This document shows positions 1 to 52,784 of a DNA stretch of 52,784 nt, piece after piece (positions within the stretch are counted from its first letter, which is position 1; each line of letters begins with the position of its first letter). The position numbers were made by a program, and so were the translations under genes. Source of the stretch: Holophagaceae bacterium (GTDB lineage: Bacteria; Acidobacteriota; Holophagae; Holophagales; Holophagaceae); the NCBI GenBank assembly GCA_017859995.1, contig JAFJUR010000001.1, positions 1 through 52,784 of the forward strand, read 5' to 3'. The notes beneath the pieces are model-generated. The model ran no database searches and was not told where the DNA came from. It worked only from the letters and a program-made list of their open reading frames with translations.

Positions 1-79
1 CCGCGTCGATGCGCTTGGTGGTTCGGGTCTTGCGATCCTTCACGGTGAAGGATTTGTGGACCTCGCTCAGTTGGATCAC
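1..79 (-). CDS. ABC transporter ATP-binding protein, N-terminal fragment (runs off left edge)
   Basis: Only the first 26 codons lie in the window, read leftward from a GTG at 77-79. The peptide begins VIQLSEVHKSFTVKD, which matches the opening beta-strands of ABC ATPases, where the pattern is hydrophobic strand, then L..V.KSF, before the Walker A loop. A clear GGAGG ribosome site sits at 85-89. The short basic insertion DRKTRTTKR is reminiscent of NatA-type export ATPases, but no catalytic motif is visible, so substrate and direction are unknown. Confidence 0.6.
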   Translation of the reverse strand, partial: MIQLSEVHKSFTVKDRKTRTTKRIDA

Positions 80-130
80 CGAGACCTCCGGGTGGAAGGG
101 TCCAGTCTAGGCCGGGCCCATCGAAGTCTG

Positions 131-165
131 GCCGGTCCATCGGTGAACGGGGCCGATGGACCGGC
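131..165. terminator. 13-bp perfect inverted repeat between uppP and the ABC gene
   Basis: Arms 131-143 and 153-165 are perfectly complementary around a 9-base loop. It lies downstream of the uppP stop codon (221-223) and about 50 bases upstream of the ABC-gene start, on the strand transcribed by both. There is no U-tract, so it may be a processing or stability hairpin, or an operator, rather than a classic intrinsic terminator. Confidence 0.4.
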
Positions 166-220
166 GAACGGAATCCGGCAAGGCCTCATTGGCACGCCCA
201 GGCCCCGTGGGCCGCGCGGC

Positions 221-1102
221 CTAGTGGTGCCCGAGGGCGCCGGTCGCCGACAGCGTGAGCATCACCAGTCCCATGGCGAGGCAGTAGACCGCGAAGCCGC
301 CGAGCCGGGGACGCCGGGTGAAGCGGTCCAGCAGGCCGATGGCGAGGTAGCCGGACACGCCGGCGGCCACCACGCCCGCCGTGCAGAGCAGGACCGGGGA
401 CAGGGAGCCGGGCGGAAAGGCCAGGTCCGCCGGAAAGGGCTGGTGTTTCAGGATGGGCTTGAGGAGGCCCCGCAGCTCCACCACCGCGGCAGCGGCGATG
501 GTGGGCATGCCGAGCAGGAAGCTGAACCGCGCCGAGGCGGGCAGCTTCAGGCCGCGGAACACGCCGATGGCGATGGTGGAGCCCGAGCGCGAGAGGCCGA
601 AGCCGCCGCCGATGCCCTGGATGGCGCCCACCGCTAGGGCGTCCACGGCCCGCAGGTCCTGGATGTCGCGGCCGGCCAGGTCCAGCTCGTGCAGGTTCAC
701 GCGCTGGCGGCTGATGCGGTTCGCCACGAACAGCAGGGCGGCCGTGCCCAGCAGGCCGATGCCATAGACCCACAGATGGTCCTTGGCGGCCTCCTTCATG
801 CCCCGGGTGGCCAGGCCGAAGATCCCCGTGGGAATCATGGCCACGAACAGCCAGAGCGCCAGCCGGCGTCCCTCCACGTCGCGCCCGAAGCAGCCCATGA
901 CCACCTGGACCAGGTCCCGGCGGAAATAGACGGCCAGCGCCACGAGGGTGCCCACGTGCAGCAGCACGTCGAAGGCCAGGGGCATGGGCCGGCCGCCGAA
1001 CATCATGTGCTCGGCCAGGGTGAGGTGCGCCGTGGAGGACACCGGCAGGAATTCCGTCAGGCCCTGGACGAGTCCCAGGAGGATGGCGTGGAGCAGGTTC
1101 AT
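221..1102 (-). CDS. uppP: undecaprenyl-diphosphatase UppP/BacA
   Basis: A 293-aa integral membrane protein that dephosphorylates undecaprenyl diphosphate at the membrane, recycling the lipid carrier for peptidoglycan; overexpression of the family confers bacitracin resistance. Both family signatures are present: Q13 and E17 in QGLTEFLPVSST (13-24), with H26 just after, and GLSRSGST (169-176) with the catalytic-type R172. Length is usual for the family. I chose the ATG at 1100-1102 because MNLLHAILLGLVQGLTEF matches the family N-terminus and an AGGGAG site precedes it; the frame stays open further upstream but without family similarity. It is divergent from the threonine aldolase gene, with 48 bases between the starts. 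Confidence 0.95.
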   Translation of the reverse strand: MNLLHAILLGLVQGLTEFLPVSSTAHLTLAEHMMFGGRPMPLAFDVLLHVGTLVALAVYFRRDLVQVVMGCFGRDVEGRRLALWLFVAMIPTGIFGLATRGMKEAAKDHLWVYGIGLLGTAALLFVANRISRQRVNLHELDLAGRDIQDLRAVDALAVGAIQGIGGGFGLSRSGSTIAIGVFRGLKLPASARFSFLLGMPTIAAAAVVELRGLLKPILKHQPFPADLAFPPGSLSPVLLCTAGVVAAGVSGYLAIGLLDRFTRRPRLGGFAVYCLAMGLVMLTLSATGALGHH

Positions 1103-1150
1103 TCGATCTCCCTTTGCCCCTGAGTGTGCCATGCGTGGTTGAATTTCCTC

Positions 1151-2179
1151 ATGCGACCCATCGACCTCCGCTCTGACACTGTCACGAAACCGTCGCTCGA
1201 GATGCGCGCGGCCATGGCCGCCGCCGAGGTGGGCGACGACGTGCTCGAGCGCGATCCGACCATGGCCCGGCTGGAGGGCCGCGTGGCCGAGCTGCTGGGC
1301 CTGGAGGCGGCGATGTGGGTGCCCTCGGGCTGCATGGGCAACCTCATCGGCCTGATGCTGCACCTCAAGCGCGGGGACCGGTTCCTGGCCCCGGCCCAGG
1401 CCCATGTGCTGGGCGCGGAACTGGGCACGGGGGCCTGGCTGGCGGGGGGCATGCCCGAAGCCCTGGCCTGGGAAGGGGGGCCTGGCCGTCCCTCCCCGGC
1501 CCAGGTGACCCGCGCGGCGGGCGCGCCGGGGCCGTACTACACGCTGCGCACCACGCTGCTCTGCCTGGAGAACACGCACAACTTCGCCGGCGGGACGGTC
1601 ACGCCCCTGGCGGAGCACCGCGCCCTGGTGGCGGCGGCGAAGGCGGCGAAGCTCGCGGTGCATTTGGACGGCGCGCGCCTCTGGCACGCCGCCGCGGCGC
1701 TGGACCTGCCGCCCGCCGCCCTGACCGAGGGCGTGGACACGGTGCAGGTCTGCCTGAGCAAGGGCCTCGGCGCGCCCATGGGATCGCTGCTCGGCGGTTC
1801 CGCGGCCGCCATGGCGGAGGCTCGGCGGCTGCGCAAGATGCTCGGCGGCGGGGTCCGGCAGGGCGGTGTGGTGGCCGCGGCGGGCCTGGTGGCCCTCGAC
1901 TACCTGCCCCGGGTGGCCGAGGACCACGCCAAGACCCGGCGCCTGGCGGAGGGGCTGCGGGGCTTCGGCGTGCCCGCGCCCGAACCCGAGACCAACATCC
2001 TGCTGGTGCCCGTGCCCGCGGTGGCACCGGCCATGGCCGCCCTGGAGACGGCGGGCGTCCGCGCCCTGCCGGTGGGCACCGCAGTCCGTTTCATCCCCCA
2101 CCGGGACCTGGCCATGGCCGACATCGAGGAGGCCCTCCGGCGCATCGAGCCTGTCGGCCACCTGCTGAGAGGAGCCTGA
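1151..2179 (+). CDS. ltaE: low-specificity L-threonine aldolase
   Basis: A 342-aa PLP enzyme (fold type I, beta-eliminating lyase family) that cleaves threonine or allo-threonine to glycine and acetaldehyde. It opens with DLRSDTVTKPS, the family hallmark; HLDGARLW (171-178) carries the PLP-pyridine Asp and an Arg, and K204 in LSKGLGAPMGS is the Schiff-base lysine. The ATG at 1151 is chosen because the family starts right there; a GTG at 1124 is in frame but adds nine unmatched residues. No good ribosome site precedes 1151. The stop is two bases from the next gene, so the pair is probably co-transcribed. Confidence 0.92.
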   Translation: MRPIDLRSDTVTKPSLEMRAAMAAAEVGDDVLERDPTMARLEGRVAELLGLEAAMWVPSGCMGNLIGLMLHLKRGDRFLAPAQAHVLGAELGTGAWLAGGMPEALAWEGGPGRPSPAQVTRAAGAPGPYYTLRTTLLCLENTHNFAGGTVTPLAEHRALVAAAKAAKLAVHLDGARLWHAAAALDLPPAALTEGVDTVQVCLSKGLGAPMGSLLGGSAAAMAEARRLRKMLGGGVRQGGVVAAAGLVALDYLPRVAEDHAKTRRLAEGLRGFGVPAPEPETNILLVPVPAVAPAMAALETAGVRALPVGTAVRFIPHRDLAMADIEEALRRIEPVGHLLRGA

Positions 2180-2181
2180 CC

Positions 2182-3051
2182 ATGCGCAAGGGACCTGCCA
2201 TCGGTTCGGCCCTGCTGCTCGCGGCCCTCGCCGTGGCGGGCTTCCTGCTCTACCGCGAGGGCCTGGTCCCGGTGCCGCTCGCCGATGGCCGATCGTCCTT
2301 CGTGCCTGCGAGCCCGGAGTACGGCGAGGACGAGGCCCAGGTGCAGGCCCTGATGCCCGCCGGCCCGGGGCTCGAGGCCTTCCTGGCCCACCAGTCGGAC
2401 CTCACGCTGATCGAGCCGGCGCCTGGCGGCGGCTGGGCCGGGGTGCTGGCCGCCGGCCTGCAGGCCTCCCGCCACGGCCGTCGCTGGCGCGTGCAGATCG
2501 GGCCCGGCTGGCGGATGCAGGACGGCGCGCTCCTGGATGCGGCAAAGGCCGGCGCGGCGCTCGCCGGCGAGGTGACCCGCCTGGGCGGCGAAATCCGTCC
2601 GGTGGACGCGATGACCCTGGATCTGAGGTTCAAGGCGCGGCCCGAGGGCTTCCCCGACCGCCTGGCCCAGTGGCGCGTCCCGGGCACCGGACCCTTCCGG
2701 CGGGAGGGCCACACGCTCACCCGCCACGAGGGATTCATACCGGGCCGCGCCGGCTTCGCCCGGCTGGAGGTCGTCACCGATGCCGCGCTGATGGAAAGCC
2801 GCGCCTGGGCCGAGGGCCTGGCCGCGGGCCGCTGGGCCTGGGCGGTGTTCCCGGGCCACATCGCGCCCGAGGACATGGCGAAAGTGCGCCTGGCCCCCTA
2901 CGACGAGCTGCGCATGAAGGACGGCAGCGTCTGGTTCCTCTCCCGGCGCATGCGGCGGTTGCGGCCCGCCGCGGACGACTGGACCCATACCCGCCTCTTC
3001 GGCGCGTGGCGCGGCGCCATGGACTTGCCCTACGATCCGCTCGGGATGTGA
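2182..3051 (+). CDS. membrane-anchored protein resembling a shortened family-5 solute-binding protein
   Basis: A 289-aa protein with one N-terminal membrane segment or uncleaved signal (about 7-23). The middle has the order of motifs seen in peptide/nickel-type substrate-binding proteins (SBP_bac_5): WRVQIGPGWRMQDGALLDA resembles the usual W.f.lR.gvkWhDG.p..a, followed by a VDAMTLDLRFK stretch like V.a.D..Tv.f.l, and GTGPFR like the usual GTGPY. These family proteins are normally over 500 aa, so this is a reduced or divergent form. No transporter permease is adjacent. It follows the aldolase by two bases. The assignment rests on motif resemblance only. Confidence 0.6.
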   Translation: MRKGPAIGSALLLAALAVAGFLLYREGLVPVPLADGRSSFVPASPEYGEDEAQVQALMPAGPGLEAFLAHQSDLTLIEPAPGGGWAGVLAAGLQASRHGRRWRVQIGPGWRMQDGALLDAAKAGAALAGEVTRLGGEIRPVDAMTLDLRFKARPEGFPDRLAQWRVPGTGPFRREGHTLTRHEGFIPGRAGFARLEVVTDAALMESRAWAEGLAAGRWAWAVFPGHIAPEDMAKVRLAPYDELRMKDGSVWFLSRRMRRLRPAADDWTHTRLFGAWRGAMDLPYDPLGM

Positions 3052-3060
3052 ACCCGGAGG

Positions 3061-3936
3061 CTATTCCAGGTTGGCGGACTGCTCGCGGATCTGATCCAGA
3101 ACGCCCTTGGCCTCCATGACGGCCCGGGTCATGTCCAGGCGCTTGCACTTGCTGCCGGTGGTGTTGAGCTCCCGCAGGACCTCCTGGCACCACACGTCCA
3201 CGGCCTTGCCCTCCAGGCGGCCCCTGGCCAGCCGCTCGGCGAAGTCATCCAGATGCGCCGAGAGGCGGATGAGCTCTTCGCGCACATCCTGGCGCTCCGC
3301 CAGCACCCCGGCCTCGGCGAGCAGGCGTTCGGCGGGCAGCTGGCCGGCGAGACGCGCGTCATCGAGCAGCTGCTCGATGCGCTGGCGGTAGAGGCCGGGA
3401 AGCTCGGCGGCCTGGAGCGTCGCCTCCGCCTGGAGACGGTCCTTCAGGGCCTTCAGCCGCGCGAGCCCATCCTCGAAGAAGGGGCGGAGGCGGTCGGCCT
3501 CCCGGCTCCGGCCTTCGTTCCACACTTCGAGCAGGGCGTCGAGCGCCTCGCGGACGGGGGCCTCCAGGCGCTCGCCGAGGTCGGTGGCGGGAGACTGGAA
3601 GGCGCCGGGCAGCCGGAAGAAGGCTTCGGCCGTGAGGGGCGGCAGGTTCAGCCACTCGGCGTCCTCCTGCCAGCCCTTGGCCACGGCGCGGAGCAGGGCG
3701 CGGTTCATGTGGGGTTCCAGGGAGGGCTCGTCCTGCACCTCCACGGTGAGGTCGAGCTTGCCGCGCTGGGCCGCGCCGCGCACCTTGGCGCGCAGGCCGG
3801 CCTCCAGGGGAAACAGCGCCGGGGGCAGGCGGAGGCTGAGGTCCATGGATTTTGAGTTGACGCTTCGCAGGGTGAGCCGGAGCTGCCCGGCTTCCAACGG
3901 TCGGACGATCTCGGCGAAGGCGGTCATGGATTTCAT
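3061..3936 (-). CDS. yicC: YicC-family endoribonuclease
   Basis: A 291-aa protein of the YicC/YloC family, cytoplasmic endoribonucleases linked in other bacteria to small-RNA turnover. The N-terminus MKSMTAFAE and the C-terminal block running through ELNTTGSK, VMEAKGVLDQIREQ and the final ANLE are the family signatures, and the length is typical. The ATG at 3934-3936 is chosen because it begins the MKSMTAF motif; the frame extends 49 codons upstream with no family match. It converges on the preceding gene with nine bases between stops. Confidence 0.92.
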   Translation of the reverse strand: MKSMTAFAEIVRPLEAGQLRLTLRSVNSKSMDLSLRLPPALFPLEAGLRAKVRGAAQRGKLDLTVEVQDEPSLEPHMNRALLRAVAKGWQEDAEWLNLPPLTAEAFFRLPGAFQSPATDLGERLEAPVREALDALLEVWNEGRSREADRLRPFFEDGLARLKALKDRLQAEATLQAAELPGLYRQRIEQLLDDARLAGQLPAERLLAEAGVLAERQDVREELIRLSAHLDDFAERLARGRLEGKAVDVWCQEVLRELNTTGSKCKRLDMTRAVMEAKGVLDQIREQSANLE

Positions 3937-4267
3937 GGATGATCCCGGGCGTCCTCCCAGGGTAACCCGCCCGGTCGCGCGCCGGATCGGATCGTGGATG
4001 CGACGGTCAACTGAAAGAACCCGCCGGCCCCGGTGCCGGCTCCACGCAATCCAACCCGATCCGTGGTGACGGACATCTCTCATCCATGCGAAGGCTGGGC
4101 GGCTGGGGGAGGGGGGCGTTCAAGGGGCGGGTGCATCCGTCGCCATTTGCAGCTTGCCTGAGTCGGGGCAGGAACCGACCCTGACCAAAGCGGATTCCCT
4201 TTGCTCCGATGTTCATTGCCCCGCCCGCCTTCCTTCCTGGCCGGCGGCGACTCCTGAGGGGAATGAG
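3937..4267. other. 331-bp divergent spacer between yicC and the lipoprotein gene
   Basis: No gene is supported here. It must carry the promoters of both flanking genes. A GCCGGC-N6-GCCGGC hairpin occurs near 4021-4038. I found no convincing sigma-70 hexamer pair and no riboswitch consensus that I recognise. Confidence 0.4.
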
Positions 4268-4714
4268 ATGACCTTCCGAGTGGTGCTCCTGGCTGGCATG
4301 GCGCTGGTCCAGCTTGTGTTTCTTCCGGGGTGCGCTGGGCGCGATTCGTACGTGCCGAGCAAGGCGCCCGTCATCACCCTTCAACCCCAGGACCAGTCGG
4401 TTCTGGAAGGCCAGACGGCCACTTTTACCGCCGATTGCCACACGGACTTCTTCATCACCAATGTGCAGTGGCTGGTCAATGGAGAGAACAAGGCCTTGTA
4501 TTACGGGCAAGGTTCCTACACCACTCCGCCAACCACCCTGGCCAATGATGGCGACAGGGTCCAATACGTCATCTCCAACGCGTACGGTTCCGCTTCGAGC
4601 CGGGTTGCCCTGCTCCATGTCATCCCCGCGCCGCTTCAGGTGAAGTACCCGGAACCCCGCGACGCTGCTGCAGCGGTCCAGGCCCCTGCTCACCCTGGTA
4701 CCGGTTCGCGGTAG
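4268..4714 (+). CDS. putative lipoprotein with one Ig-like domain
   Basis: A 148-aa exported protein. Residues 1-21 form a signal sequence ending LVFLPGC, a lipobox with C22 as the lipidated residue (Pro at -2 is unusual). Residues about 34-120 read like a single bacterial Ig-like repeat: PVITLQPQDQSVLEGQTATF, then VQWLVNG, then a DGDRVQYVISNAYGSASS strand. Such repeats are common in large surface proteins of acidobacteria; here one stands alone. The tail from 121 is Pro/Ala-rich. A GAGGGG site precedes the ATG at 4268. It is convergent with leuD. Ligand and role are unknown. Confidence 0.7.
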   Translation: MTFRVVLLAGMALVQLVFLPGCAGRDSYVPSKAPVITLQPQDQSVLEGQTATFTADCHTDFFITNVQWLVNGENKALYYGQGSYTTPPTTLANDGDRVQYVISNAYGSASSRVALLHVIPAPLQVKYPEPRDAAAAVQAPAHPGTGSR

Positions 4715-4735
4715 CCGCGGACACCGGTGGAACCC

Positions 4736-5341
4736 TCAGGGCTGGGTGTGGATCTCCAGCCAGGGCGCGTTCAGGCGGCGGCGGGCCTCGAACGCGTCGA
4801 TGTCTCCGAGGTTCGCCTCGGTGCGTTTGATCTCGTCGAGGCCTTCCAGCAGCACCGCCTTCCGGGCGGGTTCGAGGTCGAAGGTGAAGGTGTGTCCGCC
4901 GCCCCGCACCTGCTGGGCCGGCAGGTCCACGGTGAGCGGGCCCTTCACGGTCGCCAGAGTCTCGATGGCCTCCATGGGAAGCACCGCCGGCAGCAGGCCG
5001 TTGGCGAAGCAGTTGGTGAAGAAGATGTCGGCGAAGCTGGGCGCCAGGATGGCCCGGATGCCGAAGTCCTTCAGGGCCCAGGGCGCGTGCTCGCGGCTGG
5101 AGCCGCAGCCGAAATTGGGACCCGCCAGGAGGATCGAGGCAGCGCGGTAGGGAGGCTGGTTGAGGACGAAGTCGGGGCGTTCGCGGCCATCGGCGTCGTA
5201 GCGGATTTCGGAGAAGAGGTGCCGGCCCAGGCCCGAGCGCACCAGTGTCTTCAGGAATTGCTTGGGGATGATGAGGTCGGTGTCGATGTTGGTGCGCAGC
5301 AGCGGCGCGGCGATGCCGGTGAGGGTGGTGAAGGGCTCCAT
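4736..5341 (-). CDS. leuD: 3-isopropylmalate dehydratase small subunit LeuD
   Basis: A 201-aa swivelling subunit of isopropylmalate isomerase, which pairs with LeuC to convert 2- to 3-isopropylmalate. NFGCGSSREHAPWAL at 76-90 is the family signature, and the length is normal. The start ATG shares one base with the leuC stop (TGATG at 5339-5343), and a GGAGG lies inside the leuC tail, so translation is probably coupled. It is the last gene of the LysR-leuC-leuD operon. Confidence 0.97.
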   Translation of the reverse strand: MEPFTTLTGIAAPLLRTNIDTDLIIPKQFLKTLVRSGLGRHLFSEIRYDADGRERPDFVLNQPPYRAASILLAGPNFGCGSSREHAPWALKDFGIRAILAPSFADIFFTNCFANGLLPAVLPMEAIETLATVKGPLTVDLPAQQVRGGGHTFTFDLEPARKAVLLEGLDEIKRTEANLGDIDAFEARRRLNAPWLEIHTQP

Positions 5342-6753
5342 CACTGGCCTCCCATGAGTTGCCGAACATCGGTGAAGTGTCCCGTCACGGCGGCGGCGGC
5401 GGCCATGCCGGGACTCACCAGGTGGGTGCGGCTGCCGCGGCCCTGGCGGCCCTCGAAGTTGCGGTTGCTGGTGCTGGCGCAGCGGACGCCTTCCTCCAGC
5501 CGGTCGTCGTTCATGCCGAGGCACATGCTGCACCCGGGCTGCCGCCACTCGAAGCCCGCGGCGAGGAAGATGCGGTCCAGGCCCTCAGCCTCGGCCTGGC
5601 GTTTGACCAGGCCGGAACCCGGCACCACCAGCGCCCGGAGGCCGGGAGCCACCTTGCGGCCCTTCGCCACGGCGGCGGCTTCGCGCAGGTCCTCGATGCG
5701 GCCGTTGGTGCAGGAGCCGATGAACACCGCCTGAAGCGCGATGTCTTGGATGAGCGTGCCGGGCTTAAGGCCCATGTAGTCGAGGGCGCGGAGCATGGCC
5801 TGGCGGTCGTCGGCGGAGGTGGCCTCGGCGGGGTCGGGCACGCGGCCTCCGATGTCGGTCACCCACTGGGGACTCGTGCCCCAGGTGACCTGGGGGGCCA
5901 GGGCGGAGACGTCCAAGGCGACTTCGGTATCGAAGGTCGCCGCCTCGTCGGAGCGCAGGCTCTGCCAGTGGGTGAGCGCGGCGTCCCACAGGTCGTCCTT
6001 GGGGACCATGGGACGGCCTTCGAGGTAGGCGAAGGTGACGTCGTCGGGCGCCACGAGGCCTGACCGCGCGCCGCCCTCGATGCTCATGTTGCAGAGGGTC
6101 ATGCGGCCCTCCATGGACAGGGCGCGCACGGCGGGGCCGGTGAACTCCATGACGTGTCCGGTGCCGCCCGCGGTGCCGATGCGGCCGATGAGTGCCAGGG
6201 CCAGGTCCTTGGCCCCGAGGCCGGGGGGCAGGGCGCCCAGGAAGCGCACCCGCAGGTTCCTGGATTTGCGTTGAGGCAGGGTCTGGGTGGCCAGCACGTG
6301 CTCGACCTCGCTGGTGCCGATGCCGAAGGCCAGGGCCCCGAAGGCGCCGTGGGTGCTGGTGTGGCTGTCGCCGCAGACGATGGTGGTGCCCGGTAGGGTG
6401 AAGCCTTGCTCGGGGCCCACCACGTGGACGATGCCCTGGCGGTCGTCCAGCAGGGGCAGGTAGGGCACGCCGTAGGCCTTCACGTTCGTCTCGAGTTCCT
6501 CCACCTGCAGGCGGCAGGTCTCGTCGGCGATGCCCTTCTCGCGATTCAGCGTGGGCACGTTGTGGTCGGCCACGGAGAGGATGGCGTTGGGCCGGCGCAG
6601 GGGCCGCCGGGCTTCCCGCAGTCCTTCGAAGGCCTGGGGGCTGGTGACCTCGTGCACGAGGTGCCGGTCGATGTAGAGCAGGCAGGTGCCGTCGGCGCGG
6701 GTCGCCACGAGGTGGTCATCCCAGATCTTGTCGTAGAGGGTGCGGGGCGTCAT
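5341..6753 (-). CDS. leuC: 3-isopropylmalate dehydratase large subunit LeuC
   Basis: A 470-aa aconitase-family enzyme of leucine synthesis. The [4Fe-4S] ligands are visible as C348 in [12 protein letters not shown] and C408/C411 in GCSMCLGMN, and [10 protein letters not shown] (127-136) carries active-site residues. The ATG at 6751-6753 overlaps the stop of the upstream LysR gene by four bases, with GGAGG eight bases ahead. The gene order lysR-leuC-leuD places the regulator and its probable targets on one transcript, with leuA and leuB on the divergent one. Confidence 0.97.
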
Positions 6754-7670
6754 GGCTGCTTCCTCCGGGTGAGGGACGGGGTGCGGCTGAAGTCGGTGGC
6801 CCGGATCTGCTGGAGGAAAGCCCGGGCCGCGTGGGACATGGCCTCCTCGCGCCGGGTGACGATCCGGATGAGCTTCTCCACCTGCAGCTCCTTCACGGCC
6901 ACTTCCACCAGGCGACCCTGGCGGATGCCTTCGCGCACCGTCATGCGGGGCAGGATGGCCAGGCCCGCGCCGAGGGCGACAAAATCCTGGATGGTGGCGA
7001 GCGAGCCCAGCTCCATGGTGATACGCAGGGGTGTGCCGCAGCGGGCGAAGAGGTCGATGATGGCGTTGCGGGTGGGCGTGAGGGCGTTGTGGGCCACGAA
7101 GGTCTCCCGGCCCAGGACCTCGAGGCCGACCTCCTTCCGCCGGGCCAGGCGGTGATTCGGCGGCACCACCAGCACCATGTGGTCGCGGAGGATGACCTCG
7201 CTCACCAGCTCCGGGTGCATGGGGTCGTAGGACACGAAGCCGATGTCGAGGCGTCGCTCCAGCACCTCGGCCGGAATGCGCTCCGAGCTCTGGCGGTAGG
7301 CCTGGATGCGGATGGCCGGGTGGGCCTGCTGGTAGGCCAGGAGTACTCCGGGCAGGAGGAATTCCGACACGCTCTCATTGGCCCCGATGTTGAGCCGGCC
7401 CTGCTGGAGGCCCTTCAGCGCGCCGAAGGTGTCGGTGATCTGCTTGCGCAGGTCGAGCATCCGCTGGGCCAGGGGCAGCAGGGTGGTGCCGGCGTCCGTG
7501 AGGGTGCCGCCCTTGGTGGTGCGGTCGAAGAGGGTCTCACCCAGATCCTCTTCCAGGCGCTTGAGGGCCAGGCTCACGGCGGGCTGGGTGCGGAAGAGGC
7601 GCTCCGCGGCTCGCGAGAAGCTCTTCTCCCGCGCCACCACCAGGAAGGTTTCCAGCTGACCCAGGTCCAT
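6750..7670 (-). CDS. LysR-family transcriptional regulator of the leu locus
   Basis: A 306-aa LysR-type regulator: winged helix-turn-helix at about 3-62 ([21 protein letters not shown], written here in part: [20 protein letters not shown]) followed by a two-lobed effector-binding domain (about 90-295). AGGAG precedes the ATG at 7668-7670. It is the first gene of an operon with leuC and leuD (4-base overlap) and diverges from leuA, so by position it most likely controls leucine synthesis and itself, perhaps sensing a pathway intermediate. The effector cannot be read from sequence. It is not obviously orthologous to LeuO. Confidence 0.9.
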
Positions 7671-7708
7671 GACGGCTCCTTCGTGAAGTCTAGGGTTTAA
7701 AGAATAAC

Positions 7709-7722
7709 TTATGGAATCATAA
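7709..7722. promoter_or_regulatory. candidate LysR operator in the leuC/leuA divergent spacer
   Basis: TTATG-GAAT-CATAA is a perfect 5-bp inverted repeat around a 4-base centre. It contains the T-N11-A layout bound by LysR proteins. It sits in a strikingly AT-rich patch (about 7690-7742) in an otherwise GC-rich locus, 39 bases upstream of the LysR start and 86 bases upstream of leuA. A weak -10-like TATTAA (7736-7741) faces leuA. Confidence 0.55.
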
Positions 7723-7808
7723 AAAAAATTAAATGTATTAATGGCTCGACCCGCGCCATCGTCGGGTGATCCCTCCGGCCCGGCCGGTCCTAAGGAGCTT
7801 CCCGAACC

Positions 7809-9362
<1,554 letters not shown>

Positions 9363-9366
9363 TGAC

Positions 9367-9483
9367 ATGGCCGAAGCCGCTCCTGAACCCAAAGCCGACA
9401 CGCCTGACCGGAAAGCCCTGAGCCCCGCGGCGCCGGGACAGGCCGACGAGACCGACCCCGACCAGTACCTCTGGGGGGTGTGA
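9367..9483 (+). CDS. 38-aa ORF between leuA and leuB, unknown
   Basis: A small ORF that begins four bases after the leuA stop, with AGGTGA about five bases ahead of its ATG, and ends two bases before the leuB ATG at 9486. The product is acidic, Pro/Ala-rich and predicted to be disordered, ending in DPDQYLWGV, an abrupt hydrophobic tail. Codon third positions are about 78% G or C, in keeping with the flanking genes, which favours real coding. I recognise no family. It could be a short partner or tether of LeuA or LeuB, or a translated spacer that couples leuB to leuA. Confidence 0.55.
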
Positions 9484-9485
9484 GC

Positions 9486-10565
9486 ATGGACGCCCACATC
9501 ACAGTCCTGGCAGGCGACGGCGTGGGTCCGGAGGTCACCGCCGAGGCCGTGGCCTGCCTGTCCGCCGTGGCGGAGCGCTTCGGCCATCGGTTCACCTTCC
9601 AGGATGCCCTCATCGGCGGCGCCGCCGTGGACGCCTCGGGCGATCCGCTGCCCGAGGCAACCCTGACTTCCTGCCGCGCCAGTCACGCGGTGCTGCTGGG
9701 CGCCGTGGGCGGCCCGGCCTGGGACCGCCACCCGCGGGCGCAGCGGCCGGAATCGGGCCTCCTGCGCCTGCGCAAGGCCCTGGGCCTCTTCGCCAACCTG
9801 CGCCCGGTCACCGTGCATCCCGCCCTGGAGGATGCCTCGCCCCTGAAGCCCGAGGTGGTCTGCGGCACCGATCTGATGTTCGTCCGGGAGCTGTCGGGCG
9901 GCCTCTACTTCGGCGAACCCCGGTCCTACTCGGACGACGCGGCGGTGAACACGCTGCCCTACACCCGGCCCGAGGTGGAGCGCGTGGCGAAGGTGGCCTT
10001 CGACCTGGCTTCCCGCCGCCGCAAGCGCCTGGTCTCCGTGGACAAGGCCAACGTGCTGGAGACCTCCCGCCTCTGGCGCAAGGTGGTGGATGACCTCGCC
10101 CCCGCCTATCCGGATGTGGCGGTGCAGCACGCCTACGTGGACAGCTTCGCCATGGCGCTGATCACCCGGCCCCGGGACTTCGACGTGGTGCTCACGGAGA
10201 ACCTCTTCGGCGACATCCTCAGCGACGAAGCGGCGGTGCTGGCCGGATCCCTCGGCCTTCTGCCCTCGGCGAGCCTGGGCGGATCCGTGGGGCTCTTCGA
10301 GCCCATCCACGGATCGGCGCCGGACATCGCCGGGCAGGACCGCGCGAACCCCATCGGCACCATCCTGTCGGCGGCCATGCTGCTGCGTCATGGCCTGGGC
10401 CTTGAAGCCGAGGCCGCGGCCGTGGAAGGCGCGGTGGACGCGGTGCTCCGGAGTGGCCACGGAACCGGCGACCTCCAGGGCGCCCGCCACCCGCAGGGCA
10501 CCCGCGCCCTGGGGACCCGCATCCGCGAGGGGATCCACGCCCCCGTCGCCGCCACCCCGCGCTGA
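9486..10565 (+). CDS. leuB: 3-isopropylmalate dehydrogenase LeuB
   Basis: A 359-aa NAD-dependent beta-decarboxylating dehydrogenase converting 3-isopropylmalate to 2-ketoisocaproate. It begins [32 protein letters not shown], the K-A-N-V-L segment ([14 protein letters not shown]) and [14 protein letters not shown] are conserved substrate, cofactor and metal-binding blocks, and [16 protein letters not shown] is the NAD-loop region. A run of Gs (9474-9479) serves as ribosome site for the ATG at 9486; a GTG at 9480 is in frame but sits inside that site. Confidence 0.96.
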
Positions 10566-10579
10566 GCCAGGAGCCCCCG

Positions 10580-10714
10580 ATGCCCATCCCTTCCGCCACC
10601 CTCGCATGGACCGCCGTTCCCCTCGTTGTGATCGGGGTGGTGATCGGATTCGTGCGGACCATCCGGCCTGTGGCCGTCAGGCCCATGGGCCTGGTGCTGT
10701 GGCTGGCGGGCTAG
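10580..10714 (+). CDS. 44-aa Val/Leu/Ile-rich ORF, candidate ilv leader peptide
   Basis: AGGAG at 10569-10573 is six bases ahead of the ATG, so translation is well supported. Of 44 residues, 18 are Val (9), Leu (5) or Ile (4), including the run PLVVIGVVIG at 14-23, reminiscent of the LVVISVVVIII run of the enterobacterial ilvL leader. It lies 14 bases after leuB and just ahead of an intrinsic terminator that precedes ilvD. A perfect 16-bp palindrome (10678-10693) lies inside it, and a copy of the terminator arm overlaps its stop. This layout suits ribosome-mediated attenuation. The alternative is a genuine small one-helix membrane protein, since such segments are also rich in these residues. 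Confidence 0.65.
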   Translation: MPIPSATLAWTAVPLVVIGVVIGFVRTIRPVAVRPMGLVLWLAG

Positions 10715-10743
10715 GGGCCCCGCGATCGGAATCCACCGACCCC

Positions 10744-10777
10744 GGCCCCGCACCCACCCAGCGGGGCCTTTCCTTTT
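10744..10777 (+). terminator. intrinsic terminator/attenuator ahead of ilvD
   Basis: GGCCCCGC (10744-10751) pairs perfectly with GCGGGGCC (10761-10768) across a 9-base loop, followed by TTTCCTTTT (10769-10777). A second copy of GGCCCCGC lies at 10716-10723, two bases after the leader-ORF stop, and its GGGGCC part (10714-10719) can also pair with the terminator 5' arm. Mutually exclusive foldings are therefore possible, as needed for attenuation. Confidence 0.65.
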
Positions 10778-10795
10778 CGAACCACGAGGCGGGCC

Positions 10796-12493
10796 ATGAC
10801 ATCCGAGGACGCACCCCTGAACCGACGCAGCCGGGTCATCACCCAGGGCGCCCACCGCGCTCCGGCCCGGGCCATGCTGAAGGCCATCGGCTTCACGGAC
10901 GAGGATCTGGCGAAGCCCATCATCGGCATCGCGAACACCTGGACCGAGATCGGCCCCTGCAACCACCACCTGCGGGAACTGGCCGGGCGCGTGAAAATCG
11001 GCGTGCGGGCCGCGGGCGGCACGCCCATGGAGTTCTGCACGGTATCGATCAGCGACGGCATCACCATGGGCACGGAAGGCATGAAGGCCTCCCTGGTGAG
11101 CCGCGAAGTCATCGCCGATTCCATTGAGCTGGTGGCCCGCGGGAACGCCTTCGATGGCCTCGTATGCCTCTCGGGGTGCGACAAGACCAACCCCGGCGTG
11201 GCCATGGCCCTGGCCCGCCTGGACATCCCCGGGCTGATCCTCTACGGCGGCTCCACGGCGCCGGGCCACTGCGACGGCAAGGACCTGACGGTGCAGGATG
11301 TCTTCGAGGCCGTGGGCGCGCACAGCTCCGGGAAGATGGATGACGCCGGCCTGAAGCGGGTGGAGGACGCGGCCTGTCCCGGCGCCGGCGCCTGCGGCGG
11401 CCAGTTCACCGCCAACACCATGGCCGCCAGCCTCGAACTCATCGGCCTCAGCCCCATGGGCCTCAACGGGATTCCCGCGGAGGATCCGAAGAAGGGCGAA
11501 GCCGCCGAGGCCTGCGGCCGCATCGTCATGGACCTGCTGCGCGCCGACCTGCGGCCCCGCGCCATCCTCACCCGCGAAGCCTTCGAGAACGCCATCGCCG
11601 CGGTGGCGGCCACGGGCGGCTCCACCAACGCGGTGCTGCACTACCTGGCCCTGGCCCGCGAGGCGAATGTGCCGCTCACCATCCATGATTTCGATCAGGT
11701 CAGCGCCCGCACCCCGCTGCTGGCGGACCTCAAGCCCGGTGGCCGTTTCACGGCCCCGGACCTGCATGCGGCCGGCGGCATCCGGCTGGTGGCCCGGCGC
11801 CTGCTGGAGGGCGGCAAGCTGCATGGTGCGGCGCGCACGGTCACGGGGCGCACCGTGGCCGAAGAACTCGCCACGGCCCAGGAAACGCAGGGGCAGGAGG
11901 TGGTGAGGCCCTTCGCGAATCCCATCAAGGCCAGCGGCGGCCTCGTGATCCTCAAGGGCACCCTGGCGCCCGAGGGCTGCGTCATCAAGGTGGCGGGCCA
12001 CGAGCGCCTGCACCACACGGGCCCGGCCCGGGTCTTCGACACGGAGGACGCGGCCTTCGCCGCGGTGCAGGCCGGCCGCATCGAGCCCGGGGACGTGGTG
12101 GTGATCCGCTACGAGGGCCCCCGCGGCGGCCCCGGCATGCGCGAGATGCTGGGCGTCACCGCGGCGCTCATGGGCGCCGGGCTGGGCGAGACCGTGGCCC
12201 TGCTCACGGACGGCCGCTTTTCGGGCGCCACCCGGGGGTTGATGGCAGGCCACGTGGCGCCCGAAGCCGCCGTGGGCGGACCCATCGCGCTGGTCCGCGA
12301 GGGAGACACGGTGGTCTTCGACATCCCCACGCGGCGCCTGGACCTGAAGGTGGCCGAGGATGAGCTGGCGCGGCGGAAGGCCGCGTGGACCGCCCCGGCC
12401 CCGCGCTACCGCACCGGCGTCTTCGCCAAGTACGCCGCCACCGTGGCCAGCGCCTCGGAAGGCGCCGTCACGCTCGCCCAGGGCGGGAGGTGA
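10796..12493 (+). CDS. ilvD: dihydroxy-acid dehydratase IlvD
   Basis: A 565-aa Fe-S dehydratase common to valine, leucine and isoleucine synthesis, converting 2,3-dihydroxy-acids to 2-keto acids. The cluster-ligand segments are visible: IGPCNHH near 52-58, GCDKTNPG near 126-133 and GAGACGGQFTANTM near 198-211. The C-terminal GGPGMREML and TDGRFSGATRG blocks are also conserved. It is followed at two bases by ilvB. Its expression is probably set by the upstream attenuator-like element. Confidence 0.97.
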   Translation: MTSEDAPLNRRSRVITQGAHRAPARAMLKAIGFTDEDLAKPIIGIANTWTEIGPCNHHLRELAGRVKIGVRAAGGTPMEFCTVSISDGITMGTEGMKASLVSREVIADSIELVARGNAFDGLVCLSGCDKTNPGVAMALARLDIPGLILYGGSTAPGHCDGKDLTVQDVFEAVGAHSSGKMDDAGLKRVEDAACPGAGACGGQFTANTMAASLELIGLSPMGLNGIPAEDPKKGEAAEACGRIVMDLLRADLRPRAILTREAFENAIAAVAATGGSTNAVLHYLALAREANVPLTIHDFDQVSARTPLLADLKPGGRFTAPDLHAAGGIRLVARRLLEGGKLHGAARTVTGRTVAEELATAQETQGQEVVRPFANPIKASGGLVILKGTLAPEGCVIKVAGHERLHHTGPARVFDTEDAAFAAVQAGRIEPGDVVVIRYEGPRGGPGMREMLGVTAALMGAGLGETVALLTDGRFSGATRGLMAGHVAPEAAVGGPIALVREGDTVVFDIPTRRLDLKVAEDELARRKAAWTAPAPRYRTGVFAKYAATVASASEGAVTLAQGGR

Positions 12494-12495
12494 CC

Positions 12496-14223
12496 ATGCA
12501 AGAACCCGCTGCTGAGTTCACCGGCGCCCAGCTCATCTGGGAGAGCCTGCTGCGGGAAGGCGTGGACACGGTCTTCGGCTATCCGGGCGGCGCCATCCTG
12601 CCCGCCTACGACGCCCTGGTGGGCTACCCGATCCGCCACGTGCTGGTGCGCCATGAGCAGAGCGCCGCCCACATGGCCGACGGCTACGCCCGGGCCAGCG
12701 GCCGCACGGGCGTGGTGGTGGCGACTTCTGGTCCTGGCGCCACGAACCTCGTGACGGGCCTGGCCACGGCCATGCTGGATTCCACGCCCCTGGTGGCCAT
12801 CACGGGGCAGGTGGGCTCCGCCCTGCTGGGCACCGACGCGTTCCAGGAAGTGGACATCACGGGCATCACGATTCCCGTCACCAAGCACAACTACCTGGTG
12901 ACCCGCGCCGAGGACATCGTCCCGGCCATCCGGGAAGCCTTCGCCGTGGCCGGCAGCGGGCGGCCGGGGCCGGTGCTCGTGGACATCACCAAGGACGCCC
13001 AGCAGTCCCGGGCTGCGCTGGACTGGGACGCCGCTACGCCCCAGCGGCACCTGCGGCACCTGCCCCCGCCCCTGGATGCCGCCGTCCTCGCCCAGGCGCT
13101 GGAGCTCATCCGCCACGCCAAGCGGCCCCTGATCCTCGCCGGCCACGGCATCCAGATGGCCGGGGCCCGGGCCGAGGTGCTGGCCCTCGCCGAGCGCGCC
13201 GACATCCCCTTCGCCCTCACGCTGCTGGGGCTCGGTGCCGTGCCGGCCACGCACCCCTTGAGCCTCGGCATGATGGGCATGCACGGCGAGGCCTGGGTGA
13301 ACCGTGCCATCCAGGAGGCGGACCTGCTGCTGGCCTTCGGCATGCGGTTCGACGACCGGGTGACCGGCAAGCTGAAGGAATACGCCCCGAACGCCAAGAA
13401 GATCCACGTCGACATCGACGCCAGCGAGCTGAACAAGAACGTGCCTGTGGACGTGGCCATCGCTGGGGATCTGAAGGACGTGCTCCGGGCGCTGCTGCCC
13501 GACATCCCCGTGGCGGACCGCTCCGCCTGGCTGGGGGCGATCCGGGAATGGCGCGGGGATTCCGCCGTGCGCGACATCCAGAACCTCCCAGACGACGGCC
13601 ACCTCTACGCGGCCCACGTCATGCACGACCTCTGGAAACTCACCAAGGGCGGGGCCGTGGTGGTGACGGACGTGGGCCAGCACCAGATGTGGGAGGCCCA
13701 GTACTACAAGCACGACGGCGAGCGCAGCCTCGTCACCAGCGGCGGCGCGGGCACCATGGGATTCGCGCTGCCGGCGGCCATCGGCGCCAAGATCGCCCGG
13801 CCCGAGGCGGAAGTCTGGGTGGTGGCCGGCGATGGCGGCTTCCAGATGACCTTCGCCGAGCTGATGACCGCCGTTCAGGAAAACGTGAAGGTGAACATCG
13901 CCATCATCAACAACGGCTACCTGGGCATGGTCCGGCAGTGGCAGGCGCTGTTCTACGAAAGCCGATACTCGGCCACCCCCATCCTGTCGCCGGATTTCGT
14001 GAAGCTGGCCGACGCCTTCGGCATTCCAGGGCAGCGGGTGGAGACCCGCGCCGATCTCGCCGCGGCCGTGGGCCGGGCCCGGGCGGCCCAGGGACCGGCG
14101 CTCATCGAATTCAAGGTCGAGCAGGAGGACAGCGTCTATCCCATGGTTCCGGCGGGCGCGGCGCTGCACGACATGATCCGCCGGCCGAGCGCCCTGGCCG
14201 AGACCGGCTCGGACCCCGCATGA
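12496..14223 (+). CDS. ilvB: acetolactate synthase large (catalytic) subunit
   Basis: A 575-aa ThDP- and FAD-dependent enzyme making acetolactate or acetohydroxybutyrate. The N-terminal domain has VFGYPGGAILPAYD and RHEQSAAHMADGYARASG (with the ThDP-activating Glu), and the C-terminal domain has the ThDP/Mg motif GDGGFQMTFAELMTAV through to the INNG segment. AGGTGACC precedes the ATG. Its stop overlaps the regulatory-subunit ATG (ATGA), consistent with balanced synthesis of the two subunits. Confidence 0.97.
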   Translation: MQEPAAEFTGAQLIWESLLREGVDTVFGYPGGAILPAYDALVGYPIRHVLVRHEQSAAHMADGYARASGRTGVVVATSGPGATNLVTGLATAMLDSTPLVAITGQVGSALLGTDAFQEVDITGITIPVTKHNYLVTRAEDIVPAIREAFAVAGSGRPGPVLVDITKDAQQSRAALDWDAATPQRHLRHLPPPLDAAVLAQALELIRHAKRPLILAGHGIQMAGARAEVLALAERADIPFALTLLGLGAVPATHPLSLGMMGMHGEAWVNRAIQEADLLLAFGMRFDDRVTGKLKEYAPNAKKIHVDIDASELNKNVPVDVAIAGDLKDVLRALLPDIPVADRSAWLGAIREWRGDSAVRDIQNLPDDGHLYAAHVMHDLWKLTKGGAVVVTDVGQHQMWEAQYYKHDGERSLVTSGGAGTMGFALPAAIGAKIARPEAEVWVVAGDGGFQMTFAELMTAVQENVKVNIAIINNGYLGMVRQWQALFYESRYSATPILSPDFVKLADAFGIPGQRVETRADLAAAVGRARAAQGPALIEFKVEQEDSVYPMVPAGAALHDMIRRPSALAETGSDPA

Positions 14224-14819
14224 AAGGAGGTGCCATTCCCAAGGTTGCCGTGCCCCAGGTTTCCGCGCGCCAGGTTTCCGCGCCCCACGTCCTCGTGGTC
14301 TACACCGACGACGAGCCCGGCGTGCTCACCCGCGTGGCCTCGCTCATCCGCCGCCGGGGCTTCAACATCCACTCCCTCACGGTGGGGCCCACGGAGCGCG
14401 CCGGGCTGTCCCGCATGACCATCGTGGTGGACTCTGATGCCCCCATGGTGCGCCAGGCCGTGGAACACCTGCGCAAGCTGGTGAACGTGCTCGAGGTGCA
14501 ACAGCTGGGCGAGCGGCCCAAGGTGATCCGCGACCTGGTGCTGGTGCGGGTGGCGGCACGCCCGGAGACGCGCTCGGAGGTTCTCCAGCTGGCCCAGGTG
14601 TTCCGGGCCACGGTGGTCGACATCGCCGAGGACAGCCTGGTCATCGAGTGCACCGGCAGCCTCGACAAGATCGACGCGCTCGTCGACACCATGCGGCCCT
14701 TCGGCATCCTCGAGCTGGGCCGCACCGGCGCCGTGGCCATGGCCCGGGGCACCCGCAATCCACCTGCCGGAAGGGCGCCGCTGCCCCTGCGTACCGGCAC
14801 CGAGTCCATGTCCGTCTGA
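14220..14819 (+). CDS. ilvN: acetolactate synthase small (regulatory) subunit
   Basis: A 199-aa regulatory subunit with an N-terminal ACT domain (about 22-95: VLVVYTDDEPGVLTRVASL, then RRGFNIHSLTVGPTE) that binds valine in the family, and a C-terminal ACT-like half (about 100-175). The start is uncertain. ATG 14220 overlaps the ilvB stop, yet a near-perfect AAAGGAGGTG follows it directly inside the coding region, which could instead drive a rare ATT start at 14235. The N-terminal extension contains a 15-bp imperfect tandem duplication (14256-14286) encoding QVSA twice. Confidence 0.93.
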   Translation: MKGGAIPKVAVPQVSARQVSAPHVLVVYTDDEPGVLTRVASLIRRRGFNIHSLTVGPTERAGLSRMTIVVDSDAPMVRQAVEHLRKLVNVLEVQQLGERPKVIRDLVLVRVAARPETRSEVLQLAQVFRATVVDIAEDSLVIECTGSLDKIDALVDTMRPFGILELGRTGAVAMARGTRNPPAGRAPLPLRTGTESMSV

Positions 14820-14854
14820 AGCCAAATTCAGAAAATTCCCATGAGAAGAAAAAT

Positions 14855-14922
14855 TCACCGCCAAGACGCCAAGACGCCAAGAAAAGAAACTGCTTTGGCA
14901 GTTCTTGGCGTCTTGATGGTGA
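14855..14922. repeat. hairpin-forming repeat, copy A (between ilvN and ilvC)
   Basis: Outer arms 14855-14873 and 14904-14922 are complementary at 17 of 19 positions, with an inner AACTGC-TTTG-GCAGTT hairpin (14888-14903). The left side repeats CCAAGACG three times. The same design, with the same inner AACTGCTTT, recurs at 17859-17968, so this is a dispersed repeat family. Inside the ilv transcript it would fold into a long stem and could affect mRNA stability or the level of ilvC. Confidence 0.8.
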
Positions 14923-14964
14923 TCAGTCCCTCTTGAATTCAACCCCTCACCCAAGGAGCCACCC

Positions 14965-15981
14965 ATGGCCGTCATCCACTACGACGCCGACCTCGGCCTC
15001 ATCCGCGCCCGCAAGGTCGCCATCCTGGGCTATGGCTCCCAGGGGCACGCCCACGCGCTCAACCTCCGCGACAGCGGCGTCCATGTCCGGGTGGGACTGC
15101 CCGCCTCGTCCAGCTCGAAGGCCAAGGCCGAAGCCCAGGGCCTCACGGTCACCAGCCCTGCGGAAGCGGCGGCCTGGGCCGACGTGATCATGGTGCTCAC
15201 GCCGGACACGGGGCAGGCCGCGCTGTACGAGGCCGCCATCGCGCCGCACCTGACACCCGGGAAGACGCTGATGTTCGCCCACGGCTTCAACATCCGCTAC
15301 GACTGCATCAAACCCCCCGCGGGCGTGGACGTGAGCCTGGTGGCGCCCAAGAGTCCGGGCCACCGAGTGCGGGAGGTCTTCGTGGAAGGTGCCGGTACGC
15401 CGGGTCTGGTGGCCGTCCACCAGGACGCCAGCGGCCAGGCCCTGGCGCTGGCCCTCTCCTACGCGGCGGCCATCGGCCTCACCCGGGCCGGCGTCCTGGA
15501 GACCACGTTCAAGGAGGAGACGGAGACGGACCTCTTCGGCGAGAAGGCGGTGCTCTGCGGCGGCGCCAGCGCCCTAGTGAAGGCGGGCTTCGAAACCCTG
15601 GTGGAGGCCGGCTACCAGCCGGAGATCGCCTACTTCGAGTGCCTCCACGAGCTGAAGCTCATCGTTGACCTGATGTACCGCGGGGGCCTCAGCTTCATGC
15701 GCTACAGCATCAGCGACACGGCGGAGTACGGCGACTACACCGGCGGACCCCGCCTGGTGACCGACCAGACCAAGGCCGAGATGCGGGAGATCCTGAAGGA
15801 GATCCAGGATGGCCGCTACGCCGCCGCCTGGATCGAAGAGAACCGGACCGGGCGCACCTGGTTCGAGGCCCAGCGCGCCGCGGACCAGAACCACCCCCTG
15901 GAGGTGGTGGGCCGGCAGCTGCGTCGCATGATGCCCTTCCTCGACCCGGTCGAGGCGCCGGTTGTGGCCTCCCAAAAATAA
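14965..15981 (+). CDS. ilvC: ketol-acid reductoisomerase IlvC (class I)
   Basis: A 338-aa NADPH- and Mg-dependent enzyme that isomerises and reduces acetolactate. The Rossmann loop [17 protein letters not shown] (22-38) and the conserved [21 protein letters not shown]-type metal block (here [15 protein letters not shown]) and [13 protein letters not shown] blocks are present, and the length is that of the short class I form. AAGGAG (14952-14957) precedes the ATG. It completes the pathway set but is separated from ilvN by the hairpin repeat. Confidence 0.97.
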
Positions 15982-16059
15982 TTAAATCAACAAATGAATG
16001 GGCATCCTGACTCAGGGTCGAATCCTTGAACCCGGTCACAGGACAGAGGCCCCAGAATG

Positions 16060-16091
16060 GGGGGGCGGCGGAATCCTTTCCGGCGCCCCCC
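16060..16091 (+). promoter_or_regulatory. strong hairpin directly ahead of a ribosome binding site
   Basis: Bases 16060-16073 pair with 16078-16091 (13 of 14 pairs, one G-G mismatch, 4-base loop), six of them a G6/C6 stack. The hairpin ends immediately before GGAGG (16092-16096), which serves the ATG at 16102. Such a position can hide or expose the ribosome site. An in-frame ATG at 16057 starts just ahead of the hairpin, so the hairpin could also be translated. Confidence 0.5.
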
Positions 16092-16101
16092 GGAGGCCCG
16101 G

Positions 16102-17829
16102 ATGGCCGAGTCCTTCTTTTCCACCGCGTCCAACCCCACCCTGCAGGGGTGGCAGGCCCCGGGCTCGCTGGATTTCCAGGCCGCCTTCCTGAGGGCCGGA
16201 GGCTGGGCGCTGCCCCGCACTGACGCCTTTCCGGACGCAGCCCAACTCCGGGCGCGGCTGCAGGAACTCAAGGCCTCCATGCGGGAGGGCGCCAAGATCG
16301 GGCTGGACCTGCGGGGCCTGCGGGACAGCGCCGACCACGTGATGGCCGCCGCCCGGGAGGCCGGCGTGGCCTTCCTGCTGCACACGGCTGAACTGCCGCC
16401 CTCCCTCGCCATGCTCCGGCACGCCAACATGCCCCGCCTGGTGGCGGTGCAGAATCCCGAGGAGGCCGCTCAGGCCAAGGCCGGCGGCGCCTCCGCGCTG
16501 CTCGCGCGGGCCTGTGATGTGGCGTCCCTCCGGCGCTTCGGCCTGCCCGTCATGGCCGTGGCCGACACGGAAGCCGAGGCGCGCCAGGCCATGGCCGACG
16601 GTGCCATCGGCCTCCAGCCCCGCACGCCGGGCCTGCTGGACGCCTCCCCGCTGGCCGCCTTCCGCACCCGCCTCATGGCCGGCCTGGATTCCATGGCCCA
16701 GGCCTTCGTCCGCCGCGGGGCCTGCACGCTGCCCCGCCTCAAGATCCGCAACCTCGACCTGGCCTATCCCATCCAGCAGGGCGGCATGGGCGTGGGCGTG
16801 TCCTGGGAGGGCCTCGCGGGCGCCGTCGCCAGCGCCGGCTGCGTGGGTCTGGTGTCGGCCATCGGCACTGGCTATCACGGCTCCGCCAATCCCAAGATGC
16901 GCCTGGGCCGCCCTGACGGCACCGACGCGCTGAATCCCCCCAAGGCCCTGGAATGGATCGTCCGCGCCGCGCGGGAGCGCTCCGGGGGCCGCGGCGCCGT
17001 GGGCGTGAACATCCTCTGCGCCATCGAAGGCTACGAATCCGCCGTGCGCGCCTCCATCGCCGGCGGCGCCCAGATGATCGTCTCCGGCGCCGGGCTGCCC
17101 CTGGCGCTGCCGGGCTATGTGGGCGACGCGGACGTGGCCCTGGTGCCCATCGTGTCCTCGGGCCGCGCCCTGAGCGTGATCTGCAAGCAGTGGCAGCGGA
17201 AGTACGACCGCCTGCCGGACGCCGTGGTGCTGGAGGGCCCCGAAAGCGGCGGTCACCAGGGCTTCAGCCACGACGGCTGCCTGGACCCCGCCCACACCCT
17301 GGAGAACATCCTGCCCGAGGTCATCGAGGAGCGGGACAAGTGGGGCGACTTCCCCATCCTGGTGGCCGGCGGCGTCTGGGACCACGCGGACATCCAGCGC
17401 TTCCTGGCCCTGGGCGCTTCCGGCGTGCAGATGGGCACCCGCTTCATCGGCACCTTCGAGTGCGACGCCTCGCCGATCTTCAAGGAGGTCATCCTCCGCG
17501 CCAAGGCCGAGGACATCGGCCTGATGAAGTCCCCCGTGGGCCTGCCCGCCCGGGGCGTGCGCACCTCCCTGCAGCGCAACATCGAGGCCGGCACCGCGCC
17601 CCAGGTTCGCTGCGTGAGCAACTGCCTGTCGCCCTGCGGCCACGGCAAGGGCGCCATGGCGGTGGGATACTGCATCGCCGACCGCCTGGCCGACGCCATG
17701 CACGGAAAGGAGGAGAGCGGCCTCTTCTTCACCGGCAGCAACGGCGCCAAACTCCGCGAGCTGGTGAGCGTCCGCGACCTCATCGAAGAGCTAACCCAGG
17801 ATCCAGGGCTGCAGCGGCTCTACGCCTGA
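16102..17829 (+). CDS. nitronate monooxygenase-family flavoprotein with an extra N-terminal barrel-like domain
   Basis: A 575-aa protein. The C-terminal about 360 residues are a clear NMO/FabK-type FMN TIM barrel: YPIQQGGMGVGVSWEGLAGAV, VNILCAIEGYE, IVSGAGLPL, EGPESGGHQGF (with the catalytic-type His), ILVAGGVWDH and QMGTRFIGTFEC, ending in a Cys-bearing CVSNCLSPCG block. Residues about 60-210 show a regular strand-helix series (IGLDL, FLLHT, LVAVQ, ALLAR, VMAVAD, IGLQPR) that looks like a decayed second barrel. Usual family length is 310-370 aa. Start 16102 has GGAGG; ATG 16057 is the in-frame alternative. Substrate unknown. Confidence 0.82.
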   Translation: MAESFFSTASNPTLQGWQAPGSLDFQAAFLRAGGWALPRTDAFPDAAQLRARLQELKASMREGAKIGLDLRGLRDSADHVMAAAREAGVAFLLHTAELPPSLAMLRHANMPRLVAVQNPEEAAQAKAGGASALLARACDVASLRRFGLPVMAVADTEAEARQAMADGAIGLQPRTPGLLDASPLAAFRTRLMAGLDSMAQAFVRRGACTLPRLKIRNLDLAYPIQQGGMGVGVSWEGLAGAVASAGCVGLVSAIGTGYHGSANPKMRLGRPDGTDALNPPKALEWIVRAARERSGGRGAVGVNILCAIEGYESAVRASIAGGAQMIVSGAGLPLALPGYVGDADVALVPIVSSGRALSVICKQWQRKYDRLPDAVVLEGPESGGHQGFSHDGCLDPAHTLENILPEVIEERDKWGDFPILVAGGVWDHADIQRFLALGASGVQMGTRFIGTFECDASPIFKEVILRAKAEDIGLMKSPVGLPARGVRTSLQRNIEAGTAPQVRCVSNCLSPCGHGKGAMAVGYCIADRLADAMHGKEESGLFFTGSNGAKLRELVSVRDLIEELTQDPGLQRLYA

Positions 17830-17858
17830 GCCTGGGGCCTCGAAATATAAAACAAATT

Positions 17859-17968
17859 TCACCACCAAGACACCAGATGTGATTTTGTCTCGCGTATCCG
17901 CAGCGCGGATACCGAGAAGGCACCAAGAGCTGCAACTGCTTTTGCTTTTCTTGGTGTCTTGGTGGTGA
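17859..17968. repeat. hairpin-forming repeat, copy B, interrupted by a nested palindrome
   Basis: The left arm TCACCACCAAGACACCA (17859-17875) matches the right arm 17950-17968 without mismatch over 17 bases. Compared with copy A, the left part is split by about 45 bases (17876-17920) containing its own stem, GTATCCGC-AGC-GCGGATAC (17894-17912), flanked by TCTCG/CGAGA. After the split, CACCAAGAGCTGCAACTGC resumes the copy A order. It lies between two converging genes. Confidence 0.8.
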
Positions 17969-17990
17969 TCTTTTGTTCTCCCAGCCAAGC

Positions 17991-18953
17991 TCAACTTGCG
18001 TTGGGATGCCGCTCCAGCAGCTGGCGCAGGGGCTGGTTCCGTTTCACCACGTCCTGGCGGCGCAGGTGGGCGATGAGCTGGGGCGGGGCGGCGCTCCACC
18101 GGGCGATGTTCTGGATGAGCAGGGTCGAGGTGTAGGTTCGCCGGCAGAGCAGGGCGGTGGTGTGGCCATCCACCGTGAGCCCCACGAGGCTGGCGAGGCA
18201 GCGGCCCTCGGTGGTCAGGATGAGTTCGGCGCGCTCTTCGCCCGTGCGCTGGTTGAAGCAGGACCGCAGAAGGTCCCGGGCCATGGCGCGGATCTGCTCG
18301 GGCGATTCCCGGGAGGTGGCCACGAGGTACTGGTCCAGCAGCCGTTTGGTGGACCAGAGGCGCCGGTAGAGTCCCACCGGCAGCAGCGGGTTCTGCAGCA
18401 GGGCGCGCCGGACGCCGCCGTCGTTGGTGAAGGCCGTGCGCGCGCCCAGGGCCTCCAGTCCGGCCGTGGTGCGGTGATGGGCCGCGATGAGCCGGGCGTG
18501 GACGCCGCCCACCCGGGGGTTGTCCAGAACGGCGCGGATGACTTCCGACGTGGGATCGAAGCAGTAGGCGCTCAGCTCGGGTTCCACGGCCACGCCCGCC
18601 TGGGCCACCCGTTCGTCCACGGAGCGGGAATGGAGCTGCAGCTCGAACAGCTTCCGGTGGGTGGCGGCTTTCGCTGCGGCCTGGGGCGCATCCTCTTCGG
18701 GTTCGGATGCGGTGGACTCGGGTGCTGCGGGTTCGAGTTTGGGCGCAACCTCGGGGAACTCCGGATCCACCGCCCCCAGCGCCACCAGCTGGTCCAGCAG
18801 GGCGGCCAGGGCGCTGCCCTCAAGGTTCATGAGGGCCGCGAGGGTGGGCAGGTCCAGCGTCCCGTCCAGGCGCGACAGCAGGTAGCCCTGCCGGGCATCG
18901 AGGGGCAGGTTGAGGGCGTCGGCACCGGCCCGGGGACGGGGCTTCCAGGTCAT
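17991..18953 (-). CDS. unrecognised 320-aa protein downstream of radA
   Basis: No family recognised. Residues about 20-62 (GYLLSRLDGTLDLPTLAALM and on to LVALGAV) look like a small winged-helix-type module seen at the start of various deltaproteobacterial and acidobacterial proteins. An acidic Ala/Glu/Pro linker covers about 66-95. The remainder is helical, with three Cys, and has short repeated helices (EVIRAVLDNPRVGGVHARLI and GVRRALLQNPLLPVGLYRRL) suggestive of HEAT-like repeats built on an R.xLxNP core. There is no signal peptide or membrane segment. It follows radA on the same strand after 47 bases and may be its last operon partner. Confidence 0.75.
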   Translation of the reverse strand: MTWKPRPRAGADALNLPLDARQGYLLSRLDGTLDLPTLAALMNLEGSALAALLDQLVALGAVDPEFPEVAPKLEPAAPESTASEPEEDAPQAAAKAATHRKLFELQLHSRSVDERVAQAGVAVEPELSAYCFDPTSEVIRAVLDNPRVGGVHARLIAAHHRTTAGLEALGARTAFTNDGGVRRALLQNPLLPVGLYRRLWSTKRLLDQYLVATSRESPEQIRAMARDLLRSCFNQRTGEERAELILTTEGRCLASLVGLTVDGHTTALLCRRTYTSTLLIQNIARWSAAPPQLIAHLRRQDVVKRNQPLRQLLERHPNAS

Positions 18954-19000
18954 GACACGAGCCTACGACCGATCGGAGATCCCGGCCATCCGCCCTTTTC

Positions 19001-20365
19001 TCACGCCTCCACCACGCCCTTGAGCCAGGCCTTCCCCCGCAGTCGTTCGACGCTGGTTTCCGGGAAGAGGTCGAGGGGGCTCTTGCCCTCGAGGCCCAGG
19101 CGGGGCACGGCGGCACAGGAAAAGCCGAGGCGCGCGCCCTCCTGCAGCCTCAAGGGAAGCTGAGCGACGGGCCGCACCTCGCCCGTGAGGCCCACCTCGC
19201 CCATGAAGAGGCACTTCTCGGCCAGCAGCCGGCCGCCGGCGCTGCTGCACAGCGCGGCGATGACGGCGAGGTCGGCGGCGGGATCCTCAATTTCCAGGCC
19301 TCCGGCCACGTTCACGTAGACGTCGCGGTCATGCAGCTGCACGCCGCCGCGCCGCTCGGCCACGGCGCAGAGCATGGAAAGCCTGGGCCCATCAATGCCG
19401 AGCGCCGTGCGCCGGGGGATGCCCAGGCCCGCGGCGGCCACCAGGGCCTGGATCTCCACCACCATGGGCCGCGTGCCGCTGAGCACCACGGTGGCGGCGC
19501 AGCCGGGGCGGGGCTCGGCGTCCAGGAAGAAGGGGTTGCCCTCGGCGGCGACCAGACCCTTCTCGGTCATGGCGAAGACGCCCAGCTCGAAGGCGGCGCC
19601 GAAGCGGTTCTTGAGGGCCCGCAGCAGGCGGTGGTGGTGGTGGCGGTCACCTTCGAAGGCGAGCACCGTGTCCACCAGGTGCTCAAGCACCTTGGGGCCC
19701 GCGAGGCTGCCGTCCTTGGTAACGTGGCCGACCAGCACCAGGGGCGTGCCCGTGGTCTTGGCCCAGCGGGTGAGCAGCGCGGCGCAGCCGCGCACCTGGC
19801 TCACGCTGCCGGCGCTGCTCTCGAAATCGGGATCGAAGAGGGTCTGGATGCTGTCCACCAGCAGCAGGCCCGGCTTCATGCGCTCGGCCTCCTCGAGGAT
19901 GCGGCGCACGTCGGTCTCGGCCAGCAGGTGGATGCCGGGGTACTCCGCCCCCAGCCGCTGGGCGCGGAGCTTGATCTGGCGCTCGCTCTCCTCGCCGCTG
20001 GCGTAGAGCACCGAGCCCTGGGCCGTGGCCGCCCACTGCAACAGCAGCGTGGATTTGCCGATGCCGGGCTCACCACCCAGCAGCACCACCATGCCCGGCA
20101 CCACGCCGCCGCCCAGCACCCGGTCCAGCTCCTGGATGCCGGTGGGGGACCGCTGGGCATCCGTGACTTCCACGTCCGCCAGGGCCACGGGGCCGGTGTA
20201 GTGACTCTGGGCGTAGGCCGAGCCCGCCCGCTGCAGGTCGCGTTTCAGTGAACCGCGGACCTCTTGCACGGTGTCCCAGGCGCCGCAGCCGGTGCATTTG
20301 CCCATGGCCTTCGGGTGGCGGACCCCGCAGGCCGTGCATTCGAACAGGGGGGAAGCCTTGGCCAT
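19001..20365 (-). CDS. radA: DNA repair protein RadA (Sms)
   Basis: A 454-aa RecA-like ATPase and branch-migration helicase acting in recombination repair. Layout is canonical: a four-Cys zinc finger C10-x2-C13 and C24-x2-C27, Walker A GGEPGIGKSTLL (about 97-108), the RadA-specific KNRFG motif in KNRFGAAFELGVF, and a Lon-protease-like C-terminal domain. Its ATG shares one base with the stop of the B12-subunit gene (TGATG), so these genes are translationally linked although functionally unrelated. Confidence 0.97.
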   Translation of the reverse strand: MAKASPLFECTACGVRHPKAMGKCTGCGAWDTVQEVRGSLKRDLQRAGSAYAQSHYTGPVALADVEVTDAQRSPTGIQELDRVLGGGVVPGMVVLLGGEPGIGKSTLLLQWAATAQGSVLYASGEESERQIKLRAQRLGAEYPGIHLLAETDVRRILEEAERMKPGLLLVDSIQTLFDPDFESSAGSVSQVRGCAALLTRWAKTTGTPLVLVGHVTKDGSLAGPKVLEHLVDTVLAFEGDRHHHHRLLRALKNRFGAAFELGVFAMTEKGLVAAEGNPFFLDAEPRPGCAATVVLSGTRPMVVEIQALVAAAGLGIPRRTALGIDGPRLSMLCAVAERRGGVQLHDRDVYVNVAGGLEIEDPAADLAVIAALCSSAGGRLLAEKCLFMGEVGLTGEVRPVAQLPLRLQEGARLGFSCAAVPRLGLEGKSPLDLFPETSVERLRGKAWLKGVVEA

Positions 20366-20763
20366 CAGTCGCGGGTCTCGCGCTGGATGAAGGCCACGAT
20401 GTCATCGGTGTTGGTGCCGGGCTGGAAGACCTCGCGGATGCCGAGGGCCTTGAGCGCGGGGATGTCCTCGTCGGGGATGATGCCGCCAGCGAAGACCAGC
20501 ACGTCATCGGCGCCCTGCGCCTTCAGCAGCCGCAGCACCTCGGGGAAGATCTGGTTGTGGGCGCCGCTGAGGATGCTCATGCCCAGCACCCGGGCGTCCT
20601 CCTGCACCACCGCCGCGACGATCTGCTGGGGCGTCTGGCGGAGGCCCGTGTAGATCACCTCCATGCCGGCATCCCGCAGGGCCCGGGCCACGACCTTGGC
20701 GCCGCGGTCATGCCCGTCGAGGCCCGGCTTGGCGATGACGACGCGGATGGGCGCTGGGCTCAT
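20365..20763 (-). CDS. stand-alone B12-binding subunit of an acyl-CoA mutase
   Basis: A 132-aa cobalamin-binding domain of the methylmalonyl-CoA mutase C-terminal type. The cobalt-ligand signature D16-x-H18-x2-G21 is in [15 protein letters not shown] and [10 protein letters not shown] are the other nucleotide-loop motifs. As a separate short protein it must pair with a catalytic subunit (methylmalonyl-, isobutyryl- or ethylmalonyl-CoA mutase), which is not in this window. The family cannot be narrowed to one substrate by eye. CGGAG precedes the ATG. Confidence 0.92.
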
Positions 20764-20781
20764 GGGGGGACTCCGGAGGGA

Positions 20782-21237
20782 TTACCAGCCCTCAGTCTGC
20801 CTCAGCGCCTCGTAAAGGCCAATGGCGGCGGCCTGGGCCAGGTTCAGGCTGCGGTGGTGGTCGCCCAGCATGGGGATGCGCACGAGGTTGGCGGGGTGGG
20901 CGGCCAGGATGTCCTCGGGCAGGCCGACGGTCTCGCGGCCGAAGACCAGGCCGTCCCCGAAGGCCCAGGGCACCTGGGTGTGCCGCTTGGCCCCCTTGGT
21001 GCTGAAGAACCACAGCCGCTTGGCGGGGTTCCGCGCCATGAAGTCCCGCCAGCTCTCGTAGTGGGTGGGGTCGAGCTTCTCCCAGTAGTCGAGGCCCGCC
21101 CGGCGCAGGTAGTAGTCCGTGGTCTCGAAGCCCAGGGGATGGATGAGGTGCAGCTTCACGCCGTTGTTCACGCAGAGGCGGCCGATGCTTCCGGTATTCT
21201 GCGGAATCTCGGGCTGGTGCAAGATGATGTGGAACAT
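20782..21237 (-). CDS. trmL: tRNA (cytidine/uridine-2'-O-)-methyltransferase TrmL
   Basis: A 151-aa SPOUT-class methyltransferase that methylates the wobble ribose of tRNA-Leu in the family. Motifs: HQPEIPQNTGSIGRLC at 7-22, LVFGRETVGLP near 97-107, and the knot segment RIPMLGDHHRSLNLAQAAAI. The length is standard. No ribosome site is visible upstream, and the start lies only 11 bases from the divergent HIT gene, so the transcript may be leaderless or start within that gene. It opens the trmL-B12 subunit-radA operon. Confidence 0.95.
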   Translation of the reverse strand: MFHIILHQPEIPQNTGSIGRLCVNNGVKLHLIHPLGFETTDYYLRRAGLDYWEKLDPTHYESWRDFMARNPAKRLWFFSTKGAKRHTQVPWAFGDGLVFGRETVGLPEDILAAHPANLVRIPMLGDHHRSLNLAQAAAIGLYEALRQTEGW

Positions 21238-21248
21238 GGGAGGTCCCA

Positions 21249-21596
21249 GTGGATGGTTGCTTGTTCTGCCAGATCGCGAAGAAGGAGATCCCCGCCGCCG
21301 TGGTGTATGAAGACGATACTCTGATCGCCTTCAAGGACATCTTCCCGCAAGCACCGGTCCACCTGCTGCTCATCCCGAAGGCACACTGCTCCGGCCTCGC
21401 GGACCTCACCCCCGAGACGGCCGCCGCCGCGGCGCGGATCCCCCAGGTGGCGGCCCGGCTCGCCGCGGAACACGGGGTGGAGGCCAGCGGCTGGCGCCTG
21501 CTCAGCAACAACGGCGCCGATGCGGGCCAGACCGTGTTCCACCTGCATTTCCACCTGCTGGGGGGCAAGCCCCTGGGCGGGAAGCTCTGCCTCTAG
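21249..21596 (+). CDS. HIT-family nucleotide hydrolase (HinT-like)
   Basis: A 115-aa histidine-triad protein. The triad is H98-x-H100-x-H102 in VFHLHFHLLGG, and the N-terminal DGCLFCQIAKKEIPA is typical of HinT/PKCI proteins, which hydrolyse adenosine phosphoramidates and acyl adenylates. It uses a GTG start at 21249, supported by GGGAGG five bases ahead; the nearby ATG at 21253 is out of frame. Its stop is two bases from the converging hemerythrin gene. Confidence 0.95.
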   Translation: MDGCLFCQIAKKEIPAAVVYEDDTLIAFKDIFPQAPVHLLLIPKAHCSGLADLTPETAAAAARIPQVAARLAAEHGVEASGWRLLSNNGADAGQTVFHLHFHLLGGKPLGGKLCL

Positions 21597-21598
21597 GA

Positions 21599-22009
21599 CT
21601 AAGCCACGGACCCCTTGGCCCGCAGGAACTCGCCGAGGAGCTTGTCCTCGCTCATGATGTGCTTCACCAGCCACGTCTCGAGGAAGTCGAGGACGGCCCC
21701 CGTGAGCACCGTCTTGCCGGCCCGGTAGTCCGTGACCAGCTGGGCCACCTGCTTCACCAGGTCGGCGTGGATGGCCATGTGCATCTGGGCCCCGGGGTAG
21801 CGGTGGCTCATCATCAGGGCCTCCTCGGCCTTGAAGTGCCCGACCGTGTAGTCCTTGAGGAACACGAGCACCTTCTCGATCTCGTCCTTGCCCTTGCCCT
21901 GCTTCATGGCCGCGTGGAGGCGGTTCAGCACCTCCACCAGCGACTGGTGCTCACTGTCGATCTGCGCGTGTCCGACTTCCAGGGTGCTGCGCCATTGCAT
22001 GTAGGCCAT
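21599..22009 (-). CDS. bacteriohemerythrin
   Basis: A 136-aa single-domain hemerythrin, an oxygen-binding di-iron four-helix bundle. Iron-ligand motifs are in order: HAQIDSEHQSL near 15-25, HFKAEEALM, HMAIH and WLVKHIMSED. AGGAG is eight bases ahead of the ATG at 22007-22009; the frame runs further upstream without family similarity. In micro-aerophilic and anaerobic bacteria such proteins deliver or scavenge oxygen. It is transcribed away from the ars operon across a 271-base AT-rich spacer. Confidence 0.93.
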   Translation of the reverse strand: MAYMQWRSTLEVGHAQIDSEHQSLVEVLNRLHAAMKQGKGKDEIEKVLVFLKDYTVGHFKAEEALMMSHRYPGAQMHMAIHADLVKQVAQLVTDYRAGKTVLTGAVLDFLETWLVKHIMSEDKLLGEFLRAKGSVA

Positions 22010-22244
22010 CTGATCGCTCCTGTGACGCAGGCCAACCGTGAAGGTGGATCTCTGTCTCAGCCGTAGGATGAAGGAGGCCGGAATTTTTGGCGACCAGGGT
22101 GTGATTAATGTCATTAGATCTATTGGAATTAACGGTTTGTATGCTTTTTCATGCTTGACATCATGCCTGGGTTGATGAAGTAGCAGGTCGGTTACTCCTG
22201 AATCCCAGGTGGGCGCCACGGGGCTCAACCGCGTCCGGGGTCGG

Positions 22245-22273
22245 TTGATTCTTAATTTCTAGAAATTTAGAAT
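22245..22273 (+). promoter_or_regulatory. ars promoter with embedded ArsR operator
   Basis: TTGATT (22245-22250), a 17-base gap and TAGAAT (22268-22273) form a good sigma-70 promoter. A 24-bp palindrome (22249-22272) with core AATTTCTAGAAATT and outer TTCT/AGAA fills the space between the hexamers, the classic site for an ArsR repressor. Transcription would start at about 22280, right at the arsR ATG (22281). Confidence 0.75.
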
Positions 22274-22280
22274 ATGAGTC

Positions 22281-22604
22281 ATGCCCTCTGCCCCGGTGGA
22301 CCTCCAGCCCATGGCCCGGCGCCTCAAAGCGCTCGGTCATCCCTCGCGGCTCGCGATCCTGCGCCTGGTGGTGCAGGGGCCGGCCTCCGGCACGCCGGCG
22401 GGTGAGATCCAGGCCCGTCTGGGGCTGCCGGGCTCGACCCTCAGCCATCACCTGTCCGACCTAGCCCAGGCCGGCCTGGTGCAGGCCGCCCGCGAGGGCA
22501 CCACCATCCGTTACGCCGCCCGCTTCGACCAGCTCAAGGCCCTCACCGACTACCTCTGGCAGGACTGCTGCGGCGCGGGCTGCCGCGATCCCCACTGCCC
22601 CTGA
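22281..22604 (+). CDS. arsR: arsenic-responsive ArsR-family repressor
   Basis: A 107-aa winged-helix repressor (helix-turn-helix about 38-66, [17 protein letters not shown]). It lacks the ELCVCDL metal motif of classic ArsR but has C-terminal cysteines C96, C97, C101 and C106 in [12 protein letters not shown]. This resembles the separate As(III) site of the Acidithiobacillus ferrooxidans ArsR type, which uses C95, C96 and C102. No clear ribosome site is seen, in line with a leaderless transcript. It is the first gene of the ars operon and sits beside its own operator. Confidence 0.93.
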
Positions 22605-22615
22605 AAGGACCCGTC

Positions 22616-23758
<1,143 letters not shown>

Positions 23759-23761
23759 GCC

Positions 23762-24616
23762 ATGGGCGCCTTCGACGGCAAGGGCATGGTGATCCAGGGG
23801 CTCCGGTTCCTCGCCCCGAAGGAGGCCTGCGAGGCCCTGGAGGGCGGCGCGCTCCTGGTGGACCTCCGCGCCGATGAGCTCGTGGCGATGAAGGCCTTCC
23901 GCGTGCCCGAGACCATCCACATCCCGCACCGCGAGCTGCCGGGCCTCCTCCCGGACCTGCCCAGGGACCGGGCCCTGGTGCTGGCCGACACCTCCGGCGT
24001 GTTCACCAAGGATGCGGCGCGGCTGCTCCTGGCTGAAGGGTTTCACGACGTGGCCTGCCTGAACGGGGGCCTGCTCGCCTGGGACCAGGAGGGGCTTCCG
24101 CTGCTCACCGATCCCGAGGCCATCCTCCACGGGGAGTGCGCCTGCGTCATGACCTCCCGCAAGAAAAGGCGCCCCATGCCCCGGTCCATCCTGTTCCTCT
24201 GCGTCGCCAACAGTGCCCGGTCCCAGCTGGCGGAAGGCCTGGCCCGGCGGCAGTTTCCATGGCTCACCATCCAGAGCGCCGGCAGCCGGCCCACGGGGGT
24301 GAACCCCTACGCGCTGGAGGCGCTGGCGGAGCTGGGCATCGACGCGAGCGCCCACACCTCCAAGTCCGTCCAGGACATCGATCCCGCTTCGGTGGACCTG
24401 GTCATCACCCTCTGCGCCGAGGAGGTGTGCCCGGCCTTCCTGGGCAGGGCCGAACGCCTGCACTGGCCCATTGCCGATCCCGCCAGCGCGGACCCGTCGC
24501 TGACGCCCGAGGAGCTGCGCCAGCGGTTCCGCGCCGCCCGGGACGAGATCCGGCGCCGGCTGGAGGGGCTGGCGCTCGGAGGCCCCGTCCCGCCGGCGGG
24601 CCGGCCGGGAACGTGA
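23762..24616 (+). CDS. arsC: rhodanese-like domain fused to arsenate reductase (LMW-phosphatase type)
   Basis: A 284-aa fusion. Residues about 12-118 fold like a rhodanese ([42 protein letters not shown]), but the active-site loop reads [13 protein letters not shown] with no Cys at the catalytic position. Residues 140-275 are an ArsC of the low-molecular-weight phosphatase class: CX5R loop C147-VANSA-R153, TLCAEEVCP with the shuttle cysteines, and HWPIADPAS with the Asp. An internal ATG (24176, residue 139) preceded by AAAAGG could yield free ArsC. The gene starts three bases after acr3. Confidence 0.88.
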
Positions 24617-24678
24617 GATTCTGAGGCCTCGGCCGAGCTGCCGCACGAAGACCAGATCCCATCCCCTGCGAGGTTCCC

Positions 24679-25032
24679 ATGGGCAAGCTCCTGTTCATCC
24701 TCAACGATCCGCCCTATGGCACGGAACGCAGCTACAACGGCCTGCGCCTGGCCGGCGCCGCGGCCAAGCGGGAAGGGGAGGCGGTCCGGGTCTTCCTGAT
24801 GGGGGACGCAGCTGCCTGCGCGAAGCGGGGCCAGGCCACACCCAACGGCTACTACAACCTGGAGCGCATGCTGAAGGCCGTGACCGGGAAGGGCGGCAGC
24901 GTGGCCGTCTGCGGGTCCTGCATGGATGCCCGGGGCATCACCGAACCGGAGCTGGCGGAAGCCTGCCTGCGAAGCACCCTGGAGGAGCTGGCGGACTGGA
25001 CGATCTGGGCGGACAAGGTGCTGATCTTCTGA
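24679..25032 (+). CDS. DsrE-family sulfur-relay-like protein
   Basis: A 117-aa DsrE/F/YchN-fold protein (MGKLLFILNDPPYGTERSYN, LRLAGAAAKR, VRVFLMGDAAACAKRGQ, then VAVCGSCMDARGI). The Cys pair in VCGSC lies where the active cysteine of DsrE-type sulfur carriers sits. It follows the ars operon after 62 bases on the same strand and probably belongs with it; DsrE-like genes often accompany thiol and metalloid detoxification. GCGAGG precedes the ATG. Precise function unknown. Confidence 0.88.
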   Translation: MGKLLFILNDPPYGTERSYNGLRLAGAAAKREGEAVRVFLMGDAAACAKRGQATPNGYYNLERMLKAVTGKGGSVAVCGSCMDARGITEPELAEACLRSTLEELADWTIWADKVLIF

Positions 25033-25101
25033 CCTGGGCTGGTCGAAGGGGGGCGGAGCGGGGCCCAGCGCGGTCAGGACGCGGGGCCCCGTCCGGGGTC
25101 G

Positions 25102-28100
25102 TCAGGGTGCCGAGAGGGGTGGCCGCGCCTCCTTCGGCCTTCCCACCCAGGCGTAGAAGCTCGGCAGGGCGAGCAGGGTGAAGAGGGTGCTGGTGATGAG
25201 GCCTCCCACCATGACGATGGCGAGGGGGCGCTCCAGCTCGCTGCCGCCCAGGCCGAGCAGCATGGGCATGAGGCCGAGGATGGCGCTGCCGGCGGTCATG
25301 AGCTTGGGCCGCACGCGGCCCAGGCTGGCCTCCTTCAGGGCCTCGTGGAAGGGGAGGCCGGAGGCCATGAGGTGCTTGGCCTGGCTGATGAGGACCAGGC
25401 TGTTCTGCACGGCCACGCCGAAGAGGCCGATCATCCCCACGATGGAGCTGATGTTCCACGTCTCCCCCGCGAGCCAGAGGGCGAACAGGCCCCCCGCGAA
25501 GGCGTCGGGGAGGGTCAGCACGACGACCATGACTTCCCGCCAGCGGCCCAGCGCCAGGTAGAGCAGGCCGATGACGAGGGCCAGGGCGGCGCCGACGGCC
25601 ACCATCAGCCGTTTCTGGGTTTCCCGGGCCTCCTCGAGCTTGCCGCCCAGCTTCACCACGGTGCCCTTGGGGAGGGTGAGCCGCTTCAGCGCCTGCTCGA
25701 GCCGGTCGCCGGTGCCGCCGAGGTCCCCCGAAGTCCGGACGTTCAGGGCCAGGCGCCGCTGGGCGGCCTCGCGCCGGATCAGGCTCGGCGTGGCGGCCTC
25801 CTCGAACCGGGCCACCTGACCCAGCTCCACCACCCGGCCCCCGTCCAGCACCAGGGGCAGGCGCTTCAGGGTCTCGGGACTGGTGCGTCCGTCATCGGGA
25901 AACCGCACCACCCGCTCGATGCGCTGGGGGCCGTCGAACCGGGGCGAGGTCTCCATGCCCTGCAGGGCGGTCTTGAGGGTCTTCACGATGAGGGTCCGGG
26001 GCACGTCGAGGCGGCGGAGGGCGTCCTCGTCGGGCACCACGGTCCACTTGGGCAGGGCGCCTGCGCCTTCGGGGGTGATGGACGCCACGCCGGGCACCTT
26101 GGCCAGGGCCTCCTGGATGCCGGGGAGCTGGGCCTGGAGCGCGGCGAGGTCCGGGTGGAAGAGCTTCACCTGGATGTCGGCGGGCGTGCCGCCGATGCCT
26201 TCGGCGATGCGCATCTGCATGGGGGTGGTCAGTTCCACGGGGAAGGGCAGGTCCTCCGCGAGCTCCGCCACCTCCCGCTGCACCTCGGGGGTCCGCCGGG
26301 TGCCATCGAGCACCACCAGCACGTCGGAGATCGTGTGGGGCATGGGGTCTTCCGTCAGCTCGGAACGGCCGGTGCGCCGGTAGACCGACGCGACGCCAGG
26401 GAGCTTGACCAGCCTCTGCTCGAGCTGGAAGTTGGCCTCGTCCACGGCGGCCAGGCTCGTTTCCGCCGGGAGGATGCTGTTGAGGAGGAGGGCGCCTTCA
26501 TCCAGGGTGGGGAGGAAGTTGCTCCCCAGGCGCAGGGCCAGCCAGAGGCTGGGGACCGTCAGCCCCAGGGCCAGGACGCGCACGATCGCGCCGTGACCCA
26601 TGGCCCATTCCAGGGCCGGGCGGTAGAGGCGCTTCAGGCCCCGCACCAGCCGAGGTTCCTCGAGCGCGGCGCCGGGCGGCAGGAACCGCTCCACCAGGGC
26701 GGGCACCAGGGTGAAGCTCAGCAGGAGGCTGAGGGTCATGGCCGCGGCGATGGCCACGGCCAGCGGCGCGTAGAGCCGGCCCGCGAGGCCGCCGATGGCC
26801 AGCAGGGGAATGAACACCGCCAGGATGACCAGCACGGCCGTGAGGATGGGCACGCCCACTTCCGCCGCGGCCCGGGTGAGGGCCACGCGCCTGGGCTCAT
26901 AGGACCCCTCCTGGGCCCGGGCGTTCGGCTCGCGGCCCTGGTGCTCGTGCAGGCGGTGGGCGAGGTTCTCCACCATGATCACGGCCGCGTCCACCAGGAG
27001 GCCCACGGCGATGGCCAGGCCGCCCAGGGTCATGGCGTTCAGGCCCAGGCCCGCGGCCTGCAGGGGAATCGCCGCGCCCAGGGTGGCGAGGGGCAGCACG
27101 GCGATGACGATGAGCGCCCCCCGGAGGTTCCCCAGCAGCGCCACCAGCACGAGGGCCACGAAGACGCCGCCGAGCAGGAGGGCCCAGGTCACCCCGTTCA
27201 GGGCGTGCGTGACGAGGCCGCCCTGGTCGTACATCAGGGTGAGGACCATGCCTTCCGGCAGGCTCTGGCGCAGTTCATCCAGGGCCTTCCGCGTCTCCCT
27301 GGCCACGTTCAGCGTCTCCGCCGAGGGCTGCCGCACGACGCGCAGGCTCACATCCTCGTGGCCTTGATGGCGGGCCAGGCCGCGCCGGAACGCGGCGCCT
27401 TCGCGGATCTCGGCGACATCGCTCAGGGGGATCGCCCCCCGGGGGGTCTTCAGGCGGAGCGTCTTGACGGCCTCGGGCTGGGCCGCGAGGCTGCGCACGG
27501 TGATGAACCAGCCCTTGTCCTGGATTTCCATCACGCCGGCGGCGCTGTCCTGGTGGCTGCCTTCCAGCGCGTCGAGAATCTGGGCCAGGCTCACGCCCTG
27601 CAGCCGCATGCGCTCGGGCTGGACGACGACCTGGAGCTGGCGCTCCTCGCCGCCGAGCCGCTCCACCCGGGCGACTCCGGGCACCGCCTGGAGGCGGGGG
27701 ATCAGCACCTTCTCCGTGTGGTCCCGCAGCTTCATGGGATCGGTGGTGGGTCCCTCGAGCACGATCTCCATGATTTCCTGGAGGCGGCCCGCGGCGCTGG
27801 AGACGAGCGGGGCCCGGGTACCCTCGGGGAAGCCGCCTGCGATCCCGGCGAGGCGCTCGGCCACGAGCTGGCGGGCCCGCCAGGGATCCACGTCCCCTTC
27901 GAAGGCGATCACGACCTGGACGACCTCCGCCTGCACGGTGCTCACCACGCGCTTGACGCCGGGCAGGCCGCCGATGGCCTGCTCTACCGGCTGGGCCACG
28001 GTCAGCTCCAGCTCGGTGGCGGCGCGGCCCGGGCTCTGGATGAGCAGGTTGAGGCTGGGCAGGGTGAGGTCGGGGAAGAGGTCGCGCTTCAGGGTGGCGA

Positions 28101-28290
28101 AGCTGGCGACGCCCGCGGCGGCCCACAGCAGGGCCAGGGCGAAGACCCAGCCTTTGCGGGGGAGCAGCCAGTCGAACCATCGGCGGATGAGGGTCCGGTG
28201 CTGCGGCGTGGTGACCCGGGCGCGGCCATCGGGGCCCGTGGGAGCGGACGTCTGCGTCGGATCCTGGTGGGAGCGGGGATCAGTGGTCAT
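25102..28290 (-). CDS. heavy-metal RND efflux pump, inner-membrane subunit (CusA/CzcA-like)
   Basis: A 1062-aa RND transporter with 12 membrane helices and two large periplasmic loops. TM4 reads GGLAIAVGLLVDAAVIMVENLAHRL, close to the CusA pattern [20 protein letters not shown], with the single proton-relay Asp of monovalent-metal pumps rather than the two of CzcA; this favours Cu(I)/Ag(I), but is only suggestive. An extra N-terminal tail (about 1-33) is Thr/Pro-rich. GGAGGGG precedes the ATG, and the start overlaps the membrane-fusion gene by 11 bases. It is the last gene of the metal-efflux operon. Confidence 0.92.
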   Translation of the reverse strand: MTTDPRSHQDPTQTSAPTGPDGRARVTTPQHRTLIRRWFDWLLPRKGWVFALALLWAAAGVASFATLKRDLFPDLTLPSLNLLIQSPGRAATELELTVAQPVEQAIGGLPGVKRVVSTVQAEVVQVVIAFEGDVDPWRARQLVAERLAGIAGGFPEGTRAPLVSSAAGRLQEIMEIVLEGPTTDPMKLRDHTEKVLIPRLQAVPGVARVERLGGEERQLQVVVQPERMRLQGVSLAQILDALEGSHQDSAAGVMEIQDKGWFITVRSLAAQPEAVKTLRLKTPRGAIPLSDVAEIREGAAFRRGLARHQGHEDVSLRVVRQPSAETLNVARETRKALDELRQSLPEGMVLTLMYDQGGLVTHALNGVTWALLLGGVFVALVLVALLGNLRGALIVIAVLPLATLGAAIPLQAAGLGLNAMTLGGLAIAVGLLVDAAVIMVENLAHRLHEHQGREPNARAQEGSYEPRRVALTRAAAEVGVPILTAVLVILAVFIPLLAIGGLAGRLYAPLAVAIAAAMTLSLLLSFTLVPALVERFLPPGAALEEPRLVRGLKRLYRPALEWAMGHGAIVRVLALGLTVPSLWLALRLGSNFLPTLDEGALLLNSILPAETSLAAVDEANFQLEQRLVKLPGVASVYRRTGRSELTEDPMPHTISDVLVVLDGTRRTPEVQREVAELAEDLPFPVELTTPMQMRIAEGIGGTPADIQVKLFHPDLAALQAQLPGIQEALAKVPGVASITPEGAGALPKWTVVPDEDALRRLDVPRTLIVKTLKTALQGMETSPRFDGPQRIERVVRFPDDGRTSPETLKRLPLVLDGGRVVELGQVARFEEAATPSLIRREAAQRRLALNVRTSGDLGGTGDRLEQALKRLTLPKGTVVKLGGKLEEARETQKRLMVAVGAALALVIGLLYLALGRWREVMVVVLTLPDAFAGGLFALWLAGETWNISSIVGMIGLFGVAVQNSLVLISQAKHLMASGLPFHEALKEASLGRVRPKLMTAGSAILGLMPMLLGLGGSELERPLAIVMVGGLITSTLFTLLALPSFYAWVGRPKEARPPLSAP

Positions 28291-29410
28291 GGTCGTCCCC
28301 TCCGCTCTTGCGCTTGATCTGGAGCGACTTCAGCAGGTAGGCCCCTTCGCCCACCACGGTCTCGCCGGGCTTCACCCCCTCAAGCACCATCACGTCCGTG
28401 CCGAGCTCCGCGCCCCGGTGCACGGGGCGGAACTCGGCCTCCTCGCCCTGCTTCACGAAGACGCCCCAGGTGCCTTCCACCTGCTGGAGGGCGCTCTGGG
28501 GGAGAACCACCGTCTTCGCCAGGGGCACGTGGACTTCCACCGGCGTGCCGGGAATCGGCAGGGGGCCGCCCAGGAAACGCAGGCGGTAGCTCAGCCGGCG
28601 GGTGTCGGCGGTGAGGGTCATGGGCGTGCCTTCCAGGCGGGCCTTCCAGCGCTGGCCGTCGGCCTTGCGGACGTCGGTGACGGTGCCCGGCCGCCAGTTC
28701 TCCGGCGCGGGGAGGGGCAGCTCGAGGTGGGCGATGGCGGCCGAGGCGACCTGGAAGCTGCCCAGTTCCTGCCCGGCTTCCACGCCCTGGCCGAGCTGGA
28801 CCTTGTAGGCGGTGACCGACCCCGCCTTCGGCGCCCGCACGGTCAGGACCGCGCCGGCGCGTTCGGGATCCTGGCCCCGGGCCTCCAGGGCGAGGCGGGC
28901 GGCCTCTTCATCCGCGCGGGCCGTGGTGGCCTCGCTCCGGGCCGCCTCGAGCTCGCGCCGGGAACCGGCCTGGGCTTCGAAGAGCCGCTGCTCGCGGGCC
29001 AGCTCCGTGTCCGCGCGCTCGCGCCTGGCCCGGGCGGAGAGCCAGTCGGCCTTCAGGCGGGCCAGCTCCGGGCTCTGGAGGGCGACCAGTCCGGCTCCGG
29101 CGCCCACGCGCTGCCCCGGGGAGGCGAGGATCGCCGAGACGATGCCCTTCACCGGGCTGCTGAGCAGGGCCTGGGCGGACTCGTCGCCGATGGCCTCCGC
29201 GGGGTACCAGGCCCCTTCGGTCTTGGGCTCGGGCACCACCAGGAAGCGGAGGCCCCGGATGTCCTTCAGGGGCAGGTGGAGATGCTCACCGTCCTGGGCG
29301 CCCGGCTCCGGGTGGGCATCCTTGGCTTCGGCCGGGGAGGCTTTGCGAGCGCAGGCCATCGGAACCAGCAGGGCTGAGGTCAGCAGGAAACATCGAAGCG
29401 TGCGGTTCAT
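28280..29410 (-). CDS. RND periplasmic adaptor (membrane-fusion protein), CusB/CzcB-like
   Basis: A 376-aa adaptor joining the RND pump to the outer-membrane channel. An N-terminal signal ends in PMAC (Cys about 20), a possible but atypical lipobox. The body shows a lipoyl half-motif (SSPVKGIVSAILASPGQRVGAG), a long helical hairpin (about 115-180), the second lipoyl half (VRAPKAGSVTAYKVQLGQGV) and beta-barrel domains. The C-terminus ends GGDDHDH, a possible metal-binding tail. The start overlaps the TolC-like stop by four bases. The order MFP-RND is standard. Confidence 0.9.
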   Translation of the reverse strand: MNRTLRCFLLTSALLVPMACARKASPAEAKDAHPEPGAQDGEHLHLPLKDIRGLRFLVVPEPKTEGAWYPAEAIGDESAQALLSSPVKGIVSAILASPGQRVGAGAGLVALQSPELARLKADWLSARARRERADTELAREQRLFEAQAGSRRELEAARSEATTARADEEAARLALEARGQDPERAGAVLTVRAPKAGSVTAYKVQLGQGVEAGQELGSFQVASAAIAHLELPLPAPENWRPGTVTDVRKADGQRWKARLEGTPMTLTADTRRLSYRLRFLGGPLPIPGTPVEVHVPLAKTVVLPQSALQQVEGTWGVFVKQGEEAEFRPVHRGAELGTDVMVLEGVKPGETVVGEGAYLLKSLQIKRKSGGDDHDH

Positions 29411-30585
29411 GGGTTCACCCCGTGTGTGAGGGCCTGGAGTTCGGCGTGCAGAAGGTGGGCGGCCTGGAGGCGTCGGTACGACGCGGCCTGGGCCTCCAGG
29501 AGCTGGCGGCGGATGGGCAGGGCCTCGGAGGGGCGTTCCTTGCCTTCGCTGAGGCGCAGGCCCACGGCCTTGAGCGCCTGCTCGAAGCCTTTGAAGGGGG
29601 CGGCCGGCACCGCGGACTGGGAACGGCTCAGGGCGGACTGGAACCGCGCGTCCAGGTCGAGGCGCGCGATGTCCAGCTCCCGGCGGGCGGCTTGTCGGCT
29701 GGCTTCCACCTCGCGGTGGATGGCCCCGGATTCGCCCGGTCGGGAGAAGCGGTAGGCCAGACCGACCCGGCCGACCCGCTCCTCGCCCTCCCGCGCGTAG
29801 CTGCCCCGCAGGCTCCATCGGCTGGTGGCCAGGGCCTCCTGGTGCCGCAGCGCCTGGTCCTCCAGGTCGAGGCGGCTCTGGAGCGCCCGGCGCAGGGCGC
29901 TGGCTTCGAACCTGGACTGGAGCTGCCCCGTGGGGGTGGGTGGCAGCTCTCCCGGATCGGCCAGGGGGACAGGCAACCCCGGGACCTCCGCCAGAGCCCG
30001 AAGTCCCGCCCAGGCCAGCTGGTGCTGCCGGCGGGCCTCGTCAAGGTCGGCCTGGGCCCGCAGCACCTCGCCTTCCACGAGGCTCACCTGGAAGCCCGGG
30101 TCCGCGCCGGCCGCCAGCCGCGCCTGGGCGGCCTGGAGCCAGGCTTCGACCGTGGCGAGGTCCGCCTCGCGGAGGCGGAGCAGACGCTCGGCCAGCCAGG
30201 CCGCCAGGTAGGCCTGCCGGAGTTGGAACCGGGCTTCAACCTCGGCGGCGCCGCGGAGCACAGGGTCCGCCTGGCCGAGGGCCTGCTCCAGCTGCCGCCG
30301 GATTCCCGGCGACAGGAACAGGGGGAGATCCAGGTCCACAGCCCTGTCGGTGGTGGTGGCGGCGGTCGGGCTGGTGCGCGGACCGGCGGACACCGCCAGG
30401 GCGGGGCCTTCGCGGAGGAAGCCCCGGCTGCCGCTCAGGGCCCGGGCCCGCTCGGCCAGGAGGGCCTCCGCACGGTACTGACCGGGACTCGTGCGGGCCC
30501 GCTGGAGGATGTCGTCATAGGAGAGCGGGGGTGCCTGGGCCTGCAGCAGCAGGCAGGGCAGCATCCCCAGGAGGAGGGTGCGCAT
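29407..30585 (-). CDS. TolC-family outer-membrane channel of the metal-efflux operon
   Basis: A 392-aa exported protein with a signal sequence (1-18, cleaved near LLLQAQA) and two heptad-rich helical halves (about 95-180 and 225-390), the layout of outer-membrane efflux proteins. The repeated pattern of Ala/Leu/Arg/Glu helices and the SYDDILQRARTSPG opening (compare the LSLEEALRLALENNP-type opening of the family) support the call. It overlaps the adaptor gene by four bases (ATGA). Confidence 0.88.
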   Translation of the reverse strand: MRTLLLGMLPCLLLQAQAPPLSYDDILQRARTSPGQYRAEALLAERARALSGSRGFLREGPALAVSAGPRTSPTAATTTDRAVDLDLPLFLSPGIRRQLEQALGQADPVLRGAAEVEARFQLRQAYLAAWLAERLLRLREADLATVEAWLQAAQARLAAGADPGFQVSLVEGEVLRAQADLDEARRQHQLAWAGLRALAEVPGLPVPLADPGELPPTPTGQLQSRFEASALRRALQSRLDLEDQALRHQEALATSRWSLRGSYAREGEERVGRVGLAYRFSRPGESGAIHREVEASRQAARRELDIARLDLDARFQSALSRSQSAVPAAPFKGFEQALKAVGLRLSEGKERPSEALPIRRQLLEAQAASYRRLQAAHLLHAELQALTHGVNP

Positions 30586-30658
30586 CGGGTGCCTCGATCG
30601 AGATGGAAGGACATCACGGCAGGGCGAGGCCCAGCCGCGTGATCAGGTGTCTGCCCCC

Positions 30659-30928
30659 TCAGGCCCGGGGAGGCTCCTTCTCAGGTTCGATCTCGAGGCT
30701 CACCAGGTGGGCGGCCCGCTCCGCCTCGAAGCGGGATTCCGGCGGCGCATCGGGCAGGGGGGGAACCGGCGGGTCCGGCACCGGCACCGTGGCGCAACCG
30801 TCCGGGCAGAGGATGTGGCAGACGGGGGCGCAATCGTCCTCCGGCCCCTCCGTGCAGAGGTCCGTGCCGGTGGCGCCCAGGTAGACCGAGGCGAGGCAGA
30901 GGAGGAGGATCGCGACCCAGCGCCTCAC
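30659..30928 (-). CDS. small exported cysteine-rich (CX3C) protein in the metal-efflux operon
   Basis: An 89-aa protein with a signal peptide (1-20) and a mature N-terminus carrying C25, C33, C37, C41 and C45. The last four are spaced exactly CX3CX3CX3C (CAPVCHILCPDGC), with H38 inside. The rest is a Pro-rich stretch (49-63) and a Glu-rich tail. It starts with GTG overlapping the ArsR/SmtB stop by four bases and is followed by the tolC-like gene after 73 bases. The position, export signal and thiols suggest periplasmic metal binding, perhaps a metallochaperone or sensor for the pump. I recognise no family. Confidence 0.75.
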   Translation of the reverse strand: MRRWVAILLLCLASVYLGATGTDLCTEGPEDDCAPVCHILCPDGCATVPVPDPPVPPLPDAPPESRFEAERAAHLVSLEIEPEKEPPRA

Positions 30929-31311
30929 GACGCGGCTCCGTGAACCTGTCCCCGGGTCTCTTCGTTCAGGCAGAGGCCATGGTGCATCAGCCGGACCACG
31001 CAGGGATCGACGATGCGGTAGTGGATGTGGGTGCCGTGCCGGCGCGTGCTCAGGATGCCGAGGTCCACCAGGCGCCGCAGCTGGTTGGAGACAGCCTGGG
31101 GCTTCATGTCCACCGCTTCGGCCAGGTCGCTCATGCAGGGGTCGCCCAGGAGGACCAGGGCGTGCAGCAGGCGCAGCCGCGTGCCCGAGGCCAGCACCTC
31201 GAAGACCTGGGCCAACTCGGAGGCCAGCGGGCTCCCCAGCAGCGGTCGCTCGGAGAGGAGTGCCTTGGGGGTGCAGGCGGGAAGGGAGGTGGGCTTCGCC
31301 ATCCCCGCCAT
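30925..31311 (-). CDS. ArsR/SmtB-family metal-sensing repressor
   Basis: A 128-aa winged-helix regulator (about 38-115; DPCMSDLAEAVDMKPQAVSNQ then LRRLVDLGILSTRRHGTHIHYRI). C-terminal VDPCVVRLMHHGLC and the Cys in helix 3 (GDPCMSDL) offer thiol and His ligands for metals. It leads the CX3C-tolC-adaptor-RND operon, which it presumably represses until metal binds. The ATG at 31309-31311 has no ribosome site; a second in-frame ATG at 31300-31302 follows GGCGGGG and may be the true start, removing three residues. Confidence 0.9.
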   Translation of the reverse strand: MAGMAKPTSLPACTPKALLSERPLLGSPLASELAQVFEVLASGTRLRLLHALVLLGDPCMSDLAEAVDMKPQAVSNQLRRLVDLGILSTRRHGTHIHYRIVDPCVVRLMHHGLCLNEETRGQVHGAAS

Positions 31312-31331
31312 ATTACATGAAGGTGTGTAAT
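31312..31331 (-). promoter_or_regulatory. candidate operator of the metal-efflux operon
   Basis: ATTACA-N8-TGTAAT is a perfect inverted repeat in AT-rich sequence immediately upstream of the ArsR/SmtB start codon. A -10-like TAATAT overlaps its promoter-proximal arm. The position fits autorepression. Confidence 0.6.
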
Positions 31332-31353
31332 TCGGGGGCCGCGCTCCGCCGGC

Positions 31354-32085
31354 TCACCCCCGACGCAGCTTCCGGAAGGCCAGGACCAGCCCGGTGCCGC
31401 CCACGGTCAGCCAAAGTCCGACCACACCGGCGATCACGGCCCGCTTGAGGCCATCCCCCGTGAACTCGAAGCTGTGGAGGCGGAAGGCCAGGTCGTAGAA
31501 CCGCCAGATGCCCGTGCGGCGGGCCCGGATCTCGCCGGTGAGGGCGTCCACGTACAGGCGGGTGCTCCCCGGCCGCAGGTGGAAGGCGAACACGGGCCGC
31601 GGCCCGGTGTACTCCCCGGGAAGCTCGTGGGTCTGGGGACCCTGGCCGGCCAGGAGGATGCCCGGGCCCGAGCGGGGAAACAGGTAGGCCGCCTCCAGGT
31701 CCCAGGCCCCGGAAAAATCCCGACGGGCCGCGTCCGAGGCCCAGGCGAGCGGGAGGGTCCCGCCGAGGCTCCGGCGGGCGGCGAGGTCCCAGACCTCCGT
31801 GGTGGCGCCGTGATCGAGCACCGCCACGGGATGGCCCTCTGCGTGGCGCAGGGTCACGGTTCTCGCGCCGGCGATCCGGTCCCCGGGCGGCAGCATCCAG
31901 TCCTGCAGGGCGGGGGTGGCGGCGCTGCGCCCCGTGCTGGTGGCCTGCCCCCGCACCGTGCGGATGGGCCACAGGGCGAACACCAGGGCGGTGCCCATCC
32001 AGAAGAGCAGCGGCAGGAGCACGCCGAGACCCAGCCAGAGGTGCCAGGTCCAGAGGCGGCGCCGATGGAATGTCCTCGATTTCAC
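31354..32085 (-). CDS. PepSY-domain membrane protein
   Basis: A 243-aa protein with an N-terminal helix (HLWLGLGVLLPLLFWMGTALVFAL) and a C-terminal helix (AVIAGVVGLWLTVGGTGLVLAF), flanking a periplasmic region with the PepSY-type TRLYVDALTGEI strand and a LAFRLHSFEFTG loop. Similar proteins accompany iron reductases and RND pumps. I prefer the GTG at 32083-32085: GGGGAGG precedes it and VKSRTFHRRRLWTWHLWLGL is the usual start for this type. An ATG at 32142 would add 19 residues but has no ribosome site. It lies between kdpE and the metal-efflux regulator on the same strand. Confidence 0.8.
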   Translation of the reverse strand: MKSRTFHRRRLWTWHLWLGLGVLLPLLFWMGTALVFALWPIRTVRGQATSTGRSAATPALQDWMLPPGDRIAGARTVTLRHAEGHPVAVLDHGATTEVWDLAARRSLGGTLPLAWASDAARRDFSGAWDLEAAYLFPRSGPGILLAGQGPQTHELPGEYTGPRPVFAFHLRPGSTRLYVDALTGEIRARRTGIWRFYDLAFRLHSFEFTGDGLKRAVIAGVVGLWLTVGGTGLVLAFRKLRRG

Positions 32086-32185
32086 AGTCCTCCCCCCCGA
32101 TGGTTCTGGGACCAGCCTCTCAGATGGCGAATGAACGTGCATTTGTAATCAGACATCCCGCGACCCTGCCAGGGATGTTCGACTC

Positions 32186-32881
32186 CTAGTCGTCGGTCCG
32201 CAGACGATACCCGACGCCCGGTTCAGTCCGGAGATAGGCCGGCCGAGACGGATCGACTTCCAGTTTGTGCCGCAGCTGGGTCATGTAGACGCGCAGGTAA
32301 AGCGGTTGGGCCGCAGCAATGCCGCCCCAGACCTCCTTCAGCAGCTGCCGGTGGGTGACCACCTTGCCCGCGTGGCGGATCAGGGTCGTGAAGAGTTTGT
32401 ATTCCAGGGGCGTCAAGTGGACCTCTTCTCCGGCGACCCATACCTGGCGCTTGGCCAGGTCGACGCGCCAGCGGTCCAGGAGGAACACCGGATCGGACTG
32501 GGCGGCCGGGTCGGCATGACGCAAGGCCACCCGGACCCTGGCCAGCAGTTCGCTGGTACCGAACGGTTTGGTGAGGTAGTCGTCCGCGCCCAGGTCCAGG
32601 GCCTTCACCTTGTCGGCCTCCTGGCCCCGGGCGGAAATCACGATCACGGGGATCTGGCTCCACTCCCGCAGGCGGGCCAGGACCTCCAGTCCATCCAGGT
32701 CGGGCAGGCCGAGGTCCAGCAGAATGACCAGAGGTTGGTGCTGAGCCACCTGCTCAAGCCCCTCCCTCGCGGTAGCTGCTTCAAGGTAACGGTAGCCACC
32801 GCCCTCAAGCGCGACCCGGAGGAACCGCCGCATCTGGGGTTCGTCCTCGATGAGCAGGACAAGCGGAGCCGGAGCCGTCAT
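32186..32881 (-). CDS. kdpE: KdpE response regulator
   Basis: A 231-aa OmpR-family regulator that activates kdp under potassium limitation or osmotic stress. Receiver: acidic pair E12-D13, phosphoacceptor D56 in LLDLGLPDLDG, K105 in YLTKPF. DNA-binding winged helix: LTPLEYKLFTTLIRHAGKVV through RVYMTQLRHKLEVDP to TEPGVGYRL. The ATG overlaps the kdpD stop by four bases. Confidence 0.96.
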   Translation of the reverse strand: MTAPAPLVLLIEDEPQMRRFLRVALEGGGYRYLEAATAREGLEQVAQHQPLVILLDLGLPDLDGLEVLARLREWSQIPVIVISARGQEADKVKALDLGADDYLTKPFGTSELLARVRVALRHADPAAQSDPVFLLDRWRVDLAKRQVWVAGEEVHLTPLEYKLFTTLIRHAGKVVTHRQLLKEVWGGIAAAQPLYLRVYMTQLRHKLEVDPSRPAYLRTEPGVGYRLRTDD

Positions 32882-35565
32882 GAACCTTCCTCCGGCAGGG
32901 ATGGGGGCGCTCCCAGGGGCAAGGTGACCAGGAACTGGGCCCCGCCTTGAGGGTGGTTGACCGCCTGGATGCGTCCTCCATGGGCCGTCACGATGCCTCT
33001 GCAGATGGCCAGCCCGAGACCAGCGCCGGGGCGGCTGGCGGCGGCTTCGCCCCGGGCAAGCTTCTCGAAGATCCGATCCGCTTCGCCTTCGGCAATGCCT
33101 GGCCCCTGGTCCGTCACCGAGATGGTGACGGTGTGCTGGGTCGTCCAGACCTTGATGTCCACGGGTGACCCGGCAGGGGAATACTTCATGGCGTTGTCCA
33201 GCAGGTTCAGGAGCACCTGCTCCATGAGCACCGGGTCCATGGATACGAGCGGCGGGGCGTCAGGCAGGAGCGTCCTGACGCGGGCGGCATCAGGACCCAG
33301 CTCCCGCCGGTTGAGCACGGCCCCGATCAACTCCTCCACTGGGATCCACTCCGTCTGGAGGTCGAGCGTCCCGGATTCCAGGCGGGTGATGTCGAGCAGG
33401 TTGCTGACCAGCCGGTGCAGCCGTTGGGCCTCCTCCTGGGCCGTGGTCAGCAGGTCCCGGCGGGTGCTTTCCGGCAGGTCGGGAGTCTCCAGGGCGGTGC
33501 TGACGGCGCCCGTGATGACGCCGAGGGGTGTTCGCAGGTCGTGGGAGACGGAGCTGAGCAGCGCATTCCGCAGGCGCTCTTCGTCGGCGCGCCGTCGGTC
33601 CGCATGCCCCTGTTCGGCCAGAATCGCCCGCTCCAGGGCCAGGGCGGTCTGGTTGGCGAAGGCTTCCAGCAGCTGGTGCTGATCCGGCTCGCTCCACTGG
33701 GGCGCACCATCGGGCAGGACCCCCATCACGCCCAGGGTGCCACGGGTGCCGCGGAGGGGAAGGTACGTGGCGCGGGCGCCGGGGAGCGTCAGCGTGCCGA
33801 GGCCCGCGGGCTCACCGTGTTCGAAGACCCACTGGGCCACCCCCCGTTCCTGGTCGCCCAGGGGAAAACCCTGGGAATGCACGAGGGCGGCCAGGTTGCC
33901 GCCCGAGTCCGGGAGAAGGACCACGGCATGGCTGTGGAACTGGTTGGCCACCGTCTGGATGGCGGTGGCCACGAGGGCCGTGGAGCTGGCGCTCTGGGCC
34001 AGTTCCTGTCCGAGGCGGTAGAGCGCCTGGGTGCGCTGCTCGCGGCTCCGGGCCAGGCGGGCCTGGGCCTTGATCCGCTCGGTCAGGTTCCCGATGACCA
34101 CTCCCACCAGCAGCATCACGGAGAAGGTGCCCACATGGCGGAAGTCCGAGACCACGAACGTGAAATAGGGCGGGATGAAGATGAAGTCGAAGGCGGCCAC
34201 GCTCAGCAGGGAGGCGAGCAGCGAGGGCCCCCGGCCGAACCGGGTGGCCACGATGAGGATGCCCAGCAGGTAGACCATGACGATGTCAGCCAGCTCCGCG
34301 CGCCGAAAGACGATGCCCGCCACGGTGGTCGCCATGCCGACAGCCAGCACGCTCAGCAGGTAGTTCCGGAGCGGGCTGGTGATGCGGGCGCGCAGGCCGG
34401 GCTTGGGTCCGGTCGCAGCAGCCTCGCCCGTGATGACATAGATGTCGATGTCGCCGCTGGCCCGGATCAGGTCATCGACCGGAGAGCCGGCCAGCAGATC
34501 GAGCCAGCGGGAACGGGTGGGCTTCCCCACCACGATCTTGGTGATGTTGCGGTCCCTGGCGAAGGTCAGGATGTCTTCGTCGGCCCGCCCACAGCCTTCG
34601 AGAACCACGGTCTCGCCGCCGAGCTTCTCCGCCAGCCGCAGATTGGCTTCCACCCGTCCGCGCTCCTCCTCGCTGAACCGGAGGTGCCGGTGTGATTCCA
34701 CATAGAGGGCCACCCAGGATGCTCCGAGGGAACCGGCCATGCGCCGGGTGGCGCGGATCAGCCGTTCAGAGAGACCGTCGGGACCGACGCAGACCAGCAG
34801 CCGTTCGCCGGCGGCCCAGGTCTTCCGGATCCCCTCCGACTCCATGTAGCGCCGCATCTGGGCGTCCACATTCTCCGCGGTGTGGCGCAGGGCGAGTTCA
34901 CGCAGCGCGAGGAGGTTCCCCTTCCGGAAGAAATGGTCCTTCGCATGGCGGGCCTGGTCGGGCAGGTAGACCTTCCCCTCCTTGAGCCGGACCAGCAGGT
35001 CGTCCGGAGAGAGATCCACCAGCTCGATCTCGTCGGCCCGCTCGAGAATCGTATCGGGCACATTCTCGCGGACGAGGATCCCCGTGATCTGGGCCACCAC
35101 GTCCTTGAGGCTCTCCAGGTGCTGCACGTTCATGGTGGTGTAGACGTCGATGCCCGCGTCCAGCAGCTCGAGCACGTCCTGCCATCGCTTCGCGTGCCGG
35201 GAGCCCATCACGTTGGTGTGGGCCAACTCGTCCATGAGGATCAAGCCCGGCTTCCGCGCCAGCGCCGCTTCCAGATCGAACTCCGGAAGGAACTGGCCGG
35301 AATAGGCGAGTTCCTTCCGGGGAAGCACCTCGAGCCCCTCGGTCAGGGCCGCCGTCTCGCTGCGGCCGTGGGTTTCCACCACGCCGATGAGCACATCCTC
35401 GCCTTCCGCACGCCGTTCCTGGGCTTCCGAGAGCATGGCGTACGTCTTGCCGACGCCCGGGGCCGCCCCGAAAAACACCTTCAGCTTGGCCCGCTGCTGG
35501 ATGGCCTCCGCCTCCTGCACCTGGCGGAGCAGCTGGTCAGGGTCGGGCCGGCGGGGTTCGGGCAT
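32878..35565 (-). CDS. kdpD: KdpD potassium/turgor sensor histidine kinase
   Basis: An 895-aa membrane kinase. In order: KdpD N-terminal domain with Walker A GAAPGVGKTYAM (about 33-44) and DELAHTN; a Usp-like domain (about 245-370, VGKPTRSRWLDLL); four close helices (about 395-500); a GAF domain (about 525-650); HisKA with the phospho-His in SVSHDLRTPLG (about 675) and HATPase_c (NLLDNAMKYSP, DQGPGI, GAGLGLAI). Length and order are those of full-size KdpD. It follows kdpC after 42 bases. Confidence 0.97.
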   Translation of the reverse strand: MPEPRRPDPDQLLRQVQEAEAIQQRAKLKVFFGAAPGVGKTYAMLSEAQERRAEGEDVLIGVVETHGRSETAALTEGLEVLPRKELAYSGQFLPEFDLEAALARKPGLILMDELAHTNVMGSRHAKRWQDVLELLDAGIDVYTTMNVQHLESLKDVVAQITGILVRENVPDTILERADEIELVDLSPDDLLVRLKEGKVYLPDQARHAKDHFFRKGNLLALRELALRHTAENVDAQMRRYMESEGIRKTWAAGERLLVCVGPDGLSERLIRATRRMAGSLGASWVALYVESHRHLRFSEEERGRVEANLRLAEKLGGETVVLEGCGRADEDILTFARDRNITKIVVGKPTRSRWLDLLAGSPVDDLIRASGDIDIYVITGEAAATGPKPGLRARITSPLRNYLLSVLAVGMATTVAGIVFRRAELADIVMVYLLGILIVATRFGRGPSLLASLLSVAAFDFIFIPPYFTFVVSDFRHVGTFSVMLLVGVVIGNLTERIKAQARLARSREQRTQALYRLGQELAQSASSTALVATAIQTVANQFHSHAVVLLPDSGGNLAALVHSQGFPLGDQERGVAQWVFEHGEPAGLGTLTLPGARATYLPLRGTRGTLGVMGVLPDGAPQWSEPDQHQLLEAFANQTALALERAILAEQGHADRRRADEERLRNALLSSVSHDLRTPLGVITGAVSTALETPDLPESTRRDLLTTAQEEAQRLHRLVSNLLDITRLESGTLDLQTEWIPVEELIGAVLNRRELGPDAARVRTLLPDAPPLVSMDPVLMEQVLLNLLDNAMKYSPAGSPVDIKVWTTQHTVTISVTDQGPGIAEGEADRIFEKLARGEAAASRPGAGLGLAICRGIVTAHGGRIQAVNHPQGGAQFLVTLPLGAPPSLPEEGS

Positions 35566-35607
35566 GGGGGAGGCTATCGCATCGCAGTCACCGCAGTGTC
35601 CTGCCTT

Positions 35608-36195
35608 TTACCGCTGCGCTGCTAGGGCCAGATTCAGCTTGAGGACGTTCACGCGGGGCTCGCCGAGGATCCCGAACTGCGGGGGCTCGGTATGGGCGGC
35701 CACCAGCGCCCTCAGCCGCCCGGCCTCCAGGCCCCGGGCCCGGGCCACCCGCGGAATCTGGAATTCGGCCGCGGCCGGGCTGATGTGGGGATCCAGGCCG
35801 CTCCCGGAAGCGGTGACCAGATCCACTGGCACCGGCCCCGTGGCCAGGGGATCGGCGGCACGGAGGACCGCCACGCGTTCCTGGACAGCCCCCCAAAGGA
35901 CAGGGTTGCTGGGAGCCAGGTTCGAAGCCCCGCTGTTGGCGGCATTGTAGGGAAGCGGCTTTCCCGCCGCATCCAGGGTCGCCGAGGGGCGGCCCCAGAA
36001 TTCCCCGGGAGCGCTGAAGGATTGGCCGATCCACTCCGAGCCGATGACCCGGCCGTCCTTGCGGATGAGACTGCCTTCCGCCTGGTGGGGGAAGAGGAGC
36101 TTGGCGAGTCCGGTGATCGCCAGGGGATAGGCGACGCCTGTCAGGAGGCTGAACGCCAGGAAAGACATCAAGGCCGGTCGGAGTTGCAGGTTCAT
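35608..36195 (-). CDS. kdpC: potassium-transporting ATPase subunit KdpC
   Basis: A 195-aa single-span subunit that stabilises KdpFABC and raises ATP affinity. The N-terminal helix (LMSFLAFSLLTGVAYPLAITG) is followed by GSEWIGQSFSAPGEFWGRPSAT, VTASGSGLDPHISP and a C-terminal GEPRVNVLKLNLAL, all family hallmarks. The start lies nine bases after the kdpB stop, with a GAGG site. Confidence 0.97.
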   Translation of the reverse strand: MNLQLRPALMSFLAFSLLTGVAYPLAITGLAKLLFPHQAEGSLIRKDGRVIGSEWIGQSFSAPGEFWGRPSATLDAAGKPLPYNAANSGASNLAPSNPVLWGAVQERVAVLRAADPLATGPVPVDLVTASGSGLDPHISPAAAEFQIPRVARARGLEAGRLRALVAAHTEPPQFGILGEPRVNVLKLNLALAAQR

Positions 36196-36204
36196 GGGAA
36201 GACC

Positions 36205-38295
36205 TCAGGCGGCGAGACGAAGGGTGACGAGCAGCCAGTCGATGAGCTTGATGCCCACGAAAGGGACGGCGAGGCCGCCGGCGCCGTAGAGCAGCAGGTT
36301 GCGCTGGAGCAGCTGGGCGGCCCCCACCGGACGGTAGGTCACGCCGCGGAGCGCCAGGGGGATGAGCGCCACGATGACAAGGGCGTTGAAGATCACCGCG
36401 GAGAGGATGGCGCTCTCCGGGCTGTGGAGCCGCATCACGTTCAGGGCGCCCAGGGCGGGATAGGTGGCCACGAAGGCCGCCGGAAGAATGGCGAAGTACT
36501 TGGCCACGTCGTTGGCGATGCTGAAGGTGGTCAGCGAGCCACGGGTCATGAGCATCTGCTTGCCGATCTCGACAATCTCGATGAGTTTCGTGGGGTTCGA
36601 ATCGAGGTCCACCATGTTCCCCGCTTCCTTGGCGGCCTGGGTGCCGCTGTTCATGGCCACGGCCACGTCGGCCTGGGCGAGGGCTGGCGCGTCATTGGTG
36701 CCGTCGCCCGTCATGGCCACCAGCCGGCCGCCGGCCTGGTACTCGCGGATGAGCTTGAGCTTGGCCTCGGGGGTGGCCTGGGCCAGGAAATCGTCCACCC
36801 CGGCTTCGGCCGCGATGGCGGCGGCCGTCAACGGGTTGTCGCCGGTGATCATGACGGTCTTGATGCCCATGCCGCGCAGCTCGGCGAATCGTTCCCTGAT
36901 GCCGCCCTTCACAATGTCCTTGAGCTGGATGACGCCCAGGGCGCGCGGCCCTTCGGCCACCACGAGCGGCGTCCCGCCTGCCATGGAGATCTGGTCGACG
37001 GTGCGCCGGAGGTCCTCTGGGAACTTGCCGCCCAGGCCCTGGACATGCTCCTCAATGGCCGAGGCCGCGCCCTTGCGGATTTGACGTTCGCCCAGGTTGA
37101 CCCCGCTCATCCGAGTCTGGGCGGTGAAGGGCACGAAGTGGGCGTCCAGGGCGTGGAGGTCCCGCTCCCGCAGGCCGTACTGATCCTTGGCCAGGACGAC
37201 GATGCTTCGCCCCTCGGGGGTCTCGTCGGCCAAAGAGGAAAGCTGGGCGGCGTCGGCGAGATGCGCGAGGTCGATCCCCTCTGTCGGAAGGAACGCCACG
37301 GCCTGGCGGTTGCCCAGGGTGATGGTGCCGGTCTTGTCGAGCAGCAGCACGTCCACATCCCCAGCTGCCTCCACGGCCCGGCCGGACGTGGCGATGACAT
37401 TGGCCTGGATCATGCGGTCCATGCCCGCGATGCCGATGGCGCTCAGCAGGCCGCCGATGGTGGTGGGAATGAGGCACACCAGCAGGGAGACGAGGACTGT
37501 CAGGCTCAACGGAAGGCCCTGCCCGGCTGCCTTGGCCGCGTAGATCGAGTACGGCAGCAGGGTGGCCGTGGCCAACAGGAAGATGATCGTGAGCCCCGCG
37601 AGAAGAATGTCCAGGGCGATCTCGTTGGGCGTCTTCTGGCGCTTGGCGCCTTCCACCATGGCGATCATGCGGTCGAGGAAACTCTCGCCAGGATTTGAGG
37701 AAATCCGGATGAGCAGCCAGTCCGAAAGCACGAGGGTACCCCCCGTGACGGCGGAGCGGTCCCCGCCGCTCTCCCGGATCACAGGCGCGCTCTCCCCCGT
37801 GATCGCGCTTTCGTTGACCGTCGCGACGCCCTCCACGACCTCCCCATCTCCCGGGATGGTGTCGCCGGCCTCCACGAGCACCAGATCATCGATGCGCAAG
37901 ACTGTGGCGCCGACGGTCTCCGAGGGCCCCGTCCGTTCCCGTCCGAGCAGGCGGCGCGCCTTCACATCCTTCTTCGAATTCCTCAAGGCATCCGCCTGGG
38001 CCTTGCCCCGGCCTTCCGCCATGGCCTCGGCAAAGTTGGCGAAGAGCAGGGTGAACCAGAGCCACAGCGAGATGGCCAGGATGAACGTCGGCCGTCCTTC
38101 GCCATGGCCGCCCAGAGCCTGGATCCACAGCCCCGTAGTGAAGGCGCTGCACACCCACACGGTGAACATGACCGGATTGCGGAGTTGATGGAGCGGATTG
38201 AGCTTCCGGAGCGCATCGACCGCCGCGCGCCGCACGATGCGGGATTCAAACAGGGGGCGGGCCTGGATCGCTTGCCGGGTATGGGAAACCACCAT
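36205..38295 (-). CDS. kdpB: potassium-transporting P-type ATPase subunit KdpB
   Basis: A 696-aa class IA P-type ATPase. The phosphorylated Asp is D320 in [15 protein letters not shown] lies at 167-170 in the actuator domain, and [13 protein letters not shown] plus [14 protein letters not shown] are the ATP and hinge motifs. I take ATG 38293-38295 (MVVSHTRQ), next to AAGGAGG; the GTG codon directly after it has better spacing and is an equal alternative, while an upstream TTG at 38307 overlaps the ribosome site. Confidence 0.97.
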
Positions 38296-38317
38296 GGCCT
38301 CCTTCAAGAGGGGTCGA

Positions 38318-38455
38318 TTATCGAGACAGGGACATGCCGAGCGTGAGCAGGAGAGGCGCGATCAACATGACAAGAAGCAACTGGAACCAAGGGTTCCGCG
38401 GAACGGCGGCAGGCCGTTCGCCAGCGGAGTCCGAGTGGGGGCGTGAACCAACCAC
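38318..38455 (-). CDS. 45-aa single-helix membrane ORF between kdpA and kdpB
   Basis: It starts with GTG nine bases after the kdpA stop, with a GAGG ribosome site overlapping that stop, and ends 22 bases before kdpB. Residues 1-22 are hydrophilic and basic ([20 protein letters not shown]), and 23-43 are a membrane helix ([20 protein letters not shown]). It fills the only sizeable gap (168 bases) within the kdp structural genes. I recognise no family. It could be an additional small subunit or regulator of the Kdp complex; a chance ORF cannot be excluded. Confidence 0.5.
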
Positions 38456-38463
38456 GGCGCGCC

Positions 38464-40161
38464 TCAATGCATCGACAGGTGCTCGGCGATGGGGCCGAGC
38501 GCCAGGGCTGGGATGAAGGTCAAGGCGCCCACCAGCAGCACGACTCCGATCAGAACCCCGACAAACAGTGGCGTGTGCGTGGGAAGGGTTCCGAGGCCCT
38601 CGGGCGTGTGCTTCTTCTGGACGAGGGACCCGGCCATCGCCATGACGGGCCAGATGACGCCGAAGCGGCCCAGGAGCATGGCGGTGGCGAGCCCGTAGTT
38701 GTAGAAGGGGGTATTGGCTGCCAGTCCGCCGAAGGAGCTTCCGTTGTTGTTGGCGGCGCTGCTCCAGGCGTAGAGGATCTGGCTGAACCCATGGGGCCCC
38801 GGGTTGCTGACGGAAGCGGTGGCCGCAGGCGTCAGCACGGTGACGGCGGAGCCGATCAACACCGCGGCGCAGGGGAGGAGAATGGCGAGGGAAGCCATCT
38901 TCATGTCGAAGGCCTCCACCTTTTTCCCGAGGTACTCCGGTGTCCGGCCCACCATGAGTCCGCTGATGAAGACGCCCACCAGGACGAACATCAACATGCC
39001 GTACAGGCCCGAACCGACACCTCCGAACACCACCTCGCCGAGCTGCATGAGCAGCATGGGCACGAGACCTCCCAAGGGCGTGAAGGAATCGAGCATCGCA
39101 TTCACGGACCCGTTCGACGCGGCGGTGGTGGCGGTGGCCCACAGGGCGGAACCGCCCGCGCCGAAGCGGACCTCCTTCCCCTCCATGTTGCCGCTGGCCT
39201 GGGACAGGGTGGCTGCCTGAGTGGCGGCCGCACTCGACAGACGCGGATTGCCCCGCAGCTCTGCCTGGGTGCACACAGTCAGGGCCAGAACGAAGATGGC
39301 GCCCATGGCGGCGAGGAGGGCCCAGCCCTGGCGGCGGTCCTTGACCATGCGTCCGAAGGAGGCGCACAGGCCGGCGGGAATCAGCAGGAGACTCAAGGTC
39401 TGGGCGAAATTCGACAAGGGCGTGCTGTTCTCGAAGGGGTGCGCGCCGTTCACGCCGAAGAAACCGCCGCCGTTGGTTCCCAGCATCTTGATGGCGATCT
39501 GCGACGCGGCGGGGCCCATGGCCAACACCTGCCCGCCGCTGGTGCGGACGTAGGCGCTGAAATTCTGGATGACGCCTTGGGACACCAGGAACAGGGCAAA
39601 CACGAACGAAAGAGGCAACAGGATGTAGAGGGTGCTTCGGACCAGATCCACCCAGGCGTTGCCCAGTCCCGCGGCGCTCCGCCGCGTGAGCCCCCGGATG
39701 AACGCCGTCAGCACGGCGATGCCCGTGGCGGCGGAAAGGAAGTTCTGCACCGCGAGGCCCAGCATCTGGGTGAGGTAGCTGAGGGTGCTCTCGCCGGAAT
39801 AGGTCTGCCAATTGGTGTTGGTGATGAAGCTCACCGCCGTGTTGATGGACAGGTCGGTGGCCACGTTGCCCATCCCCTCAGGGTTCAAGGGCAGGGCGGC
39901 CTGGGTTTTCATCAGCAGGAACACGGCGCCCAGTCCGACCAGCTTGATGAGCGTGATGGACCAGGCGTAGGCCTTCCACCCCATGTCCTCCTGGGATCGG
40001 ACGCCCATGAGGCGATACAGGCCCCGTTCCACTGGGCCCAGTACGGGATGCAGGAAAGTCCACTCCCCCTCCAGGACTTTCGCCATGTAGGCACCCAGCG
40101 GGAAAGCCAAAGCGAGAAGGACGGCCAGGAAGGCAAGATTCTGGATCCAGGCATGGCTCAT
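38464..40161 (-). CDS. kdpA: potassium-transporting ATPase subunit KdpA
   Basis: A 565-aa ion-channel-like subunit of the superfamily of K+ transporters. Selectivity-filter segments are visible: [44 protein letters not shown] and [14 protein letters not shown]. The length is standard. Its ATG overlaps the kdpF stop by three bases, coupling the two. Confidence 0.97.
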
Positions 40162-40250
40162 TGGAAGGACTCCGGGCTGAGGAGGGCGAAGGCGAGGTAG
40201 GCCAGCAGGCCGAGCGCCAGCAGGGCGGCGATGAACAGGGCAGGTGTCAT
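40158..40250 (-). CDS. kdpF: KdpF small subunit
   Basis: A 30-aa peptide, almost entirely one membrane helix: it opens [20 protein letters not shown] and closes [10 protein letters not shown]. Size, hydrophobicity and position directly ahead of kdpA identify KdpF, which stabilises the KdpABC complex in the membrane. GGAG lies five bases ahead of the ATG, and its stop overlaps the kdpA start. Confidence 0.9.
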
Positions 40251-40263
40251 GGTTGCTCCAGGG

Positions 40264-40443
40264 CTAGTCGCCGAAGAATTGCGCAAGGATCCAGGCCATC
40301 AAGGGGAACCACATGACCGCCAAGGCCAAGGCGGCCTCTCCTGTCCGCTTCGAGTCGTGGCGGCCGACCTCCCGCGCCATCCGGGTCCCCAACCACCCCA
40401 TGAAGGCGGCGAGAGGCAGGAACCACGGCATGAGCAGGCGCAT
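40264..40443 (-). CDS. 59-aa membrane ORF between the porin gene and kdpF
   Basis: It starts 15 bases after the porin stop and ends 13 bases before kdpF. Two hydrophobic segments (about 2-20, LLMPWFLPLAAFMGWLG, and 37-56, AALALAVMWFPLMAWILAQF) flank a basic loop (REVGRHDSKRTGE), so two helices with a charged turn are likely. No strong ribosome site is visible; coupling to the porin gene is possible. No family recognised. The tight packing within the kdp operon argues for a real gene. Confidence 0.6.
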   Translation of the reverse strand: MRLLMPWFLPLAAFMGWLGTRMAREVGRHDSKRTGEAALALAVMWFPLMAWILAQFFGD

Positions 40444-40458
40444 GGGAAGGATCCAAGG

Positions 40459-41811
40459 TCAGAGCTTCACAAGAAGGGCCAGGTTGAGGCGGCTTTCGGT
40501 CTTGCGGAGATCAGGGGCCCAGCCGGCCACCGCGGAGCCCAGAGGGCCCTGGTTGCCGCCCGGAGGCGTGATGCCGTTTTCGCCGGCGAAATAGGGCACG
40601 CTGGCGCCCCGCCGGTTGAACTCACCGCGAAAGGTGATGTATTGGCTGGGCATGTAGTCATAGGTCACCGAGCAGTCCCACGCGTGGAAGGGGTCGCCCG
40701 GGTTGGCCGTGAAGTAGGGGGTTCCTGAGGCCGCGGTGGCCCCATTGATCGGAGGCATCAGGACAAGGTACCGGCCGGGATTCGTGATGGCGCCGCCGCC
40801 GATGGTGATGGCGTGACGGTCGTGGGCGAACCAGAACCGGTTGTAGAGCATCCAGCCGGCGAAATACTGTTTGGGTTCGGCGGCGGTCCCGGATCGACTC
40901 ACCCCGCCGCCCTGCTCGTCGCCCAGATCGAACGTGAAGGTCGCGGCCATCTTGCCAAGGAAGGACTCGGGCTGGTCGTAGTACTTCCACTGGATGCTGT
41001 TGTCTGTGTGGCGGCGGGTGCGCTTCTGGTTGCCCAGCGTGTCAGCGCCCAGGAAATAGTTGTTCGAGATGACATTCAGGTTGCCCGAGGGGCGCCAGTT
41101 GAGGGACGCGCCGATGCCGGGGGTGTTGTTGAAGGTGTTGTAGGACTGCCAGCCGTTGACGAGCCAAAGCTCCAGCTTCAGCTTGTCCGTCGGGAACACC
41201 TGCAGGCGCAGGCCATTGAAGAACCAGGGCGTGTTCGCGGAGACATACGAGGGCTGATAGGCCCAGTTGTCGAAGTTGTAGTAGCTGAAGAGCCCGATGT
41301 AGGACATGAAGATGCCCGCATCGAGGTTGACGCCGTTCAGCGCGTCCCAGTGGTAGCCGCCGTAGGCCTCGGAGAGGTAGCGGTAGGCGTTGTCCGCCTG
41401 CCATTGGCCGCGGCTGGGGCTCGCGTCGTTGCGGGGCGTCATCGAGGAATACATCCCGAACTGGGTCATGACGCGGCCCCGGACGTTGTCCCAGTGGAAA
41501 TCGCCGCCGAGGCCCAACTGCTGCACCTGGACCTCATTCGTCCGGCCCGTCTCACAGGAGCCCACCAGGGTGTGGTCCTTGGGATGGTTGAAGCTGTAGA
41601 CCGCATTGACGTCGGCCCGGAATTCACCCGTGAAGTACTTCGAATCGATCACGGACTCCTTCGTGCGGGGATTCCCGTTGAGCCAGGTGAAGTCGGCGAA
41701 GGCGAACGGTTCGGCGGCCTTCGCCGGCCCGGAGGTGACCGGCGCCTGGATCGGCGCCTGAGCCAGCGCCGGCAGGCTGGCCAACGCACACAGGAGAAGG
41801 GACCATTTCAT
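40459..41811 (-). CDS. outer-membrane porin (BBP2-like) leading the kdp operon
   Basis: A 450-aa exported beta-barrel: signal peptide 1-18 (LLLCALASLPALAQA), then strands rich in alternating aromatic residues, such as GLGGDFHWDNVRGRVMTQFG, the NFDNWAYQPSYVSANTPWFF block and FPTDKLKLELWLVNGWQSY, and a final strand ending in LLVKL. This matches the outer-membrane beta-barrel family typical of acidobacteria. GGAG lies near the ATG. As first gene of the kdp operon it is probably induced with the pump and may let K+ cross the outer membrane; that role is inferred from position only. Confidence 0.85.
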   Translation of the reverse strand: MKWSLLLCALASLPALAQAPIQAPVTSGPAKAAEPFAFADFTWLNGNPRTKESVIDSKYFTGEFRADVNAVYSFNHPKDHTLVGSCETGRTNEVQVQQLGLGGDFHWDNVRGRVMTQFGMYSSMTPRNDASPSRGQWQADNAYRYLSEAYGGYHWDALNGVNLDAGIFMSYIGLFSYYNFDNWAYQPSYVSANTPWFFNGLRLQVFPTDKLKLELWLVNGWQSYNTFNNTPGIGASLNWRPSGNLNVISNNYFLGADTLGNQKRTRRHTDNSIQWKYYDQPESFLGKMAATFTFDLGDEQGGGVSRSGTAAEPKQYFAGWMLYNRFWFAHDRHAITIGGGAITNPGRYLVLMPPINGATAASGTPYFTANPGDPFHAWDCSVTYDYMPSQYITFRGEFNRRGASVPYFAGENGITPPGGNQGPLGSAVAGWAPDLRKTESRLNLALLVKL

Positions 41812-41864
41812 CGAAGCTCCAACACCGGCTCACCGGCCAGTCGAAGCAGAATGAGCTTCGGGAC

Positions 41865-41913
41865 ATTAGGGCCGCGTTAGGGTTTGGACGGTGGGCGTTA
41901 GGATTTTGTTAGT
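41865..41913 (-). promoter_or_regulatory. kdpE box: candidate KdpE binding region: four phased hexamers
   Basis: ATTAGG (41865), GTTAGG (41876), GTTAGG (41897) and GTTAGT (41908) start 11, 21 and 11 bases apart, i.e. two direct-repeat pairs at helical spacing. OmpR-family regulators such as KdpE bind paired direct repeats with about 11-bp period. The site lies 54-102 bases upstream of the first operon gene, where an activator would sit. Confidence 0.6.
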
Positions 41914-41921
41914 AACCCACG

Positions 41922-41959
41922 CTGCGCCGGGCGATCTTGGCTGCGCCGGGCGATCTTGG
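41922..41959. repeat. perfect 19-bp tandem duplication
   Basis: CTGCGCCGGGCGATCTTGG occurs twice without a gap at 41922-41940 and 41941-41959, just upstream of the phased kdp hexamers. A related GCGATCTT occurs again near 42320. Role unknown; it looks like a recent slippage duplication. Confidence 0.9.
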
Positions 41960-42130
41960 AGAGACCCCTTGGTCTGGGCCGCCTGAGGGGTTCTGACCGC
42001 CTCGGTCGACGCTTCCACAAGGAACGGAGAGGGCGACGGCATGATGTGGGCCCCGGTCCCGGCCCCTTTCAGTCATCAGCGGCTGGATGTCGGTCGAATG
42101 AAGCCAGACAGATTCAGAACCAGGTTTTGA

Positions 42131-42173
42131 TCTGCGGTCTGATCGCCCCAATCAGGCAGAGGTGCGTTTTTTT
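42131..42173 (+). terminator. terminator-like hairpin with T7 tract
   Basis: TCTGC (42131-42135) and CTGAT (42139-42143) pair with ATCAG (42151-42155) and GCAGA (42156-42160), with a 3-base bulge, followed six bases later by seven Ts (42167-42173). No plus-strand gene ends here, so it may terminate an unannotated small RNA or transcript start-region. Confidence 0.4.
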
Positions 42174-42257
42174 GGGCTGGTCCCTTGGGCGAAACGCGCG
42201 GTGCTCGGGGCACGCCTTCGGGCCTGGCCAGGCGGCGAGGGAGGAGAGACGTGGCCG

Positions 42258-42271
42258 GATTCTCGAGAATC
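42258..42271. repeat. 14-bp perfect palindrome
   Basis: GATTCTCGAGAATC reads the same on both strands. It lies in the gene-free middle of the kdp-dcw spacer and could be a binding site for an unknown dimeric regulator. Confidence 0.5.
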
Positions 42272-42469
42272 TGGGCTCCCCGGACAGCTGGCGGGTCGAA
42301 AAAAAGCGAAACCTTGATCGGCGATCTTCCTCCGCGGAACCAGGCCAGGCCGGCGAGAACGTGGCCGCGAGGTCATGAATTTCGCCATTCTCGATGAGAA
42401 TCGCCAGGTTATGCGTCGATTTCGCTTTTATTTCCGCTTGTTGCCTTTCTGGGTCTTTCTAGACTTTGA

Positions 42470-42514
42470 AGTGGTTCTCAGTGGAGAAAAGTGGTTCGAA
42501 GTGGATCAAAGTGG
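42470..42514 (+). promoter_or_regulatory. MraZ operator: five AGTGG boxes at 10-bp period
   Basis: AGTGG starts at 42470, 42480, 42490, 42500 and 42510, each separated by five other bases. MraZ proteins bind short G-rich direct repeats (TGGGN in E. coli, AAAGTGG-type in mollicutes) spaced by one helical turn upstream of their own gene. The array ends 53 bases ahead of mraZ. A weak -10-like TAGACT (42460-42465) lies directly upstream, so bound MraZ would cover the transcription start. Confidence 0.85.
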
Positions 42515-42567
42515 TCTCGCTCCGGTTCGTTCTCTCCGTTTGGGTAACTGGTTGAAAGGCGTTACCG

Positions 42568-43044
42568 GTGCTGCGACTTCGCGGAAACTCACCGGCCACG
42601 GTGGATGAGAAGGGGCGTCTGAAGCTCCCCACATCCTTCAAGGCCGAGCTGGAATCCTTCGCCCAGGGCGAGGGGAGCGGAGCCCTGGCCGGCACCCTGC
42701 GGCACTACCTCACCTCCCTGGACGGGCGGTCGGCCCGGCTCTATCCCCTGCCGGTCTGGGAGGCCATCGAAGCCCGCCTGGCGGCCCTGCCGTCCACCAG
42801 CCCCGCCAAGCGCAAGTTCCTGGAGACCACCGCCTACTTCGGCAGCGAAGTGGAGCCCGACGCCCAGGGCCGCTTCGTCATCCCGCCCATCCTCCGCGAA
42901 GCCGCGCAGCTCACCGGCGAAGTCGCGGTGCTCGGGCAGATGGACCACCTGGCCCTGTGGAACAAGGCCGGCTTCGAGCGCCGCCTGGCGGCGGAACCGC
43001 TGGGCGCCGACGACCTCGCCCAGCTCGCGGACCTGGGGATCTGA
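42568..43044 (+). CDS. mraZ: MraZ, transcriptional regulator of the dcw cluster
   Basis: A 158-aa AbrB-like protein with two SpoVT/AbrB-type repeats: RGNSPATVDEKGRLKLPTSFK near the start and EPDAQGRFVIPPILRE near 93-108. GTG start at 42568 with AAAGG eight bases ahead; the N-terminal MLRLRGNS replaces the usual MFRGNS. It sits behind the five-box operator and presumably represses or tunes the cluster. Its stop overlaps the rsmH start (TGATG). Confidence 0.95.
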   Translation: MLRLRGNSPATVDEKGRLKLPTSFKAELESFAQGEGSGALAGTLRHYLTSLDGRSARLYPLPVWEAIEARLAALPSTSPAKRKFLETTAYFGSEVEPDAQGRFVIPPILREAAQLTGEVAVLGQMDHLALWNKAGFERRLAAEPLGADDLAQLADLGI

Positions 43045-44009
43045 TGATGACCGCCCAGCCCCCCGTCCATGTCCCCGTGCTGCTCCAGGAGGTCCTCGAC
43101 AACCTGGTGCTGCCGCCCGCGGCGCGGATCCTCGACCTCACCCTCGGCCTCGGCGGCCACGCGGAAGCCCTGCTGGCGCGGGCCGACGGCCAGTCCCGCT
43201 ACCTGGGCGTGGACCGCGACCCCGAAGCCCGCGACCTGGCGCGTCAGCGCCTGGGCGCGGACGCCCGGCTCACCATCCTGCCCGGCACCTACGAGGACCT
43301 GTGGGAGAACGCCTCGTTCCTCGCCTGGCGGACGGCGGAGGCCCCCGGCGGGTTCGACGCGATCCTGGCCGACCTCGGGGTGTCCACCCTGCAGCTGCGC
43401 AGCCCCGGAAGGGGCTTCAGCTTCCGGGACGAAGGGCCCCTCGACATGCGGATGGATCCTGAGCACGGCCTCTCCGCCCGCGCCTGGATCGCCGAGCAGA
43501 CCGATGAGAGCCTCGCCGACGCCATCTACCATTACGGCGAAGAGCGCGCCAGCCGGCCCATCGCCCGGGCCATCCTCCGGGCCCTGCAGGACGGCCGCCT
43601 GGAGACCACCCACGACCTGGCCCAGGCCGTCTACCGGGTCATCCCCAGGGAGCCCGCCAAGCGGAAGGGCCACAGCGACCCCGCCACCCGCACCTTCCAG
43701 GCCATCCGCATCGCCGTCAACGGCGAGCTCGACCGGCTGGCCGCCGCCCTGGAGGCCGCCGTCGGCCACCTCCGCCCCGGCGGGCGCCTGGCGGTCATCA
43801 GCTTCCACAGCCTCGAGGACCGCATCGTCAAGCAGACCCTGCGCCGCCTCGCGGGCATCTACGACGGCCCGGGCCGCACGGCCCCGGTCGAGCTCCCCCG
43901 CATCGTGAAGCTCATCCACGCCGGCGGCCTCGCACCCAGCGACGCCGAAGCCGCCGCGAATCCCCCCTCCCGGTCCGCCCGCCTGCGCGTGGCGGAACGG
44001 CTCGCCTGA
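43044..44009 (+). CDS. rsmH: 16S rRNA (cytosine(1402)-N4)-methyltransferase RsmH
   Basis: A 321-aa SAM-dependent methyltransferase acting on 16S rRNA C1402. HVPVLLQEVLDNLV, DLTLGLGGHAEALL (SAM loop), VDRDPEA, ADLGVSTLQL and VISFHSLEDRIVKQ are the family motifs. Two adjacent in-frame ATGs exist (43044, 43047); the first overlaps the mraZ stop. Confidence 0.97.
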   Translation: MMTAQPPVHVPVLLQEVLDNLVLPPAARILDLTLGLGGHAEALLARADGQSRYLGVDRDPEARDLARQRLGADARLTILPGTYEDLWENASFLAWRTAEAPGGFDAILADLGVSTLQLRSPGRGFSFRDEGPLDMRMDPEHGLSARAWIAEQTDESLADAIYHYGEERASRPIARAILRALQDGRLETTHDLAQAVYRVIPREPAKRKGHSDPATRTFQAIRIAVNGELDRLAAALEAAVGHLRPGGRLAVISFHSLEDRIVKQTLRRLAGIYDGPGRTAPVELPRIVKLIHAGGLAPSDAEAAANPPSRSARLRVAERLA

Positions 44010-44021
44010 ACGAGGTCCCCC

Positions 44022-44387
44022 ATGGCCACCGGAACCCTGCCGAACGCCTCCTCCACCCGCATGGTGGAGAGCGAGGGCATCCTCCGCATGCTGCTGCTGG
44101 TGCTGGCCCTGGCCATGCCCCTGGGCACGCTCGCCTACCTGAAGATCCAGAGCACCCGCATGAGCTACGCCATGGGTGAGATCAAGGAGCGCATCCGCAA
44201 GGAGGAGGAGTTCCAGCGCAAGCTCATGCTGGAACGCAGCCGCTACCAGCGCGAGGAGGAGGTCCAGGTCTACGCCCAGAAGGCGGGGCTCCAGCCCCGG
44301 AAGCAGGGGCACCTCATCCGGCGCTCCTTCACGGCGGAAGATCAGCGCATCGCCAAGCTCCGTCCGGTCTCGTCCGAGGCGCTGTAG
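44022..44387 (+). CDS. ftsL: FtsL-like cell-division protein
   Basis: A 121-aa bitopic protein: a short cytoplasmic N-terminus, one helix (about 21-40, LRMLLLVLALAMPLGTLAYL), then a charged coiled-coil (about 45-80, MGEIKERIRKEEEFQRKLML and on). Size, topology and place between rsmH and ftsI identify the FtsL/DivIC position of the divisome, although FtsL sequences are too variable for motif proof. Confidence 0.8.
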   Translation: MATGTLPNASSTRMVESEGILRMLLLVLALAMPLGTLAYLKIQSTRMSYAMGEIKERIRKEEEFQRKLMLERSRYQREEEVQVYAQKAGLQPRKQGHLIRRSFTAEDQRIAKLRPVSSEAL

Positions 44388-44411
44388 GCTGTAGGCTGGG
44401 GCTGTAGCCCC
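44381..44411. repeat. GCTGTAG heptamer repeats and small hairpin after ftsL
   Basis: GCTGTAG (44381-44387, including the ftsL stop), GCTGTAG (44388-44394), GCTGGG (44395-44400) and GCTGTAG (44401-44407) form a heptamer array. GGGGC-TGTA-GCCCC (44398-44411) folds into a hairpin. Confidence 0.75.
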
Positions 44412-44443
44412 TCGTCACCGCTCCATCCAGCCCCGGCCATCCC

Positions 44444-46585
44444 GTGTCCCTCCGCTTCGCCACTGAACCACCCAGCTCCCGGCGCCTGCTGGGCCGGCAG
44501 GATCCCCAGGACCTGCTGCCGCGGCGCATGCCCTGGATCATGGGTGCCATGGCCTTCTGGGCCCTGCTCATCCTCCTGCGGCTGGTGTGGCTCCAGGGCA
44601 TCGAGCACAAGCGCTACCGCGCCAAGGCCGACCAGCAGCACACCACCGTGGTGCCGGTGCCGCCCATCCGGGGCGAGCTGCGGGACCGCCGCGGCGAGCC
44701 CCTGGCCATCTCCATCAAGGTCGAGAGCCTCTTCGCCGATCCCCGCGTGTTCTACCCGGACTACCGCGCCGGGCGCGGGGAGGAGCGGCTCTGGGGCAAC
44801 CCGGACCGCAAGTTCGCCAGCGAGGTGGCCGCGAAGCTGGCGCCGATCCTCGAGCAGACCCGGGGGCAGGTGCTGGACAAGCTCCTGCGGAAGAAGACCT
44901 TCGTCTACCTGGAACGCCACCTTCCGCCCGTGAAGGTGGCGGCCATCCGCGCCCTGAACCTGGACGGCATCGAGTTCCAGCCCGAGAGCCAGCGCTTCTA
45001 CCCCCGGGGCAGCCTCGCGGCGCAGATCATCGGCTTCACGAACATCGACGGCCTGGGCCAGCTGGGCATCGAGCAGACCTATGACAAGCAGCTGATGGGG
45101 GTGAAGGGCGAACTCATCGCCCCGCGGGACGCCCACGGCAAGCTGCTCATCCTGCAGGAGAACTACAGCCAGATCCCCGTGAACGGGGCCTCGCTGCAGC
45201 TGAGCCTGGACGCCTCCATCCAGCACATCGTGGAGGACGCCCTCGAGGAGGGGGTGCGGCTCTCCAGGCCCCGCACGGCCTACGCGGTGGTGGTGGATCC
45301 CCAGACGGGCGAGATCCTGGCCATGGCGGGCACGCCCACCTTCGACCCGAACCACATCCTGCCGAAGAAATTCCGGAACCGCGCCGAGTCGGAGCTGTCC
45401 AACGCCGAGCGCGAGGAGCTGCGCCGTGAGCTGGAGCGCCAGAAGGCCGCCCGCAAGGTCCACCCGGTGGAGGATGTCTACGAGCCCGGTTCGACCATGA
45501 AGATCTTCACAGCGGCCATCGCCCTGGAGGAGCGCAAGGTCCGCCTCGGCGAGCGCATCGACTGCCTCGGCGGGCGCTGGCTCTACAGCCCCAAGGTGCC
45601 GCCCATCACCGACACCCACCACCACGGCGTCCTGTCCTTCGAGGAGATCCTCTGGCAGAGCTCCAACGTCGGCGCCGCCAAGATCGGCATCCGCCTGGAC
45701 CCCGCCGTGCACTACCAGTACCTGCGCAAGTTCGGCTTCGGCGATGCCACGGGGCTCAACTTCCCCGGCGAGAGCGCCGGTCGCATGATCGCGCCGGACC
45801 GCTGGAGCGTGCCCACCCAGTACACCTTCTCCTACGGCTACGGCCTGAACACCACGCCGCTGCAGATCCTCATGGCCGGCTGCGCGCTGGCCAACGGCGG
45901 GAAGCTCATGCAGCCGATCCTCGTGCAGCGCATCTACAACGACAAGGGGCTCCTGCTGAAGGAGTTCAAGCCCACGGTGCGGGGCCAGGTGCTCACGGAG
46001 GAGACGGCGAACCTCATGAAGGAGACCCTCAAGGGCGTGATCACGCAAGGGACGGGCAAGCGGGCCAAGCTCGACAACGGGGTCGAAGCCTTCGGCAAGA
46101 CGGGCACCAGCCGCAAGCTCATCGACGGCAAGTACGATCCCCGGCGCCACTTCGCCTCCTTCATGGGCTTCTTCCCGGCGGACAAGCCGCAGTACGGCGT
46201 GCTCGTGATGCTGGACGACCCTGCGGGCGACACCACCGGCGGCGACGTGGCGGCCCCGCTCTTCAAGCGCATCGGCGACGGCATCCTGCGCTTCCGCGAG
46301 ACCTCGCCCGATCCGGACCGCGAGGCCGACCTCAAGCTCTCCCTGCGCGACTGGCCCGTGAGCGAGACAGACGAGGCCGCCGTGCACGTGGAGCGCGGCC
46401 GGGTGCCGGATCTCACAGGCCTGAGCCTCAAGGCCGCCATCCACCGGGTGGTGCTCGTGGGCGGCCAGCCCAAGGTGGAGGCCGCGCCGGGCGCCACCGC
46501 CACGCGCGTGCTGGGCCAGAGCCCCGAGCCGGGCACGCCGCTGGAACCGGGAGCGGTGGTCAAGATCAAAGCGGGGACCTCATGA
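44444..46585 (+). CDS. ftsI: peptidoglycan D,D-transpeptidase FtsI (PBP3) with C-terminal PASTA domain
   Basis: A 713-aa class B penicillin-binding protein that cross-links septal peptidoglycan. One helix near 34-50; PBP dimer domain about 70-240; transpeptidase with S350-T-M-K353, S406-S-N408 and K552-T-G. A PASTA domain (about 653-710) ends the protein, as in SpoVD and PBP2x. A charged helical stretch (about 313-342, rich in Glu, Arg and Lys) is inserted just before the active-site serine. The GTG at 44444 has no clear ribosome site; an ATG at 44528 would remove the cytoplasmic N-terminus. Confidence 0.94.
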   Translation: MSLRFATEPPSSRRLLGRQDPQDLLPRRMPWIMGAMAFWALLILLRLVWLQGIEHKRYRAKADQQHTTVVPVPPIRGELRDRRGEPLAISIKVESLFADPRVFYPDYRAGRGEERLWGNPDRKFASEVAAKLAPILEQTRGQVLDKLLRKKTFVYLERHLPPVKVAAIRALNLDGIEFQPESQRFYPRGSLAAQIIGFTNIDGLGQLGIEQTYDKQLMGVKGELIAPRDAHGKLLILQENYSQIPVNGASLQLSLDASIQHIVEDALEEGVRLSRPRTAYAVVVDPQTGEILAMAGTPTFDPNHILPKKFRNRAESELSNAEREELRRELERQKAARKVHPVEDVYEPGSTMKIFTAAIALEERKVRLGERIDCLGGRWLYSPKVPPITDTHHHGVLSFEEILWQSSNVGAAKIGIRLDPAVHYQYLRKFGFGDATGLNFPGESAGRMIAPDRWSVPTQYTFSYGYGLNTTPLQILMAGCALANGGKLMQPILVQRIYNDKGLLLKEFKPTVRGQVLTEETANLMKETLKGVITQGTGKRAKLDNGVEAFGKTGTSRKLIDGKYDPRRHFASFMGFFPADKPQYGVLVMLDDPAGDTTGGDVAAPLFKRIGDGILRFRETSPDPDREADLKLSLRDWPVSETDEAAVHVERGRVPDLTGLSLKAAIHRVVLVGGQPKVEAAPGATATRVLGQSPEPGTPLEPGAVVKIKAGTS

Positions 46586-48039
46586 ACCTGGACGCGCTCA
46601 TCGACGGGGTCGCCCGTCGCCACTCGGGACCGGATGTGGAGGTGGTGGACCTCACCTCCGACAGCCGTGAGGTGGGCCCAGGCTGGGCCTTCCTCGCCTT
46701 GAAGGGCGAGAAGGCCGACGGCGCCGCCTTCGCCGCCCAGGCCGTGGCCCGGGGCGCCTGCGCCGTCATTTCCGAATCGCCCGTGGCGGTGCCCGCCGAC
46801 GTGGCGGCCTGCACCTTCCTCGCCGAGCCGCGGCTGCGCATGGCGGAGATGGCCCGCCGGCTGCACGGCACGCCCGACGAGCGCCTGGCCCTCGTGGGCG
46901 TCACCGGCACCAACGGCAAAACCACCACCACCACCCTCATCCGCCAGCTGCTGCGCGGCGCGGGCCTCGGCTGCGGGCTGGTGGGCACCGTGCTGAACGC
47001 CGCGGGGGACCTGGAGGAAGAGGCGGTCCGCACCACGCCGGAAAGCCCGGCCTTCTACCGCTGGCTCGGCCGCAGCGTGCGGGCCGGGGACGCCGCCTCG
47101 GCGGTGGAGGTGAGCAGCCATGCCCTCTGCCTGGGCCGGGTCCATGGCGCGCGCTTCAAGGTGGGCGTCTTCACCAACCTCACCCAGGACCACCTCGACT
47201 ACCACGGCACCCTCGAGGCCTACTTCCAGGCCAAGGCCGCCCTGCGGGACCAGAGCGAGCGCTTCCTGGTGAACGGGGACGACCCCTACGGCCAGCGCCT
47301 CCTGGAGGGGGGCCGTTGCTGGAGCTATGCCCTGGACCACGAGGCGGACTACCGGGTCTCGGACCTGCGGCTGGGGCCCACGGGCACCACCTTCCACCTG
47401 CACGCCCTTCAGGGCGAGTTCGAGGTGGCCAGCCCGCTGCTCGGCCGCTTCAACGTCTACAACCTGCTGGCGGCCCTCGCCGCCGGCGCCGAGGCGGGCT
47501 TCGACCTGGGCCGGCTGGTGGCCGCCGTGCCGGCGGTGACGGGGGCCCCGGGGCGCCTCGAGCGGGTGGACTGCGGCCAGCCCTTCGGCGTGATGGTGGA
47601 CTACGCCCACACGCCGGACGCCCTCGAGAAGCTGCTGGCCGAGGGGAGACGGCTGCTGCCGCCGGGCGGTCGCCTGCATGTGCTGTTCGGCTGCGGCGGC
47701 GACCGGGACCGGACGAAGCGGCCCCTCATGGCCGCGGCGGTGGCGGCAGGGGCCGACGTGCTCTGGCACACCAGCGACAACCCGCGCACTGAGGATCCGG
47801 AGGCCATCCTGGACGACGCGGCGCCGGGCATCCCCGCGGCGCTCCGCGCCGATGCGGACCGCTACCACCGCGACGCCGACCGCCGCGAATCCGTGCGCCG
47901 GGCCCTGGCGGACTGCCGGCCCGGCGATCTGCTGCTGCTGGCGGGCAAGGGCCACGAGCCCTACCAGGAGATCCACGGCGTGAAGCATCCCTACAGCGAC
48001 CGCGGCGCGGTGGAAGCGGTGCTTGGAGCCTCGCGTTGA
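46582..48039 (+). CDS. murE: UDP-MurNAc-tripeptide synthetase MurE (meso-DAP type)
   Basis: A 485-aa Mur ligase adding the third residue of the peptidoglycan stem. The ATP loop is GVTGTNGKTTTT (about 109-120); SSHAL and TNLTQDHLDYHG follow. DNPRTEDP near 405 is the meso-diaminopimelate-specific motif (lysine enzymes lack the Arg). The ATG overlaps the ftsI stop by four bases. Confidence 0.97.
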   Translation: MNLDALIDGVARRHSGPDVEVVDLTSDSREVGPGWAFLALKGEKADGAAFAAQAVARGACAVISESPVAVPADVAACTFLAEPRLRMAEMARRLHGTPDERLALVGVTGTNGKTTTTTLIRQLLRGAGLGCGLVGTVLNAAGDLEEEAVRTTPESPAFYRWLGRSVRAGDAASAVEVSSHALCLGRVHGARFKVGVFTNLTQDHLDYHGTLEAYFQAKAALRDQSERFLVNGDDPYGQRLLEGGRCWSYALDHEADYRVSDLRLGPTGTTFHLHALQGEFEVASPLLGRFNVYNLLAALAAGAEAGFDLGRLVAAVPAVTGAPGRLERVDCGQPFGVMVDYAHTPDALEKLLAEGRRLLPPGGRLHVLFGCGGDRDRTKRPLMAAAVAAGADVLWHTSDNPRTEDPEAILDDAAPGIPAALRADADRYHRDADRRESVRRALADCRPGDLLLLAGKGHEPYQEIHGVKHPYSDRGAVEAVLGASR

Positions 48040-49037
48040 CCCGTCTGGTGCCGGTCGCGGGCCCTGACGACCCGATTCTCCGCGAGGCCGCGGCGATCCT
48101 CGCGGCGGGCGGGCTCGTGGCCTTCCCGACGGAGACGGTCTACGGCCTGGGCGCGGACGGCCTCAACCCGGAGGCGGTGGCCCGCATCTACGCGGCCAAG
48201 GGCCGCCCGGCGACCAATCCGGTGATCCTCCATGTGGACGGCCCCGCCTCGGCGCGGGTCCTGGTGTCCGACTGGCCGGCCGCGGCGCAGGCCCTGGCGG
48301 AGCGCTTCTGGCCGGGACCCCTCACCCTGGTGCTGCCCGCCTCGTCCGCCGTGCCCGCCATCGTCCGGGCCGGGGGCCCCTCGGTGGCCCTGCGCTGTCC
48401 CGCCCATCCCGTCGCCCTGGCACTCATCCGGGCCGTGGGGCGGCCCCTGGCGGCGCCCAGTGCCAACCGCAGCCAGCACCTGTCCCCCACCCGCGCCGAG
48501 CATGTGGCCTCAAGTCTGGGGGAGGCGGTCGATCTCATCCTGGACGGCGGCCCGACCCGGGCCGGCCTGGAATCCACGATCCTGGATCTTCGGGGCCTGG
48601 ACCAACCGGGCGGGCGGGCCCGCATCCTGCGGCCGGGGCCCGTCTCGTTGGCGGACCTGTCCGCGCTCATCGGTCCGCTGGAGACCTTCGAGGGGGCGGT
48701 GGCGGAGGGTGAGGTGCAGACCGCCCCGGGCATGGCCCAGCGCCACTATGCGCCCCGGGCCCGGCTCGAGCTGGTGGCGCCCGGTTCCGGAGTGGACGAG
48801 GCCGTAGGCCGGGTGGCCTACGTGGGCCTCGGCCGCCTGCCCGTGCTGCCGGCGGGCGTCCATGGCGTGCGGCTGCCCCTGGACGCCGAAGCCGTGGGCA
48901 CCCGGCTCTACGCCCTGCTGCACGAGCTCGACGACGCGGGGTTCGACCGCATCGTGATGGAGCGGGTGCCCGACAGCGACGCCTGGATGGCGGTGCGGGA
49001 CCGGCTGCGCCGCGCTTCGGCCCGGGAGATGCCATGA
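48036..49037 (+). CDS. tsaC: L-threonylcarbamoyladenylate synthase (Sua5/TsaC)
   Basis: A 333-aa two-domain protein: a YrdC domain (about 10-195: VAFPTETVYGLGADG, KGRPATNPVILHV, FWPGPLTLVL, LAAPSANRS) and a C-terminal Sua5 domain (about 225-330; APGMAQRHYAPRARL is the junction). It makes the intermediate for t6A in ANN-decoding tRNAs. The TTG start overlaps the murE stop and has GGAG seven bases ahead. Its place inside the dcw cluster between murE and murF is unusual, and four-base overlaps on both sides show it is firmly built in. Confidence 0.94.
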   Translation: MTRLVPVAGPDDPILREAAAILAAGGLVAFPTETVYGLGADGLNPEAVARIYAAKGRPATNPVILHVDGPASARVLVSDWPAAAQALAERFWPGPLTLVLPASSAVPAIVRAGGPSVALRCPAHPVALALIRAVGRPLAAPSANRSQHLSPTRAEHVASSLGEAVDLILDGGPTRAGLESTILDLRGLDQPGGRARILRPGPVSLADLSALIGPLETFEGAVAEGEVQTAPGMAQRHYAPRARLELVAPGSGVDEAVGRVAYVGLGRLPVLPAGVHGVRLPLDAEAVGTRLYALLHELDDAGFDRIVMERVPDSDAWMAVRDRLRRASAREMP

Positions 49038-50383
49038 GCCTCTGGTCCCTGTTCCAGGTCGCCTCCCAGGTGGGCGGCGAGGTGCTTGGAGTTGGCGCGG
49101 TGGTACCCGCCTCGCTCTCGCTGGACACCCGCACGATCCAGCCCGGCGCCTGCTTCGTGGCCTTGCGGGCCGAGCGGGACGGCCACGACTTCGCCGCGCA
49201 GGCGGTGGAGAAGGGGGCCGCCGCGCTGCTGGTGGACCATCCACTGGACAGCGACTGTCCACAGCTGGTGGTGCCCGACACCCTCGCCGCCCTGCAGCGC
49301 TGGGGCCAGGCCCGCCTGGCGGCCGTGCGGCCCCGCGTGGTCTTCGGCGTCACTGGCAGCGTGGGGAAGACCAGCACCAAGGAGCTGCTCGCGGCGGCCG
49401 TGGGCGGCTGGAAGACGCCCGGCAACCGCAACAACACCCTGGGCCTGCCGGAAGCCCTGGCCACGCTGCCCGAGGGCCTGGACGCCGCGGTGCTGGAGAT
49501 GGGCATGAGCACGCCCGGCGAGATCCGGCGGCTAACGGAGATCGCACCACTGGACGCGGGCCTGGTCACCCTGGTGGGCACGGCCCACATCGAATATTTC
49601 GAGCGCGGCCAGCAGGGCGTCGCGGAAGCCAAGGGCGAATTGGTGGCTGGCCTGAACCGGGGCGGCACCTGGGCCCACCTGGCCGCCGATCCCTGGTGCC
49701 GCTGGATCAGCGAGCAGCCCTGGGCGCGGCACGCGGTGGCCCTGCCCGTGGGCGAGGGCGAGGCCTTCGGCTGGGAGGACATCCGCAGCCTGGGCGCGGC
49801 CGGCTCGGCCTTCCGCCTGCGCACGCCGGGTGGCGGCCTCGACCTGCGCATCCAGCTGCCGGGCGACCACCAGGTGCGCAACGCCGCCCTGGCCGCGGCC
49901 CTGGCCCTCCACCTCGGCTTCGACGCCGGGCGCGTCGCTGCGGGTCTGGCGGCGGTGGCGCCCGAGCCCGGCCGCGGCCGCCTGCACGCCCTGGCCGGGG
50001 GCGGCTGCCTCCTGGATGAGACCTACAATGCCAGCGCAGATTCCATCCAGGCCTGCGCCCAGGCCCTGCTGCACCTGCCCGGCGGCGAGGCCGTGGCGAT
50101 CCTGGGCTGCATGCGGGAACTGGGCGGGGACGCGGCGAGGATCCACCGCGACACAGCCGCGGCCCTGAAACGCCTGGGCCTTTCCCGGCTCTTCGCCTAC
50201 GGCGATTTCGCCGAGAGCTACGCCGAAGGGTTCGGCGCGGGCGCGGCGGCCTTCCCGGATTTCGAGACCTTGCGCGATGACCCGTCGGGACTTTCCGCAA
50301 TTCCGCCCGGAGCCCGTATCCTGGTGAAGGGAAGCCGGTTCTGGCGCGCCGAGCGCGCGGTGGACTGGCTCCTGGCCCGCTGA
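49034..50383 (+). CDS. murF: UDP-MurNAc-tripeptide:D-Ala-D-Ala ligase MurF
   Basis: A 449-aa Mur ligase adding D-Ala-D-Ala. ATP loop FGVTGSVGKTSTKE (about 104-117), then the NRNNTLGLP and EMGMSTPGEI motifs typical of MurF, and LLDETYNASADS with the Mur-ligase C-terminal domain. The ATG overlaps the tsaC stop by four bases. Confidence 0.96.
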   Translation: MSLWSLFQVASQVGGEVLGVGAVVPASLSLDTRTIQPGACFVALRAERDGHDFAAQAVEKGAAALLVDHPLDSDCPQLVVPDTLAALQRWGQARLAAVRPRVVFGVTGSVGKTSTKELLAAAVGGWKTPGNRNNTLGLPEALATLPEGLDAAVLEMGMSTPGEIRRLTEIAPLDAGLVTLVGTAHIEYFERGQQGVAEAKGELVAGLNRGGTWAHLAADPWCRWISEQPWARHAVALPVGEGEAFGWEDIRSLGAAGSAFRLRTPGGGLDLRIQLPGDHQVRNAALAAALALHLGFDAGRVAAGLAAVAPEPGRGRLHALAGGGCLLDETYNASADSIQACAQALLHLPGGEAVAILGCMRELGGDAARIHRDTAAALKRLGLSRLFAYGDFAESYAEGFGAGAAAFPDFETLRDDPSGLSAIPPGARILVKGSRFWRAERAVDWLLAR

Positions 50384-50386
50384 CCC

Positions 50387-50442
50387 CTGATTCCTGATTC
50401 CTGCTTCCTGATTCTTGATTCCTGATTCCTGATTCCTGATTC
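50387..50442. repeat. eight-copy CTGATTC heptamer array between murF and mraY
   Basis: Eight consecutive 7-mers, six exact CTGATTC plus CTGCTTC (copy 3) and TTGATTC (copy 5), run from four bases after the murF stop to nine bases before the mraY ATG. The array fills the whole spacer and replaces any normal ribosome site for mraY. Confidence 0.95.
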
Positions 50443-50451
50443 GAGACACCC

Positions 50452-51540
50452 ATGCTCCCCTGGCTGCTCTATCCCTTCCGCGACGTGGTGCCGGGTATCT
50501 CGGTCTTCCGCTATGTCACCTTCCGCACGGCCATGGCCGCCGCGACCGCCATGGTGCTCAGCCTGCTGCTGGGCCCCTGGGTGATCCGCACGCTGACGGC
50601 CCTCAAGATGGGCCAGCACATCCGCGACGTAGGCCCCGAGCACCACCAGAAGAAGGCGGGCACCCCGACCATGGGCGGCATCCTGGTGCTGGTGGTGATC
50701 ACCGTGTCCACGGTGCTCTGGTGCGACCTCAAGAGCGGCGCGATCTGGGTGGCGCTCATGGCCCTGCTGGGCTTCGGCACGGTAGGCGCGTTCGACGACG
50801 CGCAGAAGCTGCTCAAGAAGCAGAACCTTGGGCTCACGAGCTGGCAGAAGATGGCCCTCCTCACGGGCATCTCGCTCGTGGTGGCCTGGCTCATCCTCCA
50901 CTTCGGCCTGCGGGGGACCGCCACCAGCCAGCTCTCCGTGCCTTTCTTCAAAAACTTCCGCCCCGACATCGGCCTGTTCCTCATTCCCTGGATCTGGCTG
51001 GTGATGGTGGGCACGAGCAACGCCGTGAACCTCACGGACGGCCTCGACGGCCTCGCCATCGGCGGCACGCTGATCGTGTCGCTCACCTACGCGATCCTCG
51101 CCTACAGCGTGGGCCACGCGAAGATCGCCGCCTACCTGGTGGTGCCCCACGTCCCCGGCGGCGCGGAGCTCTCCGTCTTCATGGGCGCCATGGCCGGGGC
51201 CTGCCTCGGGTTCCTCTGGTTCAACGCCCATCCCGCGGAGGTCTTCATGGGCGACACGGGCTCCCTGGGCCTGGGCGGCGCGCTGGGCACCGTGGCCGTG
51301 ATCATCAAGCAGGAGGTGCTGCTGGTCATCGCCGGAGGCCTCTTCGTGGTGGAGGCGGTCAGCGTCATCCTGCAGGTGGGCAGCTTCAAGCTGCGCGGGG
51401 GCAAGCGCATCTTCCGGATGGCGCCGTTCCACCATCACCTGGAGCTGGGCGGCCTGCAGGAAACCAAGGTCGTCATCCGCATGTGGATCACGGCGATCGT
51501 CTGCTCGATCCTCGCCCTGAGTTCCCTGAAGCTGCGCTAG
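50452..51540 (+). CDS. mraY: phospho-MurNAc-pentapeptide transferase MraY
   Basis: A 362-aa, ten-helix enzyme that forms lipid I from UDP-MurNAc-pentapeptide and undecaprenyl phosphate. KKAGTPTMGGILV (67-79), the FDDAQKL motif with the catalytic Asp pair, NAVNLTDGLDGLA, FMGDTGSLGLGGALG and APFHHHLELGG are all present. No ribosome site is visible, as the CTGATTC array precedes the ATG. Its TAG stop is shared, through CTAG, with the converging EAL gene. Confidence 0.97.
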   Translation: MLPWLLYPFRDVVPGISVFRYVTFRTAMAAATAMVLSLLLGPWVIRTLTALKMGQHIRDVGPEHHQKKAGTPTMGGILVLVVITVSTVLWCDLKSGAIWVALMALLGFGTVGAFDDAQKLLKKQNLGLTSWQKMALLTGISLVVAWLILHFGLRGTATSQLSVPFFKNFRPDIGLFLIPWIWLVMVGTSNAVNLTDGLDGLAIGGTLIVSLTYAILAYSVGHAKIAAYLVVPHVPGGAELSVFMGAMAGACLGFLWFNAHPAEVFMGDTGSLGLGGALGTVAVIIKQEVLLVIAGGLFVVEAVSVILQVGSFKLRGGKRIFRMAPFHHHLELGGLQETKVVIRMWITAIVCSILALSSLKLR

Positions 51541-52298
51541 ATCAACTCCGGCAGCACCGCGAGGGGCTTGGGCCCCGTGGGCCAGGGCTGACCCAGGATG
51601 AAGCCCTGTCCCCAGGGCACGTCCGCGTCCATCACCGCCTCCAGCTCCTCGAGGGTCTCGATGCCCTCGGCGATGAAGCCGATGCGCATGTGCTGGGCGA
51701 AGTGGGAGAGGGCGTTGAGGAGGGCGGCCTGGTAGGGGCGGCGGTGGACCTGCTCCACGAGGCTGCGGTCGGCCTTGATGAAGTCCGGCGCCAGGCGGGC
51801 CATGTGGGTGAGGCTCGCCACGCCGGCGCCCAGGTCGTCCACGGCCACGCGCAGCCCGAGGTCCCGCAGGCGGTTGGCGTAGCCCCGCAGCGCCTCGGGG
51901 TCATGCACGCCCTGGGATTCGGTGAACTCCATCACCACGCATTCCGTGGGGAAGGGAAGGTCGCCCAGCCAGCGGGGCAGGCAGTCCCAGAAGCCCGGCG
52001 CCTCGAGGCTCACGGGCTCGAGGTTCACGAAGTGCAGGTGGCTGCCATTGCCCTGGTGGGAGAGGGCCGTGAAGGTGGCCTCGAGAAAGCGCAGGTCCAG
52101 GGCGAGGCGATCGTGGGGCGCCAGGGACGGATCCTGGAGGATGGGGCCCACCGGATGGGTCATGCCTGATTCATCCAGGAGCCGCGCGAGGTACTCCTGG
52201 GCCACCATGCGGTTGTCGCGCAGCCGGTACATGGGCTGGACATGGGGCACGACGGCGCCCCTTCCACTCAGCAACTGCTCGACGATGGCCCTGGGCAT
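51537..52298 (-). CDS. EAL-domain protein (c-di-GMP phosphodiesterase-like) inside the dcw cluster
   Basis: A 253-aa stand-alone EAL domain. The motif reads QEYLARL in place of EALLR, but the remaining key positions look intact: Asn in FVNLEP, MEFTES, the DD pair in VAVDDLGAG, Lys in DFIKADRS, AEGIET and GQGFILGQP. Activity is plausible but unproven. No sensor or membrane part is attached. CGGAG precedes the ATG at 52296-52298. It is transcribed against mraY and murD from the 99-base spacer shared with murD. Confidence 0.88.
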   Translation of the reverse strand: MPRAIVEQLLSGRGAVVPHVQPMYRLRDNRMVAQEYLARLLDESGMTHPVGPILQDPSLAPHDRLALDLRFLEATFTALSHQGNGSHLHFVNLEPVSLEAPGFWDCLPRWLGDLPFPTECVVMEFTESQGVHDPEALRGYANRLRDLGLRVAVDDLGAGVASLTHMARLAPDFIKADRSLVEQVHRRPYQAALLNALSHFAQHMRIGFIAEGIETLEELEAVMDADVPWGQGFILGQPWPTGPKPLAVLPELI

Positions 52299-52397
52299 GT
52301 CCACTCCGCGCTCATTCGAGGGCTCAAACCCAGTGTATCGCGGCGGGAGGCTGGTGTCCCCGCCCCCGGGCCCCGCTACTCTGGACGGGGAGGAACC

Positions 52398-52784
52398 ATG
52401 CGGACGGTGGTCATGGGAGCGGGGCGCTCGGGGCTGGCGGCGGCCCGGTATCTGTCGCAGCAGGGCCGCCCCGTCGTCCTCACGGACAGCCGCCCCGATC
52501 CCGGAGAGGCCCTGGAGCTGAATCTCGCCCTGGCGGGCATTCCCGGCGTGTGGGGGGCGCATCCCTCCTCTCTGCTCGACCGCTGCGGCGAGCTCATCAT
52601 CAGCCCGGGCATTCCGCGCACGGCGCCCTTTGTCGCGGAGGCCCTCGGCCGGGGCATTCCGGTCATCGGTGAAGTGGAACTGGCTCACCGGGTGCTGCGG
52701 GAACGCAACGACGGCAGCCGCGTGCTGGCGGTCACCGGAACCAACGGCAAGAGCACCACCACCGACCTGACGGCGCACCTGCTG
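52398..52784 (+). CDS. murD: UDP-MurNAc-L-Ala:D-Glu ligase MurD, N-terminal part (runs off right edge)
   Basis: 129 codons are present. It opens MRTVVMGAGRSGLAAARYL, the MurD Rossmann start, continues with TDSRPDPGEAL, LIISPGIPRTAPFV and PVIGEVELA, and ends in the ATP loop TGTNGKSTTTDL, all in MurD order. GGGGAGG is five to seven bases ahead of the ATG. It resumes the dcw cluster after the opposite-strand EAL gene. Confidence 0.93.
   Translation, partial: MRTVVMGAGRSGLAAARYLSQQGRPVVLTDSRPDPGEALELNLALAGIPGVWGAHPSSLLDRCGELIISPGIPRTAPFVAEALGRGIPVIGEVELAHRVLRERNDGSRVLAVTGTNGKSTTTDLTAHLL

Follow-up and report, generated by a model that had tools for sequence, protein, structure and literature searches.

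The spacer between leuB and ilvD in the DNA analysed here very probably carries a ribosome-mediated transcription attenuator, which lies inside a leuAB-ilvDB-ilvC operon. This DNA, referred to below as the window, is a stretch of 52,784 nt and makes up a single contig (G000:C41) within a fragmented genome of the GTDB genus Geothrix (Acidobacteriota). An earlier note on the window had proposed a leu-ilv operon setting and an attenuator ahead of ilvD. The identities of leuA, leuB, ilvD, ilvB and ilvC were confirmed with NCBIfam models, and the attenuator interpretation is strongly supported by comparison across relatives, although the segment predicted to compete with the terminator differs from those named in the note, being GGGGCC at the stop codon of the leader. 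The operon genes and the leader reading frame are as follows (type A is the form found in the window, described below).

7809-9362, + strand: leuA, first gene of the operon (TIGR00973, 721 bits)
9480-10565, + strand: leuB, adjoining the leader on its 5' side and the source of read-through transcription (TIGR00169, 486 bits)
10569-10573, + strand: AGGAG, Shine-Dalgarno-like sequence of the leader ORF (from the sequence)
10580-10714, + strand: leader-peptide ORF of 44 codons, uninterrupted in 19 distinct sequences of type A without conservation at the protein level
10796-12493, + strand: ilvD, proposed as the first gene under attenuator control (TIGR00110, 688 bits)
12385-14223, + strand: ilvB frame (TIGR00118, 711 bits, matched from residue 46)
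14217-14816, + strand: ilvN-like frame, judged by eye
14965-15981, + strand: ilvC (TIGR00465, 423 bits)

The mechanical ORF start of ilvB is too early, as similarity to the enzyme begins at about residue 31.

Architecture of the leader region

The leader ORF begins 14 nt behind the leuB stop and is translated as MPIPSATLAWTAVPLVVIGVVIGFVRTIRPVAVRPMGLVLWLAG. Its coordinates and composition are those given in the earlier note, with Val, Leu or Ile at 18 of 44 residues (41%). The parts of the leader and of the RNA that follows it are listed below.

10622-10645, + strand: LVVIGVVI, a cluster of Val/Ile codons at which a ribosome may stall; its end is where the computed ON zone begins
10646-10690, + strand: stretch GFVRTIRPVAVRPMG, containing Val and Ile codons; a ribosome stalled here gives a low computed terminator probability (0.01-0.5)
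10678-10693, + strand: 16-bp palindrome CAGGCCCATGGGCCTG, kept only partly in relatives
10688-10714, + strand: conserved leader end GLVLWLAG-stop
10714-10719, + strand: region 2, GGGGCC, beginning inside the stop codon and complementary to the terminator 5' arm (putative antiterminator)
10726-10739, + strand: UCGG...CCGA, a small hairpin enclosed by the antiterminator and present in relatives in variant forms
10744-10751, + strand: region 3, terminator 5' arm GGCCCCGC, invariant in 33 sequences
10761-10768, + strand: region 4, terminator 3' arm GCGGGGCC, with 100% paired cells in 33 sequences
10769-10777, + strand: U-rich tail TTTCCTTTT (from the sequence)

The predicted terminator (10744-10768) is just as it had been described: a perfect 8-bp stem starts 29 nt past the leader stop and is followed by a T-rich tail up to 10777. 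The stem closes a 9-nt loop. The U-tract is modest, and in some relatives it is weak (GCTGACTTTC in L005). The site, with a loop larger than the scan maximum of 8 nt, is absent from the output of a simple terminator/promoter scan. The total fold energy of the leader region is ordinary (z -0.29) and uninformative. Two further segments had been put forward as key competing folds, a second copy of GGCCCCGC (10716-10723, two bases past the leader stop) and the 16-bp palindrome; both exist in the window, yet neither the copy nor the exact palindrome is conserved, and both were rejected in this role. The small hairpin takes the form UCGAA...UUCGA in L005 and L008 and UCGGG...CCCGA in some genomes in which leuB itself runs into the element.

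Ribosome-mediated attenuation is a textbook mechanism. In the window, RNA polymerase arriving from leuB would transcribe the leader, and a ribosome would initiate on the 44-codon ORF directly past the leuB stop. When Val- and Ile-tRNAs (perhaps also Leu-tRNAs) are charged, the ribosome would reach the stop codon and cover GGGGCC (10714-10719), so that the hairpin at 10744-10768 could form and transcription would stop at about 10777, ahead of ilvD. When charged Val- or Ile-tRNA is scarce, the ribosome would stall upstream, and GGGGCC would be free to pair with GGCCCC of the 5' arm, enclosing the UCGG/CCGA hairpin. This antiterminator pairing would block the terminator, and ilvD, ilvB and ilvC would be transcribed. 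The parts in the sequence, their conservation, their specific placement and the mutual exclusivity of the computed folds are shown below, and from these we infer translation, stalling, termination and the identity of the sensed amino acids.

Distribution of the element in Geothrix and its relatives

When a 401-base query was compared across the genus, positions 10688-10779 stood out as the most conserved stretch of the spacer. The conserved features are the leader end, the stop codon, the small hairpin and the terminator, while the start of the ORF is not conserved. A covariance model (R1) was built from 33 distinct copies (alignment A1) of the stretch from the leader stop to the terminator. 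Of 47 genomes of the genus, 31 contain matches to it above 54 bits, 38 such matches in total, and the next match scored 33.5 bits. Wherever the genes were mapped, all these strong matches had leuB in front of them and ilvD or ilvB after them. The element occurs in 31 of the 34 genomes with an orthologous leuB and in none of the 13 without that leuB. In the three leuB-positive genomes that do not have it (G035, G039 and G042), ilvB follows leuB almost directly, and we take the element to have been lost. The leu cluster of G035 (L090/L210) and of G042 (L212) has no leuA and runs from leuB straight into ilvB, the leuB tail and the attenuator being jointly absent. The 13 genomes with neither orthologous leuB nor ilv attenuator (e.g., G011, G020, G029 and G032) are nearly complete, and their branched-chain amino-acid synthesis has possibly been lost.

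Similar elements were found in the leuB-ilvD spacers of three more genera of the family (g4, g5 and g6). The spacers of G052, G053, G056 and G057 hold a Val/Ile/Leu-rich leader and a GC-rich hairpin, without an R1 match in the case of G057. A search with R1 of 16 more genomes of the class, from outside the family, gave no hit at E<=1e-4.

A conserved RNA structure before amino-acid synthesis genes could also belong to a riboswitch or T-box type element that works without a leader peptide. We regard this as barely credible, since an Rfam search of the window returned zero families at the gathering score, the conserved part measures only about 70 nt, and the frame that codes for the cognate residues is retained.

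The attenuators of the genus come in three forms. Type A, the form of the window, has a separate ORF behind leuB that ends like VLRLTG-stop or VLWLAG-stop; it stands alone in 14 genomes and together with type C in 7. Type B (7 genomes) lacks a leader ORF of its own: here the frame of leuB runs directly up to the attenuator, with ends such as ...LAVILP-stop, ...LDVILPS-stop and ...LPVILPT-stop, and the stop codon, region 2 and the terminator are all kept nonetheless. In type C the leader ends with VLIISGEVGA(P/S/F)-stop; this form is alone in 3 genomes and in tandem behind type A in 7.

Codons are kept where the leader peptide is not

The earlier note had named an alignment of this spacer across related genomes as a means of checking the attenuator. 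The outcome of this alignment favours attenuation: the leader ORFs vary in length and sequence and show no conserved protein, whereas Val/Ile/Leu codons stand at fixed places, the terminator is kept, and the competing stem appears in three structural versions. An uninterrupted ORF is present in 19 distinct sequences of type A and in 9 of type C, and the peptide is not conserved as a protein. Type A pairs of equal length show 338, 298 and 232 changes at the first, second and third codon positions, with no excess at third positions, and 511 nonsynonymous versus 145 synonymous changes. No Pfam match was found for the leader peptide.

The residue bias on which the earlier note had drawn is true for the window. 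On its own it says little, because leaders of relatives range from 19% to 41% Val, Leu and Ile and the window is the maximum of that range. The Val/Ile and Leu codons keep fixed distances from the stop. Counted from there, Val or Ile occupies codons -16 to -13 in 42-84% of type A sequences, with a peak frequency of 0.84 at -14; type C has V-L-I-I at codons -11 to -8, and most type B sequences have Val or Ile at -5/-4.

These comparisons also bear on whether the ORF encodes a real small protein, perhaps a membrane protein, next to a hairpin that serves as an ordinary intercistronic element for RNA processing or mRNA stability. The window ORF does contain a hydrophobic stretch, PLVVIGVVIGFV, which the note had mentioned as a possible membrane helix, and the hairpin does lie between two genes. 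However, the hydrophobic stretch is not kept in relatives (e.g., MMRQRPSSPTPAGSPSTADRFWIRTIGLGIVLRLTD), neither a Pfam match nor a third-position excess was seen, and the genomes in which the leuB tail takes the place of the ORF retain the stop codon, region 2 and the terminator. A small protein is therefore very improbable; a membrane protein in particular was rejected for lack of conservation, and the membrane-helix reading is unsupported.

Dependence of the predicted fold on ribosome position

The folding of the attenuator was computed with the ribosomal A site placed at each codon, and only the RNA ahead of the ribosome was allowed to fold. For type A, a ribosome at the stop codon gave a mean terminator probability of 0.99, and ribosomes at codons -12 to -9 gave 0.06-0.32; the corresponding values for type B were 1.00 at the stop codon and 0.29-0.36 at codons -6 to -4. 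Shuffling the segment from the ribosome to the 5' arm raised the probability to 0.78 (A) and 0.91 (B), and 0 of 100 dinucleotide group shuffles reached the observed values, although the 33 sequences are kin to one another and such shuffles overstate their independence. When the best range of codons was chosen anew for each shuffle, the observed 0.154 of type A compared with 0.746 (sd 0.075) and the 0.316 of type B with 0.783 (sd 0.113), and in both cases 0 of 40 shuffles reached the observed value.

The equilibrium fold of type C shows no switch, and the terminator is favoured with the ribosome at the VLII codons. Before the 3' arm has been made, a 10-bp antiterminator has a probability of 0.82-0.87 as long as the ribosome has not passed codon -8, and this falls to 0.17 by codon -6. 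The loss (codons -8 to -6) thus comes directly behind the VLII codons, and the contrast of 0.66 compares with 0.20 (sd 0.07) in shuffles. In each of the three forms, a GC-rich segment at the leader stop is predicted to pair with the terminator 5' arm. The predicted antiterminators are GGGGCC:GGCCCC in type A, GGGCCGA:UCGGCCC in type B and GGUGGGGGCC:GGCCCCGCACC in type C. For the sequence of the window, the computation favours the terminator when the ribosome stalls at the first Val codons of LVVIGVVI, and the switch appears only from the second VVI of the cluster onward. In these models, terminator and antiterminator would be mutually exclusive and switched by the position of the ribosome.

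Covariation contributes little here: the terminator arms are nearly invariant and so give no such evidence, and that in the small hairpin is slight. A self-complementary GGCCC..GGGCC element, a candidate for the separate 1:2 protector or pause hairpin that the classical trp-type layout (1:2, 2:3 and 3:4) has in its leader ORF, is kept in only part of type A. Overall, the attenuator goes beyond chance, because no part of the spacer is better conserved in the genus and because its switching exceeds all shuffles.

It could still be that the hairpin acts as a simple partial terminator and fixes the leuB:ilvD ratio, or that the leader aids reinitiation at ilvD, with no regulation in either case. 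A short ORF before a structural gene can indeed serve reinitiation (PMC4833913), but the antiterminator is conserved in three versions beyond what shuffles give, the leader stop lies 81 nt before ilvD with a stable hairpin in that gap, and longer distances are tied to attenuation in the same paper. An unregulated element of this kind is consequently quite improbable.

Related elements before thr and trp genes

The weaker R1 matches include putative attenuators before genes of other amino-acid pathways. Leaders with ITTNGTITNT, GITSGTTTTNT, GITTTTHT, ITTTTTGTH or MTTTTTYG stand before aspartokinase genes, a Thr leader with TTTTTTITG before homoserine kinase, and a Trp leader with WSWW before a protein with an anthranilate synthase I N-terminal domain (trpE). 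One Thr-type leader, ending MATMNHTTPAAPRGA-stop and followed by a hairpin and then an aspartokinase gene, lies in the same genome as the window (G000:C94:19324-19399; L080:1025-1100), and similar Thr-type leaders were seen in G015, G016, G018, G006, G030, G035, G040, G042 and other genera. At L083:757-820 (G068, genus g9), a Trp-type leader, MTCNWSWWPQGSGVGMGGLRS-stop, is followed by the hairpin GGCCCACC/GGTGGGCC and the protein with the anthranilate synthase I N-terminal domain. Three other weak matches (L084, L085 and L087) look like ordinary gene-end terminators. The match of leader residue to pathway, with Val/Ile/Leu before ilv, Thr before thr and Trp before trp genes, is the strongest argument for codon sensing.

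The pyrE attenuator of E. coli senses UTP through the coupling of transcription and translation, with no codon-specific stall. The element in the window might likewise respond to translation or coupling in general (polarity) rather than to specific amino acids, given that leader residues differ between species and that the leuB-tail forms use the upstream structural gene as pyrE uses rph. This is unlikely, because the cognate residues follow the operon in all three pathways and the Val/Ile codons keep a constant spacing from the stop, at positions where the fold is computed to switch.

Origin of the three forms

All 9 distinct type C copies have a promoter-like motif, TTGAC[A/T]-N17-NANACT, whose first base lies 37 nt before the ATG (31 nt in one copy, with a second ATG 6 nt on); within 110 nt, a promoter of this type was found in 0 of 19 type A copies. 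As the motif sits 37 nt before the ATG, the type C transcript probably begins at the AUG, and the type C leader is probably a promoter-borne, leaderless mRNA. A TTGAC box also lies about 35-37 nt before the leader ATG in the thr leaders L072, L075, L078 and L080, as it does in type C (e.g., L012:1381-1471), a spacing that implies leaderless mRNAs in both, judging by the motif.

In a LeuB+IlvB tree rooted on other genera, the type B genomes group with the element-less G035 in a clade that is sister to all the remaining genomes. Those with the tandem form share a clade with G004, and those with type C only form another. The g6 genomes have a promoter-borne leader ending VVVIISGEVGAP or VVVIISGEVGDP that closely resembles type C, which may suggest that the free-standing form is old.

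In the early-branching type B clade, it is rather likely that a short extra C-terminal tail of LeuB is itself the leader, and that ribosomes finishing leuB sense Val, Ile and Leu on behalf of the ilv genes. If so, a codon-specific attenuator with the tail of a metabolic enzyme as its leader peptide would be a new arrangement, and the leuB-tail, free-standing, tandem and operon-internal forms would show the movement of an attenuator within an operon.

Comparison with known attenuators

The leaders of Proteobacteria (ilvL, ivbL, leuL, thrL and trpL) share with the present element a short ORF rich in the end product, overlapping alternative hairpins and a terminator before biosynthetic genes, and Thr and Trp versions likewise occur in the Geothrix family. 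By contrast, the window element belongs to another phylum, lies mid-operon behind leuB without a recognisable promoter, and has only one clearly conserved upstream pairing segment, at the leader stop. In Actinobacteria, candidate ilvB attenuators have been predicted (PMC1262725), and a three-hairpin model exists for ilvBNC of C. glutamicum (PMC11857589). They too combine an Ile/Val/Leu-rich leader with a terminator before ilvB, but they stand upstream of ilvB operons, whereas the window element is operon-internal. Changes to leader codons had no effect in S. coelicolor (PMC1262725), which makes codon sensing there doubtful. The trpL leader of Sinorhizobium meliloti (PMC7298713) has an mRNA that starts with AUG, as seems probable for type C and the thr leaders; unlike the window element, it concerns Trp, is alphaproteobacterial and lies at the start of its operon. 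We consider the rph-pyrE attenuator of E. coli (Bonekamp et al. 1984, as cited in PMC6941894) to be the nearest precedent for the leuB-tail form. Both are intercistronic, and the leuB-tail form, like the pyrE attenuator, would be read by ribosomes on the upstream structural gene; what sets the leuB-tail form apart is that the Val/Ile/Leu codons sit in the leuB tail.

The survey of Naville and Gautheret (2010) contains almost no predicted Acidobacteria attenuator with an assigned function (PMC2965389). The literature search found no paper joining Geothrix with attenuators or Acidobacteria with branched-chain leader peptides; an earlier prediction in other Acidobacteria is possible, for instance in the broad survey of Lopatovskaya et al. 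2010, as cited in PMC4833913. The mechanism is known; new, as far as checked, are the family of elements, its position within the operon, the tandem arrangement and the leuB-tail form. The Geothrix family thereby gains a coherent set of putative attenuators for ilv, thr and trp genes, the window copy of which has no Rfam match, and the attenuator would account for a short ORF likely to be annotated by gene callers as a hypothetical protein. Because close genomes display promoter-borne, operon-internal, tandem and enzyme-built-in leaders, the evolution of an attenuator may be traced stepwise here.

Other genes of the locus

The leuC and leuD genes and a LysR-type regulator gene lie on the strand opposite to leuA, leuB and the ilv genes. 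The LysR-type gene (about 6750-7670, - strand) is divergent from leuA and upstream of leuC, and its product is likely the transcriptional control of the leu part. Its frame is included in an ORF of 1285 aa (6750-10607, - strand), the remainder of which is probably a GC-rich antisense artefact. No attenuator was seen before leuA and no R1 copy near it; that region is AT-rich and carries the divergent LysR-type gene. Behind ilvC, a 590-aa protein (16057-17829, + strand) combines a C-terminal nitronate monooxygenase domain with 230 N-terminal residues that have no Pfam match. Every well-covered genome of the genus has this protein in the same place after ilvC, with 86-96% identity.

Follow-up and report, generated by a model that had tools for sequence, protein, structure and literature searches.

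MraZ, which regulates division genes in bacteria, is widely conserved. The B. cenocepacia promoter PmraBc carries four 7-nt repeats with 3-nt spacers, which lie past the -10 element and overlap the start site, and a dcw promoter fragment with these four repeats is bound by MraZ, according to the accessible part of the report (PMC7761207). For M. genitalium MraZ, two cryo-EM entries released on 2026-02-04 are titled 'in complex with its promoter' (PDB 9R4J) and 'in complex with 4 box promoter' (PDB 9SZ7). Going by these titles, structures are only now beginning to show how a ring-shaped protein recognises repeats set in a row, and the site in question has four boxes. The MraZ box of the Mollicutes is AAAGTG[T/G], which in M. 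genitalium is found solely at the mraZ promoter (PMC8475190, accessible part). Our literature search, beyond whose reach several key MraZ studies lay, found none describing a five-box MraZ site.

The array and its setting at mraZ

The window, that is, the whole stretch of 52,784 nucleotides analysed here, contains five exact AGTGG boxes, read directly from the + strand at 42470-42474, 42480-42484, 42490-42494, 42500-42504 and 42510-42514. The initial annotation had reported five such boxes at a perfect 10-base period before mraZ, and this description proved exact. The register corresponds to about one box per helical turn. When the full five-box pattern was scanned at up to three mismatches, the window gave a single match, and none of 100 dinucleotide-preserving shuffles gave any. 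Since the sequences one period 5' of box 1 (TAGAC) and one period 3' of box 5 (CTCCG) are not boxes, the box count is exactly five. As 7-mers, the boxes read GAAGTGG (box 1), TCAGTGG (box 2), AAAGTGG (box 3), GAAGTGG (box 4) and AAAGTGG (box 5). Given the exact boxes and their conservation in the genus (see below), the segment 42470..42514 (+ strand) is a predicted five-box MraZ operator.

Three in-register RRTGG boxes were then sought in the assembly (3,226,663 bases in 258 contigs, 88.7% complete). They occur solely within the array, as three overlapping matches, while a reversed control pattern gave none; the 3.2 Mb scan thus found no three-box site beyond that at mraZ. A pair of AGTGG boxes at 33336-33350 on the - strand was considered as a second MraZ target and rejected. 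The pair falls within an 895-aa ORF on the same strand and the assembly has no other three-box site, and we therefore attribute it to chance.

The first gene 3' of the array is mraZ (42568..43044, + strand; 158 aa, GTG start, TGA stop), the only MraZ match in the assembly, with 98 nt between the start of box 1 (42470) and the GTG codon. It is followed on the same strand by rsmH (mraW; 43044..44009; PF01795, E-value 2.4e-87), whose start codon was picked by eye and whose ATG overlaps the mraZ stop by one base, and by an ORF of 121 aa that matches no Pfam family (44022..44387) and is ftsL-like by position only. Next come an FtsI-type penicillin-binding protein that includes a PASTA domain (44444..46585; PF00905, PF03717 and PF03793) and a Mur ligase (46582..48039; PF08245, PF02875 and PF01225), which is called murE by its position.

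The mraZ product matches PF02381 with an E-value of 2.6e-18, scoring 66.2 bits where the family cut-off is 23. Its two half-domains carry the DxxGR motifs DEKGR (residues 13-17) and DAQGR (98-102); both motifs, with D13, K15, R17, D98, G101 and R102, are invariant across 21 aligned MraZ proteins. The predicted monomer model has a mean pLDDT of 87.2, with residues 36-41 below 50. Compared with solved structures, it gives Z scores of 17.2-18.7 to five MraZ entries from M. pneumoniae and M. genitalium, and 5.1 to the next unrelated entry, indicating that the window protein, as modelled, has the MraZ fold. The loop past the first half-domain (residues ~31-45, encoded at 42658-42702) is longer in the five Holophagaceae MraZ proteins than in the 16 others. 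In the Holophagaceae proteins this loop has low model confidence, and its length differs even within the genus.

Since a consensus sigma-70 scan of the region upstream of mraZ called no promoter, promoter elements were assigned from hexamers conserved in the genus. The putative -35 element is TTGTTG (42438..42443, + strand), which begins with TTGT in 37 of 37 genus sequences and is TTGTTG in 23 of them. The putative -10 element, TAGACT (42460..42465, + strand), is TAGACT in 28, TACACT in 8 and TAAACT in 1 of the 37. The two are separated by 16 nt, and the -10 element ends 4 nt 5' of box 1. We infer a transcription start near 42472, about 7 nt past the -10 element, from which the boxes would span about -2 to +43. 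A likely ribosome-binding site, GAAAGG, can be read at 42554..42559 (+ strand).

Box number in Geothrix, its relatives and other phyla

The locus of one genus genome (G001, L034) is identical over 945 bases to that of Geothrix rubra Red803 (NZ_BSDD01000001.1, L148), which identifies the genus as Geothrix in the GTDB sense. The source is a Geothrix-type bacterium of soils and sediments. NCBI taxonomy places Geothrix in the Holophagaceae, Holophagae, Acidobacteriota. We surveyed 47 genomes of the genus with an RRTGG x4 pattern, two overlapping matches of which amount to five boxes; this and all other box surveys detect RTGG-containing boxes at 10-base spacing only. Lack of conservation of the boxes in relatives had been set beforehand as a refuting outcome, but the boxes were retained: 46 of the 47 genomes have exactly five, with no further match. 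The lone exception, G064, is a genome 58% complete that gave no MraZ match. The neighbouring gene was covered in 43 of the 46 genomes (G062, G068 and G069 being left out). The mraZ start lies 92-99 nt 3' of the array in 37 of 37 genus loci, and MraZ is also 3' of the array in 25 of 25 pattern loci, which comprise 6 further genus genomes, 16 repeats of earlier ones and 3 from other genera.

The 37 arrays, 25 of them distinct, align without an indel, though their distance to the GTG codon varies. The TGG core is invariant in all five boxes (entropy 0). Mean column entropy is 0.11 bits in the boxes and 0.67 in the spacers, and rises to 1.38 over the 45 nt that follow the array and 1.63 from -90 to -45. 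Box variants (AATGG or GGTGG) occur in boxes 1, 3, 4 and 5, while box 2 hardly varies. The invariant core, together with a box entropy below that of spacers and flanks, argues that all five boxes are under selection. Inspection by eye also revealed, in several Geothrix genomes (L003, L009 and L015), a hairpin followed by T's (GACACGC..GCGTGTC-TTTTT) just 5' of the promoter. In those genomes it adjoins a conserved TTTATTT stretch 5' of the -35 element; by eye, no such hairpin was seen in the window.

Across the phylum, an RTGG x4 survey of 297 Acidobacteriota genomes found five boxes in 25, namely 22 Geothrix genomes plus a single genome from each of three further Holophagaceae genera, and in none of the 270 genomes outside the Holophagaceae. 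Two more Holophagaceae genera have no match to RTGG x4, yet have MraZ; by eye, their loci show the five-slot grid with TTGG as the single weakened box, the third in L229 and the fourth in L232. Five slots are therefore kept in 6 of 6 Holophagaceae genera sampled, with one weakened box in two of these. Four-box matches outside the family number 30, in 26 genomes; of the 21 that were placed, 19, each in a different genome, lie at mraZ and 2 elsewhere. A sample of 23 relatives outside the Holophagaceae was picked regardless of boxes, and 2 of these had no MraZ match. In the 21 compared, the longest run 5' of mraZ comprises three boxes in 9 relatives, two boxes in 5 and a single box in 7. One locus of the same class (L056, family f2; by eye also L052-L054) has, 5' of mraZ, two boxes (ATGGACTAAAATGGAC) between a -35-like TTGCGG and TATAAT. 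Read by eye, these two boxes seem to fill the spacer between the hexamers, and the operator may therefore sit between the promoter hexamers there, and not after them.

The idea that five boxes are special was not supported by a wider search. Scanning GTDB-representative contigs for GTGG repeated five times at a 10-base period gave at least 119 loci, in which MraZ was called with a profile built in this analysis and phylum was assigned by record title. Among the loci listed, 44 have MraZ; the 75 without MraZ in the fetched DNA were excluded from the operator count. In 44 of the 44 listed loci that hold both, the array is 30-300 nt 5' of MraZ, which associates five-GTGG arrays with mraZ across phyla. 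Five of the 44 belong to Geothrix or other Holophagaceae (including the Holophagaceae loci L087, L102, L105 and L109), and at least 39, with five or more GTGG at mraZ, to seven other phyla: Actinomycetota (22), Bacillota (10), Pseudomonadota (3), and Eremiobacterota, Verrucomicrobiota, Planctomycetota and Chloroflexota (1 each). Nocardioides, Clostridium and Weissella are examples. Six boxes are present in two of the scan matches listed from these seven phyla (L063 and L088) and in one locus (L247) from the RTGG x5 samples described next.

Even samples were searched with RTGG x5, leaving out the seeds and taking all sampled genomes as denominators, irrespective of mraZ presence. A five-box array at mraZ was found in 3 of 197 genomes from the phylum of Nocardioides (one with six boxes), 1 of 198 from that of Clostridium and 0 of 199 from that of Marinobacterium. 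The Bacillota match (G688) is not independent of the scan, as it is the same contig and array as L096. In total, 16 genomes, 3 of them seeds, had a five-box match, with the array at mraZ in 7 and elsewhere in 9; several of the latter are plain tandem repeats. Five-box sites thus turn up repeatedly but infrequently among bacteria, and in Geothrix they are fixed. Two individual loci differ in detail. Upstream of mraZ in a Pirellulales MAG (L112), the five boxes are perfect tandem copies of GTGGGGATTT and look recently duplicated; such tandem duplication is a possible route for growth in box number. In a Lachnospiraceae MAG (L140), five boxes 5' of mraZ lie past a TAAAAT, and two extra GTGG stand just before that TAAAAT, about 3 bases off register.

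A putative autoregulatory operator and its alternatives

Taken together, these data make it very probable that the array is an ordinary, putative MraZ autoregulatory operator of the Geothrix dcw cluster, with one extra box that is selectively kept. In such an operator, MraZ would act as a ring of double AbrB-like subunits, and neighbouring subunits would, by analogy, engage one box after the next on the same face of the DNA. Bound MraZ would cover the start site of transcription and roughly the initial 43 bp of the transcribed region; by the same kind of analogy, it would thereby block initiation and repress its own operon. The fifth box would most likely lengthen the bound arc or add affinity, with no new mechanism. 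Counterpoints to the operator reading are the sigma-70 scan that called no promoter, the incomplete match of boxes 1, 2 and 4 to the Mollicutes 7-mer, and the weak or few boxes of some same-class relatives, with 7 of the 21 lacking any two in register.

The working unit could, however, comprise four boxes, the number known from M. genitalium and B. cenocepacia, with the fifth as a spare that offers two registers or a buffer against box loss. This possibility, which differs from the explanation above solely in the role of the fifth box, deserves serious consideration, although we do not favour it. The solved M. genitalium complex is titled as one with a four-box promoter, two Holophagaceae genera have the TTGG-weakened box described above, and the Geothrix variants spare hardly any box but box 2, all of which would suit a unit of four. 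On the other hand, a TGG core that is invariant in all five boxes of 37 of 37 arrays, and the presence of five in 46 of 47 genomes, exceed what would be expected of a dispensable box.

The initial annotation had suggested that a strict register of five boxes would fit an MraZ octamer or dodecamer wrapping the promoter as a ring, which is a fair hypothesis. A further structural proposal is that, in the Holophagaceae, five subunits contact the DNA simultaneously by means of a larger, or more flexible, MraZ ring, perhaps helped by the longer loop of the N-terminal domain. Operators of three to six boxes would then represent different ring-DNA arrangements, and not one fixed unit. We regard this as rather unlikely.

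It is very improbable that the repeats are a G-quadruplex, in DNA or in the transcript, and not protein-binding boxes. According to the accessible part of PMC11796246, a quadruplex just 3' of the mraZ promoter of S. aureus lowers expression in the presence of a ligand, and further bacteria are claimed to have conserved motifs at mraZ; the invariant GG doublets of the array are compatible with this in principle, and a weak two-layer quadruplex may form from them. However, the G-tracts of the array are no longer than GG doublets, which stand 8 nt apart (G4Hunter 0.51 across the array, 0.64 in the best 25 nt), and a quadruplex needs neither the strict period nor the invariant T of TGG. Least credible of all is that the repeats act at the level of the leader RNA, in a 5' untranslated region that is structured or binds protein: the boxes would lie within the transcript, given the start site inferred above, but the folding z-score is -0.93, with 39 of 200 shuffles folding equally well, and one-turn phasing with variable spacers is typical of double-stranded DNA binding.

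Comparison with known MraZ sites

The preferred reading, an MraZ operator with one extra box, can be set against the sites described elsewhere. As far as the accessible part of the B. cenocepacia report goes, PmraBc and the Geothrix array share a 10-base period and a location 5' of mraZ, which at PmraBc is 3' of the -10 element and over the start, and in Geothrix 3' of the putative -10 element and probably over the start; the B. cenocepacia site has four repeats and shown binding, whereas the Geothrix array has five, to which MraZ would bind. The M. genitalium complexes (9SZ7 and 9R4J) contain a protein with the same fold as the window MraZ model (Z scores of 17.2-17.9) on what their titles give as a multi-box mraZ promoter, but with four boxes compared with five in Geothrix, and the two MraZ proteins have 23% identity over the aligned part. 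With the Mollicutes box, as given in the accessible part of its source, the array has in common GTG-core direct repeats 5' of mraZ and a sole chromosomal site (for Geothrix, within the assembly); the Mollicutes 7-mer is matched exactly by two of the five Geothrix boxes (3 and 5) and partially by boxes 1, 2 and 4. The initial annotation had also stated that the array has more boxes than described MraZ sites, which agrees with the four of B. cenocepacia and the four-box M. genitalium complex, as far as these sources are accessible.

Geothrix, with five boxes fixed, the families of its class, where the loci examined have no more than three in register, and the scattered five- and six-box loci form a natural series, which would be useful for asking how box number sets the affinity and stoichiometry of MraZ. 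Five- and six-box arrays at mraZ elsewhere are scattered and uncommon, whereas five boxes are fixed in Geothrix. Judged by its sequence, the architecture is of the known MraZ-operator kind, one box above the four-box sites, and a count of five is uncommon, not unique.
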